Source: Chitinispirillales bacterium (GTDB lineage: Bacteria > Fibrobacterota > Chitinivibrionia > Chitinivibrionales > Chitinispirillaceae). From it: 64,000 nt of DNA. The position numbers were made by a program, and so were the translations under genes. Positions 1 to 64,000 of the stretch are shown piece after piece (position 1 is the first letter of the stretch; each line of letters opens with the position of its first letter). The notes under the pieces were generated by a model, which saw only the letters and a program-made list of their open reading frames with translations, searched no databases and was not told the origin of the DNA. The DNA lies in NCBI GenBank assembly GCA_031254105.1, contig JAIRVB010000039.1, positions 1-64,000 on the forward strand, in the 5' to 3' direction.

Positions 1-219
1 TATTACGACCTGCCGAATACCCTGCCGACAGATACATTTCGTCCCGGCACTATCCGCACAGGCGATATTATGCTTTGGGGAGCAAATACGGTTGTGTTAT
101 TTTACAAAACATTTTCGTCTCAATACAGTTATACTCGAATCGGAAGCATTGATGATACGGCAGGACTTGAAATTGCGCTCGGTTCGGGCAGTGTAACGGT
201 GGTTTTTGAAGAAATATAA
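1..219 (+). CDS. Cyclophilin-like fold protein, 3' end only
   Basis: An open frame enters from the left edge and stops with TAA at 217-219, giving the last 72 residues of a protein. The pattern LPTDTFRPGTIRTGDIMLWG, then VLFYKTF, then YTRIGSIDD and a closing TVVFEE strand fits the C-terminal half of the small cyclophilin-like beta-barrel family (Cyclophil_like/DUF369), where a conserved GDI...W segment precedes a V-x-F-Y strand. These proteins have a cyclophilin-like fold without demonstrated prolyl isomerase activity; many are secreted or lipoproteins. The start lies outside the window, so signal peptide and total length are unknown. The fold assignment rests on motif resemblance only. Confidence 0.6.
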   Translation, partial: YYDLPNTLPTDTFRPGTIRTGDIMLWGANTVVLFYKTFSSQYSYTRIGSIDDTAGLEIALGSGSVTVVFEEI

Positions 220-327
220 AAAATCAAAATTATATTGTTTTGTGAGTTTAAACGAAATCTTACTAAAAAGAAGGCAACGCTTGCAAAAGTGTAAAGAACA
301 TTTACTATTTTTATAAAGAAAAGAAAA
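220..327 (+). repeat. 106-bp direct repeat, copy A
   Basis: This AT-rich segment between the cyclophilin-like stop and the methyltransferase start is repeated with roughly ten differences at 1187-1292. Shared parts include AACGAAATCTTACTAAAAAG, the segment around TTGCAAAAGTGTAAAGAACA and ATTTTTATAAAGAAAAG. Each copy sits just upstream of a gene start, so it may be a duplicated promoter or leader, or the scar of a segmental duplication. No attC-like cores are visible in it. Confidence 0.75.
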
Positions 328-355
328 AACTTGCTAACTTTTAGAAGGAGAAATA

Positions 356-1096
356 ATGAGTAATACATTTTCAAACAAGTTCGTCGCAGATGAAAAGAAT
401 TTTGCACTTTTGCAAGACACAATGTGGGGTCCGAACGCGATACGGCAAGCCGAGGAATTGGCGTCACATTTCACAATCACAAAGGATATGCGAATCCTTG
501 ATTTGGGTTGCGGACCGGGATTGTCATCGTTGTATTTGGTGCAAGAATACAGCACAGAAGTTTTTGCGACCGACTTAATGGTTGAGCCGACCGAAAATTA
601 TGAGCGGTTTCAATCGCTTGGCGTTGCGGATAAAATTGTTCCGATGATGATAGACGCGACACAGCCGTTGCCGTTTGCAAAGCGTTATTTCGATGTGATT
701 TTTTCGGTAGGCGCATACAATATGTTTGGCGATAACGAGAAAATGCTGCCAAAGCTTATTCCTTATGTGAAAAAAGGCGGTTATATTGCGGTTTCAATTC
801 CCGGATTGAAGTATGATTTTGGTAACAATGTGCCGCCCGAAATGCAACCGTTCTGGGATATTCCCGATGTTGCAAGAACTATTCGAGGTATTGAATGGTG
901 GAAAGACCTGTGGAGCAAGGCAGAGGGCATGGAAATTGTGAACATCAGCGAAATGGCTTGCCATGAAATAGCTTGGAAAGAATACCTTGCAAGCCGTAAT
1001 CCATGTATCGAAGACGAAAAATGGGATTTGGATATGATGGCGGCAGAAGATGGAAAGTATTACAATACAATCCAGCTGATTGCCAAAGTTGTCTGA
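356..1096 (+). CDS. SAM-dependent class I methyltransferase
   Basis: A 246-residue protein with the class I methyltransferase core. Motif I ILDLGCGPG lies at residues 47-55 and binds S-adenosylmethionine, followed by an acidic FATDL strand end (motif II). LPFAKRYFDVIFSVGAYNMF near residues 104-123 matches motifs III/IV of the Methyltransf_11/25 group. The C-terminal third (WWKDLW, CHEIAWKEYL) resembles small-molecule methyltransferases of the UbiE/MerR-linked kind. The start is supported by AGAAGGAGA seven bases upstream of ATG. The substrate cannot be read from sequence. The gene is monocistronic in appearance and framed by two copies of a 106-bp repeat, which suggests it moved or was duplicated with that flank. 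Confidence 0.85.
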   Translation: MSNTFSNKFVADEKNFALLQDTMWGPNAIRQAEELASHFTITKDMRILDLGCGPGLSSLYLVQEYSTEVFATDLMVEPTENYERFQSLGVADKIVPMMIDATQPLPFAKRYFDVIFSVGAYNMFGDNEKMLPKLIPYVKKGGYIAVSIPGLKYDFGNNVPPEMQPFWDIPDVARTIRGIEWWKDLWSKAEGMEIVNISEMACHEIAWKEYLASRNPCIEDEKWDLDMMAAEDGKYYNTIQLIAKVV

Positions 1097-1186
1097 GTAT
1101 AAGTGTTTTTGAATGTATGCAGAAGCGATACAGTTATCGTGGACCTTATGTAAATAAATACACCTGTTCCTCGTGAAAATTTAGGA

Positions 1187-1292
1187 AAAATCAATATTAT
1201 TGTTTTGTGAATTTCAACGAAATCTTACTAAAAAGAAGGCAACACTTGCAAAAGTGTAAAGAACATTTAATATTTTTATAAAGAAAAGAAAT
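1187..1292 (+). repeat. 106-bp direct repeat, copy B
   Basis: Second copy of the element at 220-327. It contains a perfect 6-bp stem, ACACTT-GCAA-AAGTGT (1242-1257); in copy A the left arm has diverged (GCTT). It is followed by the ribosome binding site and start of the broken nucleotidyltransferase. Confidence 0.75.
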
Positions 1293-1320
1293 TTTTTAAT
1301 GTTTTATGCAGGAGATAGAT

Positions 1321-1876
1321 ATGAATAATAGAACAATTAAAACAACATGCAAACAGCATATCAAGCATTGATGTAATACTTTTGATTGGTTCTTTTGGCA
1401 GAAAAAATCCGTCGTATCATTCTGATGTTGACATATCAATAATAAAATCCGACAAGTTTGAAGAAAATGTTTTCTTTAATGAAATATATAAAATTTTTTC
1501 GCAAGAAATAAAACAAATTTTGTGGATAGAATTAAGAAAAAAATATGTCGTATATTTTAATGAAAATCCAAAACTTGAATTTAATGTATACAATAATATT
1601 ACTGATATAGATAAATATTTCTTAGGTTCTGAAATTCTTGAATTTGACGATTGTGTTTTATTAGATAGAAGAAACATAATTGAATCTCACTTGTTAAATA
1701 TAATAAAAAACAAACAAAGAGAAGATATTGACATACCTAATTTATATTTACAAACGATTAATAAATTTATTTACGATTTTGAAAGTTTTTCTAATTTTCA
1801 CAAGAGAAGTGATGTCTATAAAGCATATTTTCAATATAATCTTGCGTTGAATGATTGCCTGCAGCTTCTTAAATTA
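1321..1876 (+). pseudogene. Nucleotidyltransferase (MNT/KNTase-like), frameshifted
   Basis: A nucleotidyltransferase-type protein is readable in the frame from about 1325: EQLKQHANSISSIDVILL, then GSFGR and the catalytic pair SDVDIS (G-S-x2-R...D-x-D). The natural start appears to be ATG at 1321, with GGAGA seven bases upstream, but that frame leaves the protein after two codons; one extra base near codon 3 would explain it. The intact stretch uses TTG 1382 only by default. The frame then runs without a stop into sequence of a different family (RhuM) from about 1877, so the original C-terminus is lost. Low GC and AT-rich codons differ from glnS next door, as expected for accessory DNA. Such proteins often serve as antitoxin or toxin in MNT-HEPN pairs; no HEPN partner is visible here. 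Confidence 0.65.
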
Positions 1877-2168
1877 AATAGTCGTAATGAAGATGGCATA
1901 ACAAGAATCTCCGTGCGTTTTGCCAACGATGATTTATGACTCACACAAAACTAAATCGCGGGAATTTATGATACAACACAACAAAACATCAGTCAACATA
2001 TAGATGGCATTTTCAAAGATGGCGAATTAGACGCGGAAGCGACTCACAAGAAATTCTTGTTAGTTCAATCCGAGGGTAAAAGACAGGTTAGAGAGCGATT
2101 TTGACCGAGCTGTGAAAAAACTTGCTGAAAAAGCGAAAGAAAAAGAGGATAATGGAAATTTAAGGTAA
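1877..2168 (+). pseudogene. RhuM-family (virulence protein RhuM) remnant
   Basis: Read in one frame, the segment gives NEDGITRISVRFANDDL, a TGA where RhuM proteins have Trp, LTQN, a TAA where Gln is expected, then IAGIYDTTQQNISQHI and HKKFLLVQSEGKRQV. It then changes frame by deletion into ESDFDRAVKKLAEKAKEK, the typical RhuM C-terminus, ending in TAA at 2166-2168. So two nonsense mutations plus an internal deletion of most of the protein are directly visible. The intact paralogue in this window (31975-33018) has matching ends (WLSQRLMALLFDTSSDNIG; LFESDFDKAIKQI). The remnant continues in frame from the broken nucleotidyltransferase, marking a recombination join near 1877. Confidence 0.75.
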
Positions 2169-2602
2169 TGATTGGATGTTACACCGAACCAAAGTTCGGT
2201 GAAAATCAAACGCAGGCGAAAATTTTAGAAATAACGCGTTTGAAACCTGCTATCAGCGCAAAAAACCATAGCGAAAGAGATAGGCATGACTACACGCGGC
2301 GTAGAAAGAAGCTGCGCGAATTGAAAACTGTCGGCAAAGTAGAGCGTTATAGGCGCGGCAAAAGGCGGCTATTGGGTTATAAAGTAAAAAGCGGTTCCAC
2401 ACTATAACAACTCAAGTTTCCTAAAACCATAATATATATTATTTTTCTTTCTTTAGCCCCTTTGAGGGGGTTTGGGGGAGATAATGTGGCGGGGCGTTGC
2501 GGGGTGAGCGGAGAACTTCCCCCTTTATATTAATTTTTGCCTTTGACTTTAATTGAATTTAACTTTTCTATGATAAACACCGGTACGGGAGAACTTAACT
2601 AA

Positions 2603-4309
2603 ATGGAACGACAGGAAAACAAAGGAAATACAGAACAACCTGCAGCATCCTCCAATTTCATCCGCGATATGATAAAGGAGGAGATAAAAAACGGCAGATG
2701 GGGCGGGAAAGTTGTTACCCGCTTTCCGCCTGAGCCAAACGGCTATTTACATATAGGACACGCCAAAGCTATTTGCATAAATTTTGGTATGGCGAAAGAG
2801 TTTAATGGCGAATGTCATCTGCGTTTTGATGATACGAATCCCGCAAAAGAGGAAAATGAGTACATCGAATCTATAAAACGCGATGTTAAGTGGCTTGGGT
2901 TTGATTGGGGCGATCACCTTTACTTTGCCTCAGATTACTTTGGACAGATGCGCGATTGGGCCGTACGGTTAATAAAGGCGGGCAAGGCTTATGTTGATGA
3001 TCTCAGCCACGAACAGATCCGCGAGTATCGCGGCACGCTCACTGCCCCCGGTAAAGAGAGTCCTTTCAGAAACCGCGGCGTAGAGGAGAATTTAGAACTC
3101 TTTGCCGCAATGACAAGGGGAGAGTTTACGGATGGTACGCGTGTACTGAGAGCTAAAATTGACATGTCGCATCCGAATATGAATATGCGCGATCCTGTCA
3201 TGTACCGCATCATGAAAACTCATCACCACCGTCAGGGCGATACCTGGAAAATATATCCAATGTACGATTGGGCGCACGGTTTGGAAGATTCCATAGAGGG
3301 CGTGACTAACTCCCTTTGCTCTCTTGAATTTGAGGATCACCGCCCGCTTTACGACTGGTATCTCAATCAGCTTGAGGGGGTTCATCACCCGCAGCAGACG
3401 GAGTTTGCGCGGCTTAACCTCAGCTATACCGTTATGAGCAAGCGTAAACTATTGCAGCTTGTGCGGGAGAAGCATGTGAGCGGCTGGGATGATCCGCGTA
3501 TGCCTACGATTTCGGGTCTGCGGCGCAGGGGGTATACGCCTGAATCAATCAGAAATTTCGCCGAACGTATCGGTGTGGCAAAGCGTGAGAGCGTGGTAGA
3601 CATAGCGCTTCTTGAATACTGCGTCAGAGAAGACCTCAATAAAAGAAGTAAACGGGTGATGGCTGTTATCAATCCATTAAAAGTAGTTATAGAAAACTAT
3701 CCCGAAGGTCAAACAGAGGAACTTGACGCTATAAACAATCCTGAAGATGAATCTATGGGAAGCAGAAAAATACCTTTCTCACGTGTCATTTACATCGAAC
3801 TGGATGATTTCATGGAAGAGCCGCCGAAAAAATTCTTCAGGCTTGCTCCCGGCAGGGAAGTCAGGCTTCGTTACGGATATTTTATCACCTGTAAGGAAGT
3901 TGTCAAGGATAACAGCGGCAAGATTACAGAGCTTCGCTGCGTTTACGACCCTGCCACACGCGGCGGAGCGTCTCCCGACGGCCGTTCGCCAAAGGCGACT
4001 ATTCACTGGGTGTCGGCTCAGCATGCACTCAACGCACAGGTGCGGCTCTATGATAGTCTTTTCACAAAGGAAGACCCTTTAGACGCTCCTGATGGAAACT
4101 TTTTATTAAATATCAATCCCGATTCGCTTAGTATAGTTGATGAATGCAAAATAGAGCCGTCTCTTGGCGACGCGAAAGTTGGGGAGAGGTTCCAGTTTGA
4201 GCGTATGGGTTACTTTCGCGTTGATGAGGATTCGCGCGATGGTAAGCTTGTCTTTAACCGCACGGTAACGCTTAAGGACGCTTGGGCGAGGCTGCAGAAA
4301 AGAACTTAG
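2603..4309 (+). CDS. glnS: Glutaminyl-tRNA synthetase
   Basis: A 568-residue class I aminoacyl-tRNA synthetase that charges tRNA-Gln with glutamine. The ATP-binding HIGH signature is in [14 protein letters not shown] (residues 42-55) and the KMSKS-type loop is VMSKRK near residues 277-282. [10 protein letters not shown] and the [20 protein letters not shown] stretch are characteristic of GlnRS rather than GluRS, and the length matches bacterial GlnRS (about 550). The C-terminal third forms the two beta-barrel anticodon-binding domain. A purine-rich GGGAGA lies about 13 bases before the ATG. Having glnS means the host can charge Gln directly, though this does not exclude a GatCAB route. It appears monocistronic; the 195-bp upstream gap holds a G/C-rich stretch (2455-2515) of unclear role. 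Confidence 0.97.
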
Positions 4310-4542
4310 TTTACAGTTTAGTATAAATATGTTGCGCTGTGGATTTGGACGTTTTTATTTCGGTATTTTTAATAACTCTAATATGGATTAACAATAATAA
4401 ACGTAAACGTGAAAACTCTTTTTGAAGCTGCTGTGTATCTAAAAATGAGTAAAATCAGATATACTCACAAGGTAAGTTACAGTTGGAGATTTTTTACAAT
4501 ACTAATGCACTTTTACACTATCCCTGTAATATTGGACAGGCA

Positions 4543-7506
4543 ATGCAAACTGAAGACAAAGCGCTAAACATAATCAAATCTCTTGTTAAGCGGTTTGATG
4601 AACAAAAGGAATTTTATAAAAACAAGGATTACAACGAAGCGCAAACACGCAGTGATTTCATTGACCCGTTTTGGAAAGCTCTTGGCTGGGATATGAACAA
4701 CGAAAGCGGATATGCAGAAAGTTACCGCGAAGTTATTCACGAAGACCGTGTAAAAGTTGGCGGAGCTACAAAAACGCCGGACTACTCTTTCAGACTTCCG
4801 GGCGGCAAGCGGCTGTTTTTCCTTGAAGCAAAAAAACCAAGTATAGAAATCAAAGATAACACGCAGCCGGCATATCAAATTCGCAGATACGGGTGGAGCG
4901 CGAAAATGCCGGTAAGTATTATCACCAACTTTGAGGAACTTGCTGTTTACGACTGTGCAACTAAACCTGAATCAACCGACAAAGCAAGCAACGGACGGAT
5001 AAAATATCTCACATATTCCGAATACGTCAGTGAGTTTGATTTTATTTGGAATACTTTCAGCAAAGAGTGCGCGCTTAAAGGAAGTTTTGACAAATACATT
5101 CAGAGCGACAAAAACAAAAAGGGAACTACAACAGTTGACCACGATTTTTTAGAATCATTAGACGACTGGCGTATGGAGCTTGCGCGAAATATCGCGCTTC
5201 GTAATGAAATTGGCGAAGAAGAACTCAATTTTGTTGTACAGCACACCATTGACCGCATAATTTTTCTTCGCATTGCCGAAGACAGAGGCGTGGAACAATA
5301 CGAAGATTTGCGCGGCTGCGTTAAAAACGGCGATTATTACCAAAACCTTTTACAGCTTTTTTCTGTTGCCGATCAAAAATATAATTCAGGTCTTTTTGAT
5401 TTTCGCAAAGACAAAATCAGTAAAAAAATAACCATAGATAGCAAAGTCATTAAAAGTATTATTGATGAACTTTACTATCCTAAATGTCCTTATGAGTTTT
5501 CTGTTTTGTCTGTAGAGATTTTAGGCAGCGCTTACGAACGGTTTTTGGGTAAGCAAATCTCGCTGTCAAAAGGCGGGCGCGCCAGCATTGAGGAAAAACC
5601 CGAAGTCCGTAAGGCAGGCGGCGTCTATTATACACCACAATACATTGTTGATTATATCGTAAAAAATACAGTCGGAAAACTTTTAGAAAGCAAAACGCCA
5701 AAAGAGGTAAGCGATATAAAAATTGTTGACCCAGCTTGCGGAAGCGGCAGTTTTTTAATCGGCGCTTACCAGTATTTACTCAACTGGCACAAGGATTATT
5801 ACACCGAAAACGGTAAGCGGAGCAAAGGCGGTAAAAACAGTCCCTTAACGCCAACAGGCGAACTCACCACAGCCGAAAAAAAACGCATATTGCTCAATAA
5901 TATTTTTGGTGTAGATTTAGATAATAACGCTGTTGAAGTGACCAAGCTGAGTTTACTTTTGAAGTGTATGGAAGACGAAACAAAGGAAACTGTCGAGGCG
6001 CAGACAAAACTTTTTCATGACCGTATTTTACCCTCTTTGGACGATAATATAAAAAGCGGAAACAGTCTGATAGACCTTGATTATTACGACAATGAACTGG
6101 ATTTCGGGGAAGAGAGGAAAGTTAAACCATTTTCCTGGAAAAAGGCGTTTCCGGAGGTGTTTGACAGGCATGTACCTGTAGACAAACAGTTACCGTTTAA
6201 GAGACAATATCAGAGAGTAAAAAAGCTTCATGAAGAGACGGAAAAATTACTCGCCGCATACATGGTAAAGGAGCCGCAAGCGTCTTATTATTCAAACCTT
6301 AATTCCGGTTTTGACTGCGTAATTGGTAATCCGCCGTATGTAAAAGTTTCCAATAAAAAGATATTTGATTATTTCAGCGGCAAGTTTATTCATCAGGATT
6401 ACCAGCAGGATCTGTATCTGCTGTTTTTAGAGCGTTATAGCAAGCTGCTTGCTACCGGCGGGATGTTGGGTGTTATCATTCCTAATACATGGCTGCAAAG
6501 TATCAAATTCAGGAACATAAGAAGATACCTTACAACAGAGTATTACTGGCATAGGATAATGCATATAAGCGAATATATTTTCAAGGCTGTAGTTGATACG
6601 CATGTGTTGGTGTTTGAAAGAAACAATTACATCAAGAATTATGAAGTAGAAATTGATATTTTTGGAAAAGGCGAAATAAAACACCATCAATTTATTGACC
6701 AGTGTGAGTTGCCCGACAACGGAGATGTGATAAATATACTGTCAAGCGAAGAGGAAAAGGCTTTGTTTGAAAAAATAAAAAAACAAAGCGCTGTAATTCA
6801 GGATATGTGTGTTGTTTACAATGGTGTAAAACCATTTGAAAAAGGCAAAGGTAACCCGCCCCAAACTAATCAAACTTTACAAGAGAAACCATTTGTTTTT
6901 GAGAACAAGCCAAAACCTAAAGGAAAACACTGGCTGCCTTTATTAAGAGGAAGCCTGATAAACAAGTATAGTAATTTTTGGAATAATGATAGTTGGATAC
7001 AATACGGCGAATGGCTTGCGGCGCCGCGCGACCCTCAAATTTTTGAAGCCAAAGAAAAAATTGTCGTCCGGCAAACCGGCGATAGTATTATCGCAACTTT
7101 AATCGGCGCTGACATTATTTGCCGAAACAACTTGCACATTATCATTTCTAATGAAATGGACCACCGTTTTTTGTTGGGAGTTCTCAATTCAAAATTTACC
7201 GGTTTTTATTACTATCTAATAAACCCCGAAAAAGGCGAGGCGCTTGCGGAAGTAAAGAAACAGCATGTTGAGCAGCTGCCAATACCCAAAAATGTTTCAA
7301 AACAAATAGAAACAGAAATTATTAAACATGTTGACAAACTTCTGCGTCTCAACAAAGAAGTGCAAACAGCGGCCTTGCCAAACCAGATAGACCAAATAAA
7401 ATCAAGAATTTCCCACAGTGAAGACCATATAAACATGTTAGTTTATGAACTTTATGAATTGACTGAAGAGGAAATAAAAACTATTGAAAGGGGAAAACGG
7501 CATTAA
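4543..7506 (+). CDS. Type IIG restriction enzyme/adenine-specific methyltransferase
   Basis: A single polypeptide that combines restriction nuclease and N6-adenine DNA methylation. The N-terminal part holds a PD-(D/E)XK nuclease signature, TPDYSF followed by LFFLEAKKP (roughly residues 77-98). The methyltransferase domain has motif I PACGSGSFLIG near residue 396 and the catalytic NPPY motif in IGNPPYVKV near residue 596. The C-terminal 250 residues (HWLPLLRGSLINKY, then QIFEAKEKIVVRQTGD and NNLHII) are of the TaqI-like target-recognition type. The frame is open from a TTG at 4483, but ATG 4543 with GGACAGG just before it gives the natural MQTEDKALNIIK start and a length of 987 residues, normal for Eco57I/MmeI-like enzymes. 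No separate specificity gene is next to it. All key residues are present, so it may be active. Confidence 0.9.
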   Translation: MQTEDKALNIIKSLVKRFDEQKEFYKNKDYNEAQTRSDFIDPFWKALGWDMNNESGYAESYREVIHEDRVKVGGATKTPDYSFRLPGGKRLFFLEAKKPSIEIKDNTQPAYQIRRYGWSAKMPVSIITNFEELAVYDCATKPESTDKASNGRIKYLTYSEYVSEFDFIWNTFSKECALKGSFDKYIQSDKNKKGTTTVDHDFLESLDDWRMELARNIALRNEIGEEELNFVVQHTIDRIIFLRIAEDRGVEQYEDLRGCVKNGDYYQNLLQLFSVADQKYNSGLFDFRKDKISKKITIDSKVIKSIIDELYYPKCPYEFSVLSVEILGSAYERFLGKQISLSKGGRASIEEKPEVRKAGGVYYTPQYIVDYIVKNTVGKLLESKTPKEVSDIKIVDPACGSGSFLIGAYQYLLNWHKDYYTENGKRSKGGKNSPLTPTGELTTAEKKRILLNNIFGVDLDNNAVEVTKLSLLLKCMEDETKETVEAQTKLFHDRILPSLDDNIKSGNSLIDLDYYDNELDFGEERKVKPFSWKKAFPEVFDRHVPVDKQLPFKRQYQRVKKLHEETEKLLAAYMVKEPQASYYSNLNSGFDCVIGNPPYVKVSNKKIFDYFSGKFIHQDYQQDLYLLFLERYSKLLATGGMLGVIIPNTWLQSIKFRNIRRYLTTEYYWHRIMHISEYIFKAVVDTHVLVFERNNYIKNYEVEIDIFGKGEIKHHQFIDQCELPDNGDVINILSSEEEKALFEKIKKQSAVIQDMCVVYNGVKPFEKGKGNPPQTNQTLQEKPFVFENKPKPKGKHWLPLLRGSLINKYSNFWNNDSWIQYGEWLAAPRDPQIFEAKEKIVVRQTGDSIIATLIGADIICRNNLHIIISNEMDHRFLLGVLNSKFTGFYYYLINPEKGEALAEVKKQHVEQLPIPKNVSKQIETEIIKHVDKLLRLNKEVQTAALPNQIDQIKSRISHSEDHINMLVYELYELTEEEIKTIERGKRH

Positions 7507-7641
7507 GAATGATTCAGACGATTGGGCAGTGAAACATTAGGATTAGAGGCGTATTTTGGATTTGCCGTTGTCGGTTATTGCGGTTAGTGTTAAGACAGTA
7601 GGGATTGCCGGGGTTGAGGTTTGATTATTTTAGGACTATGA

Positions 7642-7851
7642 ACAGTATATGTAACAATAAAATTAGACAAAAGTAATAGTGAAGCGCAAAAAAAGTTATT
7701 GGATATACATGAAAAAAGTTAAAAAAATTTTGAAGATAGATTAATTGCAGAAAACTCTGCGATTGTTATTCCCACCGGTAATAATGAATTAGTTTTTTAT
7801 AATAATACTTTTGCTAATATTGATTGGAGAATGATAAATGAAACAACTTGA
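7642..7851 (+). pseudogene. Possible decayed small gene of unknown family
   Basis: The 331-bp gap after the type IIG gene holds one frame with protein-like composition: VYVTIKLDKSNSEAQKKLL, then an in-frame TAA at 7720-7722, then FEDRLIAENSAIVIPTG and NTFANIDWRMINETT ending in TGA at 7849. It overlaps the start of the next gene. I do not recognise the family. It may be the tail of a degraded gene; the rest of the gap (7507-7641) shows nothing. A chance open frame is possible. Confidence 0.3.
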
Positions 7852-8635
7852 GGCAGCTGTTGAAATCGCGAAGAACGCCGGCGCGTTTGTCAAAGGGATG
7901 AAAGGCCATGTCCGTGTGTCGGACAAGGGGATAAACGATCTTGTTACTGAGGCTGACACTAAGGCGCAGAGGATGATTGAGGATGCGCTTATTGAGCAGT
8001 TTCCCGACTCTCGTTTTTTCGGCGAAGAGGATGAAAAAAGAGACGCGCTTGACTCAGAGAGTCTTTGGATTATTGATCCCTTGGACGGGACCAATAATTT
8101 TACTCATACCATCCCTGTTTACTGCGTTTCTATCGCTTACGCTAGTAAGGGAACTGTTTTGTGCGGCTGCGTTTACGACCCTGAGCGCGATGAGCTTTTC
8201 AGCGCGCAGAGAGGCGGCGGTGCGTATCTTAACGGTAAAAAAATCAGCGTTACAAATTCCGCAAGTTTACAACAGGCTATGGTAAGCGTGGGGTTTTACT
8301 ATGACAGGGGCGAACTCATGGAAAAAACGCTCTGTTCTGTTCAGGCGCTGTTCAAGAAAAATATCAGAGGTATCCGTAGAATGGGGAGCGCGGCTATAGA
8401 TCTGAGCTGGGTTGCTTGCGGCAGATTCGACGCTTATTTTGAATATTTTTTATCGCCGTGGGATTACGCGGCAGGGATGCTTCTGGTTCAGGAAGCTGGC
8501 GGCAGGATAAGCGACCGCGATGGAAATCCTTTTGTACTCGGCTCTACGGGAGCGGTCGCGAGCAATGGGCGTTTTCATGAGGAGTTTGTTTCGATGGTCA
8601 AATATTCAAGTGTACGCAACCGGTTTATTGAATAA
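7838..8635 (+). CDS. suhB: Inositol monophosphatase family protein
   Basis: A 265-residue Mg2+-dependent, Li+-sensitive phosphatase of the inositol monophosphatase fold. The metal-binding signatures are present: FFGEEDEKRD (motif with paired Glu), WIIDPLDGTNNF (D-P-L-D-G-T, residues about 79-90) and WDYAAGMLLVQEAGG near the C-terminus. Bacterial members hydrolyse myo-inositol 1-phosphate and related sugar phosphates; SuhB also has a role in rRNA transcription in enterobacteria, which cannot be inferred here. GGAGA lies six bases before ATG. The gene ends just before a strong hairpin and converges with the beta-helix gene. The gene symbol is given by family; it could equally be a CysQ-like or FBPase-like paralogue. 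Confidence 0.88.
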   Translation: MKQLEAAVEIAKNAGAFVKGMKGHVRVSDKGINDLVTEADTKAQRMIEDALIEQFPDSRFFGEEDEKRDALDSESLWIIDPLDGTNNFTHTIPVYCVSIAYASKGTVLCGCVYDPERDELFSAQRGGGAYLNGKKISVTNSASLQQAMVSVGFYYDRGELMEKTLCSVQALFKKNIRGIRRMGSAAIDLSWVACGRFDAYFEYFLSPWDYAAGMLLVQEAGGRISDRDGNPFVLGSTGAVASNGRFHEEFVSMVKYSSVRNRFIE

Positions 8636-8655
8636 TGACCTCTCTAATAAGAAAA

Positions 8656-8680
8656 GGGGCGCGGGTTTAACCCGCGCCCC
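8656..8680. terminator. Bidirectional hairpin between convergent genes
   Basis: A perfect inverted repeat with 12-bp arms (GGGGCGCGGGTT and its complement) lies between the suhB-like stop and the stop of the minus-strand beta-helix gene. On the minus strand it is followed by a run of T residues (complement of AAAAG at 8651-8655, then TCTTATTAG), so it probably serves both genes. Confidence 0.75.
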
Positions 8681-8690
8681 TCGCTTTACG

Positions 8691-11600
8691 CTACCTTACT
8701 CCCAGTATTAACGATATTTCCTCTGTTTTGCCTTCTGATGTTTTGATCATTCCCTTTACTAAATAAGTACCCTCTGACACCGGTCTGCCCCTAGTGTCTT
8801 TAAAGTTCCATGAACCAACCATCCTCCGGGACTGCCCGGATGATTTATCGGTGATTTTAACTTTGCTGACAGCCTTGCCGGATGCGCTGAAAACGGTCAG
8901 AGTGCCTTTGTTAACACGGGTACCCTGACGGTAGAAATTGACGGTACCCGCGGATTTAGCAACCGGGTTCGGACCCGCGGTAAATTCTCCTGTGAGCGCA
9001 TTGACATTAGATGCGGATCCGGTTGAGTATAAAGGTACGCTTTTCGCCATGGCTGATTGGTACTTCGGTGCGCCGTATACTTCAAACGCCCTTACCTGTA
9101 CGAAATTTTTAGTTGAGTCTCCTTTGACAAAAAGACGCAGATATTGAGCCTGTGCGGTTATCAATGACTCATACCACCGGTTGCCAAAGCACGCTTTTTT
9201 ATTGATTATTTGGATCCATGGGTCAGATGAGTGAGATTTGATAAAGACGCTGAAAGTCTTGCTGACCCAATCTCCCAAAGTATCTCCAAAAAGGCGGATT
9301 CTTGAAAGATCATATACTTGTCCAAAGTTAAAATCTATCCACATGGTATCCGATACCCTTGAACCGGGCATTGAACTCTGAGGGTCGCCGCTTATGTTTC
9401 CATCCCACAATCCTTCTACCGGATTGGTTGGAGCGATCAGTCCGCAGTCGCCGGCGTATGTTAACCCATTGATCAAATTAGTGTGATAGGGATATTTAGG
9501 TTCACCGTATACTTCAAACGCCCGTACCTGTACGGAACCTTTGGTTGAGTCCCCTTTGACAAAAAGGCGTAAGTACTGAGCCTCGGCTATTGTTTCTGTT
9601 TCATACCACTGGTTGCCGAAACAGTTTTTATTTTTTACTATTTGTGTCCATTGATCCGACTCAAGCTGCTTAACATAGACGTCGAAAATTTTGCTGACCC
9701 AGTCACCATTCGCATCCCCAAAAAGGAGTACTCTTGAAAGACTGTATATTTGTCCGAAGTCAAACTCTACCCAAATAGAGTCAGATATCCTTGAACCTGG
9801 CATGGAAGACTGCGGATCTCCGCTTATATTTCCATTCCAAAGAGCGGTTACAGTATTTCCGGAAGCAAATAATCCGCAGTCACTGGAGTACGTTGACGCA
9901 TTGATCAGATTGACTTCGTTGAGATTAACAATGGGTATTGTTAACTGAACCGTGTCCTGATTGTTGTTAGCGTCCATTACCCTGATTGTGAGGGTTGAAG
10001 TTTGCACTTTCACAGGTATTCCGCTGATAATGCCGGATCCGCTGAGGCTGAGGCCTGCCGGCAGAGCTCCTGAAATAACGCTCCATGTATATGGCGCTCT
10101 TCCTCCGGAGACTGTAAGCGTATGAGAGTAACCACTCGCGGTCTCTCCTCCGGGAAGAGTAACAGTTGTAATTGCGGGCGGCAGATAATTCAGTTCGCCG
10201 TATGCTTCAAACCCCCGTATCTGTACAGAATTTTTAACCGAGTCTCCCATTACAAAAAGGCGCATGTACCGTCCCGAAGCTGTTGTCTGAAACTGATACC
10301 ACTGGTTGCCGAAACAGTTTTGGTTATTTACTACCGGCGTCCACGGGTCAGATAGATTGGTCTTGACAAAAACGCTGAAAGTTTTGCTGACCCAGTTGCT
10401 GTCGGCGTCTCCGAACAGGCGTACCATCGAAAGGTCATAAATTTGTCCGAAGTCAAATTCTACCCACATTGAACTAGAAGTTCCCGAACCTGGCATTGAG
10501 GCCTGCGGATTACCGCTTACATTTCCGTTCCACAGCGCTGTTACCGGATTTCTCGAATCAATACATCCGCAGTCGCCGGAATACGTTGAGGAATTAATCA
10601 AATTGACAAGATTAGAATTTATGACAGACAGAGTCATAGGTTTTATATCTTGCAAATTATTTACATCCGCTACCTTAACTATAAAAGCCCCGCTCTGGCT
10701 GTCTGTGAGTGTTCCGTTTATTATACCTGATCCGTTAAGGTTGAGACCGGCCGGTAAAGCTCCTGAAATAACGCTCCAAGTATATGGAGTTGTTCCGCCT
10801 GAGGCGGTGAGCATGTGGAAGTAGTTTGTGGAGGTTACCCCATCGGCAGGATTATTGGCTGTAATTACAAGCGCCTCATCGCCGGAGAGCGGATGCGGGT
10901 AAGTATAAGGCGTGTAGCCGGGCAGCTCCTCGTGAAAGTAATCCCTGTCAAGCATGAAGAAACTTTTGTGTCCGCTACGTACAGTTACTCCCACATTAGC
11001 GACATTATTGCCGCGAATCACTTCGTTATCCCATACATAAAGCATTCTGGTTTGATCGGGAGCGGGATACGTTGTGGAATTATGAGTGCCGTCGGTGCGG
11101 TTGGTGAGGATGATGGGAGTGCTGCTGTCATTGCCGATATTGTACTTGATCTTATTGTTAAAGATCACACCATCGCCTCCGCGTATCCAGATGCTGCTAA
11201 AAGCAGTACGTCCCGAATCATTAATTATGTTATTGTAAATTTCGTAGCTTCTGGAACCTCTGGAACTTCCGTATTCCAAACCGTGAACGTCAACTCCCTG
11301 AAAATTTTCTGCGTTGTTAACAATAGTATTGTAACGGAAAACATACTTGCCGCCATCATTGGAAGTGACAGCGTGACGGGTGTTACTGAAGTAGCAGTCT
11401 TCTATGTAGACAGCGTTTGCGGTACCCAGCTCAAGCGGTCGTGTCCACGCACTGTCTTTGTCTCCGTAAACTGCTACCCCATAGCCTAAGTTATTGATTG
11501 CGGGACGGTAAATATCGATAAAGTCGCAATGCCGTATGAGTCCGCGGCTATTTCCGGTTATGTACGCGCCTGAGTGCCCGAAGTTTTTGAACTTGACATC

Positions 11601-12065
11601 GAAGATATGAAAATTCGCGCCGTAATTTACCTGTATGCCTCTGTCCTGTAAGGTTGAGGGGGAAGAAATGATACCGGAGATTGTAAACCCTCCGATTGTT
11701 GTTTGATACCCGTTACTCCCGTTGACTACAAACATTGCCGTTACGGAGGAGCCTGACTTGTTAAGAACAGTTGAGTTTTTACCCGCGCCCAAAACGGTAA
11801 TTCCTGCATTCATGGTAACGCTGCCGTTAAAAGTGAATGTGCCTGCCGGAATTTTAACAGTATCGCCCGCTGCCGCCGAAGCTTGATTAACGGCTGTTTG
11901 AATTTCTGTGGTTGTTCCTCCTGTCGCGTTAATGATTTTGGCATGAGCGCCGGGATGATACGAAAGAAGCATGCTTGACAGCAAAACAGATGCTTTAAAG
12001 TAGCATTGCCCCCTGTGTTTGATTTTTGGGAATTGACTGTAAGCGCCTTTGAAGAAACTCATCAC
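8691..12065 (-). CDS. Secreted beta-helix protein with Ig-like and triple discoidin domains, T9SS-like C-terminus
   Basis: A 1124-residue exported protein. The N-terminus has a signal-like hydrophobic segment (SVLLSSMLLSYHPGAHA, ending near residue 42). Residues 45-395 form a right-handed beta-helix of the pectate-lyase/parallel-repeat type (AGDTVKIPAGTF, many N-N-x-I turns). Then come a putative Ig module (GGTTPYTWSVISGALPAGL, about 398-480), discoidin/F5-8C domain 1 (485-630), a second Ig module (632-715), and discoidin domains 2 and 3 (717-1000). Discoidin copies share MPGSxxSxxMWVEFDFGQIY and YxRLFVxGDS. The last 90 residues (FTAGPNPVAKSAGTVNFYRQ onward, ending LILGVR) resemble type IX secretion sorting/FlgD-like Ig domains and recur nearly unchanged in the neighbouring gene. 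It likely binds or cleaves a polysaccharide at the cell surface. Catalytic residues of a specific lyase family could not be identified. Confidence 0.85.
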   Translation of the reverse strand: MMSFFKGAYSQFPKIKHRGQCYFKASVLLSSMLLSYHPGAHAKIINATGGTTTEIQTAVNQASAAAGDTVKIPAGTFTFNGSVTMNAGITVLGAGKNSTVLNKSGSSVTAMFVVNGSNGYQTTIGGFTISGIISSPSTLQDRGIQVNYGANFHIFDVKFKNFGHSGAYITGNSRGLIRHCDFIDIYRPAINNLGYGVAVYGDKDSAWTRPLELGTANAVYIEDCYFSNTRHAVTSNDGGKYVFRYNTIVNNAENFQGVDVHGLEYGSSRGSRSYEIYNNIINDSGRTAFSSIWIRGGDGVIFNNKIKYNIGNDSSTPIILTNRTDGTHNSTTYPAPDQTRMLYVWDNEVIRGNNVANVGVTVRSGHKSFFMLDRDYFHEELPGYTPYTYPHPLSGDEALVITANNPADGVTSTNYFHMLTASGGTTPYTWSVISGALPAGLNLNGSGIINGTLTDSQSGAFIVKVADVNNLQDIKPMTLSVINSNLVNLINSSTYSGDCGCIDSRNPVTALWNGNVSGNPQASMPGSGTSSSMWVEFDFGQIYDLSMVRLFGDADSNWVSKTFSVFVKTNLSDPWTPVVNNQNCFGNQWYQFQTTASGRYMRLFVMGDSVKNSVQIRGFEAYGELNYLPPAITTVTLPGGETASGYSHTLTVSGGRAPYTWSVISGALPAGLSLSGSGIISGIPVKVQTSTLTIRVMDANNNQDTVQLTIPIVNLNEVNLINASTYSSDCGLFASGNTVTALWNGNISGDPQSSMPGSRISDSIWVEFDFGQIYSLSRVLLFGDANGDWVSKIFDVYVKQLESDQWTQIVKNKNCFGNQWYETETIAEAQYLRLFVKGDSTKGSVQVRAFEVYGEPKYPYHTNLINGLTYAGDCGLIAPTNPVEGLWDGNISGDPQSSMPGSRVSDTMWIDFNFGQVYDLSRIRLFGDTLGDWVSKTFSVFIKSHSSDPWIQIINKKACFGNRWYESLITAQAQYLRLFVKGDSTKNFVQVRAFEVYGAPKYQSAMAKSVPLYSTGSASNVNALTGEFTAGPNPVAKSAGTVNFYRQGTRVNKGTLTVFSASGKAVSKVKITDKSSGQSRRMVGSWNFKDTRGRPVSEGTYLVKGMIKTSEGKTEEISLILGVR

Positions 12066-12509
12066 AAAACTCCTTTGATAGTTGGTGAATGAGGAATTAT
12101 TTATATAGCGGAACTTGTTTCGAACCGCTTGTTATTGCCTGACAGACTCTCTCCAGAAAAGAAAGACTAAACAACTTTAGATTTTATCAATACATATGAA
12201 CAGATGATACATCCATTCAAAAGTATTTTCATGTACCAAGCGTACAACGCTAAAATATTAATCTGAAATATTAAAATGCAAGTTATTTGATGATAAAATT
12301 TATTAGTACGCGAATCAGAGTAAAATTAAACTTCACCGGCCCGGAAATAATATTAAATTTTTTATTTTGTATTTAATGTGGTTATAAATTATCTTCATAA
12401 ATGTAAAATTAAACAATATGATCATAGCAAGTATAAGTACATTTAATGTCAGAAGTATTGCATAACATAATATTTATAATATTTTCATACCTTAACAAAG
12501 GAGGAACAG
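12066..12509. promoter_or_regulatory. Divergent intergenic region between two secreted-protein genes
   Basis: This 444-bp AT-rich gap separates two outward-facing genes and must hold both promoters. Strong ribosome binding sites are seen at each end: GGAGTT (complement of AACTCC at 12066-12071) for the minus gene and AAAGGAGGAACAG for the plus gene. No convincing -35/-10 pair or operator palindrome could be singled out. Confidence 0.5.
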
Positions 12510-15500
12510 ATGAAAGGAAGTGCTTTCACAAAAGTTATGGCCTTGTCTATGCTTTTATTGGCAAGTGCGACAGGATTCGCGAATACGTGGAGTTGCGGAG
12601 CCAATGTTACCGCAACTTTAACGAGTGGGACCCTTACCATCAGCGGTTCGGGAAATATGACGAATTATTATCTCCCTTCCGACGCGCCCTGGAATTACGC
12701 GAGGAACACAATTACCAATGTGGTTATTCAAAATGGAGTGACCTCTATCGGAAGTATGGCGTTTTACAATTTCAGCAATTTAACATCTGTAACTATTCCG
12801 GGCAGCGTAACGGCTATCGGGGACTTTACGTTTTTTGGCTGCGGCAGTTTAACATCCGTAACCATTCCAAATAATGTGACTTATATCGGAAACGGAGCGT
12901 TTTCCGGCTGCGCCAGTTTAACATCAGTAACCATCCCGGATAACGTGGCTTATATAGGATATGAAGCGTTCTCCGGCTGCAAAAACTTGATATCGGTGAG
13001 TATTTCCGAAAACGTGACTTCTATTGAATGGGGTACGTTTTCCGGCTGCAGCGGCTTAACATCTATAACCATTCCCGCGGGTGTGACCTCCATAGAAGGC
13101 AGCGCGTTTTCGGGTTGTGTCAGTTTAAAATCAATGATCAGCTTAAATTGTGTACCGCCCACAGTAACGTCACAGACGTTTAGTGGTTTAAACCTGGCTG
13201 CTTGTATGCTGTTTGTAAAGCAAGATAACATCGTTGACTACAGAGTAACCGACTACTGGAAAGATTTTGGAAATTTTAAATCTATCGTAAAGATGTTTAC
13301 CGTAACATTTAATTCGCAGGGCGGCAGTGATGTAATTTCACAGAGCGTAGTGTCCGGCGGTAAGGTAGGGGAGCCTTCTGTCCCGACCCGCACTGATCAC
13401 ATTTTCGCTGGCTGGTATACAGATACAACATACGCCGTCGCGTGGGATTTTAATACCGGCACCGTATCATCGGATATAACACTTTACGCAAAATGGATAT
13501 TCGGTTGGGATTGCGGCGCTGTGCCGGGAACCGTTTTTGCCACTATAGATAACGGAACGCTTACCATAAGCGGTACGGGGGCTATGGCAAATTACACTTC
13601 CACAAGTTCTATTCCCTGGTATAATTACGCGGATTCCGTTATCAATGTCGTAATTGAAGACGGCGTTACTTCCATAGGAGCTATGGCGTTTTACAATTTC
13701 AATAATTTAATTTCCGCGAACATTTCGGAAAGTGTAACTTTAATAGGAGATGGAGCTTTTCACAATTGTAACAGCTTAACATCCATAACCATTCCCGACA
13801 GTGTAAAATCTATAGGAAATGAGGCGTTTGCCGGTTGTGTAAGTTTAGCTTCCATAACTATTCCAAACAGCGTGACTAGTATCGGAAGCTGGGCTTTTTA
13901 TTATTGTACCGGTTTAGAGTCCATAACCATTCCCGACAGTGTTACGTCTATCGAAAATCATACGTTTTACTATTGCAGCGGTTTAACATCCGTAACGATT
14001 CCAAACGGCGTGACCGCTATCGGAGACAGCGCGTTTTTCGGTTGCAGCGGCTTAACATCAATAATCCTTCCCAGCAGTGTGGAGTCTATCGGAGACATGG
14101 CGCTTTCCTGCAGTAATTTAACAACTGTGATAAGTCTGAATCCGTCTGCGCCCGTATTATCATCAAATGCATTCTTCGGTGTAGACTTAGCTGCTTGTAC
14201 TTTGTTAGTGCCCGAAGGCAGCGTTGCAGCGTATAGCGCGGCCAACATCTGGGGAGATTTTGGAACTATAATGTCTACGACAGAAACGTCGTTCACTGTG
14301 ACATTCGATTCGCGGGGCGGCAGCGGTGTAGGTTCACAAACCGTAGTTTTCGGCGGCCTTGTGACAGAGCCCGCTGTCCCTGTCTTTACGAATTATATTT
14401 TCGGCGGCTGGTATACGGATACCACATACGCTGCCGTGCGGGATTTCCTTACCGGCACCGTATCCTCAAATATAACGCTTTACGCCAAGTGGACATTCGG
14501 CTGGGACTGCGGCGCGGTGCCGGGAACCGTTTTTGCCACTTTAGGCAATGGGGTACTTACCATAAGCGGTACGGGGGCTATGGCAAATTACACTTCCACA
14601 AGCTCTATTCCCTGGTATAATTATGTAAATTCCATTACCGATGTTGTAATTGAAGATGGAGTTACTTCTATAGGAAACAGAGCGTTTTTGTTCTCCACCA
14701 ACTTAACATCCGTAACCATTCCCTCAAGCGTGACTTCTATCGGAGAGTACGCATTTTTGCTTTGCACCAGTCTGAAGTCCGTAACAAGTTTAAACCCTGT
14801 GCCGCCCGTTATAACGTACTATACGTTTGATGGTGTAAATCAGGCGGCCTGTACTTTAACTGTGCCGCAAAACGGCAGCGCCGCTTACAGCACGGCTGAT
14901 TACTGGAAAAATTTCGGAGTTATAATATCTATCGTAGATACATTTACCGTAACATTTGATTCGCGGGGCGGCAGCGGAGTGGGTTCGGTAACCGTAGCTT
15001 CCGGCGGCCTTGTGACAGAGCCCGCTATCCCTGTCTTTACGAATTATATTTTCGGCGGCTGGTATACGGATACTACATACACTGCCGCGTGGGATTTTGG
15101 TACCGGTGCCGTGTTATCAGATATAACGCTTTACGCCAAGTGGACATTCGGCTGGGACTGCGGCGCGGTGCCGGGAACCGTTTTTGCCACTTTAAACAAT
15201 GGGGTATTTACCATAAGCGGTACGGGAGCTATGGCAAATTACTCCTCTCCTGGTAATATTCCCTGGTATAGTTATGCAGATTCCATTACCGGCGTTGTAA
15301 TTAATGATGGTGTGACAACTATCGGAAACATGGCGTTTCTGTTTTGCGATAAATTAGCATCCATAACCATTCCCTCAAGCGTGGCTTCTATCGGAAACTA
15401 CGCGTTTCTGTTTTGCGATAACTTAACATCCGTAACAACCTTGAATCCTGTGCCGCTCGCCGTATCAGCGTCTACGTTTGATGGTTTAAATCTGGCGGCC

Positions 15501-17336
15501 TGTACCCTTACTGTGCTGCCGGGCAGTGTCGCGGCTTACAGTATGGCTGATTACTGGAAAGATTTCGGAAACATTAATTATCTCGTAAAGATCTTCACCG
15601 TAACATTCGACTCTAAAGGCGGCAGCAGCGTAAGCGCGCAATCCGTAAATATCGGCACTCTTGTGATAGAGCCAGCTGTTCCTGTCTTTACGAATTATAT
15701 TTTCGGCGGCTGGTATACGGATACGGCATACGGTACCGCGTGGAATTTTAGTACCGGCGTTGTACTGTCGGATATGACCCTTTACGCCGGGTGGATGCTT
15801 GGCTGGGACATCGGCGTGATTCCGGGAACCGTTTTCGCCACTTTAGACAACGGGGTACTTACCATAAGCGGTGTGGGAGCTATGGCAAATTACTCCTCCC
15901 CCAGTAATATTCCCTGGTATATTTACGCGGATTCCATTACCAGTGCTGTAATTAATGAAGGCGTAACAACTATCGGGAAAATGGCGTTTCTGTTTTGCGA
16001 TAAATTAGAATCCGTAGCCATTCCCTCAAGTGTGGCTTCTATCGGGGACTACGCGTTTATGTTTTGCGACAACTTAACATCCGTAACAAGTTTGAATCCT
16101 GTGCCGCCTGCCGTATCGGCATCTACGTTTGATGGTTTAAATCTGGCGGCCTGTACGCTGTTTGTGCTGCCAGGCAGTGTTGGGGCCTACAGCGCGGTTG
16201 ATCCCTGGAAAAATTTCGGTAATATAAGATCAACGACCGGGGAGGTATTTTTTACCGTAACATTTGATTCGCGGGGAGGCAGCAGTGTGGGTTCGGTAAG
16301 CGTAGTTTCCGGCGGTCTTGTGATACCACCTATTAATCCGACTCTCTTAAATAATCTCTTTGCCGGCTGGTATACGGATACTACATACACTACCGCGTGG
16401 GATTTCCTTACCGGTACCGTATCATCAAATATCACCCTTTACGCCAAATGGTCGCTTGGCTGGGACATCGGCGCGGTTCCGGGAACAGTTTTCGCCACTT
16501 TCGACAATGGGGTACTTACCATAAGCGGTACGGGAGCTATGGCAGACTACTCCTCCCCCAGTAATATTCCCTGGAATATTTACGCGGATTCCATTGCCAG
16601 CGTTGTAATTAATGATGGGATTATTTCCATAGGACAAGCTTCTTTTGCTCTTTGTTCCGCTTTAACATCAGTAACCATACCTAACAGCGTAACTTCTATC
16701 GGAGTCGCCGCGTTTCAGAATTGTATCGGGCTGACTTCCGTAACCATTCCTGCCGGTGTGACTACTCTGGGATTAAATGCGTTTTCCAATTGTACCGGTT
16801 TAACATCAGTAACCAGTTTAAGTCCTGTACCGCTTACATTGCTGTTATCTTCAAATCTATTTTTAAATGTTAATACCTCACTCTGTACCCTGTATGTTCC
16901 GACATTAGCCAGTCTTCCTCTTTATGTCGCGGCTGTTATCTGGGGAGATTTTGGAACTATAATGGTTACGGGCGGACTTATTAAAAAACTTCCGGACGCG
17001 GCAGAGGCGGCCGCGCCGCTTGGTTCGATGACAAGTGAGTTTACCGCAGGCCCGAATCCGGTTGCGAAATCTGCGGGCGCCGTCAACTTCTACCGTCAAG
17101 GTAAGAGCGTTGAGAACGGCACACTGACAATTTTCAACGCGTCGGGCAGTGTTGTGAACAGGATCAGAATCACCGATAAATCCGCGGGGGAGCTGTCCCG
17201 CAGACAGATCGGGACATGGAACCTCAAAGACACTAAGGGACGTTCGGTATCTGAAGGCACATATCTTGTAAGGGGTAGTGTCAAGACATCAGACGGCAAG
17301 ACTGAGAAAGTGTCGTTTATGTTAGGCGTCCGGTAA
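12510..17336 (+). CDS. Giant secreted BspA-type LRR / InlB B-repeat protein, T9SS-like C-terminus
   Basis: A 1608-residue exported protein with signal peptide MKGSAFTKVMALSMLLLASA (cleavage near FAN). It is built from six leucine-rich modules of the BspA/LRR_5 type (repeats such as LTSVTIPNSVTSIGxxAF), each opening with W-D/S-C/I-G...VFATxxNGxLTISGTGAM, separated by five InlB B-repeats (FTVTFDSRGG ... GWYTDTTY ... ITLYAKW). The last 90 residues (FTAGPNPVAKSAGAVNFYRQ to MLGVR) are nearly the same as in the divergent neighbour and resemble a type IX sorting domain. BspA LRR proteins commonly mediate adhesion in surface-attached bacteria. AAAGGAGGAACAG gives a very strong ribosome binding site. 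Modules 3 to 6 are spaced about 650 bp apart and very similar in DNA, so copy number may vary between strains. Confidence 0.92.
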   Translation: MKGSAFTKVMALSMLLLASATGFANTWSCGANVTATLTSGTLTISGSGNMTNYYLPSDAPWNYARNTITNVVIQNGVTSIGSMAFYNFSNLTSVTIPGSVTAIGDFTFFGCGSLTSVTIPNNVTYIGNGAFSGCASLTSVTIPDNVAYIGYEAFSGCKNLISVSISENVTSIEWGTFSGCSGLTSITIPAGVTSIEGSAFSGCVSLKSMISLNCVPPTVTSQTFSGLNLAACMLFVKQDNIVDYRVTDYWKDFGNFKSIVKMFTVTFNSQGGSDVISQSVVSGGKVGEPSVPTRTDHIFAGWYTDTTYAVAWDFNTGTVSSDITLYAKWIFGWDCGAVPGTVFATIDNGTLTISGTGAMANYTSTSSIPWYNYADSVINVVIEDGVTSIGAMAFYNFNNLISANISESVTLIGDGAFHNCNSLTSITIPDSVKSIGNEAFAGCVSLASITIPNSVTSIGSWAFYYCTGLESITIPDSVTSIENHTFYYCSGLTSVTIPNGVTAIGDSAFFGCSGLTSIILPSSVESIGDMALSCSNLTTVISLNPSAPVLSSNAFFGVDLAACTLLVPEGSVAAYSAANIWGDFGTIMSTTETSFTVTFDSRGGSGVGSQTVVFGGLVTEPAVPVFTNYIFGGWYTDTTYAAVRDFLTGTVSSNITLYAKWTFGWDCGAVPGTVFATLGNGVLTISGTGAMANYTSTSSIPWYNYVNSITDVVIEDGVTSIGNRAFLFSTNLTSVTIPSSVTSIGEYAFLLCTSLKSVTSLNPVPPVITYYTFDGVNQAACTLTVPQNGSAAYSTADYWKNFGVIISIVDTFTVTFDSRGGSGVGSVTVASGGLVTEPAIPVFTNYIFGGWYTDTTYTAAWDFGTGAVLSDITLYAKWTFGWDCGAVPGTVFATLNNGVFTISGTGAMANYSSPGNIPWYSYADSITGVVINDGVTTIGNMAFLFCDKLASITIPSSVASIGNYAFLFCDNLTSVTTLNPVPLAVSASTFDGLNLAACTLTVLPGSVAAYSMADYWKDFGNINYLVKIFTVTFDSKGGSSVSAQSVNIGTLVIEPAVPVFTNYIFGGWYTDTAYGTAWNFSTGVVLSDMTLYAGWMLGWDIGVIPGTVFATLDNGVLTISGVGAMANYSSPSNIPWYIYADSITSAVINEGVTTIGKMAFLFCDKLESVAIPSSVASIGDYAFMFCDNLTSVTSLNPVPPAVSASTFDGLNLAACTLFVLPGSVGAYSAVDPWKNFGNIRSTTGEVFFTVTFDSRGGSSVGSVSVVSGGLVIPPINPTLLNNLFAGWYTDTTYTTAWDFLTGTVSSNITLYAKWSLGWDIGAVPGTVFATFDNGVLTISGTGAMADYSSPSNIPWNIYADSIASVVINDGIISIGQASFALCSALTSVTIPNSVTSIGVAAFQNCIGLTSVTIPAGVTTLGLNAFSNCTGLTSVTSLSPVPLTLLLSSNLFLNVNTSLCTLYVPTLASLPLYVAAVIWGDFGTIMVTGGLIKKLPDAAEAAAPLGSMTSEFTAGPNPVAKSAGAVNFYRQGKSVENGTLTIFNASGSVVNRIRITDKSAGELSRRQIGTWNLKDTKGRSVSEGTYLVRGSVKTSDGKTEKVSFMLGVR
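13500..16640 (+). repeat. Tandem coding modules (LRR + InlB B-repeat)
   Basis: Module starts (GGxTGGGAyTGCGGCGC or the GGGACATCGGCG variant) fall near 13503, 14500, 15149, 15801 and 16457. The last four are 650-656 bp apart and share long near-identical stretches, for example around TATTTTCGGCGGCTGGTATA and ACCATAAGCGGTACGGG. Such tandem identity allows expansion or contraction by homologous recombination. Confidence 0.85.
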
Positions 17337-17363
17337 GTGCGGCAGCCGCGGAGGTTTAAACAG

Positions 17364-17398
17364 TACGGGCGGCCCGTTTGAGGCCGCCCGTATTTTTT
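17364..17398 (+). terminator. Rho-independent terminator of the LRR gene
   Basis: Arms TACGGGCGGCC and GGCCGCCCGTA (17364-17374 and 17382-17392) with a 7-base loop, followed directly by TTTTTT. It lies 28 bases after the stop codon of the LRR protein. Confidence 0.9.
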
Positions 17399-17500
17399 AC
17401 ATTCAGCGTTTTTCTTTGGTATACCTCTTGCTACCTTAAATTACCCAAACGAGTTTTCCCGAATAAAGTTGCCAAATTAGAAAAAATGTACAGGTATGAG

Positions 17501-17630
17501 TTTTATAATAATTCAACTTCAAAATAGATGTGCGAACGCGGAAATAAAAGATCAGATCACCTCATTTCTGCATTCTGCCATCTATTTCTGCATTAATAAA
17601 ACTCTTTTTCAAGTTGAATGACTATAAAAG
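17501..17630. repeat. MITE-like element with terminal inverted repeats
   Basis: About 130 bp bounded by imperfect inverted repeats: the left end TTTTATAATAATTCAACTTC and, at the right end, its mirror AAGTTGAATGACTATAAAAG. The interior carries ATTTCTGCATTCTGCCAT. Parts recur elsewhere: 17590-17626 is identical to 39304-39340, and the left half recurs inverted and diverged at 23139-23186. It has no coding capacity. It lies directly upstream of the trehalose synthase gene. Confidence 0.65.
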
Positions 17631-17694
17631 AATAATACCTTAACCGTTTTTATTTGCAACTGACAACTAAATCCGAGAAAGGCTGCCGTTTGCT

Positions 17695-20600
17695 ATGGAT
17701 AATAAGCACGACGACGACATCGCCCTGTGGTACAAAGACGCTGTCATATACGAAGTACACGTGCGCGCTTTTGGAGACAGCAACGGTGATGGTATAGGGG
17801 ATTTTAAGGGTCTTACCGAAAAGCTTGATTATCTTCAAAGTCTTGGGATAAACACGGTCTGGCTTTTGCCGTTTTATCCTTCGCCGTTAAAAGATGATGG
17901 TTATGATATCGCCGATTATTTCAGCGTGCATCCCGATTACGGCACCCTCAAGGATTTTAAGGAGCTGCTTAAAGCCGCTCATCAAAGAAACATAAAGGTG
18001 ATCGTGGAACTTGTGCTGAATCACACATCCGATGAGCATGAGTGGTTCAAGAAAGCGCGCCGCGCTCCGAAGGGATCGGTCGCGAGAAAGATGTATATGT
18101 GGAGCGACACGGCGGAGCGCTACAAGGATGTGCGTATTATCTTTAAGGATTTTGAGCACTCAAACTGGAGCTGGGATCATGTGGCGCACGCCTACTACTG
18201 GCACCGTTTCTACTCCCATCAGCCTGATCTCAATTTTGACAGTCCGGCGGTACACCGTGCGCTGTTTAAAGTTATTGATTTCTGGTTTGAGATGGGAGTG
18301 GACGGCTTGAGGCTTGACGCTGTACCGTATCTATACGCAAGAGAAGGCACTAACAGCGAGAACTTAAAGGAAACTCACATGTTCCTTAAGAAGCTGCGGG
18401 CGCATGTAGACAGTAAGTTTGAAAACCGCATGCTTCTCGCTGAGGCTAACCAGTGGCCCGAGGACGCGGCGGAGTATTTTGGCGATGGCGATGAGTGCCA
18501 CATGGCTTTTCATTTTCCGCTCATGCCGCGCATGTTTATGGCTATTCAGATGGAGGACAGTTTTCCCATTGTCGATATTCTGCGCTCTACTCCCGCTATT
18601 CCCCCAAGCTGCCAGTGGGCTTTATTTCTGCGCAACCACGATGAGCTTACTTTAGAGATGGTGACCGATGAGGAGCGGGATTATATGTACCGTGTGTACG
18701 CCAAGGACAGCCGCGCAAAGATCAATCTTGGAATAAGGCGGAGGCTTGGGCCTCTTTTATCCAATGACAGGCGCAAAATTGAGCTCATGAACATTTTGCT
18801 TTTTTCACTCCCCGGAACCCCGGTCATCTATTACGGCGATGAGATCGGTATGGGAGACAATTATTATTTAGGCGACCGCAACGGAGTTCGCACCCCTATG
18901 CAGTGGGGACCCGACCGCAACGCGGGCTTCTCTCACGCCAATCCCCACAAGCTGTTTTTACCGGTAATCATAGATCCGGAGTATCACTATGAGGCGGTGA
19001 ACGTGCAGAATCAGGAGGCGAGCTACTCCTCTCTTTTGTGGTGGATGCGTAACATAATATCCGGCCGGCGCCGCTTTAAGGCTTTCAGCCGCGGGACGCT
19101 TCGGGTAATTTCGGGAGATAACCCAAAAGTTCTCTCTTTTATCCGCCAGTATAAAAAGGAGAATGTGCTTGTAGTGGTCAATCTTTCGCGGTACAGCCAG
19201 ATAGTCAATTTAGATTTGGGCGATTTTGTCGGTTATATACCTGAGGAGGTTTTTGGAAGAAACAGTTTTCCCATCATAAAAGATACGCCCTACCTTTTCA
19301 CCCTTGGTCCCTATGATTATTTTTGGTTAGAGCTTTACGAAGATGAGGAGACCGTAGGGGTGGAGGATAAAGTGAGTGTGTTTCAGGTAAAGAAAAACTG
19401 GGAGGAGATCTTTGAGGGCGCGAACCGCACCCGCCTTGAAGACACTGTTCTGCCCGATTACCTGCGCAGAAGCCGTTGGTTTGGAGCAAAGAGCCGGAAG
19501 ATCAACAGCGTAAAAATTGAGGAAGAGGGGCGTATTGAGGATAAAAGCTGGTCGTGCAGGCTTGCCATTCTCAAGGTAAGCTACAGCCAGGGGGCTGAGG
19601 AACGCTACCTTTTGCCGCTCTCCTACAATCAGCGAAGTCTTCTGGGCGGGCTGAACGAAGACTTCCCTCAATCCGTAATCGCTGATATAGAATCTGACAA
19701 GGATGACGGTATCCTCTACGATGGTACTTATGACGACAGGTTTCATTACATACTTTTCAACGCGATAGTTAACAGACGTAAGATCAAAGGATTAAAAGGG
19801 GAGTTCAACGGCTTGCCGGCAAAAAGTCTCAAAACGATGATCGCCGGAAAAACATTGCCTATCCCTTCGAGGCCGCTTGTTGTGGAACAAAGCAATACCG
19901 CGATACTTTTCAATGAAACTTTATTTCTCAAGCTGTACCGCAGGCTTGAGAAAGGGATCAATCCGGAGTTAGATATTTTACGCTACCTTGGAGACCGGGG
20001 GCGTTTTCGCAACATACCGCCTTACGCCGGAGTTATTGAATACAGGAAGGGCAGCAACGAACCGCTTACAATAGCGATTATGCAGGGGTATGTAGAAAAC
20101 AGCGGCAACGCGTGGAACTACTCCCTGGGAGTAGTAATCAAGTATTTCGAGCGGATTCTCTCCTCAAGCGCTAATCTGCCCCGCTTACCCGCAAGGTATC
20201 CTGATCTTATGTATATTAATATGAGCAAGATACCGGACTTTTTTATTGATCTCAACGGTGAGCTTTTTCTTGAAATGGTTTCTCTTCTTGGCAAACGCAC
20301 AGCGCAGCTCCACATAGAACTCGCGGCGGGAGTTGATACCCCTCAGTTTGTCCCGGAAAGCTTCTCCCAACTCTATCAGCGCAGCGTATATCAATCCATG
20401 CAGGGGCTTGCGCAGAAAGCGATGCGTCTTTTGGAAAAAGAGCTTAAGAAAATGCCCGAACATGTGCGCTCTGAAGCTAAGGACGTTCTTGAACTTGAAA
20501 AGCGGATATTGCAGCGGATGAAGCGCATCGTTACAAAAAAGATAACCACGTTAAAAACCCGTGTGCACGGCGACTACCACCTTGGGCAGGTGCTCTTTAC

Positions 20601-21012
20601 AGGTAAGGATTTTGTCATAATGGATTTTGAGGGTGAGCCCGCGCGCTCCTTAAGTGAGCGAAAACTTAAAAAATCACCATTTCTTGATGTCGCGGGGATG
20701 ATCCGTTCATTTCATTATGTTTGCTACGGTGCTCTCAAGCTTGAATCGGTTTTTAGAGAAGAGGATAAGGAACTGTTGAGTTCCTGGATTGAACCATGGT
20801 ATCATTACACCAGCGGTTTATTTCTAAGGGCTTATCTGGATGAAGCGCGGGGAGCCGAATTTATCCCCCAAAGCACTCAGGAGATAGATATACTTTTAAG
20901 AGCGTTTTTGCTTGAAAAGGCGGTGTATGAGCTTGGATATGAGCTTAATAACAGGCCGGATTGGGTGATAATTCCGCTTCTTGGAATAAAGAGTTTGCTT
21001 GGCGAAGAGTAG
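17695..21012 (+). CDS. treS: Trehalose synthase / maltokinase fusion (TreS-Mak)
   Basis: A 1105-residue fusion. Residues 1-545 are a GH13 trehalose synthase that interconverts maltose and trehalose: AVIYEVHVRAFGDSNGDGIG at the start, catalytic nucleophile in DGLRLDAVPYL (about residue 207), acid in LLAEANQW, and LRNHDELT with the third conserved Asp. Residues from about 575 on are a maltokinase (DYLRRSRWFGAKSRKI, then HGDYHLGQVLF and IMDFEGEP, the kinase catalytic and metal-binding loops), which makes maltose 1-phosphate from maltose and ATP. The fusion feeds the TreS-Mak-GlgE alpha-glucan route; no glgE is in the window. The ATG at 17695 has GAGAAAGG about 12 bases upstream. treZ follows 69 bp later on the same strand. 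Confidence 0.95.
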   Translation: MDNKHDDDIALWYKDAVIYEVHVRAFGDSNGDGIGDFKGLTEKLDYLQSLGINTVWLLPFYPSPLKDDGYDIADYFSVHPDYGTLKDFKELLKAAHQRNIKVIVELVLNHTSDEHEWFKKARRAPKGSVARKMYMWSDTAERYKDVRIIFKDFEHSNWSWDHVAHAYYWHRFYSHQPDLNFDSPAVHRALFKVIDFWFEMGVDGLRLDAVPYLYAREGTNSENLKETHMFLKKLRAHVDSKFENRMLLAEANQWPEDAAEYFGDGDECHMAFHFPLMPRMFMAIQMEDSFPIVDILRSTPAIPPSCQWALFLRNHDELTLEMVTDEERDYMYRVYAKDSRAKINLGIRRRLGPLLSNDRRKIELMNILLFSLPGTPVIYYGDEIGMGDNYYLGDRNGVRTPMQWGPDRNAGFSHANPHKLFLPVIIDPEYHYEAVNVQNQEASYSSLLWWMRNIISGRRRFKAFSRGTLRVISGDNPKVLSFIRQYKKENVLVVVNLSRYSQIVNLDLGDFVGYIPEEVFGRNSFPIIKDTPYLFTLGPYDYFWLELYEDEETVGVEDKVSVFQVKKNWEEIFEGANRTRLEDTVLPDYLRRSRWFGAKSRKINSVKIEEEGRIEDKSWSCRLAILKVSYSQGAEERYLLPLSYNQRSLLGGLNEDFPQSVIADIESDKDDGILYDGTYDDRFHYILFNAIVNRRKIKGLKGEFNGLPAKSLKTMIAGKTLPIPSRPLVVEQSNTAILFNETLFLKLYRRLEKGINPELDILRYLGDRGRFRNIPPYAGVIEYRKGSNEPLTIAIMQGYVENSGNAWNYSLGVVIKYFERILSSSANLPRLPARYPDLMYINMSKIPDFFIDLNGELFLEMVSLLGKRTAQLHIELAAGVDTPQFVPESFSQLYQRSVYQSMQGLAQKAMRLLEKELKKMPEHVRSEAKDVLELEKRILQRMKRIVTKKITTLKTRVHGDYHLGQVLFTGKDFVIMDFEGEPARSLSERKLKKSPFLDVAGMIRSFHYVCYGALKLESVFREEDKELLSSWIEPWYHYTSGLFLRAYLDEARGAEFIPQSTQEIDILLRAFLLEKAVYELGYELNNRPDWVIIPLLGIKSLLGEE

Positions 21013-21081
21013 GGAAGGGCGCGTATTTAACACTTATTGCGTGCTTATAAAAGATCCACTGTAACGTTTGGTGAATAAAAT

Positions 21082-22911
21082 ATGCAAATAGGATCATTCT
21101 ACGAAGGCAACGGTTTTAGTTCATTCACTGTCTGGGCGCCTCTGCGCTCTGAGGTAGAGCTGCTTATTGTTGATCCCCTCATCCGCGATATTAAGATGGA
21201 GCGCGATGAGATGGGTTACTGGCACGCAAGGCATGTTCAGGCAGGGCCGGGGTCTCTTTACATGTATAAGCTTGACGGCGGTATTGAACGGCCTGACCCC
21301 GCTTCACGCTTTCAGCCAAAAGGGGTGCATGGACCATCCTGTGTCGTAGATCAGGGCGAGTTTATTTGGAACGATTCTCATTGGAAAGGGAGCGCTCTTA
21401 AAGATGCCGTGATTTACGAATTGCATACCGGTACATTTACTAAAGAGGGAACATTTGAGGCTTGCGGTCAAAAACTTGATTATTTAAAAGAGCTTGGGGT
21501 AACAGCTATTGAGATCATGCCTGTAGCGCAGTTTCCGGGAGAGCGCAACTGGGGGTATGACGGCGCTTATCCGTTTGCGGTTCAGGAGAGTTACGGCGGG
21601 CCCTCCGGGCTCAAACGGCTTGTTGACCGGTGTCATCAAAAGGGACTCGCGGTAGTGCTTGACGTCGTGTACAATCATTTAGGACCTGAAGGAACATATC
21701 TGCGCGATTATGGGCCGTATTTTACAGAGGAATACGGCACACCCTGGGGTTCCGCCGTTAATTTTGATGAAGCGTACAGTTACGGCGCGAGAAACTACTT
21801 TACCGAAAATGTACTTCTCTGGTTCAGGGATTACCACATTGACGCTCTGCGGCTTGACGCGGTACATGGAATCTATGATTTCGGCGCTTTACATGTGCTT
21901 GCGGAGATGGCTCGGAAGACAAATGAGCTTTCCCGATCAACAGGTAAAAAATATCATCTTATCGCTGAGAGCGACTTAAATGATGTGCGGATTGTTACTC
22001 CTCATGAAAAAAACGGGCATGGGCTTGACGCTCAGTGGAGTGATGATTTTCATCACGCTTTGCATACTATGCTAACGGGCGAAGCGGACGGTTACTATGA
22101 AGATTTCGTTTCAATGGGTGATCTTTGCAAAGCTTATAATGAAGGGTTTGTTTACTCCTGGAGATATTCTAAGTACCGCAAACGCTTTCACGGAAGCGAT
22201 TCCTCAAAGTTTGATCCTTCACAATTTGTAGTGTACATTCAAAATCATGATCAAACCGGAAACAGGATGCTTGGCGAGAGGTTAAGCAGCCTTGTCTCTT
22301 TTGACGCGCTGAAACTTGCCGCCTCCGCGGTGATTCTCTCTCCATACATTCCAATGTTATTTATGGGAGAGGAGTTTGCGGCGGCAACTCCGTTTCAGTA
22401 TTTCATAAGCCATACGGATAAGGAGCTTGTCAGACTTGTAAGAGAAGGCCGCGCGCGTGAGTTCGCAGCTTTCGGATGGAAGGGTGACCCGCCTGATCCG
22501 CAGTCTGTAGAAACTTTTAACAAATGCAAACTCGACTGGGAGAGCGCGCGTACAGGGCGGCATGGACAGATGCTTGAATTTTACAGGGAGCTGCTCAGCC
22601 TGCGAAAAAGTCATCCGGCGTTAAAAGGGAGTGAACGGCGCGCGTTTGAGCTCTTTGGGGAAAACAAAAGCGGGGTATTGTGTCTTAGCAGATGGAATGA
22701 CGATGTAAAAATGCTTGTTATTATGAATTTTAATAAGGAAAAAGCAGTTTCTTTTACAGGTGATGATGTCAGAGTATCAGGCGGGTCGAAAAAATTAATT
22801 GATTCTCAGGACAAACGCTGGGGCAGCGGTCAGGCGATGCCCGATGAGATCAATGGCGGCGCCTCTTGTAGTCTGGCGCCGTTATCCGCGGCAGCTTATG
22901 AATTGATGTAA
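21082..22911 (+). CDS. treZ: Malto-oligosyltrehalose trehalohydrolase
   Basis: A 609-residue GH13 enzyme that releases trehalose from maltooligosyltrehalose. An N-terminal beta-sandwich (FTVWAPLRSEVELLI) is followed by the TIM barrel with PVAQFPGERNWGYDG, VVLDVVYNHLGPEG, the nucleophile in DALRLDAVHGIYD, the acid in LIAESDLND and YIQNHDQTGNR. This combination and the length are typical of TreZ, as opposed to branching enzyme GlgB. TreZ usually works with TreY (maltooligosyl trehalose synthase), which is not in the window. The ribosome binding site is weak (GGTGA, 10 bases upstream). It is probably co-transcribed with the treS-mak fusion. Confidence 0.93.
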   Translation: MQIGSFYEGNGFSSFTVWAPLRSEVELLIVDPLIRDIKMERDEMGYWHARHVQAGPGSLYMYKLDGGIERPDPASRFQPKGVHGPSCVVDQGEFIWNDSHWKGSALKDAVIYELHTGTFTKEGTFEACGQKLDYLKELGVTAIEIMPVAQFPGERNWGYDGAYPFAVQESYGGPSGLKRLVDRCHQKGLAVVLDVVYNHLGPEGTYLRDYGPYFTEEYGTPWGSAVNFDEAYSYGARNYFTENVLLWFRDYHIDALRLDAVHGIYDFGALHVLAEMARKTNELSRSTGKKYHLIAESDLNDVRIVTPHEKNGHGLDAQWSDDFHHALHTMLTGEADGYYEDFVSMGDLCKAYNEGFVYSWRYSKYRKRFHGSDSSKFDPSQFVVYIQNHDQTGNRMLGERLSSLVSFDALKLAASAVILSPYIPMLFMGEEFAAATPFQYFISHTDKELVRLVREGRAREFAAFGWKGDPPDPQSVETFNKCKLDWESARTGRHGQMLEFYRELLSLRKSHPALKGSERRAFELFGENKSGVLCLSRWNDDVKMLVIMNFNKEKAVSFTGDDVRVSGGSKKLIDSQDKRWGSGQAMPDEINGGASCSLAPLSAAAYELM

Positions 22912-23473
22912 GATGGCGGTCTGTAAAATTTCTTTGTAAATTTATCTTTCAATCAACCCCGAAACAAATACATAAATAAAACAAAGATGCGATATAGTTT
23001 TTGTTGTATTATAGCGATGTGATTATGTATTGACATGTTTATAGATTCGGAAACCGCTCAAAATATCATTTCCCGCGAATGTAGTCATTTAACTTAAAAA
23101 ATAGCTTTACTAATGCTAAAATGATTGAATTTTGATGTCTTTATTTCCGCGTTCTGATTATCAGTTTTGAAGTTGAATTAGTATAAGTTGCTATATTTTT
23201 GCGTTGACCAAAAAACTACAGATAAGACTTGCATATCTAAAACAATGTTGTAACACAAAAGTACGCATCATCCGCTTGCCGGCGGTGATATGTTTCATAT
23301 GAATATGGGTAAGAAGCGGTTGTCTGGCATAGGGAACGGTCACTGGTCATTTCGCTGATAGAAAATCAAAACCTTGTTTTTATAATTGATACTGGCAAAT
23401 GATTTGATACCAAATATTCTGAAAGCGGTTCAAATCGTTTGCAAATATAAAAGGATGAAACAAGGGAATAGAA
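22912..23473. other. Intergenic region with repeat fragment, no gene seen
   Basis: The 562-bp AT-rich gap between treZ and the FISUMP gene holds no convincing coding frame. It includes a diverged half of the MITE-like element (23139-23186) and GGGAACGGTCACTGGTCATT near 23333, related to the GGAACG palindromes found elsewhere in the window. A promoter for the next gene must lie near its right end but is not distinct. Confidence 0.5.
23139..23186 (-). repeat. Partial copy of MITE-like element
   Basis: Read on the minus strand, this segment gives TTATACTAATTCAACTTCAA and then GAACGCGGAAATAAA, matching 17504-17549 (TATAATAATTCAACTTCAAA ... GAACGCGGAAATAAA) with a few differences. Only the left half is present. 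Confidence 0.6.
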
Positions 23474-24544
23474 ATGGGCGGTTTCAAAAGAGCCTCACTT
23501 AACCGGGGTAAATGGATATTTTTTATTACGGTCTTTTTTTGCTTTTGTATAGAAGACAGGTTTGTAACACCTAAGGTGAAACAATTTACCGTTACTTTTG
23601 ATGCAAACGGAGCCGCTCCCGCGCCTCAAAGTTCGGTAGCGGTTGACAGCGGCGCTGTTTTCAGTACGGTTATCCCTGATGATCCCCAGAAACCGGACAG
23701 TACTTTTATCGGGTGGTTTGATGACAAGGGGAAAATGTATACAGCATCGACAATAATTGTCAGAGATGTGACTCTTACGGCCAAATGGATAATTACTACG
23801 TACACAGTTACCTATATGGCCAACATTACAGGCGCTGCAGCTCCGGCGGATCCACATTCACCATATCCGCGCGGCGCGCAAGTTACAGTTTTGGATATTG
23901 ATTCATTGGAAAGGCCAAACTACGCGTTTGACGGTTGGAATACTGCCGCTAACGGAAGCGGTACGCCTTATGCCGCCAAAACTGTTTTTAACATATACTC
24001 AAATATTGTTCTACACGCTCAGTGGGTGTTGAGCGTCGGTGAGTTTATCGATACCAGAGATTATCAGGTGTACGCTACGGTAGAAGCTGGCGGCAAAAAA
24101 TGGATGGGGAAAAATCTCAATTACGCGGCGGATAGCAGTTGGTGTTATAGCAACGACAGCTCTAACTGTGTGAAATATGGCAGATTGTACAACTGGGATT
24201 CAGCAGTGCAGTCCTGTCCTCCAGGCTGGCGTCTACCTGCACGTCAGGAATGGACGGATTTAATTAATGCCGCCGGCGGTGATAATATAGCCGGTACAAA
24301 ACTTAAGTCAAGCCTGCCAAATTGGAATGGCGATGATGAATTTAGATTTTCCGCAATGCCTGGGGGCTGCCGTTATCCAGATAATACTTTTTACCACGCC
24401 GGTGACAGGGGCTTTTGGTGGACAGCTGATGAATTCAATGAAAACTCTTCATACCGCCTGTTCATGCGTTCGGACTCCGCGGAAGTTTTTGAGTATTATT
24501 ACCAAAAAAACTATAGTTATTCCGTCCGCTGCGTCAAAGATTGA
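23474..24544 (+). CDS. FISUMP-domain surface protein with InlB B-repeats
   Basis: A 356-residue exported protein. A hydrophobic N-terminal segment (WIFFITVFFCFC, residues 14-25) is signal-like; the Cys residues could form a weak lipobox. Two InlB B-repeat-like modules follow (FTVTFDANGA ... FIGWFDDKG, about 37-108; TYTVTYMANI ... AFDGWNTAA, about 112-186). Residues 190-355 are a FISUMP domain: KKWMGKNLNY, SWCYSNDSSNCVKYGRLYNW, CPPGWRLPARQEW and the closing SYSVRCVKD. FISUMP is a C-type-lectin-like fold abundant in Fibrobacter and relatives. Its C-terminal codons are ordinary, unlike the second FISUMP gene at 37.8 kb, so it serves as an internal comparison for the variable-region argument there. 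Confidence 0.88.
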   Translation: MGGFKRASLNRGKWIFFITVFFCFCIEDRFVTPKVKQFTVTFDANGAAPAPQSSVAVDSGAVFSTVIPDDPQKPDSTFIGWFDDKGKMYTASTIIVRDVTLTAKWIITTYTVTYMANITGAAAPADPHSPYPRGAQVTVLDIDSLERPNYAFDGWNTAANGSGTPYAAKTVFNIYSNIVLHAQWVLSVGEFIDTRDYQVYATVEAGGKKWMGKNLNYAADSSWCYSNDSSNCVKYGRLYNWDSAVQSCPPGWRLPARQEWTDLINAAGGDNIAGTKLKSSLPNWNGDDEFRFSAMPGGCRYPDNTFYHAGDRGFWWTADEFNENSSYRLFMRSDSAEVFEYYYQKNYSYSVRCVKD

Positions 24545-24589
24545 GCGCCGGTTAATGCGGCGGTTATACTCGGCCTGTATCTCCTCGTA

Positions 24590-24611
24590 AGGGTGAACTG
24601 CGGTTCACCCT
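24590..24611 (+). terminator. Hairpin after FISUMP gene
   Basis: A perfect 9-bp stem, AGGGTGAAC-TGCG-GTTCACCCT, lies 45 bases after the stop codon. No T run follows, so it is either a weak terminator or an mRNA-stabilising structure. Confidence 0.5.
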
Positions 24612-24805
24612 ATACCTCTTGCGTATACATCTGCGATGGGCTGCGTTTTTAACGTTTTGCCCCAAAAATGTAATTTTCTGTATCATTATATCAAAAAATT
24701 AAAACATGTGAACTCTCCGCAAGAAAATAATTATTTTACTTAAAATCCCCAAGATATGATCTTTTGCGGGAATATGCCTGACCCTTAACAATTAGGAGCA
24801 TATAG

Positions 24806-27529
24806 ATGCATTTACACAGAATTCTTTTTTCTACGGCACTGATTTTTTCGACCCTGTGTTTTTCAGCGGGTTCAGCAAATAAAGCTGTCCCTTCCGACAG
24901 CGTTGGGAATGTTATTGTCGATTTCTCTTTTGAACAGGGGGGGAAAAACTGGACTATCTGGGGCAGCGGCAGCGCTGTTAAAGACGTGGCTCGCGGCGGC
25001 AAATCCGGTCTTACGATTCATAACGCTGAGCCCAACTGGAATGGCGCGGAGCAGGTTGTAGTACTGCCGGAAGGGGCTTCTGGTGTTACTCTCAGCGGCT
25101 GGATCAAAACTGAAAATGTTGTTCAGGGGATAGAGAGTTGGGAAAACGCGCGTATATCAATCGAGTTTCATGATGAGCTTGGGAAGCTTGTGGGCGGTTA
25201 TCCGCCGGCTGCCGGGCAGATGGTCGGCACCGCGGACTGGACTCATTTCACACGCGATTACAGGGTTTCCTCCGCCGCTAAAACCGTAAAGGTTCAGTGC
25301 GCGCTTGGAAACGCCGCCGGTACAGCGTACTTTGACGATATCACCCTTACGATTCGCAACCGTAAAGGAGAGCAATTAAAATCAGGCAGACTTTCGGGCA
25401 TTATGGAAGAGGGGGAGTGGTATCCTCTCAATACCAAATTCAGCACGACCGGAAGTCATTATGTCGATTGGTCGGGGCTTCTTGACGCTCCCGCGGGCAA
25501 GCACGGCTTTCTTACTGTTAAGGATGGAAATTTCTTTTTTGAAAACGGTACGCCCGCCCGTTTCTGGGGAACAAATTTGGTGGAAAAGAACTGCTTTGCG
25601 CCGGATAAGGAGATTGATTCTACGGTGTCAAGGCTTGCAAAAATGGGAGTAAACATGCTGCGTCTTCACCACCTTGACGCTCCCTGGACAACGCCGAATA
25701 TCTTCGGCAATGCTGAGGGGACACGCAAGTTATCAAAAGAATCTATGCGTCAGCTTGACTACCTCATCTCCCGCTGTAAAGAGAAGGGGATTTATATTTT
25801 TCTTGATCTGCTTGTTCACCGCGACTTTACGGAAGCGGATGGGATCGAAAACCGTCCTCCAGATCTTGGCGGCAAACAGGTGGGCTTCTTTTCAAAAAAG
25901 ATCATCGAATTGCAAAAAGAATTCAATGAAAATTTGCTGAATCATGTAAACCAGTTTACAGGTGTGGCTTATAAGGATGAACCTGCTATCGCTATGTCCG
26001 GCATTATAAATGAATCAACGATCTTCGGCGCTTTTTCGGGTGATATTCTTACAGAACCCTACCGTAAAGAACTTACGGAGCTTTGGGAGAAGTCGGAGTT
26101 CAGCAAGCGTACTAACGGCCCTGCTGTCAATGCAGATAAAGAAGCTGGCGGTGATGACGGCAGCGGCGGTGATGTCGCAAATGTCAGTGATGGCGATGGT
26201 GCTGATAACAGAGATAATCACTATCTAAAACTGGCGGTGTTTGGGTTGGATTGGGGGAATGATCGTCCGAAATTAAGACTCAACTCAGAGCAGGGGGATG
26301 TGCTTGAGAGTATTAAGTTTCTTTCAAGTGTAGAGACCGCTTACTTTAAGGATATGTCGGAGCATCTGCGTAAAGTAGGGTGCCGTTATCCTTTGGCGGG
26401 GAGCAATATGCCGCTGCCTCTTCTGGCGATGCTGAGGAATAACGCGGAACTTGATATCATCATGTCAAATGAGTATTGGGATCATCCTCAAGTGTGGAAG
26501 ATCAACAATGACTGGGATAATATGTTAAGCGCGCCGTTTCATAACCGTTCACAGTTAAGAGATCCTAAGGCGAGTCTCATCCAAAACAAATCATACTTTC
26601 GTGTTGACGGCAAACCTTTTATTATTACTGAGTGGAACCATTGTTATCCTAATGAGCATGTACTTGAGGGTGTGCCGTTTATGGCTGCGTACGCTTCGCT
26701 TCAGGGGTGGAACGGGGTATTGCAATTCGATTTTAATGCACACGCGTTTGATAACCATGCTCTCGGCGTAGGCAGGCTTCGCAACATTGTGCTTGCCGTA
26801 CAGCCGGAAGATGTCGCGCAGTGGGTAGTGGCGGCTCCGCTTTTTCATAGAGGAGATGTAAAAGCCGCGCCGGGTCTGGTTGTTGAGGGGATAACACAAG
26901 AGCAGCTTGAAAGTATTCCCAATTATTCGAATATGCTTGAAACAAATTACCACTTGCCCTTTATAACAAGGGTGGCGAAAAATTTTGACGGTAAACACAC
27001 TGGTAATCCTGAAGAATACGCAAAATATTTCTCCGCCGACAGCGGCATTATACGTTCTGAGACCGGAGAACTTCTTCTTAACAGTAAAGACGGATTTATG
27101 CGGATAGAAACTGAGCACGTACAGGGAGCAAGCGGTTTTATCGGCGGCGCGTCATTAGAATTCCCTCTCTTTAACGCAGAAATTTCTAACCGTCACGCTT
27201 CTGTTTACGCGGTTTCGGCGGATGGGAAAGAGTTGACATCCTCAAAACGGTTTTATCTTGTCGTTACAGGACCTGCCAAAATGAAAGGACAGGTTTATGC
27301 TCCTCCAAGAACTCAACTCGAAAATGAGGGTGAGGGAGAAGTGCTTGTACAGGTTGTTAACGGCAGGGTTACATTTAAAAATATCGGCGGCAAGAAAGTG
27401 CAGATTTTCCCGCTTGAGATAAATGGAAAACGGGGTAAGGCGATGTCAATCAAAAAAGTCAAAGGAACACGCGGGGCTCTTGAGCTTAGTAAAGGACGGA
27501 CTTTGGTTTATGAGGTTGTGGTTAAGTAA
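24806..27529 (+). CDS. Secreted clan GH-A (GH5-like) glycoside hydrolase with N-terminal carbohydrate-binding domain
   Basis: A 907-residue exported enzyme. The signal peptide is MHLHRILFSTALIFSTLCFS, processed near GSA. Residues 35-175 form a beta-sandwich like CBM4/9/16 (NVIVDFSFEQGGKNWTIWG, GWIKTENV, YFDDITL). The TIM barrel runs from about 215 (FFENGTPARFWGTNL, MGVNMLRLHHLDAPW), with the probable acid/base in SGIINEST (Glu near 403) and the nucleophile in FIITEWNHCYP (Glu near 608). A Gly/Asp-rich insertion (AGGDDGSGGDV) at about 449-466 interrupts the barrel and is likely a surface loop. The C-terminal 150 residues are beta-rich. The layout suggests a plant or microbial polysaccharide hydrolase; the exact family and substrate cannot be settled. 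The start has AGGAG eight bases upstream. Confidence 0.82.
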   Translation: MHLHRILFSTALIFSTLCFSAGSANKAVPSDSVGNVIVDFSFEQGGKNWTIWGSGSAVKDVARGGKSGLTIHNAEPNWNGAEQVVVLPEGASGVTLSGWIKTENVVQGIESWENARISIEFHDELGKLVGGYPPAAGQMVGTADWTHFTRDYRVSSAAKTVKVQCALGNAAGTAYFDDITLTIRNRKGEQLKSGRLSGIMEEGEWYPLNTKFSTTGSHYVDWSGLLDAPAGKHGFLTVKDGNFFFENGTPARFWGTNLVEKNCFAPDKEIDSTVSRLAKMGVNMLRLHHLDAPWTTPNIFGNAEGTRKLSKESMRQLDYLISRCKEKGIYIFLDLLVHRDFTEADGIENRPPDLGGKQVGFFSKKIIELQKEFNENLLNHVNQFTGVAYKDEPAIAMSGIINESTIFGAFSGDILTEPYRKELTELWEKSEFSKRTNGPAVNADKEAGGDDGSGGDVANVSDGDGADNRDNHYLKLAVFGLDWGNDRPKLRLNSEQGDVLESIKFLSSVETAYFKDMSEHLRKVGCRYPLAGSNMPLPLLAMLRNNAELDIIMSNEYWDHPQVWKINNDWDNMLSAPFHNRSQLRDPKASLIQNKSYFRVDGKPFIITEWNHCYPNEHVLEGVPFMAAYASLQGWNGVLQFDFNAHAFDNHALGVGRLRNIVLAVQPEDVAQWVVAAPLFHRGDVKAAPGLVVEGITQEQLESIPNYSNMLETNYHLPFITRVAKNFDGKHTGNPEEYAKYFSADSGIIRSETGELLLNSKDGFMRIETEHVQGASGFIGGASLEFPLFNAEISNRHASVYAVSADGKELTSSKRFYLVVTGPAKMKGQVYAPPRTQLENEGEGEVLVQVVNGRVTFKNIGGKKVQIFPLEINGKRGKAMSIKKVKGTRGALELSKGRTLVYEVVVK

Positions 27530-27594
27530 AAGTTGTATCAGCAGCCATACTTCTGACAAATGCGAAAGTCGTTAAGAGGCCGTGATGTCTATAC

Positions 27595-28251
27595 TCACGG
27601 CAATTCTTTCAGTCCAAGTTCCTTAAGAAACTTATTGTGGGTTCTTTTCGCCTTTGTTATTGTATTCTCGATTTTTGCCAGGTCTTTGCTGACCTGGTTA
27701 ATATCAATTTTTTCTTCCGGCTTTGCCGTGCTCACATACCGCGATATGTTCAGATTGTATTCGTTCTTTGCGATTTCTTCCATTGAAACACAACGTGAAT
27801 ATCGCTCTTCATTTTTTCGGTATTGATAGGCGTCTATGATTTTATCAATATGTTTAGCTGAAAGGAAATTCTGCCGTTTACCCTTTTCAAAATATTCACT
27901 GCCGCTGGTATTGACAAATAAAACATCGTTGAATTTTTTACATCTTTTTAAAACCAAAATACATACCGGAATACCGGTAGAAAAGAACAGATTCGCTGGC
28001 AAGCCTATTACTGCATCAATATGTCCGTCTTTTAACAGTTTTGCCCGTATCCGCTCTTCTGCTCCGCCGCGGAAAAGAACCCCGTGCGGCAGAATAATCG
28101 CCATGGTTCCTTCATCGCTTAAAAAATGAAAACCATGCAGCAAAAAGGCAAAATCAGCCGCTGATTTTGGAGCGAGTCCATAGCTTTTAAACCGAAAATC
28201 TTCTCCCATTGCCTCGTTTGGTTCCCAACGCAAACTAAAAGGCAGATACAC
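27595..28251 (-). pseudogene. hsdM: Type I restriction-modification methyltransferase HsdM, 5'-truncated
   Basis: This frame encodes the C-terminal 216 or so residues of HsdM: PFSLRWEPNEAMGEDFRF, SYGLAPKSAADFAFLLHG, LPHGVLFRGGAEERIR and GLPANLFFSTGIPVCILVL are all diagnostic. It begins at the last part of the catalytic NPPF motif: PFSLRW is present while the preceding Asn-Pro and the whole SAM-binding motif I are missing. The apparent GTG start at 28251 is just the first codon available after the break. The break coincides with the left end of plus-strand cassette DNA. Without motif I and the NPPF asparagine this protein cannot methylate DNA, so the type I system here is probably not functional unless complemented from elsewhere. 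Confidence 0.9.
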
Positions 28252-28262
28252 GCGGACAGTCT

Positions 28263-28433
28263 ATGTCAATTGCTGTGGCAAAGTGGATAGGAACGTTAGC
28301 ACCAGCTATTCTGTTTGGCGTTGTTGAAATGTTTAATATCTATATCATTATCACTGGTATTGTGTGCAGTATTTTTGATATTTTGTATATTGTGTTACTG
28401 CATAACAAGAAAAAGGAGAACAGAAAAACATGA
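28263..28433 (+). CDS. Small membrane protein or fragment, cassette ORF
   Basis: A 56-residue frame with two hydrophobic stretches (GTLAPAILFGVVEMFNIYII and GIVCSIFDILYIVLL) and a basic tail (HNKKKENRKT). The frame is open upstream to 28239 without a clear ribosome binding site, so this may be the C-terminal part of a longer cassette gene cut at the junction with hsdM. Its stop lies 18 bases before the first attC core, the usual cassette arrangement. Function unknown; small membrane proteins are common in integron cassettes. Confidence 0.5.
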   Translation: MSIAVAKWIGTLAPAILFGVVEMFNIYIIITGIVCSIFDILYIVLLHNKKKENRKT

Positions 28434-28451
28434 TACATTGGAAATGCCAAC

Positions 28452-28568
28452 GTGCAACGAGGCGGTTTGGCGCAATGGCGGGTGTAGCCCGCTCAAAGTG
28501 CGGTGCGATTTTAGAAGTTTGCCGCCTGCGTGAAGTTGCCACTACGCCAAGCCGCTTGGACGTTATAC
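28452..28568 (+). other. Integron attC recombination site 1
   Basis: A 117-bp imperfect palindrome. The outer core boxes are R'' GTGCAAC (28452-28458) and R' GTTATAC (28562-28568). Inner arms AGGCGGTTTGGCG and CGCCAAGCCGCT are complementary apart from one extra base and a mismatch, as in L''/L' boxes. The interior has a small hairpin, GCGGGTGTAGCCCGC. It shares about 60 nearly identical bases with the second site. Recombination would cut after the G of R'. Confidence 0.85.
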
Positions 28569-28617
28569 GCCAGCGGTGGACAGCGCAGTGAATAACAACA
28601 CTAAACAATAAGAAACA

Positions 28618-29829
28618 ATGAAACTGATAACGACATCAATAGACTTAGAAAAAGAATTTAGGCGATTGACTAATCAATATGACAATTTTTATTGGGCAAC
28701 CGCTTGGGCAAGTTCAGGCTCTAAACTCTTCAATGACCTTTTGAGCCATAAAGGGAAAATTCAAAAAATTGTTGTTGGCATTCATTTTTATCAGACACAC
28801 CCAGACTTTATTGAGGCGTTCTTAAACGATAAAAAAGTTCGCTTTATTCAACAACCAGAAGGAACTTTTCACCCAAAACTCTATCTTTTTACCAACAAGT
28901 CAAATGAATGGGAAATGATTATCGGCAGTGCAAATTTTACAACCCAAGCATTTACAAGAAATACAGAAGCCAGTTTATTGCTTTCTCATAGCGACAGCAA
29001 TTCCACTGATACATACAATCACGCATTAAAACTTGTTGAACAAACATTTTTAGACGGCAGGACATTTGATAAAACAGACCTTGATAAATATCGGATAACT
29101 TGGAGCAATCACAGACAAAAAATAAAAAGTCTTTCAGGGCAATACGGTAGTAAGAAAAGAAAACCAAAACCAATTTATGAAGTCCCAATGATAAACAGAA
29201 GTTGGGACGAGTTTATAAATGAAATAAGGAATGAAGCATTTCACGGACTTGTTAAAAGATTAAGAGTAATTGAAATTGCTAAAAATCTATTTTACAGAGT
29301 TGACCATTTCTATGAATTGACCGAAGACGAAAGAAAGTTTATAGCAGGAATACCTAACAAACTTGACATAGACGGTGCAGAAGATTGGGGTTATTTTGGC
29401 AGTATGAAAGGAGCGGGAATTTTTAAAAACAAAATAAAGGCAAATGACAAAAACATATCAAAAGCACTTGACCAAATTCCATTGACAGGTCAAATAACCA
29501 AGAAGCATTACGACAATTACATCAAATTTTTTATACAAGTATTTTCGGGCAATTATATAGCAACCGCAACAAGGCTTTTGTGTATGAAACGACCTGACAC
29601 TTTCGTGTGTTTTGACAGTAAAAATCGTTCGGCTCTTTGCAAAGATTTTGGTATTATTCAGTCAGAAATGGACTACGGAAGATATTGGGACGATATCGTG
29701 GAGAGAATTTATGACAGTGATTGGTGGTTAAACCCCAACCCTAAAAATAAGGAAGAAGAAAAAGTAAGTGAAGCAAGAGCCGCATTTTTGGATAGTTTAT
29801 ATTATGAAGAAAGACAACAAACAATATAA
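28618..29829 (+). CDS. PLD-like nuclease-domain protein in an integron cassette
   Basis: A 403-residue cytosolic protein. Residues 1-150 are a phospholipase D-like (HKD) domain: TAWASSGSKLFNDLL, VGIHFYQTHPDFIEAF, and the signature FHPKLYLF ... IIGSANFTTQAFTRNTEA (H-x-K plus GSANFT). Only one HKD motif is present, so activity would need a dimer, as in BfiI-type and Nuc nucleases. The C-terminal half (LTEDERKFIAGIP, FFIQVFSGNYIATATRLL, PDTFVCFDSKNRSALCKDFG) is a separate domain I cannot name; it resembles DNA-binding parts of restriction-like proteins. Single-HKD proteins with such tails occur in phage-defence islands. The gene is bracketed by two attC sites: its stop is 18 bases from attC2. 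No strong ribosome binding site is seen (AAGAAAC before ATG), which is common in cassettes. Confidence 0.8.
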   Translation: MKLITTSIDLEKEFRRLTNQYDNFYWATAWASSGSKLFNDLLSHKGKIQKIVVGIHFYQTHPDFIEAFLNDKKVRFIQQPEGTFHPKLYLFTNKSNEWEMIIGSANFTTQAFTRNTEASLLLSHSDSNSTDTYNHALKLVEQTFLDGRTFDKTDLDKYRITWSNHRQKIKSLSGQYGSKKRKPKPIYEVPMINRSWDEFINEIRNEAFHGLVKRLRVIEIAKNLFYRVDHFYELTEDERKFIAGIPNKLDIDGAEDWGYFGSMKGAGIFKNKIKANDKNISKALDQIPLTGQITKKHYDNYIKFFIQVFSGNYIATATRLLCMKRPDTFVCFDSKNRSALCKDFGIIQSEMDYGRYWDDIVERIYDSDWWLNPNPKNKEEEKVSEARAAFLDSLYYEERQQTI

Positions 29830-29847
29830 TAGAAAACAAATGCCGTC

Positions 29848-29975
29848 GCATAACGAGGCGGTTTGGCGCAATGGCGGGTGTAGCCCGCTCAAAGTGTGGT
29901 GCGATTTTAGAAGTTTCGTTCCCGCGCGAGCCTTTGTGAAACCGCCACCTGCGGCAAGCCGCCGGAACGTTGCAC
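29848..29975 (+). other. Integron attC recombination site 2
   Basis: A 128-bp imperfect palindrome with R'' GCATAAC (29848-29854) and R' GTTGCAC (29969-29975). Its left half (AACGAGGCGGTTTGGCGCAA onward) is almost identical to attC1 for about 60 bases, while the right halves differ more. The right inner arm is GGCAAGCCGCCGG. R' of this site is the exact complement of R'' of site 1, and R'' of this site nearly matches the complement of R' of site 1, which is the swap expected when cassettes are joined at the G/TT cut. Confidence 0.85.
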
Positions 29976-30048
29976 GCAAGCGGGCGACAGTGTAGTGAAA
30001 AAGGCAACTGAAGTACAACCCGAAAATGAAGTATAACAAAGGAACATA

Positions 30049-31827
30049 ATGGAAATAAACGAACTTATAACCGATGCAGAGTCTGGAAATCCTTTAGCGC
30101 AAACAGATTTAGGGATCTGTTATTTTCGTGGATATGGAGTAGAACCTGACCCGAAAAAAGCCTTATTTTGGTATCTAAAAGCAGCCAAACAAGATGAACC
30201 TGCGGCGATGACTAATGCTGGAAGATGTTACATGTTCGGGATTGGTACTGATAAAAATATAGAAAAGGCAATCCAGTTGTTATCAAAAGCCTGTGAGTTT
30301 GATATTGCAGAAGCTCAAAGCGGTTTGGGAATTATTTATATGTACGGCGATGGAATACCAGCCAACCCCCAAAAAGCGTTTGAGTTATTTACTCGTGCCG
30401 CCGAGAAAGAATCCTCTGAGGCATTCAATTGTTTGGGACGTTGCTATCTTGAAGGTATTGGAGTAGAAAAGGATTTATCGAAAGCGATAGATTATTTTCA
30501 TAAAGTACGTATGTGTGGCGCGATTGAACAAAACAACTATCGCTATATTTGTAGTAAAATAAATATTAACGAACTAACTTCGTTAGCTGATGGTGGGAAC
30601 GCAAAAGCACAATATTTTTTGGGGAATATGTACCGTGATGGGGCAAATGTAAAACAAGATATAAATTTGTCGTTTGATTTAATTTATAAAGCTTCTTGTC
30701 AAAACGACCCATTAGCATTGCTTATGATTGGTTGTTTTAAATATGAACAAGAAAAAGACTATATTTTTGCTGAGATGATACTAGAAAAAGCCGTTGAGGC
30801 GGGTTCAATAGAGGCACAACACTATCTCGAAATGGCAAGAGAAAAAATTGTAGAAAAGGGCACATTTTTTCTTGTCAAAATAACGAAGAAACAATACGCA
30901 GATAGTCTAAGAAATGGAACTCTATATATGCAATCCCTTGAGAAGTTTGCCGAAACAGAGGCAAATATGAGCAATTCACAGAAAGATACGCATGAGGGGA
31001 CAGTATCAAGAAAAACACCTGAATACCAAATCGGAGCAAAAGGCGGTGTCATGCAGGTCAGGAAAATATTTTGCTTATACTCTTTAGATTGCGATATTGA
31101 GCATGGCTATTTATCTCCGCCTAATCATAAACTGTTAGACAAGGAAAAAAGTTTTGGAGATACTGCTGTTATAATTTTGGATGTAAACGAATTTATCCGT
31201 AGAGTTAAAAGGGCTTTTTCTGAAAAATACGGCGATGCTTTTCGAGTTTCATATAAACGGGTAGTTTATGACGCAGATACGTTTTATGCAAACAATTCCA
31301 GTTACTGTGACGAGTTTCATAAAAAAAGCTCATACGGTTGGCAGAGAGAGTTTAGAATATCATTGGATTTGAGTAACGGGAAAGCTCCCCTAAAGGGTAA
31401 GACTGATTGGTTAGTGTCGCAAGGAGTTTCGTATGATAATGATCCGACTTCTGATTTCAATGCCGATAAAATATTTATAGATATAGGCAGTATTGAGAAA
31501 ATTTCCATAGAAATGCCAATAAATGATTTTGTTACAAAAATTGACGAACTTATTGATGATAAATACTTCCCGCCCGAAAAAGTTGAAACTTTTTTTGATA
31601 AGAAGAGATATACGGAAGTTCTTTACCCTGTTTTTTATGGAGAGCAGTCTGATACTACTTATTGGAACGAAAATCCTCTTGAAAATCCCCGCCCAAAAAA
31701 AGAAAGAAGCGAAAAGATAGAAAAGACAAACTTGACTTTTTCTAGTAGAAGTTTATCGGAGATTAAGGCAAACATTGCAAAAGGTATAGAAAAACTCCGC
31801 ACCCAAGTAGATGAAAGTCAGGAATGA
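30049..31827 (+). CDS. Sel1-repeat protein with uncharacterised C-terminal domain
   Basis: A 592-residue protein. Residues 1-270 are Sel1-like (TPR-related) repeats: AQTDLGICYFRGYGVEPDPK, AMTNAGRCYMFGIGTDKN, AQSGLGIIYMYGDGIPANP, AFNCLGRCYLEGIGVEKD, AQYFLGNMYRDGANVKQD. Residues 275-530 form a distinct domain beginning FFLVKITKKQYADSLRNGTL, with MQVRKIFCLYSL, DTAVIILDVNEFIRRV and WQREFRISLDL. I do not recognise it; similar ITKKQYADSLxNGxLYM starts appear in hypothetical proteins of accessory islands. The C-terminus (KIEKTNLTF onward) is polar. Start: AAAGGAA six bases before ATG. It follows attC2 by 73 bp, so it is the next cassette, but no attC follows: its 3' end meets the broken hsdS. A sensor-effector role is possible but unproven. 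Confidence 0.7.
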   Translation: MEINELITDAESGNPLAQTDLGICYFRGYGVEPDPKKALFWYLKAAKQDEPAAMTNAGRCYMFGIGTDKNIEKAIQLLSKACEFDIAEAQSGLGIIYMYGDGIPANPQKAFELFTRAAEKESSEAFNCLGRCYLEGIGVEKDLSKAIDYFHKVRMCGAIEQNNYRYICSKININELTSLADGGNAKAQYFLGNMYRDGANVKQDINLSFDLIYKASCQNDPLALLMIGCFKYEQEKDYIFAEMILEKAVEAGSIEAQHYLEMAREKIVEKGTFFLVKITKKQYADSLRNGTLYMQSLEKFAETEANMSNSQKDTHEGTVSRKTPEYQIGAKGGVMQVRKIFCLYSLDCDIEHGYLSPPNHKLLDKEKSFGDTAVIILDVNEFIRRVKRAFSEKYGDAFRVSYKRVVYDADTFYANNSSYCDEFHKKSSYGWQREFRISLDLSNGKAPLKGKTDWLVSQGVSYDNDPTSDFNADKIFIDIGSIEKISIEMPINDFVTKIDELIDDKYFPPEKVETFFDKKRYTEVLYPVFYGEQSDTTYWNENPLENPRPKKERSEKIEKTNLTFSSRSLSEIKANIAKGIEKLRTQVDESQE

Positions 31828-31971
31828 TAATAAACATTTTGTGGAATTTTTTATCAAAACATCTACTAAGCTGTATTCAGTCCACTCCCCCTCATTTTTA
31901 AACTCAGGAAACCTCAGCTCCGGCGCCAATTGCCTTCTGCTCTTATCTCTCATTTTTTTATCAACACGCAT
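31753..31971 (-). pseudogene. hsdS: Type I restriction specificity subunit HsdS, N-terminal stub
   Basis: The frame starts with MRDKSRRQLAPELRFPEFKN (after six extra codons), then EGEWTEYSLVDVL, the usual opening of HsdS just before its first target-recognition domain. Homology ends after about 40 codons, near 31850, and the frame runs on as NSTKCLLSFLTF into the antisense of the Sel1 gene's 3' end. Both target-recognition domains are missing, so it cannot function. It begins 3 bases after the rhuM stop, in an operon order hsdR, DUF1016, rhuM, hsdS on the minus strand. The missing 3' part matches the missing 5' part of hsdM, as if one event replaced the middle. Confidence 0.8.
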
Positions 31972-31974
31972 AAA

Positions 31975-33018
31975 TCACTTATTTCCAATTTGTTTGATTG
32001 CTTTATCGAAATCCGATTCAAAAAGGCGGTCTTGAATGGGGCGGAATTTTTCAAATTCGTTTTCTGCTTTTTGTTTTGCAATGTCGGCAGTTATCTTTCC
32101 TGCATTTTGCAGCAACTCTTTTCCGTTTGCTTGTAAAATCAAGTCTAAGTGTTTTGCCCAATCTTCCATTGTAAGAGGGGTTTGCCGTTTTGCGTATTCT
32201 TCGGCAAGGTCTAAATAACCAGAAACAATACGCCCAAGAGATTCTAATTCGCTTTCAGTCAAATAATTTTTTGCAATTGCCACATCGGTTTTTACGATTT
32301 TTCCGTTCGGCGATTTTTCCCACGAGATTAATCCCATGTTATCTTTTGTATGGTCGGCGCGTTTGTAAATTAATTCGGCGGCGGTGTTTTTATGAATAGC
32401 ATAGTGCATTTTGTTTTGAATTTTCGCAAAAAACTCTTTTGTAACCGGCGATTCTGAATTATAATCCATTGCGGTGGCGTAAATGTCTGTAATTTTCTGA
32501 TAAAACCGGCGTTCCGACAAGCGGATTTCGCGGATTTCCGCTAAAAGCCGTTCAAAATAATCTTCACCGAGAAAAACGCCGTTTTCCATTCGTTTTTTAT
32601 CTATCACATAGCCGCGCAAAGCAAAGTCTCTCAACACAGCCGTTGCCCATTGACGAAATGTTGTTGCGCGTTTTGAATTTACACGATAGCCAACGGCAAT
32701 AATTGCGTCAAGATTGTAGTGCTTTACTTTTCTGCAAACCTCACGTTTTCCTTCCTGGCGAACTACCGAGTAATCCTCGGTAGTTGATTTTTCGTGCAAT
32801 TCATTTTCGTCATAAATATTTTTCAAATGCAGTCCAATATTGTCTGAAGATGTATCAAATAATAGAGCCATAAGACGTTGCGATAACCATATCGTTCCAT
32901 TTTGAACACGCACTTCAATACTTTCAGCATTTGCCTGACTTGTAAATATCAAAAATTCAGCGGTACTGCTGCGAATTTGGACGTTGTTTTTTTGAACTTC
33001 TTTATTCTTCATTTTCAA
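31975..33018 (-). CDS. RhuM-family protein (virulence RhuM / DUF of type I RM loci)
   Basis: A 347-residue member of the RhuM family, intact in length. Typical pieces in order: EVRVQNGTIWLSQRLMALLF (winged-helix-like N-terminus, about 35-55), NIGLHLKNIYDENEL, KHYNLDAIIAVGYRVNSKRA (the family signature, about 118-137), FRQWATAVLRDFALRGYVID, and the C-terminal LFESDFDKAIKQIG. RhuM proteins are very frequently lodged inside type I restriction-modification operons, but their biochemical role is not established. The gene overlaps the DUF1016 gene by 17 bases and precedes the hsdS stub by 3 bases, so all are one transcript. A broken paralogue is at 1877-2168. Confidence 0.9.
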   Translation of the reverse strand: MKMKNKEVQKNNVQIRSSTAEFLIFTSQANAESIEVRVQNGTIWLSQRLMALLFDTSSDNIGLHLKNIYDENELHEKSTTEDYSVVRQEGKREVCRKVKHYNLDAIIAVGYRVNSKRATTFRQWATAVLRDFALRGYVIDKKRMENGVFLGEDYFERLLAEIREIRLSERRFYQKITDIYATAMDYNSESPVTKEFFAKIQNKMHYAIHKNTAAELIYKRADHTKDNMGLISWEKSPNGKIVKTDVAIAKNYLTESELESLGRIVSGYLDLAEEYAKRQTPLTMEDWAKHLDLILQANGKELLQNAGKITADIAKQKAENEFEKFRPIQDRLFESDFDKAIKQIGNK

Positions 33019-33445
33019 TCACCATTTTCAGTTCTTTTTTCAGTTCTTCTTCGGTTGGCAGGTAAAGCAAGTATTTTGAGGCGAATTCTACCCTCATTAT
33101 CAATCTGTAATGTGTCCAACTCAATTCGGGACGCACTGCGCCCCGAATTGGAAAAGCCAAATAAAACTGTCTGATCTTTCGCAGCTCTCTTTCCTCAAAT
33201 CCTTTTCCAAAATCCTGCGTCAGCCGTTCGGAAAGGTATTTCAGCAACGAAGACCCGTATTCAGCGCGTTCGTTATTGCCTTGCGTTTCCACTATTTGTT
33301 TGCCGATCGTCCAGTAGGCTTCTACCATCGCAAAATTTACCGCCGAATAGGCTTTTGTTCGCGTCGCTGTTAATATTTCTTTTATCTGATTGTAAATCAA
33401 ATTCCCGGACATATCTAATGCGGTTATTTTCTTCTTCTTACTCAT
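33002..33445 (-). CDS. DUF1016 (YhcG-type) protein with nuclease domain deleted
   Basis: A 147-residue protein that keeps the DUF1016 N-terminal domain (YNQIKEILTATRTKAYSAVN, VEAYWTIGKQIVE, YGSSLLKYLSERLTQDFGKG, LRKIRQFYLAFP, SWTHYRLIMRVE) and then jumps directly to FASKYLLYLPTEEELKKELK, which is the usual extreme C-terminus of the family. Full-length members are about 350 residues, with a PD-(D/E)XK nuclease between these parts. That middle is absent without loss of frame. The ATG overlaps the hsdR 3' end by 8 bases, and the stop overlaps rhuM, so translation is coupled. Either it is an in-frame deletion remnant or a short form retained as a DNA-binding or regulatory protein. Confidence 0.8.
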   Translation of the reverse strand: MSKKKKITALDMSGNLIYNQIKEILTATRTKAYSAVNFAMVEAYWTIGKQIVETQGNNERAEYGSSLLKYLSERLTQDFGKGFEERELRKIRQFYLAFPIRGAVRPELSWTHYRLIMRVEFASKYLLYLPTEEELKKELKMVIENEE

Positions 33446-36434
33446 ACGCGCTTAATCCTGTAATCTCACGTCCGCCGGCAAGTTTTTTCAGGAGCGGAAT
33501 CAAATCTTCCATTAATTTCAGTTCCTTTTTTGTTCTGTCTTTCCAGCCCAATTCAAGCGGCTCCATCAAACCGCTGAGTTTCTCGCCGTCAAATATCATG
33601 CGGTCAATAATTTCATCTGCAAAAGCCTGCAGCGCTTGCGGCTCCAGTCCGTGCTTAAGCGCCGCCGCCGCCATCTCGTCAGCGTTTTTTTCAGACTTGA
33701 ATTTTTGGTAACCCTCTTTTATTTCAGTTTCATTTAACGGCACACCGGCTTTAAGTGTTTTTATATAGGCGACAAGGTCTTCATGGTCTTCCATCAAATT
33801 AGAACTGGAGCGAATTATGTTGATTATATCTTCGCGGCTCACAGTCTGTTTTTTGGGGTTTTCCTGAGTGCTTTTTGCTATCAGCGACATGATGTAATCA
33901 TAATCAATAGTTACGGAGGAAAACAGGATAAACTCAAAATCAAGCTGCTCAACATCTGGAGGCGTGTCGGCGTTATCCGTACCTTGCTGAGATTTCAGGC
34001 GCTGCGCTGTTTCGATGTATGCGCCGCGAAAAGCCCGCATTGTATCTTCGGGCAGAAGCTCTTCAATTTTGGCTTTTTCCTCTTCACCCAGGTCGGTGTA
34101 CTGGTCAAGCTGGGTTTTGAGCCGCTGTATTTCCTTAAATTTATTGATAAATGCGGCCCGCGCCAGATCGCCTTTAAGATTATATACTTCTTCCGGCTTG
34201 CAGGGCAGCCCCTGGGATTCCATAAATTGTTCCAGTTCCCTGATTGCAGCATCAAATTTTTTGACAACATCGGGAGCAGGATCAACCAGCCATATCTCTT
34301 TTTCCCTTTTGTTATTCTGCCCGGAAAAAAGCTTAATGGCTTCGTCAACCTCTCCTTTTTGCTCTCTGAAGTCAAGAATATTTCCAAAAGGTTTTGTGTC
34401 ATTCAATACGCGGTTTGTTCTGGAGAAGGCCTGTATCAATCCATGATGCTTTAAGTTTTTATCAACATACAGGGTATTCAGATATTTTGAATCAAATCCG
34501 GTTAACAGCATATCTACAACAATAACTATATCAATTTTATTTTTATGCGGATAATCGGCATTTGAATATTTATGATCTTTAATTCTTTTTTGTACATCCT
34601 GATAGTATAAATCAAACTCATTTATACTGTGATTTGTGCCGTACTGCATGTTATAATCGGCAATAATCGCTTTCAGGGCTTTTTTCTTTTTATCGGGTTC
34701 CTGTTTGTTATCATATTTTTCCTGAAGTAAATCTTCCTGAATTTGCTGAACGTCTTTATCTCCTTCGGCAGGGGGCGAAAAGACACACGCAACATTTAAC
34801 TGAGTAAAGCTTTCATCTTTTTGTCTGCGCTCTTCCCGCATTTTTTTGAAAAGATCATAGTACTCAATAGCGTCATTTATGGATGCTGTCGCTAAAATTG
34901 CGTTGAAGCGTCTTGCGTCAGTAACGGCGTTGTGTTTATCAAGAATCGAATTTACAACGGCTTTTTTTCTGACGGCGCCTCCTGTTTTATCCTGTTTCTT
35001 ACTATCCGGTTTAAAATAATCAACATGAAATCGCAGGACGTTTTTATCCTCAATCGCATGAGTTATTGTATAGGCGTGCAGTTCTTTTTCGAAAATATCT
35101 ATTGTTGTCTTATAAGAGCTTTCTGTACCATCAATTTTTGTGTAAATTGCGTTGCTGTCAAAAATAGGCGTTCCCGTAAAACCGAATAGCTGCGCCTTGG
35201 GGAAAAACTCTTTTATCAATTTATGATTATCGCCGAATTGTGAACGGTGACATTCATCAAAAATAATGACAACTCTTTTATCACGAAGCGGCATTAGTTT
35301 TTCTTTAAAGGTTAGTTTGCCTTTTGCTTTACGTTTTTGATTTTTTTTACTGTTTTCGTCAAGAGCGAGACTAAGTTTCTGAATGGTAGTTACTATCACC
35401 TTGTTCGCGTTGAGTTCTGATTCTAACTTTTGTACCAGCGCTTCCGTATTGGTATTTTCTTCAACGCAGCCTTTCTGAAACTTGTTGAATTCATCACGGG
35501 TCTGCCTGTCAAGATCTTTGCGGTCAACAACAAACAGGCATTTTTCGATATTTGGATTGTCTTTCAGGAGTGTTGAAGCCTTAAAAGACGTAAGAGTTTT
35601 TCCGCTGCCTGTAGTATGCCAGATGTAGCCGTTTCCCCTGTTTTGATGAATACAGTTTACAATAGCCTCGACCGCGCAGATTTGATAGGGACGCATGATC
35701 ATTAATTTCTGTTCGCTGACCACAAGCACCATATACCGGCTGATCAATTGTCCCAGAGTGCATTTTGCGAGAAAATGTTCGGCGAAGTCGTGTAAATGAG
35801 TGATTTTTTTGTTTTCTTTATCCGCGAACTGATATATGGGTAAAAATCTTTCATCTGCGTTAAAAGCGAAATGGTCTTTATGATTATTTGCGAAATAATA
35901 TGTATTGTTTGCGTTGCTGACAATAAAAAGCTGTATGAAACAAAGAAGTGAATTGGTAAAACCATTACCAGGATCGTTTTTGTATTCAACGATCTGCTCC
36001 ATTGCTCTTTTGGGCGTTATCTGAAGAGTTTTAAGTTCAATTTGAACGACCGGCACGCCGTTAATCAATATGATGACGTCATAACGGCGGTGACTGTTTT
36101 CAGTATTAATTCGCAGTTGATTGATGACCTCAAACTCGTTTTTACACCAGTCTTTTATATTAACCAGAGTATAATAAAGGGGAGTGTCGTCATCTCTGCG
36201 AAATTCATTTTTTTCCCGCAGTCTTTTTGCGGCAGAAAATACATCGGCACTAATAATTTCATCTCTGAGACGCGCAAATTCAGAAGAACTCAAATTTACT
36301 TTATTGAGTTCTTCAAAGTGTTTTTTAAAATTCGCCTCAAGCGAATCCTTATCCCGGATATCATCGCGGTATGTATATTTAAGGTCTTTGAGTTTATTGA
36401 GTAAAGACTCTTCTATTTTCTTTTCAGATGTCAT
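33438..36434 (-). CDS. hsdR: Type I restriction enzyme R subunit
   Basis: A 998-residue motor-nuclease subunit of a type I restriction system. The N-terminal nuclease has NSHRRYDVIILINGVPVVQI followed by ELKTLQ (D...E-L-K, near residue 130). The SF2 translocase shows HTTGSGKTLTSF (Walker A, about 272-283), VIIFDECHRSQFG (DEAD box, near 398), FGFTGTPIF (motif III), and VDMLLTGFDSKYLN and LIQAFSRTNRV (motifs V and VI). The helical C-terminus (EELLPEDTMRAFRGAYIETA) binds the methyltransferase complex. Length and motifs are complete. It is first in the minus-strand operon. Since hsdS and hsdM are broken here, HsdR could be silent, or could pair with M/S subunits encoded elsewhere. Confidence 0.95.
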   Translation of the reverse strand: MTSEKKIEESLLNKLKDLKYTYRDDIRDKDSLEANFKKHFEELNKVNLSSSEFARLRDEIISADVFSAAKRLREKNEFRRDDDTPLYYTLVNIKDWCKNEFEVINQLRINTENSHRRYDVIILINGVPVVQIELKTLQITPKRAMEQIVEYKNDPGNGFTNSLLCFIQLFIVSNANNTYYFANNHKDHFAFNADERFLPIYQFADKENKKITHLHDFAEHFLAKCTLGQLISRYMVLVVSEQKLMIMRPYQICAVEAIVNCIHQNRGNGYIWHTTGSGKTLTSFKASTLLKDNPNIEKCLFVVDRKDLDRQTRDEFNKFQKGCVEENTNTEALVQKLESELNANKVIVTTIQKLSLALDENSKKNQKRKAKGKLTFKEKLMPLRDKRVVIIFDECHRSQFGDNHKLIKEFFPKAQLFGFTGTPIFDSNAIYTKIDGTESSYKTTIDIFEKELHAYTITHAIEDKNVLRFHVDYFKPDSKKQDKTGGAVRKKAVVNSILDKHNAVTDARRFNAILATASINDAIEYYDLFKKMREERRQKDESFTQLNVACVFSPPAEGDKDVQQIQEDLLQEKYDNKQEPDKKKKALKAIIADYNMQYGTNHSINEFDLYYQDVQKRIKDHKYSNADYPHKNKIDIVIVVDMLLTGFDSKYLNTLYVDKNLKHHGLIQAFSRTNRVLNDTKPFGNILDFREQKGEVDEAIKLFSGQNNKREKEIWLVDPAPDVVKKFDAAIRELEQFMESQGLPCKPEEVYNLKGDLARAAFINKFKEIQRLKTQLDQYTDLGEEEKAKIEELLPEDTMRAFRGAYIETAQRLKSQQGTDNADTPPDVEQLDFEFILFSSVTIDYDYIMSLIAKSTQENPKKQTVSREDIINIIRSSSNLMEDHEDLVAYIKTLKAGVPLNETEIKEGYQKFKSEKNADEMAAAALKHGLEPQALQAFADEIIDRMIFDGEKLSGLMEPLELGWKDRTKKELKLMEDLIPLLKKLAGGREITGLSAYE

Positions 36435-36780
36435 TTATATCTACCTTTCAATCCTCCTGTTTAAAGCTGGTATTTCACATAACTTTAAACATATACGGTA
36501 TATCGGTTCATCCGCTTATTTCTGAAATAAGATAAAAAATCTTTCGTAAACCTCATATTTCTGTAAGAGGTATAATATTTTTTATGCTCAGAGTTTTGAC
36601 TCAAATTTAAATGCGGCGCAGATTTACGGTGGGGACTGTTATAACAGGCATTCAAACTGAACGGCGCGGAACAATTAACGTAAACGCAAAGATAAATGTC
36701 CAAATTGATACGCCCGGGCAGAAAGGTTAAATTGAAAGTACTCTCAGCGGCAGTTGAAATCTTTTAGTTTTTTTAAAAAT
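36435..36780. other. Intergenic region between hsdR and tRNA-Leu, no gene seen
   Basis: The 346-bp gap must contain the hsdR promoter (minus strand). No clear promoter pair stands out. GGTAGATATAA (complement of 36439-36449) precedes the hsdR start, giving a modest ribosome binding site (AGGTAG). No attachment-site duplication of the tRNA 3' end was found by eye at the other side of the island. Confidence 0.4.
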
Positions 36781-36863
36781 GCCGAAGCCCGGGGTCGAAC
36801 CGGGATGATGTTGCCATCGCTGGATTTTGAGTCCAGTGCGTCTACCAACTCCGCCACTTCGGC
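36781..36863 (-). tRNA. tRNA-Leu (anticodon CAA)
   Basis: On the minus strand the acceptor arms are GCCGAAG and CTTCGGC (7 bp, perfect). The D-arm region is TGGCGGAGTTGGTAGACGCA, the anticodon stem-loop is CTGGA-CTCAAAA-TCCAG with anticodon CAA, then a long variable arm (CGATGGCAACATCAT) as in class II tRNAs, and a T-arm CCGGTTCGACCCCGG. CCA is not encoded. The 83-nt length fits tRNA-Leu. It lies at the edge of the type I restriction island, and tRNA genes are frequent integration points. Confidence 0.95.
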
Positions 36864-37096
36864 TTTTTTTAGTAGTGATTATGCCTGTGCGTGTGTCATC
36901 TTACTTGCAATATTGGTATTTGGTATGATGAATCAACGTATTAAACCTGTCTGTCGCATCCGGCAGCATAAACACCTTTAATAACAGTTTAAATTAATTA
37001 AATGTGAAGGGCGGAAGCAAGGGGAAAGTTGTTTTTAATCGGTAATCTGTTCACAGAAGTTGGTATACTAAAAAATAATAATGCAGAAATAATAAT

Positions 37097-37180
37097 GCAG
37101 AATGCAGAAATATTAAAAACTCTTAAAATACGATAGATAAACGATTCAACTATCTTACTTGTTTTATTTCTGCATTCTGC
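37097..37180. repeat. Inverted repeat of the TGCAGAAT family
   Basis: GCAGAATGCAGAAAT (37097-37111) and its exact complement ATTTCTGCATTCTGC (37166-37180) form a 15-bp stem around a 54-base spacer. The same word occurs at 17563-17577 inside the MITE-like element and, with one mismatch and inverted, at 46637-46653. Confidence 0.65.
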
Positions 37181-37255
37181 CATTTTATTTTTGCTTTAAA
37201 CAAACTAAATTACAGAAAATAATTTACACTCTCACAAATAAGAACCATCCCGTAG

Positions 37256-37276
37256 GGAACGATCATTGATCGTTCC
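37256..37276. repeat. GGAACGATCA palindrome
   Basis: Two 10-bp arms, GGAACGATCA and TGATCGTTCC, around one base. Related but less perfect forms with GGAAC...GTTCC ends occur at 46821-46841 and 46981-47001. It may be a transcription terminator (GTTTTTCAGTCTTTTT follows) or a small dispersed repeat. Confidence 0.55.
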
Positions 37277-37443
37277 GTTTTTCAGTCTTTTTACACGGTT
37301 TTTTAATGACTTGAAAAGTTAAATTTTACTTTGCAAAAAAATATGCGAAATGTATATTGTGCATAGTAGCTATAGTAACATCAAGTCAAGTTATTAGCCG
37401 TTGTGATTTATATAGCTTATACTATCACCTTTGTGATTTAGAT

Positions 37444-37831
<388 letters not shown>

Positions 37832-38930
37832 CGTAATTAGCGTAGCGTTTTTTGTATTTTTTTCCGCGAACAGTGTTTTTTCAGAGAATGATACCGCGTA
37901 TATTCCGTTTATTGTTAATGTAAACGCGAAAGTTATCGCGTGGCATGGTTATGATACCGTATCAATAGATGTGGAAGCTGAAACATCAGATACGCTTGCC
38001 ATCTATTTAGGCTCGCTCACGTCCATTTCCGCAAAGCATGACGCAGTGCGTATGCAGGGGAGCGCTCCGGTGTTATTGTCTGATTCACGGGGAAATGTAA
38101 CGCTGCGTCTGCCGCAAACATCTTATCAAAACGCGCGTGTTTCGTTGTATTCAGTAAACGGTAAACGCATTATCAGTCATAAAGTAGACGCTTCGGCATC
38201 CGCAAAGCGTATCTCAACTCCTAACGCGGCTTCCGGTATTTATATACTTTCGGTAAAGGGTATAAGCGGGGGTTCTTTTTCAGGCCGTCTGTCCCATAAG
38301 GGCGGTAAGCTTAATATTGGCGTGTCGTTCGGAGCAGGCGAAGCGGTTTTTCCTTTAATGAAAGATGCTTATGCGGTTGCGCAAAATGATAACGAAGACG
38401 CCTGGACTATAAGAGTAACTGCTGTTGGATACACTGATTCTACGTATCAGTTTACTCCGGAGATAGGTATGAATTCGGTGCATAATATAACGTTGCGGCG
38501 GGAATTGGAGACGATGGGTTCATTTACCGATTCTCGTGACGGCAAAACATATGGTTGGGTATTAATGCCTGATGGTAAGAGGTGGATGGCGCAGAATCTT
38601 AATTATGATACTCTTGATGGTACCGGTTCCTGGTGTTATGAAAACTCGGCTGATTCCTGTGTCAAATACGGTAGATTATACAATTGGGCTGCTGCGATGG
38701 ATATAGACGCATCCTTTAATAACACACCATGGAATGGCAGTGATGAAAATCATCAGGGAATTTGTCCTGTTGGTTGGCGTTTGCCCAGTCATGCGGATTG
38801 GAATGCTTTGATGGCGGCAGTGGGTGGTGAGGAGACAGCGGGTACTAAATTGAAATCACAAACTGGCTGGTATGATGGGGATAGCGATTACATCCCTGGT
38901 ACGGATGATTACGGGTTCTCGGCCTTGCCT

Positions 38931-39113
38931 GGCGGCCGCCGTTGGAACGGTGGCAGTTTCGGCGGTGCCGGCTACCTCGGCCACTGGTGGAGCGCTTCAG
39001 AGGACAATAGCGGTCGCGCCTACGGCAGGGACATGAACTACGGCATCCAGGACGTGTTCTCGTACTGGCTCTACAAGAGTTTCGGCTTTTCCGTTCGTTG
39101 CCTTAGGGACTGA
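38931..39113 (+). other. Putative DGR variable region (VR) with IMH-like end
   Basis: Of the last 60 sense codons, 35 end in C, clustered as NNC codons (GGC, TAC, CTC, GAC, TTC, CAC), the outcome expected when AAC codons of a template are mutated at adenines. Fixed positions (HWWSASE, KSFGFSVRCLRD pattern) match the conserved frame of known lectin-fold VRs that end in GFSVRC. The final CTTTTCCGTTCGTTGCCTTA segment would be the mutation-free IMH. No template repeat or reverse transcriptase is in the window. Confidence 0.6.
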
Positions 39114-39120
39114 AGCAGAC

Positions 39121-39143
39121 ATGGCATAGCGCAGCAATGCCAT
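39121..39143 (+). other. Hairpin 1 just after putative VR
   Basis: ATGGCAT and ATGCCAT (7 bp, perfect) around a 9-base loop, 7 bases past the stop codon. DGR targets typically have a hairpin or cruciform a few bases downstream of the variable region that promotes retrohoming. A terminator role is less likely because no T run follows. Confidence 0.6.
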
Positions 39144-39148
39144 ACCTG

Positions 39149-39175
39149 ACGCCGGTAGCCGCAGGCAGCCGGCGT
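39149..39175 (+). other. Hairpin 2 after putative VR
   Basis: ACGCCGG and CCGGCGT (7 bp, perfect) around a 13-base loop that itself contains GCC-GCA-GGC. It follows hairpin 1 by 5 bases. A third small stem, ACCGCC-GTAA-GGCGGT, is at 39229-39244. Confidence 0.6.
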
Positions 39176-39257
39176 GGGAATTCCGGAGAATTAGAAACGG
39201 TTGATTTGACTGTTTTATCACAATTAAAACCGCCGTAAGGCGGTCGCGGGAAATTTT

Positions 39258-39335
39258 ATGAAAACCGAAGATATTTTAACAATCGAAGAAAACAGCGAAA
39301 ACCGCATTAATAAAACTCTTTTTCAAGTTGAATGA
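39258..39335 (+). pseudogene. Truncated small reading frame behind the putative DGR target
   Basis: ATG at 39258 opens a frame, MKTEDILTIEENSENRI, that after 17 codons runs into the end of the MITE-like repeat and stops at 39335. The acidic opening resembles the start of a cytosolic accessory protein; by position it could be the first codons of a DGR accessory gene, but 17 residues do not identify a family. The repeat end marks where the rest was lost. Confidence 0.35.
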
Positions 39336-39340
39336 CTATA
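39304..39340 (+). repeat. Right end of MITE-like element
   Basis: Thirty-seven bases (GCATTAATAAAACTC ... GTTGAATGACTATA) identical to 17590-17626. Only the right end of the element is present, so it marks a deletion or one-ended insertion that cuts the frame at 39258. Confidence 0.8.
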
Positions 39341-39376
39341 GTTCACTTTTAGGGAGTATGCGGAATGTATTTTGAT

Positions 39377-40237
39377 TTACAATTTCTCAATTTCAGCTTC
39401 ACTTAATTTTGTAAATTTTACAATTTGTGCTGTCGTTATTCCCTCATATTTCATTTCTTTAGCGATTTTGCGTTGGGCTTGAGTTTCCCCCTCCTCTCGT
39501 CCTTCCTCTTTACTGACTTCCAAAGCTTCTTCTAATTTCCATTCAGTTAATAACATGTTTACAACCTCGCTTCCCTGATTTTCTAAAAATCCCTTTAAGA
39601 TATCACGATTCAGACACTCTTTTATTGCCTGCTTTACGGCGGAATTCAAATTACCTGCCATTTTCCCGTATTCGCGAATAAGCTCAATAAACGTCTCATA
39701 GCCGTCAAGCGTCTTGCTTCGTTTGGCTAATTCTGTATTGCGTCCTTTATTAATATTGTAAATGGGTACGCGGAGTTCAAGTTCAACAGGAGAATCTTTA
39801 CCAAAATTGTTAAACATATCCGATAGCTTTAACGTCTGTTTATCAGGAATATTAGCGTTATCGCCGTTATAGAGAACGAAAAATTCAGGCCGTGGGATCG
39901 TTATCATGTTTTTGCGATAAAGGTTTTTGTTTTCGCAGATTTTCTCATAGACTCTTGCAATGTAAAGCAGCATCCTCAAAGGTATATTTTTGTTGATGGT
40001 TGACTGATGTTCAATAAGGATGACGATTTTACCGTCAATCACAAATGAGACATCGTTTATCTGCTCCATAAATAAAACGTCCTCAAGAGTGGTTATCTCT
40101 ACTTTTGTTTCCGGGCCGTAGTTTGTGTTTGCGAGCGCGTTATAAAGTTCGCGCGCGGCGTCTTCGTTGTTGAACAGAGCGGTGAAAACGCTATTTTTGA
40201 ATTTTGTGTTTGTGTTAGTAATAGTGCGAGCGGTCAT
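39377..40237 (-). CDS. Rpn-family PD-(D/E)XK nuclease / putative transposase
   Basis: A 286-residue protein of the Rpn (recombination-promoting nuclease, PD-(D/E)XK transposase-like) family. The signature is TKFKNSVFTALFNNEDAARE at the N-terminus, LEDVLFMEQINDVSFVIDGK followed by IVILIEHQST (D...E-x-Q, near residues 62-80), and LRMLLYIARVYEKI. These proteins nick DNA and stimulate RecA-independent recombination in E. coli; several copies per genome are common. The C-terminus (EEGREEGETQAQRKIAKEMK) is a typical variable coiled tail. It stands alone, without terminal inverted repeats of an insertion sequence. No good ribosome binding site is seen (TTGAGGATAT, complement, 8 bases before ATG gives GAGG). 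Confidence 0.88.
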   Translation of the reverse strand: MTARTITNTNTKFKNSVFTALFNNEDAARELYNALANTNYGPETKVEITTLEDVLFMEQINDVSFVIDGKIVILIEHQSTINKNIPLRMLLYIARVYEKICENKNLYRKNMITIPRPEFFVLYNGDNANIPDKQTLKLSDMFNNFGKDSPVELELRVPIYNINKGRNTELAKRSKTLDGYETFIELIREYGKMAGNLNSAVKQAIKECLNRDILKGFLENQGSEVVNMLLTEWKLEEALEVSKEEGREEGETQAQRKIAKEMKYEGITTAQIVKFTKLSEAEIEKL

Positions 40238-40504
40238 ATATCCTCAAAAGCGTTTAGGTTAAAGAATGATAATAAGAAAACGCAATTCAGGGAATACTGC
40301 CGTGAGTTAAACAAATAGTAAGAGATGCTGATCAGAAAAAACAGGTGAGAAATTACTATAAGACCTATTAATATATGTTACGCGACAAGCTGTATACAAG
40401 AGTCAGGTGCGTGGTGTTGAAATCCACGTTTACAGCAATTATGAGATTTTCAGTATATTTTTTAATTTTCATGGTTTCGGAGACAGCTGTTCACTGAAAA
40501 TAAT

Positions 40505-42178
40505 TCAGCGCCTCCAAAACATCAAATGAGAACCAATGCCGCGCTTTTGCGGTTCAGTATCCTTATTTGAGAGGGGCGTAACGCTCTCCTTTAACTGGGC
40601 AAAATTTAATGGAACTTTAAGAGTAAACGCGGCGTTCTGATTTTTGCCGCTTAGGATCAGAGTGTCTGTGCCCGTGAGCATCTCCTCTGGAAGCGCTTTT
40701 TTAGGAGTTACGCTTATTACTGCCAGATATCCGCCGTTTCCGGTTGCGTTTTGATTCCACTCTCCGGTAATTTCAAAAGATGATGAGCCGCCCTTTTGCA
40801 GACTCGCTGACGGGTCGCTTATTTGGCCGTATGATACAAGGGTAAAAGTTTGCGGAGATATTTCGTAATTCTCTTTTGTGCGGTATGAGAAAGTTTTGTT
40901 TTTTGGCAGAACATCAACCTTGTTAAATTCTGCGTTGAGATAATATACGCGGGCGCTGTACCAGTTTTTTAATCTTAAAATAGCATCGCCAAAAATGTTT
41001 GGTTGGGCTGGTCTTGTGTCGGTAAACGGGGCGTAAGTCTTATACCACCAGTTTTCGAAATTCATATTTGCGGATTTTTCTAATTTTTTCGCTGTTTCGT
41101 CTATAAACACAGGTATGGAGGCGATTGTATCGTATTTTTCGTTCCAGCGCTCCTTGTACTTGACAAGAAACACCGGATCTTCATAAAACCTGCTTAAAAA
41201 GAGATGCAGCGGCGGCCGCCTGTCCGGGTAGTTGAAGTGGTCGTTAAAACCCGATTCCATCCAGTTCCTGTAATTCCAGCCGTATCCGCTGTCAAAATCC
41301 CAAAGCGGCCCCATGCTTATCGCTCCGTCCTTGTCTTTGTACAAAAACGTAGACCGCGGATGCGAAAGATCGGTGTTTGCCGCGAGTTCATTTATCATCA
41401 AAAAATCTATGAACGTGGTGATATCTATAAGTTCCCTGTAGCCGTTTTCGGGAAAATCTGGGCTAGCAAGCGCGTCCGCAAGGCCGTTAAAGTCGTTTTT
41501 TACAGGAATATGAGCGGGATTTTCCTCTCCGCAGGCGGTTTTGCCGCCCTTTGGCCATTTTATCATTACTGGAAGGTTGTAGCTTGCAGTCCTGAACTTA
41601 GGCTCATCATCGTAATACTCATCTATCTCCGCAAACCATCCCCCTTTTTCTATATTTACCCGACCCGGGCCAACCTGATTTTGTTCGGTAAGCAGATAGT
41701 TACCCCTGTATTCTCCGTTAATGTAAAGGTCAATAAAATTAAATGAGTGGTTAAAAGGGAACGCGAAGCGGTTTCCGAGTTCAAACGCGACTGCGTTAAA
41801 GAGCAGAGTTTCGTCGCGGTGCTGACCCAGAAGAACCCAGTTTTTTGCCGCTTCCAATCCGAACAGCGGTGTTTTATCTTTAAAATTTATCCGGTAAGAC
41901 TTCTTTTTAGCCCTGAAATCATTCCAGCTGTTGTTCCCGCGCCCCCGGATTCTATCGCTCATGTCCGTCTTGCCGGTAATGTTATAACGCGGATTAATTG
42001 AATCGGTCAGCTTAAACGTCATAAAGACGTACTCCTCTTTGCTGACGATCCGCGCGCTGTCTTTAGTATCTATCTCGATTACCGCAATCCCGTTAAAAGT
42101 TGTCCCGGTCTGCGCCAATGTAAACGGGCAGGAGATTAAGACAATCAGAAATATTGATAACAAAAACGCGGGCGGCAT
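40505..42178 (-). CDS. CotH kinase family secreted protein
   Basis: A 557-residue exported protein with signal peptide MPPAFLLSIFLIVLISCPFT (cut near TLAQ). The CotH domain covers about 60-380: MSDRIRGRGNNSWNDF, AKKKSYRINFKDKTPLFGL, KNWVLLGQHRDETLLFNAVA, FIDLYINGEYRGNYLLTEQ and AISMGPLWDFDSGYGW (metal-binding D-x-D near 290). CotH is an atypical protein kinase in Bacillus spores; secreted CotH proteins are frequent in polysaccharide degraders, including cellulosome producers, where the role is unclear. The C-terminal 120 residues are a beta domain. The gene is alone on its transcript, with 294 bp between it and the ABC operon on the same strand. Confidence 0.9.
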   Translation of the reverse strand: MPPAFLLSIFLIVLISCPFTLAQTGTTFNGIAVIEIDTKDSARIVSKEEYVFMTFKLTDSINPRYNITGKTDMSDRIRGRGNNSWNDFRAKKKSYRINFKDKTPLFGLEAAKNWVLLGQHRDETLLFNAVAFELGNRFAFPFNHSFNFIDLYINGEYRGNYLLTEQNQVGPGRVNIEKGGWFAEIDEYYDDEPKFRTASYNLPVMIKWPKGGKTACGEENPAHIPVKNDFNGLADALASPDFPENGYRELIDITTFIDFLMINELAANTDLSHPRSTFLYKDKDGAISMGPLWDFDSGYGWNYRNWMESGFNDHFNYPDRRPPLHLFLSRFYEDPVFLVKYKERWNEKYDTIASIPVFIDETAKKLEKSANMNFENWWYKTYAPFTDTRPAQPNIFGDAILRLKNWYSARVYYLNAEFNKVDVLPKNKTFSYRTKENYEISPQTFTLVSYGQISDPSASLQKGGSSSFEITGEWNQNATGNGGYLAVISVTPKKALPEEMLTGTDTLILSGKNQNAAFTLKVPLNFAQLKESVTPLSNKDTEPQKRGIGSHLMFWRR

Positions 42179-42472
42179 ACTTATAATATAATATTATACA
42201 TGTTATACGCGCCCGTATTTACGGAACCGCAGCGCGGTTTGATAGTGATTCCGTACAGACATTCGCGGGACTGGTGTGGACACAAGTCTAAACGCCTGTC
42301 TTTTGATATATTTTACATTGCGCGGTTTTAAATTTTCTTGAAATACCGCAAGTATTCCCGCAAAAATTTGCCTTATCCAACATAAAATTTTTTCAGACAA
42401 AATCCAAACATTTCGACTTGTGTACACATCACCTGTAAAAACAGCTTAAAAAACGGACATTTTATTTCCCCG

Positions 42473-43102
42473 TTAATCGGAACCCTCCACAGTTTCACGC
42501 TCTTCTTGCGCGACTTCCTTCTCACGCCATTTTTCAATGTCTGAAAAGATGGAGTAGCGCAAGCCCCCCCCGACAGAATACACGGAGTTAGAACCCATTA
42601 AACGCACATAGTTACTGTTCCAGTCAGCGCCGGTTTTACCGATGCGCAGGATACCTGCCGCGGAGCCGCTGTTAGAGGTGAAGACCGCGACAGAGATTCC
42701 GTTTGCGCTGTCAACTTCAAAGGTTGATTGATTCGCGGGATTGTCGGAGACAAGATCGCCTTTTTTCATTGATACGATTTTTTCAATCGCTATTTGCACG
42801 GACGCGCTGTCGGCTTTGCAGGAAATCTCTTCATCCGCCCTGTCGGCTGAGGCCGCGAAATTGCCCTGTTCATCCTGGGCTGAATTTACTTTGCTTACCA
42901 TCCACGCGCCCTCTTTTTTGTCGAGTTTGACGGAAGTTTCCCCCTCTGTTATGATGAGGGCGGTGATTGACCTCTCTTCAAGGTGCGGGAAGAATTTTGT
43001 TTTGTAATCGGCAGGTGAGCGGGAATCAAGCTTTCCCGCTGTTATAAAGACCGCGATTACAAGCGCAAGGGCCAGCAGGCCCGCGGTTAGTTTTTTACTC
43101 AT
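42473..43102 (-). CDS. DUF4340 domain protein of gliding-type ABC operon
   Basis: A 209-residue protein with one N-terminal membrane segment (GLLALALVIAVFITAG) and an extracytoplasmic DUF4340 domain (FFPHLEERSITALIITEGET, WMVSKVNS, VSMKKGDLVSDNPANQSTF, YVRLMGSNSVYSV). DUF4340 proteins regularly follow GldG-type auxiliary subunits. Its ATG overlaps the GldG stop by 4 bases (translational coupling). Typical members are longer (about 300-450), so this is a short form with one domain copy. It is the last gene of the operon. Confidence 0.85.
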   Translation of the reverse strand: MSKKLTAGLLALALVIAVFITAGKLDSRSPADYKTKFFPHLEERSITALIITEGETSVKLDKKEGAWMVSKVNSAQDEQGNFAASADRADEEISCKADSASVQIAIEKIVSMKKGDLVSDNPANQSTFEVDSANGISVAVFTSNSGSAAGILRIGKTGADWNSNYVRLMGSNSVYSVGGGLRYSIFSDIEKWREKEVAQEERETVEGSD

Positions 43103-44808
43103 GACTGTGTTCCCTCCTTCTTTACTGTCGCGGCGGTATCGGATATTCTTTCACGGCGCCGCAGTGAGATTGCGATTCCGGCGCAGGCAACAATTACAGG
43201 CATAGCCAAAATGTTCGTAAAACGTATTATATCAGGTTTTCTTGAGCCCTCTTCAAGTACGTTCGCGTTGATGGTCTTATCCTTGAGAACGCGGGAACGC
43301 ACCGCAATCAGATTGTTGTCAAGAGAGAGCCAGTCAACCATATTTAACATAAAGATAATATTTGATCTTGTAGCGTTCTGAGCTGTCACGAAATTCGCAT
43401 CGCCCACCACAACTAGTTGGCCGTTTGTGTTAGATGTTTTCACCGCGCGGTCAGGATCGCTTGGCGTCAGCTTTATCTGACTCATATTATTTTCGTCAGT
43501 TTCCTGTTCGCGCACAGGCGGTACCGGCATGCCGTCAAAAAAGCTTTTAAACTGGCCGCTTAGGTGAGAGGCTAATATGTGGGAATTCAGGTTATTGGGA
43601 ATGTTATAATCAGGTTTTGGATTAATGTCAAAGTGTTCACTAACCCCCCACGCCTGTTCTGAGGAGGTGACAAGCGCGCTTGCGGATACATTACCGATGC
43701 TCTCTTTATGTGTAAGGGAGCTGGCCCACGCAAGTATGAGTTCAGATTGGTCGGAAACAGCTGGATTTGTTTTGTCAAAACCGTTTTCAACTACTCTTAT
43801 AAAGAACGGGTAGGGTACCATTTCGTTAATGGTAAAAGGGCCCAAATTTCTTGGAACCTGTACATGGCCGCAGGAAGCGTCCATAATCAAATTGCGTTCG
43901 ACTCTTACGCCGTAATGCTCAAGCAGGTCAAGGATTTTTGATTCCTGAACCGAGGCCTGAGGCCCCTGCTGAAATGAGACGCCCACCGCGTTTGCCAAAA
44001 CGATAAGGTTTCCGCCGTTCATAAAATACTGGTCGATTTCAAAGAGAGTGCGGTCTGTAAAATGAGTTCCGCCCGGAATAATAAGTGTACGGATGCCGCT
44101 GTCTATGGGGATCCCTTCCGAAACGTCAACAGTCACAATCTGGTAATCGTTACGCAGACTATTAAAGAGGGGAGTAAACCGTTTCTCGGTAGTCTCTTCA
44201 CTCATACCCATACGGCTGCTGATTTCAGGCGGAATAAAGTCCGCTGTCTGGGTTTTGAGGATACCTACTTTGGGAACTGAATTGCGCTTGACTTTCATAA
44301 TAGCCTGAGTCAGATCGTATTCAAGGGTAGCAAGGTTCTGAACAACAGGGATCGATTCTTTTCTGTCCGAATACATTACCCCTATCCCCATGTAGCCTTT
44401 CATCGCCTGAGCCTTATCTTTTTTAAAGGTTTGCAGGGTAATTTCAGGGACATTGAGACTTCGGGCGGAAGCCTCAGCCTCCGGATTTCCGGCGGGGTCT
44501 TCCCAGGTTACGCGAAGTTTGCCGCCGGCGATAGATTTATACTCATTAAGAAGATCGCGTACGGCGTTTACGGTTATATGCGTCTCCGGCGGCAGCTCTT
44601 TTGAGAAGTAAGCCTTGATATTTACAATATCGTCAAGGTCTCTAAGAATCCGTTTCGTAGCGTTTGATACAGTGTACTGCCGGTTTTCGGTAAGATCAAG
44701 ACGGGTGAAATAACGGGTTGAACCGTAGTTCACAAGCGCTGCTGCAGCTATCACCGCGGCTATCACCACCGCGGCCTCCGCTCTGTTTTTCAGTTTAGTT
44801 TTTTTCAT
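43099..44808 (-). CDS. gldG: GldG-like ABC transporter auxiliary protein
   Basis: A 569-residue membrane-anchored protein with an N-terminal TM helix (AAVVIAAVIAAAALVNYG), the typical opening YFTRLDLTENRQYTVSNATK, a periplasmic ABC_transp_aux domain (LTQAIMKVKRNSVPKVGIL, IRTLIIPGGTHFTDRTLFEI, YFMNGGNLIVLANAV, VVVGDANFVT) and a C-terminal TM helix (LAMPVIVACAGIAISL). In Flavobacterium, GldG partners GldA and GldF in gliding motility; outside gliding bacteria the complex has unknown cargo. It is separated from the permease by 121 bp, larger than other gaps in this operon. The symbol is by family resemblance. Confidence 0.88.
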   Translation of the reverse strand: MKKTKLKNRAEAAVVIAAVIAAAALVNYGSTRYFTRLDLTENRQYTVSNATKRILRDLDDIVNIKAYFSKELPPETHITVNAVRDLLNEYKSIAGGKLRVTWEDPAGNPEAEASARSLNVPEITLQTFKKDKAQAMKGYMGIGVMYSDRKESIPVVQNLATLEYDLTQAIMKVKRNSVPKVGILKTQTADFIPPEISSRMGMSEETTEKRFTPLFNSLRNDYQIVTVDVSEGIPIDSGIRTLIIPGGTHFTDRTLFEIDQYFMNGGNLIVLANAVGVSFQQGPQASVQESKILDLLEHYGVRVERNLIMDASCGHVQVPRNLGPFTINEMVPYPFFIRVVENGFDKTNPAVSDQSELILAWASSLTHKESIGNVSASALVTSSEQAWGVSEHFDINPKPDYNIPNNLNSHILASHLSGQFKSFFDGMPVPPVREQETDENNMSQIKLTPSDPDRAVKTSNTNGQLVVVGDANFVTAQNATRSNIIFMLNMVDWLSLDNNLIAVRSRVLKDKTINANVLEEGSRKPDIIRFTNILAMPVIVACAGIAISLRRRERISDTAATVKKEGTQS

Positions 44809-44929
44809 TTTTTTGTAATGATCCTTTTTTGTTATCGGGTAATGTCTTACCCGCGTGCCGTTGGGGCGAATGATTATTCGCCCTTACTGTCTACGCCCTA
44901 TATTTTTGCGTGGATGAGATCATCGTCGC

Positions 44930-45649
44930 CTACTCATACTTCCTGCTTCCTAATGACTGAGTATTAAGAAACAGAAAGACTCCTGTCATCGACAAATAAT
45001 AGATAACGTCTCTGCTGTCGATAACCCCGCGTTCTATGCTTTCAAAATGAGTGAACAATCCGATATAAGAAAATACAGGAACTAACATTGAGGGCAGTTT
45101 CATTGTAACCATCGGATGGCCTATTATCATCAGAATAAATACAGCTACCCACGCGAGAATAAAGGCGACGATCTGGTTTTCGGTATGTGAAGATACCCAC
45201 AGGCCGATAGAGAGATACGCCGCGCCCATGAGAAGCGCTCCCGCGTAACCGCCGATGATAGGGCCGGGATCGGGATTACCTATTATAAACAGTGTTATCG
45301 GGATAGTGAGAGAGAGCAGCGCCGCGCTTGCTAAAAAAGCGAAAGAGGCGAAAAACTTGCCAAGCACAACCTGCGTGTCGCTTATAGGCCATGTAAGAAG
45401 AAGTTCCATTGTTTTGCTTTTCTTCTCCTCAGCCCAGCTTCTCATTGTGATGGCGGGAACAAAGAAAAGAAAAACCCAGGGCAGAAGATTAAAGTAGTTG
45501 CGCATGTCAGCCTGGTTAATCAGAAAAAAGGGCTGAAAAAACATAAAATTCGTGCCTACTAAAAACACTATTATAAAAACGTAGGCAATGGGCGATATAA
45601 AGTAGGAGGTAAACTCTTTTTTGAATACTGCGGCCACGCTCTGTATCAT
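44930..45649 (-). CDS. gldF: ABC-2 type permease (GldF-like)
   Basis: A 239-residue integral membrane protein with six hydrophobic helices. The opening SVAAVFKKEFTSYFISPIAY and RSWAEEKKSKTMELLLTWPI are hallmarks of the GldF/ABC2_membrane_3 family. Its ATG overlaps the stop of the ATPase gene by 4 bases, so the two are translated together. The 121-bp gap after it (44809-44929) has no gene. Confidence 0.9.
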   Translation of the reverse strand: MIQSVAAVFKKEFTSYFISPIAYVFIIVFLVGTNFMFFQPFFLINQADMRNYFNLLPWVFLFFVPAITMRSWAEEKKSKTMELLLTWPISDTQVVLGKFFASFAFLASAALLSLTIPITLFIIGNPDPGPIIGGYAGALLMGAAYLSIGLWVSSHTENQIVAFILAWVAVFILMIIGHPMVTMKLPSMLVPVFSYIGLFTHFESIERGVIDSRDVIYYLSMTGVFLFLNTQSLGSRKYE

Positions 45650-46608
45650 TGGTTGCTCCTTGTAAGCTGTGTAAAAACTTCCTCAAGACTGGTCTGGTCG
45701 CGTCTAAGCTCACTAAGACTCCAGCCGCTTTTTACAATGCAGTTAAAAAGCGATTCGCCGATGTCATCTTTCGCGGTTGTGTGGATTTGTACGCTATGCC
45801 AGCCGTTCTTCAAAGAATCGTTTATATCGATATTTGAAATACCTTCTATAGCGGACAGGTTTGATTCAATCGATGATTTTTCTCCCTTAACGCGAAGCGT
45901 ATAACGGGAGCCGCTTTCGTGTCCTTTGGTAAGCTCCTCAGGCGTGCCGCTTGCGACTATGCGTCCCTCTCTGATGATAAGAATACGGTCGCAGGTAGCG
46001 GATACCTCTGAGAGAATGTGAGAGCAGTAGATTACGGTTTTCTCTTCACCGATTTTTTTAATAAGATGCCTAATCTCAATAATCTGGTTGGGGTCAAGGC
46101 CGGACATCGGCTCATCAAGAATGAGAAGATCGGGGTTATGGATCATCGCCTGTGCCAGTCCCACTCTCTGCCTGTACCCTTTAGAGAGCTTTCCTATCTG
46201 ACGGCTTGCCATCTTTGTGAGGCCGCAGACGGTAAACATCTCATCTAAACGGGATTTAAGCTTGGCGCCCTTAAGACTTCTCACTTTACCAACAAACGTC
46301 AGATACTCTCTGACCGTCATATCGCTGTAAAGCGGGGTGCTTTCGGGAAGGTAGCCGATTCTTCTGCGCACCTCAAGATTATTGACGGCTAAGTCTATCC
46401 CGTCCACAAGCACATTTCCCGAAGTTGCGGGAATAAAGCAGGTAATGATGCGCATTGTGGTGGATTTTCCGGCGCCGTTTGGTCCCAGAAAACCGAAAAC
46501 CTCTCCCTTGCGGACTTCAAAATTTAGATTGTTTACGGCATGTACCTGTCCGAATTTTTTGTTAAGGCCATTTACCGTAAGCATAACCGGAGTGCTTTTG
46601 GGGTTCAT
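45646..46608 (-). CDS. gldA: ABC transporter ATP-binding protein (GldA-like)
   Basis: A 320-residue ATPase. Walker A GFLGPNGAGKSTTMR (about residues 38-52), signature LSKGYRQRVGLAQAMIHNP, Walker B LLILDEPMSGLDP, and the H-loop IYCSHIL are all intact. The C-terminal 90 residues (LRVKGEKSSIESNLSAIEG, SLEEVFTQLTR) form the regulatory tail usual in the GldA/CcmA/YhaQ subgroup. It opens the operon gldA-gldF-gldG-DUF4340. Upstream is a repeat-containing gap. Confidence 0.93.
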   Translation of the reverse strand: MNPKSTPVMLTVNGLNKKFGQVHAVNNLNFEVRKGEVFGFLGPNGAGKSTTMRIITCFIPATSGNVLVDGIDLAVNNLEVRRRIGYLPESTPLYSDMTVREYLTFVGKVRSLKGAKLKSRLDEMFTVCGLTKMASRQIGKLSKGYRQRVGLAQAMIHNPDLLILDEPMSGLDPNQIIEIRHLIKKIGEEKTVIYCSHILSEVSATCDRILIIREGRIVASGTPEELTKGHESGSRYTLRVKGEKSSIESNLSAIEGISNIDINDSLKNGWHSVQIHTTAKDDIGESLFNCIVKSGWSLSELRRDQTSLEEVFTQLTRSNQ

Positions 46609-47002
46609 GTATCACCCTTTTTAAGTAGTAAATAAAATGGCGGAATGCAGAAATAGAGGGTATTTCGATGAACAGGCCAACCTGTTCAAATCCGCTACTC
46701 TGCGTACACTGGAGGTACGATTACGGATTAAATGCCGGATTATTGCGAGAAAACTGATAAATCAATACAAAAAATACCGATTTATCTCTGCTATCCGGCT
46801 GCGGTCATCCTGTCAGGCGAGGAACGGTTAGCAATCGTTCCCTGCTAAGACGGGATACCGGACGGTCGTACCTCAAAGATAGATCAATACTTAAAATTAC
46901 GCTAAATATCCGTAATACCGCGGATAAATCAACAAATTTAAAGATACAGACAGGGCATGCCCTGTCTATTTCCATTGAGCGGAACAATTAACAATCGTTC
47001 CT
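46609..47002. other. Intergenic region with nested inverted repeats, no gene seen
   Basis: The gap between gldA and the histone-like gene, both minus strand, holds GAGGTACGA (46712-46720) with its complement TCGTACCTC (46866-46874), an inner GGAACG...CGTTCC hairpin (46821-46841), a second GGAAC...GTTCC hairpin at 46981-47001 that could terminate the histone-like gene, and an inverted ATTTCTGCATT word at 46637-46653. It looks like a folded, non-autonomous repeat element. Confidence 0.5.
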
Positions 47003-47179
47003 CTAAGCAGCCTCTTCGCCCTTTTTCGTCTGGATCGCGGTACGCATATCCTGAGCGATTTTTTTTATGTTCTGAAGACTTTTGCGGGCGCGTGTACCGG
47101 CGGACTTGTTGCCGCGTTCAAACTTATCGTATTCCGCCTTAAGAGTTTCAACTTCGTTTAAAAGATCCTGAAGAGACAT
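47003..47179 (-). CDS. Histone H1-like small DNA-binding protein
   Basis: A 58-residue basic protein, MSLQDLLNEVETLKAEYDKF then ERGNKSAGTRARKSLQNIKK, ending in KKGEEAA. The pattern NKSAGTRARKxLQxIKKxAQDxR is the Bacteroidetes/Chlorobi-type histone H1-like (Hc1-related) family thought to bind DNA non-specifically. A strong ribosome binding site, AAGGAGG nine bases before ATG, supports it. It is too short for many gene finders. It is transcribed alone. Confidence 0.85.
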   Translation of the reverse strand: MSLQDLLNEVETLKAEYDKFERGNKSAGTRARKSLQNIKKIAQDMRTAIQTKKGEEAA

Positions 47180-47323
47180 GGGACTATTCCTCCTTGTAGC
47201 ATTATGGTTGCTGGTTACGAAACCTTTTCATGTTTGAATTGAACTGTTTAAATATTATAATTTCCAACCCAAAAAGCAATGTTCAAATGAAAAATTTGTG
47301 ACCGGGCCGTTTTACACTCCCAC

Positions 47324-48143
47324 TTATTCATTCTCTTTCAAAACATCTCCCAACGATTCGATCATATAAAGCGGAATTGAAAATAAACCGTTTTCTGTAC
47401 CAAAATTTTTCAGAGACAGGCGAACGGCATATTTTGGTTTTTCTAAATCGCGGAAAGCGTCTAAACTTTTTGATTTTGTATTTCTTGTTGATTTCACTTC
47501 TATGGGAACAAGGCTGCTTTTATACTGTATCATGAAATCAATCTCGGCATCACCCTTTTCCCGTCCCCAATAATAGATGGATGTGTGAGGCAGTGACTGT
47601 TTTAGTTCCTGCAAAACGTATTGTTCGGTCATTGCTCCCTGGAAATCTGAAAATATTGTGTTATCCGGCAGGTAAAAACTGCTTATGTCGATGTTTGATT
47701 TTGCGCAAAACAAACCTGTGTCAAGCATATATACTTTGAATATTTCCCGCTCTTCGTAAAAACTCAACGGTATTTTTGCGGTTAATGTTTTGGAAACCTT
47801 ATAGACTAAACCGGTATTGATTAACCAATTCATAGCGTTTTCAAATTCGCTTGCTCTGCCGCCAACTTTTACATCTTTATATATAAACTTCTTTTTTTCC
47901 CGGCCAAGGTGCGTCGGTATCGAATCCCACAACATTTTTACTTTTGGAATATCTGATTTTGATATGTGTTTTCTGAAATCATTTTCATAATTCAAAAGCA
48001 GCTCATTTTGCTTCTGCCGCGTTTTTTGCAAATTCTCTGACTAACCATGTTTTGCCGACTTGCCGCGCTCCATATATAACAAGCGGTTTACGGTCTTGCG
48101 AGTTTTTCCAGGCGGTCAAATTGTCTAATGCGTTTCTTCTCAT
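47324..48143 (-). pseudogene. AAA-type ATPase with DUF4143 domain, internally deleted
   Basis: Starting at ATG 48143, the first 46 codons encode the usual N-terminus MRRNALDNLTAWKNSQDRKP and the Walker A loop in YGARQVGKTWLV, then EFAKNAAEAK and a stop. In another frame, from about 48031, NYENDFRKHISKSDIPKVKM to the C-terminus follows, with the DUF4143 nuclease-like part intact (GDAEIDFMIQYKSSLVPIEV). The segment in between (rest of the AAA domain, Walker B and sensor motifs, over 100 residues) is missing and the frame is broken. The family is a common accessory ATPase, often in variable regions. Non-functional as it stands. Confidence 0.85.
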
Positions 48144-48705
48144 GTATCCTCATCCTTATGTTTTATATAGAGCCTACTGAACCAAAGGCCTATTTTTGAT
48201 AATTCTCTTATCCTGTTGCAGATAGTGACCTTTATTAGAACCTGCAAAACAACTGCGCATAACGACGCTCAATCTCTAACCAGGGAATGGTTAAATTAGT
48301 CAGTTCTGTTATCGTTCAGTGAATATTATATAAACAATAGCATAAAAACCACATTTTTTCAAGGGGTATTTATGAGAAAAGTTGCATTTTTATTGGGGGT
48401 ATTAGTGTTGAAAATTACATTTTTATGGGGGTAATAAATGTGAAAACACTCAGAGAGATGGGAAGCTCACTATAGAGCTTTCCGGTAAAATCAGGAAAAA
48501 AATACTAGGTGGAATTCAATAAGCCACTTGCTTTGAGATATTCCTAAAAAATAGGAACGTTAGAAAGCTCTCAATTTATGGAAGGTGTATTATATTGTTA
48601 TATTATACATTTGAGCCAATGGTTCTAAACTTTTGGCGACCTTTGCTTGTGGATCAAAGCTTTTAACTTGCGCCTTGACTAAATGCGGTGAGCAGTGCAC
48701 ATGTA
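48144..48705. other. Intergenic region with IS end fragment, no gene seen
   Basis: This gap holds the insertion-sequence end at 48169-48225 and, at about 48376-48440, an imperfect tandem pair (GTTGCATTTTTATTGGGGGTA and AATTACATTTTTATGGGGGT-like units, about 30 bp each). No coding frame is convincing. Confidence 0.5.
48169..48225 (+). repeat. Solo insertion-sequence end (copy 1)
   Basis: Fifty-seven bases matching 56778-56834 with one mismatch (AGAGCCTACTGAACCAAAGG versus the CTGCTG form, then ATTTTTGATAATTCTCTTAT). In the second location it lies next to transposase remnant sequence, so it is probably the end of the same element family. No duplicated target or second end is visible. Confidence 0.75.
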
Positions 48706-49593
48706 TCACGGCTCATACAAAAAATAAAGCCCCGCGGGTCTTGAAATCGTGCCCAGAGCGCCGCGAAAATTTTTTGAGGCGGATTCAAGCAGCAGCTCTC
48801 TCCAGCCGCTCTGCTGCCTTTTTTCTACAGGCTTGACAGATTCCGGAACTCCGCAGATCATTCTGAGGTAGTCAATCGCTTGCGCGTAACCGCCTATGGT
48901 GTCAACAAGACCATGTTCATACGCTTGCTTTCCGGTAAAGATACGCCCGTCAGCGGCTTTTCTGATAACTTCAGCCTCAACGCCGCGGCCCGCGGCTACG
49001 TCGTTAATAAACTGTTCGTGGGTGTTGTCAAGCAGGTTTTGAAGCACCTTCGCCTCATTGTCACTCATACTTCTGTATGGGCTTCCCATATCTTTGAAAG
49101 CGCCCGCCTTGAAAACGCGAAACTCAACGCCTACTTTTTTTGCCAGCTCCTGATAGAGCGGGAGAGTGAATATTACGCCTATGCTTCCGGTGATAGTGCC
49201 TTGTGAGGCGAAGATTTTATCAGCGGGACTTGCGATGTAATATCCCCCTGAGGCGGCCATGTTGCCCATGCTCACAACGACCGGTTTTTGGACCGCTTTG
49301 TAGGCGGCAATTTCATTGTAGATCTCCTGCGAGGGCGCTACCGCTCCGCCTGGGGAATCTATTCTAAGGAGAACTCCAGCGATGTTTTTGTTATGACGAT
49401 ATTCACGCAGTGTTTTTACATGCCAGTCGCTGTCGGTTATCACCCCTTCCATACGTATAACCGCAAGACGTTTTAAGGAGATATTTTTTAAGTCTCCCCA
49501 AAAAAGCGCTGCCGCGAGAGCGAAAAACAATATAAGCGCAGCGGGAATCGCTATTATTCCGATTGCTATCCATTTATGGTTCTTTGCTCTCAT
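48706..49593 (-). CDS. sppA: Signal peptide peptidase SppA, 36K type
   Basis: A 295-residue membrane serine protease that degrades cleaved signal peptides. One N-terminal TM helix (IAIGIIAIPAALILFFALAA) anchors it. The catalytic Ser is in SMGNMAASGGYYIASPADKI (near residue 116) and the general base Lys in FKAGAFKDMGSPYR (near 168); this spacing of about 52 matches Bacillus SppA. GTITGSIGVIF precedes the Lys. The length fits the short, single-domain form. AAGGAGG upstream supports the start. It is 4 bases after the MltD-like gene and probably co-transcribed. Confidence 0.93.
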   Translation of the reverse strand: MRAKNHKWIAIGIIAIPAALILFFALAAALFWGDLKNISLKRLAVIRMEGVITDSDWHVKTLREYRHNKNIAGVLLRIDSPGGAVAPSQEIYNEIAAYKAVQKPVVVSMGNMAASGGYYIASPADKIFASQGTITGSIGVIFTLPLYQELAKKVGVEFRVFKAGAFKDMGSPYRSMSDNEAKVLQNLLDNTHEQFINDVAAGRGVEAEVIRKAADGRIFTGKQAYEHGLVDTIGGYAQAIDYLRMICGVPESVKPVEKRQQSGWRELLLESASKNFRGALGTISRPAGLYFLYEP

Positions 49594-49597
49594 AGTC

Positions 49598-51793
49598 TTA
49601 GTTGCCTCCTTGGCGTTCGATTTTCAGCGTGTCTCCGGGCCTTATCAGCGAATCGGCGGAGAGATTATTGCTTTCTCGTATTGAGTCTACCGTTACGCCG
49701 AATTTATTGGATATCTGCCAGAGATTATCGCCCGGTTTTACCGTATAGTTAACCGTTTGTGAATTTGTATTGCCGCTTTCAGGAGTTACATTTGTATTTG
49801 CGTTTTTTTCGGTAACGTTTTTAGCGGCGTTTTGCTCTTGCGTTTTTAAACTTTGATTATGATTGGGATTGGGTGTGTAGACAAGTATATCACCGGGAAA
49901 AATCAACGGTTTTCTTGTGTTAAGGCCGTTTACGCGCGCAAGTTCATTTACGCTGATGCCTAATTCCTTTGAGATTGAGTAGAGGGTTTCGCTCTGCTTT
50001 ACAAGATGTTTTCCGGTATGCGGCTCTGGGGCCCCGTCAGCTTTCGGCTGCTGCTGTCTGTTTACCGTTTGGACGCCTCCCGCGCTTCTTTTAGTTTGGT
50101 AGATAGTAAGTTTTTGACCCGCTCTGAGGTGCTGTGAGCTTGTCATATTGTTCCAGCTTAAGATGTTTTGAACGGTTACTCCAAAAAGTCTCGCGATTCT
50201 ATAAGTGTTATCGCCGGGTTTTACCTGATAAGTAATTTTTCTGCTGTTTTGCGGGATAGGGCGGTCGGGTTTTTCGTTGTTGAGAACAGCGGTCAGCGCT
50301 GCGGGTACGGAATCATTCACGGGGATAGGTATAATAAGAAAACGGTTTGCGGTAAGATGATTGTTTTTCATCTTGTTTATATCGCGCAGCGCGTCAACCG
50401 GTACTCTGAAGCGGCGCGCGATTGTTACCATGTTATCGCCGCTTTGAATTCTGTAACGGTAAAATTTTGTCTTTTTTTCATCCGGCAGCCCGCTGTAAAA
50501 AGTTTCAAATTCCGGAGCCTTTCCCCTGGGTAAATAGAGATGTACCGACTGTAAATCGGGAGGCGTACACCAGTGCAGGATGTGGGGGTTCATTGCGCGG
50601 AGTGTGTCAAGCGGTACGTCAATTCCTTCGGCGATAGTTGAAAGCTCTATGCAATCGTTTACCAACACTATATCAGGATCAAAAACTGCGCCGTTTGGAA
50701 AAACAAAATCAAAGACATCCGGATTTTTTGCGATTATTACAGATCCTAAATAAAGCGGTACGTAATTGTGAGTCTCTTTGGGCAGCGTTTTTAATTCCCA
50801 GTAGCTCGCCGCGTTATCTCTTCTCATCGTTCTTGCCATTCCGTTTTCGCCGCAATTGTAAGCGCCCAGCGCAAGGTGCCAGTCGCCAAAATCTTTGTAG
50901 AGTTTGCGCAGATACCTGATAGCGGCGTCAGTCGATTTTAACGGATCGCGCCTTTCGTCAAGCCAGTAATTTTGGCGCAGACCATAGGCTCTTCCGGTTG
51001 AGGGGATAAACTGCCAGATTCCGGCGGCGTGAGCGCGTGAGTAGGCGTGCGGGTTAAAGCCGCTCTCTATGATCGGCAGATAGGCAAGATCCCTTGGTAA
51101 ACCGGAATCCGCAAACATCCGCTCCATTACAGGGAGATAGTATCCGGCGCGCGAAAGCCATCTGTCAAAAACACCCTTACGGGTTCTCATAAAGAAAAGC
51201 GTTGATCGCCTCACACGTTCGTTCCATACAACCGGAACATCGTAAACAATCCCTCTTTTATTTGACAAACGAAAGAAAAAGACGCTGTCCTCCGCGGAAA
51301 TTTTTAATGTGTCGAACAGTGATTCGAGAATATGCAGTTTGAAGATAAGGGTTGATATTTCTTCAGGCGCGCTGAAGCCTGGCGGCATCCGCTCCGCGTA
51401 GATAGAGATTATCTCAGCAACATAATCCTGTAAAGGGACCCATTCACTCTCAACCGTGTCACTGCGGCGGTTAAGAGAGGCCGCGGCGTGTCTTAAAAGA
51501 GAATCGGCCGCGGAAAAATTTTCTATCTGACAAGCGGCGCGGGCAAGATTCATAAGAGAGTCTATGCTTATACTTACAGTTTCAATTTCGTCATCGGAAA
51601 TTTCAGGCTGGGTTAGATCCGGCTCCGGTTCCAAAGCCGCTTCGTAAACATAAATGCTATAATCATCTTCAGGTATGTTCTGAGAAATATCATCCGGAAC
51701 GCTTTTTAAAGATGAGGCGCATCCGGCAAACATCATACAAAGAGAAAACAGAAAACAGACAAAACCGCGTTTTAAAATTACATGTAGATTCAT
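49598..51793 (-). CDS. mltD: MltD-like membrane-bound lytic transglycosylase with four LysM domains
   Basis: A 731-residue lipoprotein: lipobox MMFAGCAS near residue 25. The catalytic SLT domain (about 228-345) contains LAYLPIIESGFNPHAYSRAH with the catalytic Glu near 242, GIWQFIPSTGRAYGL and ALGAYNCGENGM. Four LysM peptidoglycan-binding modules follow: YRIQSGDNMVTIARRF, YQVKPGDNTYRIARLFGV, HLVKQSETLYSISKELGI and YTVKPGDNLWQISNKFGV, the last at the very C-terminus. The linker between LysM 3 and 4 is Asn/Thr-rich. It cleaves glycan strands to 1,6-anhydro-MurNAc ends in cell wall turnover. Four LysM repeats exceed the two of E. coli MltD. It is first in a two-gene operon with sppA. Confidence 0.93.
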   Translation of the reverse strand: MNLHVILKRGFVCFLFSLCMMFAGCASSLKSVPDDISQNIPEDDYSIYVYEAALEPEPDLTQPEISDDEIETVSISIDSLMNLARAACQIENFSAADSLLRHAAASLNRRSDTVESEWVPLQDYVAEIISIYAERMPPGFSAPEEISTLIFKLHILESLFDTLKISAEDSVFFFRLSNKRGIVYDVPVVWNERVRRSTLFFMRTRKGVFDRWLSRAGYYLPVMERMFADSGLPRDLAYLPIIESGFNPHAYSRAHAAGIWQFIPSTGRAYGLRQNYWLDERRDPLKSTDAAIRYLRKLYKDFGDWHLALGAYNCGENGMARTMRRDNAASYWELKTLPKETHNYVPLYLGSVIIAKNPDVFDFVFPNGAVFDPDIVLVNDCIELSTIAEGIDVPLDTLRAMNPHILHWCTPPDLQSVHLYLPRGKAPEFETFYSGLPDEKKTKFYRYRIQSGDNMVTIARRFRVPVDALRDINKMKNNHLTANRFLIIPIPVNDSVPAALTAVLNNEKPDRPIPQNSRKITYQVKPGDNTYRIARLFGVTVQNILSWNNMTSSQHLRAGQKLTIYQTKRSAGGVQTVNRQQQPKADGAPEPHTGKHLVKQSETLYSISKELGISVNELARVNGLNTRKPLIFPGDILVYTPNPNHNQSLKTQEQNAAKNVTEKNANTNVTPESGNTNSQTVNYTVKPGDNLWQISNKFGVTVDSIRESNNLSADSLIRPGDTLKIERQGGN

Positions 51794-51855
51794 AAGATTA
51801 TTTTAAGAACTAAGCGTATGGAGAAAGGTTGATAAGTTGATAAAATGTAAAAAAG

Positions 51856-51896
51856 ATACTCGGAACCCCGCGCCTTTTCCGCGGGCTCCTGAGTAT
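51856..51896 (-). terminator. Rho-independent terminator of the Cys-rich small gene
   Basis: Arms ATACTCAGGAGCCCGCGG and the near-complement CGCGGGGTTCCGAGTAT with a short loop; on the minus strand the stem is followed by CTTTTTT. It lies 36 bases beyond the stop of the 75-residue gene. Confidence 0.8.
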
Positions 51897-51932
51897 TAAA
51901 ATTACATTATGCGGCTGTTAAGGCAAGACTTC

Positions 51933-52160
51933 TTAGCTCGCGGCGTTTAAAACGAGTGTTTTGGGTTCCGGTGTACTCAAGAATCCCTGCACCCGTTTGA
52001 AAGAGTGCCCCTTGCGGTTTATGCACTCATTTTGAGCGTCACGTATCTGATCCTGAACTTTGCGGCGGTTTGAACCGCAGTAGTTCACGAACATGCGTGT
52101 CTTCTGAGAGCACTGGGCTTGCTGAGAGCAGTGTGCGCAGGAAATTTTCATAAACTGCAT
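51933..52160 (-). CDS. Small cysteine-rich protein, unknown function
   Basis: A 75-residue protein with a compact Cys cluster, KISCAHCSQQAQCSQKTRMF then VNYCGSN, a C-x2-C-x5-C...C arrangement suited to Zn or Fe-S binding. Downstream are basic residues (RRKVQDQIRDAQ, KGHSFKR). AAGGAG lies ten bases before the first ATG, and a terminator follows, so it is a real gene. I do not recognise the family. A rubredoxin/zinc-ribbon-like small regulator is possible. Confidence 0.75.
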   Translation of the reverse strand: MQFMKISCAHCSQQAQCSQKTRMFVNYCGSNRRKVQDQIRDAQNECINRKGHSFKRVQGFLSTPEPKTLVLNAAS

Positions 52161-52496
52161 TCAACGCTCCTTAAAAATAGGTATGTAGGACAATCCTACT
52201 ATATAAGATAATACTCAATCCGTTGTATGTCAATAGAAAAACACCACTATATTTGGGGCTATGTATAATTTGTTATAAATTAGTGGATTGTGGGTTGAAG
52301 TTGTGATTAATATTAATCATATATGAATAGTATAATTATTTCAGAGATAGAAACTGCGGCTGATTTCAGATCTGCACATTGCATAATTTATATTAATTTC
52401 AACAGTAACATAGTGAATATGGATATATTATTTAAATGTTTTGACAAAGAATCTTACGTCATAAATGAACAAAAAAATTATGGATAAAAGCAGCTT
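52161..52496. promoter_or_regulatory. Divergent intergenic region upstream of rtcB
   Basis: This AT-rich gap separates the minus-strand Cys-rich gene from rtcB. It must carry both promoters. Repeated ATTAAT/ATATTAAT words near 52308-52320 and 52390 are seen, but no definite operator. No rtcR-type regulator gene is adjacent. Confidence 0.4.
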
Positions 52497-53948
52497 ATGA
52501 GACCAGAACTGACCAAAATATCCGAAGCGCTTTGGGAGATTCCTGTTTCTTATAAGCAGGGGATGCGTGTCCCGGCGCGAATAGTTGCCACAGAAACGCT
52601 GCTTGCCGCAATGGATGATGGAGTATTTGAGCAGATAACAAACGTGGCGCAGCTTCCAGGAATAGTAGAAGCCGCTTACTGTATGCCTGACGGGCATCGG
52701 GGTTACGGATTTCCAATCGGCGGAGTGGCGGCTATGGATCCGAATGAGGGTGTGATATCGCCGGGCGGGATAGGGTTTGATATTAACTGCGGCATGCGGT
52801 TAGTCATGACTAATTTAACTGTTAATGATATAAAACCTCATCTTGAACGTCTTATCGACCGTTTGTTTGTTAAGATACCGGCAGGCGTTGGGGGTCATGG
52901 TAAAATTAAACTCAGCCGCTCAGAGTTTAGTAAGCTTGCGCAGCAGGGTGCGGCCTGGTGTATAAACCAGGGGTATGGCTGGGCTGAGGATCTGGAGCGT
53001 ACGGAGGAGAACGGATGCTTTAGCGGCGCGGACGCAAAAACCGTAAGTGACAAGGCCATGGAGCGTGGTATCTCTCAGCTTGGGACACTTGGGTCAGGCA
53101 ATCATTATCTTGAGATTCAGGCCGTTTATCCGCATAATGTTTTTAATAAGGAACTGGCGAGTGATTTTGGGATAACGCTCGATAATCAGATCGCTGTTAT
53201 GTTTCACTGCGGCAGCCGTGGTTTTGGTCACCAGATCGCTTCAGATTATGTGCAAAGTTTTTTACGTGTCATGGAACCCAAATATAAAATCTCAGTTTCC
53301 GACCGTCAGCTTGCCTGCGCTCCGTTCGAATCGCCTGAAGGTCAGGCTTACTTCAGCGCCATGAAATGCGGCGTTAATATGGCATTTGCAAACCGCCAAA
53401 TTATTTTGCATAATATAAGAGAAGTCTTTTCTCAGGTGTTCGGCCGGAGCGCTCATGATTTGGGGATGCGTCAGGTATATGATGTATCACACAACACCGC
53501 AAAGCTTGAAGATCATGAGGTAAGGGGAGTGAAGCGCAGGCTTCTTGTTCACCGTAAAGGAGCCACACGTTCTTTTGCTCCTGGTATGCCCGGAATACCG
53601 CAAGTTTACGCTCACGCGGGACAACCGGTAATTATAGGGGGCAGCATGGAAACCGGTTCGTATCTGCTTGCGGGGAGCGCTGGCGGTCAAAACAGTTTTT
53701 TTTCCACCGCGCACGGCAGCGGCCGCGTTATGGGACGAAAGCAGGCGGGTAAAGGGGTAAGCGGCAAAGAACTCCTTAAAGAGATGAGAGAGCGTGGTAT
53801 ATATGTGAAAACAGCGTCGCTTTCCGGGCTTTCCGAAGAGGGGGCAAACGCCTATAAAGACATTGATGAAGTAGTAAAAGCGGCTGACCTTGCGGGACTT
53901 AGCCGCCCGGTGGCAAGGTTTACCCCGCTTGGTAATGTGAAGGGGTGA
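52497..53948 (+). CDS. rtcB: RNA-splicing ligase RtcB
   Basis: A 483-residue tRNA/RNA ligase that joins 2',3'-cyclic phosphate or 3'-phosphate ends to 5'-OH with GTP and Mn2+. Diagnostic stretches: YCMPDGHRGYGFPIGGVAA, GGIGFDINCGMRLV (metal Cys), LGTLGSGNHYLEIQ (His), MFHCGSRGFGHQIASDYV (His), and TAHGSGRVMGR with the guanylated His. KGATRSFAPG is also typical. The length matches bacterial RtcB. No archease gene is nearby. The start ATG overlaps TGA in GCTTATGAGACC with a weak ribosome binding site (GGATAAAAG). Confidence 0.96.
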   Translation: MRPELTKISEALWEIPVSYKQGMRVPARIVATETLLAAMDDGVFEQITNVAQLPGIVEAAYCMPDGHRGYGFPIGGVAAMDPNEGVISPGGIGFDINCGMRLVMTNLTVNDIKPHLERLIDRLFVKIPAGVGGHGKIKLSRSEFSKLAQQGAAWCINQGYGWAEDLERTEENGCFSGADAKTVSDKAMERGISQLGTLGSGNHYLEIQAVYPHNVFNKELASDFGITLDNQIAVMFHCGSRGFGHQIASDYVQSFLRVMEPKYKISVSDRQLACAPFESPEGQAYFSAMKCGVNMAFANRQIILHNIREVFSQVFGRSAHDLGMRQVYDVSHNTAKLEDHEVRGVKRRLLVHRKGATRSFAPGMPGIPQVYAHAGQPVIIGGSMETGSYLLAGSAGGQNSFFSTAHGSGRVMGRKQAGKGVSGKELLKEMRERGIYVKTASLSGLSEEGANAYKDIDEVVKAADLAGLSRPVARFTPLGNVKG

Positions 53949-54011
53949 GAGCCAGAGTTTACCCAAGATAGTGTTTAAAACTTATGCTGTCCGGCAATAT
54001 CATAAACGATG

Positions 54012-54305
54012 TTAGATTTGCCCTGATGATAGAGTTAATCCCCTCTCATTGAGCCATTTATAGTCGATATAATCTCTATCAACTGTCAAAATGCTGTTCG
54101 GCGGCGAATCACTAATACCAAACTCACTGTTTCCGGCTGCGCGTATATCACTGCATTTACCATTACTCATAACTATAAAACTTGACAGGTAACCATCGTG
54201 ATCTAAAAGCATATTAAGTTTTAACCCGCCTTTGCGTTTCTTGTATTTTGCCTAAGGAAAACTATTCAAACACAATGGGATTAATGTCGAATCCAAGCTG
54301 AAAAC
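54012..54305 (-). pseudogene. IS4-family transposase remnant
   Basis: Read on the minus strand, one frame gives LDSTLIPLCLNSFP, a TAG where Trp is expected, AKYKKRKGGLKLNMLLDHDG then YLSSFIVMSNGKCSDIRAAG and SILTVDRDYIDYKWLNERG. This is the central DDE part of an IS4-type transposase (first Asp in DSTLI, second in VDRDYID). Both ends are missing and a stop interrupts it, so it is dead. No inverted repeats are left. It fills the space between rtcB and the diguanylate cyclase. Confidence 0.85.
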
Positions 54306-54318
54306 TGACTTGTTTAAA

Positions 54319-56568
54319 CTAACCACTAAATTCCTCCCCATAAAACTCCACTCTGTTGCGTCCGCCCTCTTTTGCGCGGTAGAGCGCCTGATCGGCGTGT
54401 TTTGTGGCTATATCGATCTCTTTGATCACAGGCGTGGCGTAGGCTATGCCAAGGCTTGCTGAGACCGGTATCTGCATATCCTCAAACTCTACCGGCGCGG
54501 CGCAGATCTCTTTACGTATGCGTTCGGCGGCGGCTAAAACATCTTTTTTATCAAGTTCGGGCATAAAGATTATAAACTCCTCGCCGCCGTAGCGCCCGAA
54601 AACATCATACGGTCTGATTACTTTTTTAACTCTTTGAGTAGTTTCCTTGAGTACCTTATCTCCTGCCAGATGTCCGTAAGTATCGTTGACTTTTTTAAAA
54701 TGGTCAAGGTCAAAAATAATTACAAAACTTTCGTTTTCAGTGCGCAGAGATCTCTCGATATGGGTGAGGCAGACTTCCAGAAAATGGCGGCGGTTAAAGA
54801 TGCCTGTAAGCGAGTCGGTGTTCGCGGCCTCTCTTAACTTAGCATCCATTTTAAGGGTTTTTATAAATAAAAGTATAGTTGCGCCGAAAAACGTCAGAAT
54901 GATGCTTAGTGAGATAGTCAATATCATAGCGCGCTGTTCGGTGAGCTTTTTCGAGTAGTCGAAAGATTTGCCCATCCATGCGGTTTCTATGGCGTTTGTG
55001 TTTACAAAAGCCTGCGCTTTATTTATGATGTCCCGTAAAATTTTCTCCTCTTTGTTAAATCCAAAATAGGAATCAAGAGTTTCGTCAAGCTTGAAGTTGA
55101 TCCTTAACCCGATTTTTTCGCGGTAGTTTGTTTGGGCTAAAAGAGTATATTCCGAACCCATAATAAGATCGACCTCACCTTTTTCAAGCGCGTCTATACA
55201 GTCGAACTGATACGGGAAAGTTACAAGATTATCACTGCCGAAAAACCGTTTAAAGGCGTCTATCCTGCCTGTTCCGGCCATTATGCCTACAGGCGTATTC
55301 GCTACCTGGTAGCTTGACACGTCAGGAAAATCCGATCTTGATACTATAGCGTAGTAGCAGCTTGCGTATGGAATATCGCTGAATAAAAACAGTTTCTCTC
55401 TTTCGCCGGTTCTTAGAAACTGTCCGCTCATCTGGAACTCATCTTTTTTAAATCTTTCAAGCAGCTCTTTCCACGTATATTTTCCGTGTATAGGTTTAAA
55501 CTCCAAATCTGTGAGTTTACTTATTTGCGCCAAAATGTCAACCGCGATACCCTGAAACCTTTTCTCTTTTGAGTTATAGAAGTTTGTGGGATAATTATCG
55601 TACTCATAAGCTATCGAAACAGGCGCGGCGTTTTTTAAGTACTCCTTTTCATGATCTTCAAATAAATTAAACAGTTTGTTTTTTGCGTATCTGAAATCTC
55701 CCTCGTAGTAAAGCGTATGAAGTTTTTTCATACCTCCGGCGGCTAAGTATTTGTCAAAAACCGAAACTATCGATTTTAAGTCGGGGTTTAGGGTCGTGAG
55801 GGAGACGGGGGAATTTACAAGAGTGAAAAAAAGCTTTGAACGGATATTGCGGTATTCATCAAAAGCGGGGTCCGCGGGCGCTTCGTCTACAAACGCGTCT
55901 ATCCCGCCGTTCTTTGAGCCTAAGTTTATCAAATCCACAGCCATTTTGTAGTTTGCTACAGTGTTTATACTTTTAAATGTCAGCTTTGGATAAACTCTTC
56001 TTATGTCATCTTCTGTAGTGGTTTTCTCTAAAAATCCAAGCGTGAGCCCGTTTAAGTCTTTTTCAGTTTTTAATATCAGTTCCGGATTTTTAAAAATTCT
56101 TAAAAGCCGCTCGGTAATGGGAAGCGACATGATATACCCTTTTTTTACGCGCTCTTCGGTTGGCGTAAGCTCTCCTGTAAAGTCTATCTCAATTAACTCT
56201 AAGCCGCCGGGAATATGCTTTCCCTTATCATCCTCATATCCCATTATCTCATCCCACTCCCGCAGGACCACTTTAAATTCCATTTCAAAAAGTTCTGTCA
56301 AAAATTCACATAAAAGCGGGGTAAACCCATTGTAAGAGCCGTCTCTCGACACAAACGCTTCAGTTGACGGCAGGGCTGCGTATGTAAATGTCCTGCCTGA
56401 TTTTTTCAGGTTTTCTATCGCCTCTATCTCTTGCGGCGAGATGTCCGGTATATCGCGATATGTTTTAATTTTATTAGTCTCAGCCGAAGATACGCGCAAA
56501 AAACCTGAGGAAGCGAAAAGTATTACAAACAGTAATGATAGAATAACGGCGGTGAATATGCGTTTCAT
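54319..56568 (-). CDS. Diguanylate cyclase with tandem periplasmic solute-binding domains
   Basis: A 749-residue sensor. A signal/anchor helix (IFTAVILSLLFVILFASSGF) leads to two solute-binding (SBP_bac_3-like) domains: about 50-300 (YAALPSTEAFVSRDGSYNGF) and 315-550 (VSIAYEYDNYPTNFYNSKEK, GIAVDILAQISKLTDLEFKP). A TM helix follows near 560-585 (ILTISLSIILTFFGATILLF). The GGDEF domain (590-745) has DSLTGIFNRRHF, FDLDHFKKVNDTYGH and the active loop GGEEF; an inhibitory site R-P-Y-D lies five residues before it. It should make cyclic di-GMP in response to an amino-acid-like or other small ligand. Monocistronic, next to a transposase remnant. Confidence 0.93.
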   Translation of the reverse strand: MKRIFTAVILSLLFVILFASSGFLRVSSAETNKIKTYRDIPDISPQEIEAIENLKKSGRTFTYAALPSTEAFVSRDGSYNGFTPLLCEFLTELFEMEFKVVLREWDEIMGYEDDKGKHIPGGLELIEIDFTGELTPTEERVKKGYIMSLPITERLLRIFKNPELILKTEKDLNGLTLGFLEKTTTEDDIRRVYPKLTFKSINTVANYKMAVDLINLGSKNGGIDAFVDEAPADPAFDEYRNIRSKLFFTLVNSPVSLTTLNPDLKSIVSVFDKYLAAGGMKKLHTLYYEGDFRYAKNKLFNLFEDHEKEYLKNAAPVSIAYEYDNYPTNFYNSKEKRFQGIAVDILAQISKLTDLEFKPIHGKYTWKELLERFKKDEFQMSGQFLRTGEREKLFLFSDIPYASCYYAIVSRSDFPDVSSYQVANTPVGIMAGTGRIDAFKRFFGSDNLVTFPYQFDCIDALEKGEVDLIMGSEYTLLAQTNYREKIGLRINFKLDETLDSYFGFNKEEKILRDIINKAQAFVNTNAIETAWMGKSFDYSKKLTEQRAMILTISLSIILTFFGATILLFIKTLKMDAKLREAANTDSLTGIFNRRHFLEVCLTHIERSLRTENESFVIIFDLDHFKKVNDTYGHLAGDKVLKETTQRVKKVIRPYDVFGRYGGEEFIIFMPELDKKDVLAAAERIRKEICAAPVEFEDMQIPVSASLGIAYATPVIKEIDIATKHADQALYRAKEGGRNRVEFYGEEFSG

Positions 56569-56761
56569 TCCTTGTTGATCCGATTTTTGCTGATAAGGTT
56601 AGAATAAAGCTTTATATCTGATAATTCTGATAATATAGTATATCGCCCGGAGCTACGGCTCAATATTTTCAAACGACAGTGTTTTCTGTTTTTACCCTTT
56701 TCGGGACAACCGGCTGTATCTTGGGGCAGTTTCGCGTTAAACATGGCTGTCGATGTCGATG

Positions 56762-57030
56762 TTAATCGTATCTATCCAGAGCCTGCTGAACCAAAGGCCT
56801 ATTTTTGATAATTCTCTTATCCTGTTGCAGATAGCCCCCGATTAAAAATAGCCAAAGAACCTTTCTCAGGTTCAGCACCAGTATTGACATTGCCACGCGA
56901 TGAATGAGGTTTCTTTTAGTCGAGTTGTAATCAACCCCAACCCACATTTTTGTTTTGCTAAACTAAAGCGCCGTTCAGCTTCTATACGTTGGCAGGCATC
57001 TTGATAGGCCAGTTTCTTATCAGTAATGCC
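56762..57030 (-). pseudogene. ISNCY/IS1182-type transposase C-terminal remnant
   Basis: The minus strand encodes KKLAYQDACQRIEAERRFSL and KQKCGLGLITTRLKETS in one frame, then, after a one-base shift, HRVAMSILVLNLRKV and a tail. This is the C-terminal end of a common DDE transposase. The frameshift and lack of the rest show it is dead. Its right edge truncates a short frame coupled to the nucleotidyltransferase, and the 57-bp end segment at 56778-56834 recurs at 48169-48225. Confidence 0.8.
56778..56834 (+). repeat. Insertion-sequence end (copy 2)
   Basis: Matches 48169-48225 with one mismatch; see that entry. Here it lies within the transposase remnant's C-terminal side. Confidence 0.75.
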
Positions 57031-57125
57031 GCTTTATCTTCTTTATCAAGTAATTTTATCATACTGTCAATCCGATCTAAACAAAGGGCTTCTTGGATAG
57101 ATTGATAAATTAAAGCAAGCCTCAT
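56982..57125 (-). pseudogene. 5' fragment of a gene coupled to the nucleotidyltransferase
   Basis: A start ATG overlaps the TGA of the nucleotidyltransferase (ATGA junction), and the frame reads [20 protein letters not shown] then SMIKLLDKEDKAALL before it enters transposase remnant sequence. Such coupling fits a two-gene toxin-antitoxin module whose partner was cut by the insertion. The family of the fragment is not recognised. Confidence 0.4.
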
Positions 57126-57439
57126 ATTTTGGAATAAAGAACTTTACCTGTTTTTTGAACTTTATGCGCGAACCCCCAAGGATCATCGTCTAATTCCATC
57201 AAATGCGGTTCTATCACAGCATTAACTTTGCGACACAAAGAGGTAAGGCGGGCAGCCCCGTCCCACCAAGTACCAGGGCCGGGGTATTTGTCGTAAATAA
57301 CAGCAATATCTATATCGCTCCACTCATGAGGAGTTCCATCATTATATGAACCAAAAAGTACTATCTGTTTAGGATTAAATTCTTGGACTACTACCTCAAC
57401 ATATTTTTTAGCTATTCTGAAAGCTTCTTTTTTATCCAT
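57122..57439 (-). CDS. MNT-type minimal nucleotidyltransferase
   Basis: A 105-residue protein starting MDKKEAFRIAKKYVEVVVQE; this ATG at 57439 is chosen because GGAGGAG lies nine bases upstream, although the frame is open to 57478. The catalytic pattern is KQIVLFGSYNDGTPHEWSDI then DIAVI (G-S-x(10)-D-x-D), the minimal nucleotidyltransferase fold. The rest (AARLTSLCRKVNAVIEPHLM, WGFAHKVQKTGKVLY) is typical of MNT antitoxins, which AMPylate HEPN toxins in known pairs. Its downstream partner appears broken by an IS remnant (see 56982-57125), so the pair is likely inactive. Confidence 0.82.
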   Translation of the reverse strand: MDKKEAFRIAKKYVEVVVQEFNPKQIVLFGSYNDGTPHEWSDIDIAVIYDKYPGPGTWWDGAARLTSLCRKVNAVIEPHLMELDDDPWGFAHKVQKTGKVLYSKI

Positions 57440-57597
57440 GACAAAAACTCCTCCGTCCGTGAAACTAATTGCCCGCAATATTCAGGCGTTAATTGAGACA
57501 GTATCATAGTTTTGTAATCAGAATACCTTGCCTCAACAAAAAGCAACTATGCAAAAGAAAGTTGGGTAACGGATACACTTGTTACCTGCAGGCATTT

Positions 57598-57810
57598 TTA
57601 TCTTTCACTTTGAATTTCATCTTTCTGATTTTCGACTCTTTTTCGTATATAATCTGTTTGTTTCTGATACGAAAATAGAAATAAAGCAAAAATAGAAATA
57701 ATTAACAAAATATAAGTTACAGTGTCATAGAAACAAAATCTGATAGAAATATAGTCATATAATTTCAACACCAACAATAAGAAACCCATTGAACAAATAC
57801 GTAAATACAT
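57598..57810 (-). CDS. Small putative membrane protein
   Basis: A 70-residue frame with two hydrophobic segments (MGFLLLVLKLYDYISIRFCF and VTYILLIISIFALFLFSYQ) and a charged tail (KQTDYIRKRVENQKDEIQSE). No good ribosome binding site and no homologue I recognise. It may be real or a chance frame in AT-rich DNA. Confidence 0.3.
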   Translation of the reverse strand: MYLRICSMGFLLLVLKLYDYISIRFCFYDTVTYILLIISIFALFLFSYQKQTDYIRKRVENQKDEIQSER

Positions 57811-57849
57811 GGATTAATAATATAATCGTTCTTTAAATGACAAAAGAGT

Positions 57850-58578
57850 TCACAAATTTATCTGATACCCCGCCATAATCTGAAATGAATAATTACGAAA
57901 ATCTTCGTTGATATTAAACACTTCTATAAACCCCCATTGAAAGCGCAGATCGACAACTATCTCTCCCGGGCCGGGGACGGAGGCTATATCCACATTAAAA
58001 CCTGCGATAAGTCCCAGATCAAGTGGATTTACACGGCTGCCGATATTTTTCCCCCAGTTTTGCATGGAGTGGCGGTGTATTTCAGGTATGGAGGCTATAT
58101 TTTTAGCGCGGCTCTGCAGTTTTAATGAGAGAGCGGGGCCTGCGTAAACACTTGAAGAGAGCGGAACGCTTTCGAATGGAATTATTAGTTTTGCGGCTAC
58201 AGGCAGAGTCAGATAATCGGTATATACGCTTACGCTTGTTTTGCCGTTTACATCGTGCAGCTTCCAGTTTTGCCCCTGTCTGATATAAAGAAGCTCGGGC
58301 TGAATTGACAAAAAATTGGGGATAACATCAAAGCGAAGAAACACTCCGCCATTAACAAAAAGCAAACTGCCGTTATTAATTTTGTCAATGCCAAAAACCT
58401 CAACTCTATCTCTGTCTCCCAAAGCGTCTATGCCGTCTCCCCATAAGTATGAAAACGATAATCCACCCTTGACTCCAAAGACGTTGGGGGAGAGGGCGGT
58501 GGTTTCTGTAAATATTGTAAATTGCAAGAATGCGAATAATAACCATAGTTTTTTGTTGATTTTAATTATATAATTCAT
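57850..58578 (-). CDS. Outer membrane beta-barrel protein (porin-like)
   Basis: A 242-residue exported protein with signal segment KKLWLLFAFLQFTIFTETTA, then alternating beta strands typical of the PorT/OMP_b-brl_2 family: NVFGVKGGLSFSYLWG, FLSIQPELLYIRQG, LTLPVAAKLIIPFES, VYAGPALSLKLQS, DLGLIAGFNVDI, GEIVVDLRFQWGFIEV and the closing SFQIMAGYQINL. The Gly-leu-K-G-G-L opening and C-terminal Leu after alternating residues fit an eight-stranded barrel. It may be an assembly factor or small porin. No partner gene is adjacent. Confidence 0.82.
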   Translation of the reverse strand: MNYIIKINKKLWLLFAFLQFTIFTETTALSPNVFGVKGGLSFSYLWGDGIDALGDRDRVEVFGIDKINNGSLLFVNGGVFLRFDVIPNFLSIQPELLYIRQGQNWKLHDVNGKTSVSVYTDYLTLPVAAKLIIPFESVPLSSSVYAGPALSLKLQSRAKNIASIPEIHRHSMQNWGKNIGSRVNPLDLGLIAGFNVDIASVPGPGEIVVDLRFQWGFIEVFNINEDFRNYSFQIMAGYQINL

Positions 58579-58734
58579 TTTTGACCGCTTTCCTGTGCTT
58601 GACGCGGAAACTATTCCGATTCGTTCCCTACGGGCATTTTTTCTTCAGCGCATTTACCTGATGTAAGACAGATCTCAGCGTATCGTATTTTTATCAATCA
58701 ACCTGTCTATAAACCGGCGATTAATTGACCTTAT

Positions 58735-60141
58735 CTAAATTAACGCTCTCTGCCGTTTGAGTTCCGCGCGTACATCTTTAAAGCTTACATCTCTGCTTTT
58801 TACATTTTTCATAGCCGCCAGAGCTGCGCATACCCCGGCTCCTTGACCAACCGCCATTGACACAGGCATTACCCTGTAGGAGGAGTGCGCTTCGTGTGTT
58901 CCGGATATGCAGCGTCCGGCTACAAGCACATTGTCAAGTCCCACAGGAAGACAGCATCGCAGCGGAATACAATAGGCATGCCCGGCCTTTACACGTTTTA
59001 TAACCGTACCCCGTCCCGTTGGATTATGAATGTCAATGGGATATGTGCTTTTGGCGATTGCGTCTTCAAAGACGCGGGCCGCGATAACATCTTCGGATGT
59101 GATGGTATAATCGCCTTTTATCCGTCTTGTCTCTCTCACTCCTACTTGCATTCCGCTCTGAATAACATAAGTTTTTTCAAACCCTGGGACATAACGTTTG
59201 AAAAACTCCTCAATATGCTTCATTTGACGACGGCTTTCCCACTCTGCAAATGTCAGATCCCAGATATCGGTGCCAAGAACCCGGATCACACGGGTACTGT
59301 TTACGCTTATCTCCCTGTCATGAGGTGTTCCAAAAATAAGCACATCTTCGCGGGGAAGGTCAAGCTTGCCCTCACCATGCGCTTTTTGTACAAGATCCCA
59401 AAGCCCATGCACTCCGCGCCACTGGTCAGGATGTTTCTTTATGTAGTTTTCAAAAGCTGTCTTTTGGAACTCCCCCAAACGAAAGTAAAGGGTCATTGGC
59501 TGGACAAGTCCATCGTCGGATCTGCCAACATCGTAGAGAGCGCCAGCTTTTGCCGCTACATCGCCATCTCCGCTGCAATCTATAATTATTTTTGCCTTGA
59601 TGATAAGCGGTCCTGATTTACTTTCAAACACAACGCCGGGATACTTGCAGTCACAGATCACATCACTTGCGAAAACGTGGTAGAGTACATTCACCCCGGC
59701 TGCGTCAAGCATCTCCATAGCTGTAAGTTTAAAAATTTCGTGGTCAAAAGGAACTACATAGCCGGTTGTGTATGAGGGCGGTATAGCGCCTCCCGCTTTT
59801 ACAAGCCGCTGCACAAAATCCCATACCGCACCGCCGATTGCGATATCGCCGGTACCGTGATCAGTAGGAAACATGGTAACCGCGCCGTTAACCTGATCGT
59901 GGGAGTGCTGAGTGAAAAATGACATGATAGGTGTAACAAGAGCGGCTGTAGCGTTGCCGCCTAAAAATCCGTAGCGCTCGGCAAGTATAACGCTTGCTCC
60001 TGCCTGCGCCGCTCCCATAGCCGCTCCCATACCGGCGGGACCGCCTCCGACGACAAGCACATCGCAGGTATCGGCCAAAATAGCCTGACGTGCCGGTAAA
60101 GTCACATGTTCATAATTTTCGGGGCGGGGAAGCGGCGGCAT
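58735..60141 (-). CDS. FAD-dependent oxidoreductase (FAD_oxidored family)
   Basis: A 468-residue flavoprotein. The FAD dinucleotide motif is VLVVGGGPAGMGAAMGAAQA (about 29-48), with ERYGFLGGNATAALVTPIMS following, which identifies the PF12831 FAD_oxidored group. IIDCSGDGDVAAKAGA is its second signature, and NVLVAGRCISGTHEAHSSYR with VGQGAGVCAALA near the end closes the flavin pocket. The substrate is unknown; in such neighbourhoods they may oxidise sugars or polyols. Its start follows the csaB stop by two bases, so it is translated in the same operon. Confidence 0.9.
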   Translation of the reverse strand: MPPLPRPENYEHVTLPARQAILADTCDVLVVGGGPAGMGAAMGAAQAGASVILAERYGFLGGNATAALVTPIMSFFTQHSHDQVNGAVTMFPTDHGTGDIAIGGAVWDFVQRLVKAGGAIPPSYTTGYVVPFDHEIFKLTAMEMLDAAGVNVLYHVFASDVICDCKYPGVVFESKSGPLIIKAKIIIDCSGDGDVAAKAGALYDVGRSDDGLVQPMTLYFRLGEFQKTAFENYIKKHPDQWRGVHGLWDLVQKAHGEGKLDLPREDVLIFGTPHDREISVNSTRVIRVLGTDIWDLTFAEWESRRQMKHIEEFFKRYVPGFEKTYVIQSGMQVGVRETRRIKGDYTITSEDVIAARVFEDAIAKSTYPIDIHNPTGRGTVIKRVKAGHAYCIPLRCCLPVGLDNVLVAGRCISGTHEAHSSYRVMPVSMAVGQGAGVCAALAAMKNVKSRDVSFKDVRAELKRQRALI

Positions 60142-60143
60142 TT

Positions 60144-61292
60144 TTAGTTAAATTGTTTTTTTTGTTGGATGGTTTTTACCAGTTCGGCCAGAGCGGCGCC
60201 ATTTTGCTTTGAGCGCTCCTTTAGCTGAGGCATATATTTTTTTATCTTTCGCACCACGAAACTTCTGTTATCCCACGCGCGGTCAATATGCGCGATGAGC
60301 CTTCCGGCGTTTACTAAATTAAGGGGCGGCATATCAAGACGCAGCTCCTCAAGGAATCCGTTGACTTTGGGAGAGTAGGAGAGCCCCACAAAGGGTACAT
60401 GGCTAAGCGCTGAGAATATAAGAAAGTGAAGCCGCATCCCTACCGCAAACTTAAGATGGCTTATCACGCTGAGAAGCTCCCCTGAGGTGTAGTTGCCCCG
60501 CAGAACAGAGGCATTTTGCGGATGGTGCATAAGGGAGATGACAGCGTGGGAGTGCTGCAGATCAAGTACGTTGCGTTCCATGGGGATAAACAGCACATCC
60601 GCTTTAAAACGGTCGATTATGTAATCCGCGGTGTTGGCTAAAATCTGGTGATAAATATCTTCCTTTATGTCGGGGGCTGCAACTCCCGGCTCCCGTACCG
60701 AAATTCCCACAAGCGGCCGCTCTAAATTTATCCCTTCACGTATAAAGACGTCTTTACTTATGGCAGAACTCTCAAGCAGAAGCGCCGGGTCGGCGTTTGT
60801 ATGGATTTTTTGTCTTACACCCGCATCCTCAAGCACACGGCGGCTATGATGGTCGCGTACGGTAATAATGTCCACTTCGTTGAGACAATCCTTAACAAGT
60901 CCCTGCATTACCGGGTCGTGAAGCGGTCCCGCGCTTATAGCATAAACCATCACAGGTTTTTTTTGTTCAATGGCGATAAACGGTTCTCTTAAATACGTCT
61001 TTACATCAGCGTCGTACAGAATACCCCCGCCGCCAAGTACCAGAAGATCCAACTTGGAGATCTCAGAGGCTGCCTGCTCCCTGTTAAGTTTTCTTATACC
61101 TACAACTCGCTCTATGCGGTGACGTTTCGCGGTATCCTTCGGATCGCGGGAAAAAACCGTGATCTCGGCATTAAACGCGCTTCGGATCTCAGAGATGATA
61201 CCTTGTAAAATCGCTTCATCCCCCAGGTTAAATCCGCCATAGGAACCGCTGATCCCTATTTTCACCATGTTTTTCTTTAAACTACTGGCCAA
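60144..61292 (-). CDS. csaB: CsaB-like polysaccharide pyruvyl transferase
   Basis: A 382-residue enzyme of the pyruvyltransferase family that adds pyruvate ketals to cell-wall polysaccharide. The opening GISGSYGGFNLGDEAILQGI, then VLGGGGILYD, PVMVYAISAGPL, TVRDHHSRRVLEDAGV, TNADPALLL, FIPMERNVLDLQH and VGMRLHFLIFSAL are family signatures. In Gram-positives CsaB anchors S-layer proteins via pyruvylated glycan; in FCB-type Gram-negatives it likely modifies a surface or capsular sugar. The start ATG can be 61292 (MASSLKKNM) or 61268 (MVKIGIS). It is the first gene of a two-gene operon with the FAD oxidoreductase. Confidence 0.9.
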   Translation of the reverse strand: MASSLKKNMVKIGISGSYGGFNLGDEAILQGIISEIRSAFNAEITVFSRDPKDTAKRHRIERVVGIRKLNREQAASEISKLDLLVLGGGGILYDADVKTYLREPFIAIEQKKPVMVYAISAGPLHDPVMQGLVKDCLNEVDIITVRDHHSRRVLEDAGVRQKIHTNADPALLLESSAISKDVFIREGINLERPLVGISVREPGVAAPDIKEDIYHQILANTADYIIDRFKADVLFIPMERNVLDLQHSHAVISLMHHPQNASVLRGNYTSGELLSVISHLKFAVGMRLHFLIFSALSHVPFVGLSYSPKVNGFLEELRLDMPPLNLVNAGRLIAHIDRAWDNRSFVVRKIKKYMPQLKERSKQNGAALAELVKTIQQKKQFN

Positions 61293-61569
61293 TTTTTTCC
61301 CCCATTAAGCAAGTGTACAGCGTACAGATATCGCAAAACCGTGCCATATCCTTAAATAGGCATTATGGTAAAGGTGAGAGGCAATAAATATACCAGTGAG
61401 GGCAAGTTAAAAGTTTTCAGTTACTGATTGTCAGTTTCCGGTTATTAAAAAACTACAAGAAAATTATATTGTCCCGGCAAACAGGTAACTGGAAACTTGT
61501 TTGGTATTCCATTTGCAATTTTATCCATCTGTAATCTGTAATTTGTAATCTGTAATCCGGGGTTAACTT
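61293..61569. promoter_or_regulatory. Divergent intergenic region with a heptamer tandem repeat
   Basis: The gap separates csaB (minus) from the ferredoxin (plus). It holds four tandem copies of ATCTGTA (61527-61554, third copy ATTTGTA) directly before the ferredoxin start, and a loosely inverted pair CAGTTTCCGGTTATT/AGGTAACTGGAAAC (61430-61490). No promoter pair is clear. Confidence 0.5.
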
Positions 61570-61773
61570 GTGGCTAATATGAGAGTAGTGGTGGATGAGT
61601 GTTGCAGCGGCTGCAGGCTATGCGCAAGCATCTGCCCGGATGCTTTTGATATGGGAGAAAACGGAAAAGCGTTGCCGCGCCACAAGGCAATTCCAACGTG
61701 GCTTGAACACGCGTACGAAATAGCGGCGCAAAGCTGTCCGGATAAGGCAATAAAGATTTTTTGTCAGGTTTAG
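61570..61773 (+). CDS. Single [4Fe-4S] ferredoxin
   Basis: A 67-residue electron carrier. The pattern CSGCRLCASICPDAF has three cluster Cys (C-x2-C-x2-C) and a fourth Cys, and the last ligand is in AQSCPDKAI near residue 58. This matches Thermotoga-type single-cluster ferredoxins, in which the extra Cys pair can form a disulfide. The start is GTG 61570 with CGGGG eight bases upstream; ATG 61579 is an alternative. Partners are unknown. It sits alone between divergent and convergent genes. Confidence 0.92.
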   Translation: MANMRVVVDECCSGCRLCASICPDAFDMGENGKALPRHKAIPTWLEHAYEIAAQSCPDKAIKIFCQV

Positions 61774-61800
61774 TTGTGACCATCAGTATGCGTGGTAAGC

Positions 61801-61819
61801 GGGCGGCAGGTTGCCGCCC
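61801..61819. terminator. Bidirectional hairpin between ferredoxin and HTH genes
   Basis: A perfect 8-bp stem, GGGCGGCA-GGT-TGCCGCCC, extended by GCGT/ACGC at the outer ends. On the plus strand T-rich sequence (GGATTATTTTTTC) follows after 12 bases. It serves the convergent ferredoxin and HTH genes. Confidence 0.65.
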
Positions 61820-61832
61820 TACGCAATAAGGA

Positions 61833-62129
61833 TTATTTTTTCTTTTTAGAGGTTTTCTTAGGAGCGGCAGTTTCCTTTATGACGCGGTAAGTCTGAGGTA
61901 TGGAGATATCATATTTCTTTGCGATTACCGCAATACTCTTACCTGCGTCACGCATTTCTACTATCTCCCGGTTACGTTCAGGATTTGAAGCGGTGCGTGA
62001 TTCGATTCCATACTTTTTACGAAGCTGATGAATTGCCTGACGTGTAATACCGAATTCTTCGCCTATACGCGCGTCTGTGCCAAATTTCTTTTGGAGGCGG
62101 ATAAGTTCCTGCTTGCTGATCTTTGCCAT
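61833..62129 (-). CDS. Small helix-turn-helix DNA-binding protein
   Basis: A 98-residue protein from ATG 62129 (AAAGGAG ten bases upstream; the frame is open to 62150). It has two helix-turn-helix units: ARIGEEFGITRQAIHQLRKK (about 18-37) and SIAVIAKKYDISIPQTYRVI (about 67-86), joined by a Glu/Arg-rich linker, and ends in a lysine tail (PKKTSKKKK). It is similar in layout to MerR-less resolvase-like or Trp-repressor-type HTH proteins. Likely a nucleoid-associated or transcriptional regulator; target unknown. Confidence 0.8.
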   Translation of the reverse strand: MAKISKQELIRLQKKFGTDARIGEEFGITRQAIHQLRKKYGIESRTASNPERNREIVEMRDAGKSIAVIAKKYDISIPQTYRVIKETAAPKKTSKKKK

Positions 62130-62150
62130 TATAGATGGCTCCTTTCTCAT

Positions 62151-62469
62151 ATGTTTATGTGACGTTTCGCACTTGTATTGTGTGCATATTTACGATAGTT
62201 ATAATATAAATTAACATTTACCGTAACAAAAAGCAACAATAAATTAATAAATCAGTTCACAGTTACGATTGACATAAATATATAATAAATAATTTCAACA
62301 GGTAGTGTAGTCGTAGATCAGGTGTCAATGCTGCGGCTATGATTTGGTATTCAAATTGCGCCATAATTGCTGTTAGTTATTGGTTGATCCATTACTCACT
62401 TAGTTATATTTATCTATTTGCGCTCTTGTCTGCAAGGCAGGTACGCTAAACCTGAACTGAGCAAAGTTA
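62151..62469. other. Intergenic region, no gene seen
   Basis: The 319-bp AT-rich gap between divergent genes (HTH on minus, hydrolase on plus) shows no coding frame, repeat or hairpin that I can support. It must include both promoters. Confidence 0.4.
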
Positions 62470-63435
62470 ATGGCTAAGTATCTCTCTATACATTTGTTAT
62501 GTCTGATTCTCCTGTTTTGTCCCGGCAGTTTATGGAGCAGAGGGCAGACAATCGCCCCTGCTGAAACTGATCCGTCAATAAGCCGCGCTTTGGAAGATCA
62601 CTATGTGACTGTAAACCCCTGGGTTATGCAGCGCGATGTGCTCTTTCTATTCTTTCCCGGCACAAAATCACGTGCGACAAATTACACGTTCCTTTGCGAG
62701 GCTGCCGCGGATCAGGGATTTCACGCAATCAGCCTGCAATATATGAATGATATATCTGTAAATTTTACATGTTCAAAATACCGTAATCTCGACTGCTATG
62801 AAAACATGCGGCAGGAGATACTGTTTGGGTCCGATTTTTCACAGCATTTAAATGTAAACCGTTCAAACAGTGCCGAAAACAGACTTGTCAAGCTTCTGCG
62901 CTACCTCTCAGAGCAGTATCCGCTTGATGGATGGGAACAGTATCTTACCTCAGGGGGGGTGCCCCGCTGGTCTAAAATTTTAGTCGCCGGGCATTCACAG
63001 GGCGGAGGACACGCCGCGCTGCTCGGAAAATACTACAGTACAGCGGGTGTGATTATGCTCGCGTCAATGGATTACAGTTTTAACCGCGACAACGCCGGCT
63101 CATGGATACATCAGGAGGGCAACACCGCTATTGAGAAATATTTTGCAGCCGCGCATATGGAAGACCGCACAATGCCTATCGCCGTAATGCGGCGATTCTG
63201 GAACTCAATGGGGTTCAGAAGGCTTGCCCCAATAATAAATATTGATCACGCAGGTTTTCCATATGGAAACTCCCATACCCTAATTACCTCAATAAAACCA
63301 TCAAATGTCGATAAGGATAAATCAAACTACCACAACGCCCTTTGTATGGACGCTGATACGCCCCTGTCAAAAGAGGGGAAGCCGTTGCTATTGCCGCTTT
63401 GGAATTATTTGTTAAACGCACCTTTTGATAAATAG
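62470..63435 (+). CDS. Exported alpha/beta-hydrolase-like protein
   Basis: A 321-residue exported protein with signal peptide MAKYLSIHLLCLILLFCPGS (cut near WSRGQ). The nucleophile elbow is VAGHSQGGGHAALLGKYY (G-x-S-x-G, Ser near residue 179), after LFLFFPGTKSRATNYTFL (oxyanion strand) and GFHAISLQYMND. A possible catalytic Asp/His pair is in NIDHAGFPYGNSHTLI. The pattern suits an esterase or lipase acting outside the cell. It is not a clear member of a named carbohydrate esterase family. The start ATG has GAGCAAAG eight bases upstream. Confidence 0.75.
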   Translation: MAKYLSIHLLCLILLFCPGSLWSRGQTIAPAETDPSISRALEDHYVTVNPWVMQRDVLFLFFPGTKSRATNYTFLCEAAADQGFHAISLQYMNDISVNFTCSKYRNLDCYENMRQEILFGSDFSQHLNVNRSNSAENRLVKLLRYLSEQYPLDGWEQYLTSGGVPRWSKILVAGHSQGGGHAALLGKYYSTAGVIMLASMDYSFNRDNAGSWIHQEGNTAIEKYFAAAHMEDRTMPIAVMRRFWNSMGFRRLAPIINIDHAGFPYGNSHTLITSIKPSNVDKDKSNYHNALCMDADTPLSKEGKPLLLPLWNYLLNAPFDK

Positions 63436-63582
63436 CTTTAGTTGACTGCTTGACACCTAATTCCAAACAATCCAGGATATGACGAGAAGTGCTCAGATAA
63501 GGATGTTTTGCAATTTGGAGATAATATGATTGCTATACCAACTGCCAGTTTATGGAGAAAATGAGGGGGAAATCATTGATTA

Positions 63583-64000
63583 TTATTTACTTATGTCATG
63601 CTTCTTCATGTAATCCTCAAATAGAAAAAAACCAAGTCTTGCCTGTAAGGATGTACTTTGTTTCTCAGCTTCGGCACGCGTCATCAAAACAGTGGAGATA
63701 TGTTCGTTTTCGCTTGCGCAGCCTGTTTTACGGTTAGTAAATGATTGGAACTGAGCGTCATCAACCTCAATAATACACCCGAAGTAAAATACAGCTTCAT
63801 CGCTTGCTCCGGCGCTGCTGTAGAGCTTGGTTTCACAAAGAGGGAAGAGGTCGCCCTCTTTTACGGCCAGACCTGTTTCCTCATCCATCTCCCGAACAGC
63901 TGTACCTGCCGCGTCGCTGTTTTGATCCAGCATTCCGGCGGGAAACTCAAGACTCATCTGTCCATTGCCGATACGCCTCTGACGCACCATGAGGAAGCGT
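63583..64000 (-). CDS. NUDIX hydrolase, 5' end outside the window
   Basis: The frame continues beyond the right edge: upstream of ATG 63990 the codons read RFL, making RFLMVRQRRIGNGQMSLEFP, so the start is probably outside. The NUDIX box is PAGMLDQNSDAAGTAVREMD then EETGL; the REMDEETG core is intact, although the usual Glu six residues after the first Gly is Ser. LCETKLYSSAGASDEAVFYF and the following acidic strand are typical of ADP-ribose pyrophosphatase-like NUDIX enzymes, which hydrolyse nucleoside diphosphate derivatives. The C-terminus (LGFFLFEDYMKKHDISK) is complete at 63583. Substrate unknown. Confidence 0.85.
   Translation of the reverse strand, partial: RFLMVRQRRIGNGQMSLEFPAGMLDQNSDAAGTAVREMDEETGLAVKEGDLFPLCETKLYSSAGASDEAVFYFGCIIEVDDAQFQSFTNRKTGCASENEHISTVLMTRAEAEKQSTSLQARLGFFLFEDYMKKHDISK

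Follow-up and report, generated by a model that had tools for sequence, protein, structure and literature searches.

Integrons have been defined by an integrase with an additional domain (PMC9668308, PMC7790495). The I2 insertion of this integrase is described as a helix that docks extrahelical bases, conferring the use of a single strand and preventing second-strand exchange; cassette capture is said to require it, and its gain to have given rise to integrons by steps for which intermediates are lacking (PMC7790495). In Bacteroidetes, Salinibacter is the only complete integron given (PMC9024848).

We analyzed a stretch of 64,000 nucleotides (the window) from contig C15 of a genome of 3.68 Mb in 56 contigs. 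It encodes two Fib_succ_major proteins, and these fit the "Fibrobacterota-like" host of an initial annotation, which had reported an integron attC pair within a type I restriction island. The features of the locus are:

27595..28251, minus strand: hsdM remnant, C-terminal part only (N6_Mtase profile positions 134-310 only; Pfam)
28252..28433, plus strand: 3′ end of a truncated gene before attC1, an open frame ending ...NKKKENRKT stop, with a membrane-protein-like C-terminus by eye
28452..28568, plus strand: putative attC1, R'' GTGCAAC at 28452-28458, R' GTTATAC at 28562-28568, predicted cut 28562/28563
28563..29969, plus strand: putative inserted cassette, from TTATAC through the PLD gene and attC2 to the G of GTT, delimited by box matches
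28618..29829, plus strand: cassette gene for a 403-aa PLD/NgoFVII-type nuclease (Pfam PF09565, E = 4e-8; PF13091, E = 1.7e-7)
29848..29975, plus strand: putative attC2, R'' GCATAAC at 29848-29854, R' GTTGCAC at 29969-29975, predicted cut 29969/29970
30049..31827, plus strand: gene after attC2, for a 592-aa Sel1-repeat protein (Pfam Sel1, 5 repeats)
31753..31971, minus strand: hsdS remnant, N-terminal start only, a 72-aa frame resembling an HsdS N-terminus by eye, directly after rhuM
31975..36434, minus strand: remaining genes of the type I R-M operon (Pfam and PADLOC)
31975-33018, minus strand: rhuM (Pfam/PADLOC)
33002-33445, minus strand: DUF1016_N gene (Pfam/PADLOC)
33438-36434, minus strand: hsdR (Pfam/PADLOC)

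The positions and R''/R' boxes of the two palindromes are as first annotated, and so is their distance from the preceding stop codon, which is exactly 18 nt for both (TGA 28431-28433; TAA ending 29829). The two sites lie 1.4 kb apart and are 98% identical over 65 nt and 82% identical over 110 nt. R'' of attC1 is exactly complementary to R' of attC2 (7/7), the two outer boxes together making one perfect attC, and R'' of attC2 agrees with the complement of R' of attC1 at 6/7 positions. The swapped cores had been explained by recombination at the G^TT cut, and the box comparison bears this out: attC1 and attC2 are cassette recombination sites, the boxes being swapped because the cassette (TTATAC, PLD gene, and GCATAAC through to G; 28563-29969) entered a pre-existing attC and divided it in two.

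In a palindrome scan of the whole 64-kb window, attC1 and attC2 were the sole AAC...GTT sites scoring ≥15, and none of 200 dinucleotide shuffles of the region contained two sites with such a score. Folding free energies of the isolated strands gave weak z-scores for both sites (-0.1 to -1.2), the sites doing no better than the majority of shuffled sequences, so the evidence for the sites is their pairing and arrangement, not their stability. An attC covariance model had been proposed as a check; our own Bacteroidota-built model (R1, with no site of this genome in it) recovered attC2 at exactly 29848-29975, with a modest score of 26.5 bits (E = 0.0011 in 257 kb), but missed attC1, which had no match at E ≤ 1.

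No recombinase gene is present from 20 to 40 kb in the window, in line with the earlier claim that no functional integrase lies nearby, and a search for the attI motif in the window returned nothing convincing. In arrangement, though not by an attC model, the pair resembles a CALIN, a group of two or more neighboring attC sites with no integrase. The palindrome scan found no site 3′ of the Sel1-repeat gene, which is likely a second cassette without an attC of its own. The PLD gene has a weak PADLOC match to ZacB; the idea that its cassette is common to Bacteroidota was discarded, its only relative there being a distant, C-terminal one in a single termite-gut genome with no site beside it.

The restriction-island setting was correctly recognized, though the type I R-M operon is interrupted there: the cassettes lie between the hsdM and hsdS remnants, where the N-terminal half of hsdM and all of hsdS beyond its start have been replaced. 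On the hsdR side of the island, a tRNA gene (minus strand, 36780-36863) is a possible older integration point; a run of CT dinucleotides at about 37560-37610 is possibly a phase-variable repeat.

In this genome as a whole we found single or paired site relics at four loci and two integrase pseudogenes, both cut before the I2 region, and no full-length IntI. On contig C23 a recombinase pseudogene is followed by the box GTTGCAGGCA, preceded by TTATTGCGTATATTAGGGA, then by a frameshifted cassette and an attC with an R'' (TGCCTGCAAC) exactly complementary to GTTGCAGGCA. The order integrase-attI-cassette-attC is thus preserved as a relic. The suggestion that an integron platform may exist in the lineage therefore holds for a decayed platform, but only relics are present and no active array. 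The second recombinase pseudogene, on C22, has its upstream region in common with C23, and a fragment with 81% identity is present in a Lentimicrobiaceae genome. A search for the attI motif on C22 returned nothing convincing. We dropped the C23 gene as a candidate classical intI; its intact relatives are without the insertion. The intI that was to be sought in the full genome did not materialize: nothing matched TIGR02249 over the cut-off, and the two decayed relatives of an XerA-like recombinase were found instead. Other cassettes of this genome also look defence-related; a type IIG R-M gene precedes the site on C54, C23 has a PDC-S26 candidate (PADLOC), and on C29 a DUF1016-type gene is followed by one site, and the gene after that by a broken one (gene names by eye).

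Several MAGs, of Bacteroidales and other groups, carry sites closely resembling those of the window; going by their isolate names, several presumably come from termite guts. Two recombinase pseudogenes from different phyla (C22, L071 1742-3221; Lentimicrobiaceae, end of L075) abut a purine nucleoside phosphorylase gene, the orientation of which differs between the two loci. A gene resembling AlbA_2/Schlafen-type ATP-binding regulators recurs near recombinases or sites (L071 1-1032, L028 10050-10190, L030 873-1679, L046 262-1665), and contigs C22 and C23 terminate within one such copy, in an identical piece of it.

In Bacteroidota relatives the recombinase is intact and stands beside arrays of up to about a dozen sites. 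Recombinase-flanked arrays were found in genomes G405 and G589, and in G623, G837, G752, and G572, which were reached from attC matches alone. Among arrays chosen by their sites alone, the recombinase was seen in only some, being at the upstream end in four cases (e.g., with 12 sites in G623); three loci (L084, L093, and L094) have no site near the enzyme. A site lies within 5 kb of 8 of 11 recombinases (0.6 expected, P about 4e-9), a test in which the recombinases were found before the sites but the genomes had been chosen for the recombinase. Arrays point away from the recombinase whether the two are divergent or co-oriented; one palindrome of L095 in the opposite sense was left out of the statistics. 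The Persicobacter plasmid pPP2 (L116) carries a long array of at least 14 such attC sites within 12 kb, almost all of them pointing the same way.

Neighboring sites in the arrays follow the rule seen in the window. R'' of a site matched the complement of R' of the preceding site at 6.08 of 7 positions on average (13 pairs; 2.63 by chance). At other loci, 20 of 22 neighbor pairs were perfect in the four outer bases (2% by chance), and one of the two mismatched pairs spans an insertion; one L097 pair is common to both sets, and 16 of 50 listed sites were left out of the pair statistics with AAC/GTT off the expected place, mostly at long or ragged ends of covariance-model matches. The attI predicted from the first cassette, and located by complementarity to it, was present in all 11 platforms, C23 included, at 6 or 7 of 7 positions (swapped-box control: 3.6%), and in three of four further platforms, L133 being a failed search. 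At several attI, including those of C23 and three Bacteroidales, TTGCRTATAT lies 9-11 nt before GTT. The attI is not palindromic and does not resemble attC.

The recombinase differs from IntI in a defining part. The I2 insertion, roughly 40 residues, is absent from 13/13 aligned family members, and the distance from GxR to HxxRH is 91-94 residues, as in Xer, against 133-134 in IntI; the C-terminus has an SPLD-like motif, as in IntI. An AF2 model (mean pLDDT 81; pTM 0.50, so that the domain arrangement is uncertain) has no extra helix at the place of I2 and an additional N-terminal bba-bba domain; its best fold match is XerA, with VchIntIA also among the best. The N-terminal domain (L091 residues 1-60) is weakly DUF5710-like and present in most members; a 272-aa Flagellimonas recombinase is without it. 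This domain might partly stand in for I2. In a small tree, a branch (100/99) separates the recombinase and IntI from three Xer-type sequences, but branches are long, the I2-less sequences do not form one clade against IntI, and the branching order is unresolved.

The sites differ correspondingly. The longer spacer is on the right in 31/31 attC sites scanned (2/6 nt), with about 0.1 bulged bases per site; seven canonical control sites (VCR, class 1, and class 2) scanned identically have 3/3 spacers and 2-3 extrahelical bases. The extrahelical bases expected of the folded sites in the initial annotation are thus nearly absent, with an asymmetric spacer in their place. Since I2 docks extrahelical bases, the lack of I2 and the lack of such bases fit each other. 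The sites have recurrent A/G and T/C mismatches, and their arms covary (13 of 15 pairs with changes on both sides).

These data bear on whether the same cassettes could move by a double-stranded, Xer-like reaction in which the palindrome merely places two recombinase monomers. The enzyme is without the insertion to which single-strand use and the block on second-strand exchange are ascribed (PMC7790495), its motif spacing is that of Xer, and XerA is its best fold match. However, the arms vary between sites yet stay paired, which suggests selection for a folded strand, the pairing extends over about 15 bp, and attI is non-palindromic where attC is palindromic. We regard a double-stranded reaction as rather unlikely, and the covarying arms as arguing for a folded strand as the substrate.

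A conventional CALIN, i.e., cassettes of an ordinary IntI integron whose classical IntI has been lost or acts from elsewhere, would share the R''/R' boxes, the G^TT cut, the hairpin arms, and the cassette order with what we observe. It is nevertheless very improbable, as none of nine genomes has a TIGR02249 match over the cut-off (eight of them carry sites by the covariance model at E ≤ 0.01), the sites have no extrahelical bases and an asymmetric spacer, and the recombinase adjoining the arrays is without I2. The annotated pair consequently stands as cassette recombination sites, but not as attC of known IntI integrons. That the palindromes are not attC at all, and are MITE, REP-type, or transcription-terminator repeats after genes, is barely credible: they do follow stop codons, and single copies are scattered over the genome, but matched boundary boxes and breakpoints at one fixed position are unexpected of such repeats, and an Rfam search matched only a tRNA, with no family for the palindromes.

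The system is common in Bacteroidota and sporadic in the phylum of the window. With a covariance model built from 18 Bacteroidota sites, at least one site was found in 141 of 296 sampled Bacteroidota genomes (about 48%; E ≤ 1e-8) and in 7 of 168 genomes from the latter phylum (E ≤ 1e-5). A BLAST search of attC2 against the same 168 genomes had returned this genome only, the covariance model later adding six. Most relatives are in Bacteroidota, termite-gut genomes included.

Sites of this kind also adjoin resistance genes on plasmids and in Acinetobacter (L117 1170-2630, L112 2497-4978, L110 1005-2631, L098 5904-6745, L115 2498-2632). Eight plasmids have in common a site beside erm(F) or estT but differ in the DNA that adjoins it, the change falling exactly at the predicted cut, AA^C. 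tet(X2) (L117) and OXA-347 (L112) each lie between two sites with matching boxes, and erm(F) lies reversed between two sites on Bacteroidota plasmids. Such sites likewise bound, or form a junction with, a DHFR-family gene on Bacteroidota plasmids and, in Acinetobacter, the estT gene that neighbors tet(X5). Directly upstream of tet(X3) in Acinetobacter is an N-truncated member of the recombinase family.

Our preferred reading, to which we assign a probability of about 85%, is that the window holds a short, integrase-less cassette remnant of an integron-like system whose recombinase is without I2. The integrase would be a tyrosine recombinase related to XerA and IntI that joins palindromic attC of about 130 nt, cut at G^TT, to each other and to an attI beside its own gene. 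Circular cassettes, each a gene and an attC with matching R''/R' boxes, would thereby be inserted and excised. The PLD-nuclease cassette would have entered an attC beside the type I R-M operon, the halves of which are now presumably the outer halves of attC1 and attC2. The substrate would be a folded single strand, with the asymmetric 2/6 spacer and the fixed mismatches, in place of extrahelical bases, indicating its polarity. At the level of sequence, the comparisons establish the site anatomy, the cassette rule, attI, the linkage to the recombinase, and the breakpoints at the cut; from them we infer catalysis by this recombinase, the use of a folded strand, and the polarity cue. Counting against this reading are the presence of only decayed integrases in this genome, the missed attC1 and modest attC2 score in the covariance model, the small, long-branched tree, the presence of a recombinase at only some of the arrays, the three loci with the enzyme but no site near it, and the choice of genomes by recombinase in the 5-kb linkage test.

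More broadly, we lean slightly toward regarding these arrays as a widespread, undescribed class of I2-less integrons in Bacteroidota and neighboring phyla, with attC lacking extrahelical bases. Such a class may represent the missing step from Xer recombinases to IntI, or else cassette shuffling reached independently, and the tet(X), erm(F), and OXA-347 resistance cassettes of Bacteroidota may have been put together by it. A literature search for attC with Bacteroidota recombinases, tetX, or ermF, with preprints and most subscription papers outside its scope, found no description, and the novelty of these arrays is provisional. If they are indeed natural arrays served by an enzyme without I2, the role of I2 becomes directly testable, the near absence of complete integrons in Bacteroidetes despite sites in about half of the genomes is explained, and tet(X) and erm(F) gain a site-specific mechanism of spread.

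Compared with IntI-type integrons (SCI and CALIN; TIGR02249, Vibrio VCR), the arrays are alike in R''/R' attC cut at G^TT, in co-oriented cassettes with matching ends, and in an attI beside the integrase. They differ in that IntI integrons have I2, 3/3 spacers, and 2-3 extrahelical bases, whereas here the spacers are 2/6 and I2 and extrahelical bases are lacking. The chromosomal integron of Treponema, another example outside Proteobacteria, resembles some of the present platforms in having its integrase co-oriented with the cassettes; its integrase is a classical IntI. XerA-like recombinases (NF040815, named by NCBI "site-specific tyrosine recombinase/integron integrase"; 5hxy, 4a8e) are the best sequence and fold matches and have equal motif spacing, but the recombinases described here have an SPLD-like C-terminal motif, often an extra N-terminal domain, and a position at the head of arrays. 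The cassette pair in the window is real and integron-like in its working, and by the definition tested it is outside the IntI class; such arrays are best filed as integron-like, with an I2-less recombinase, and distinct from that class.
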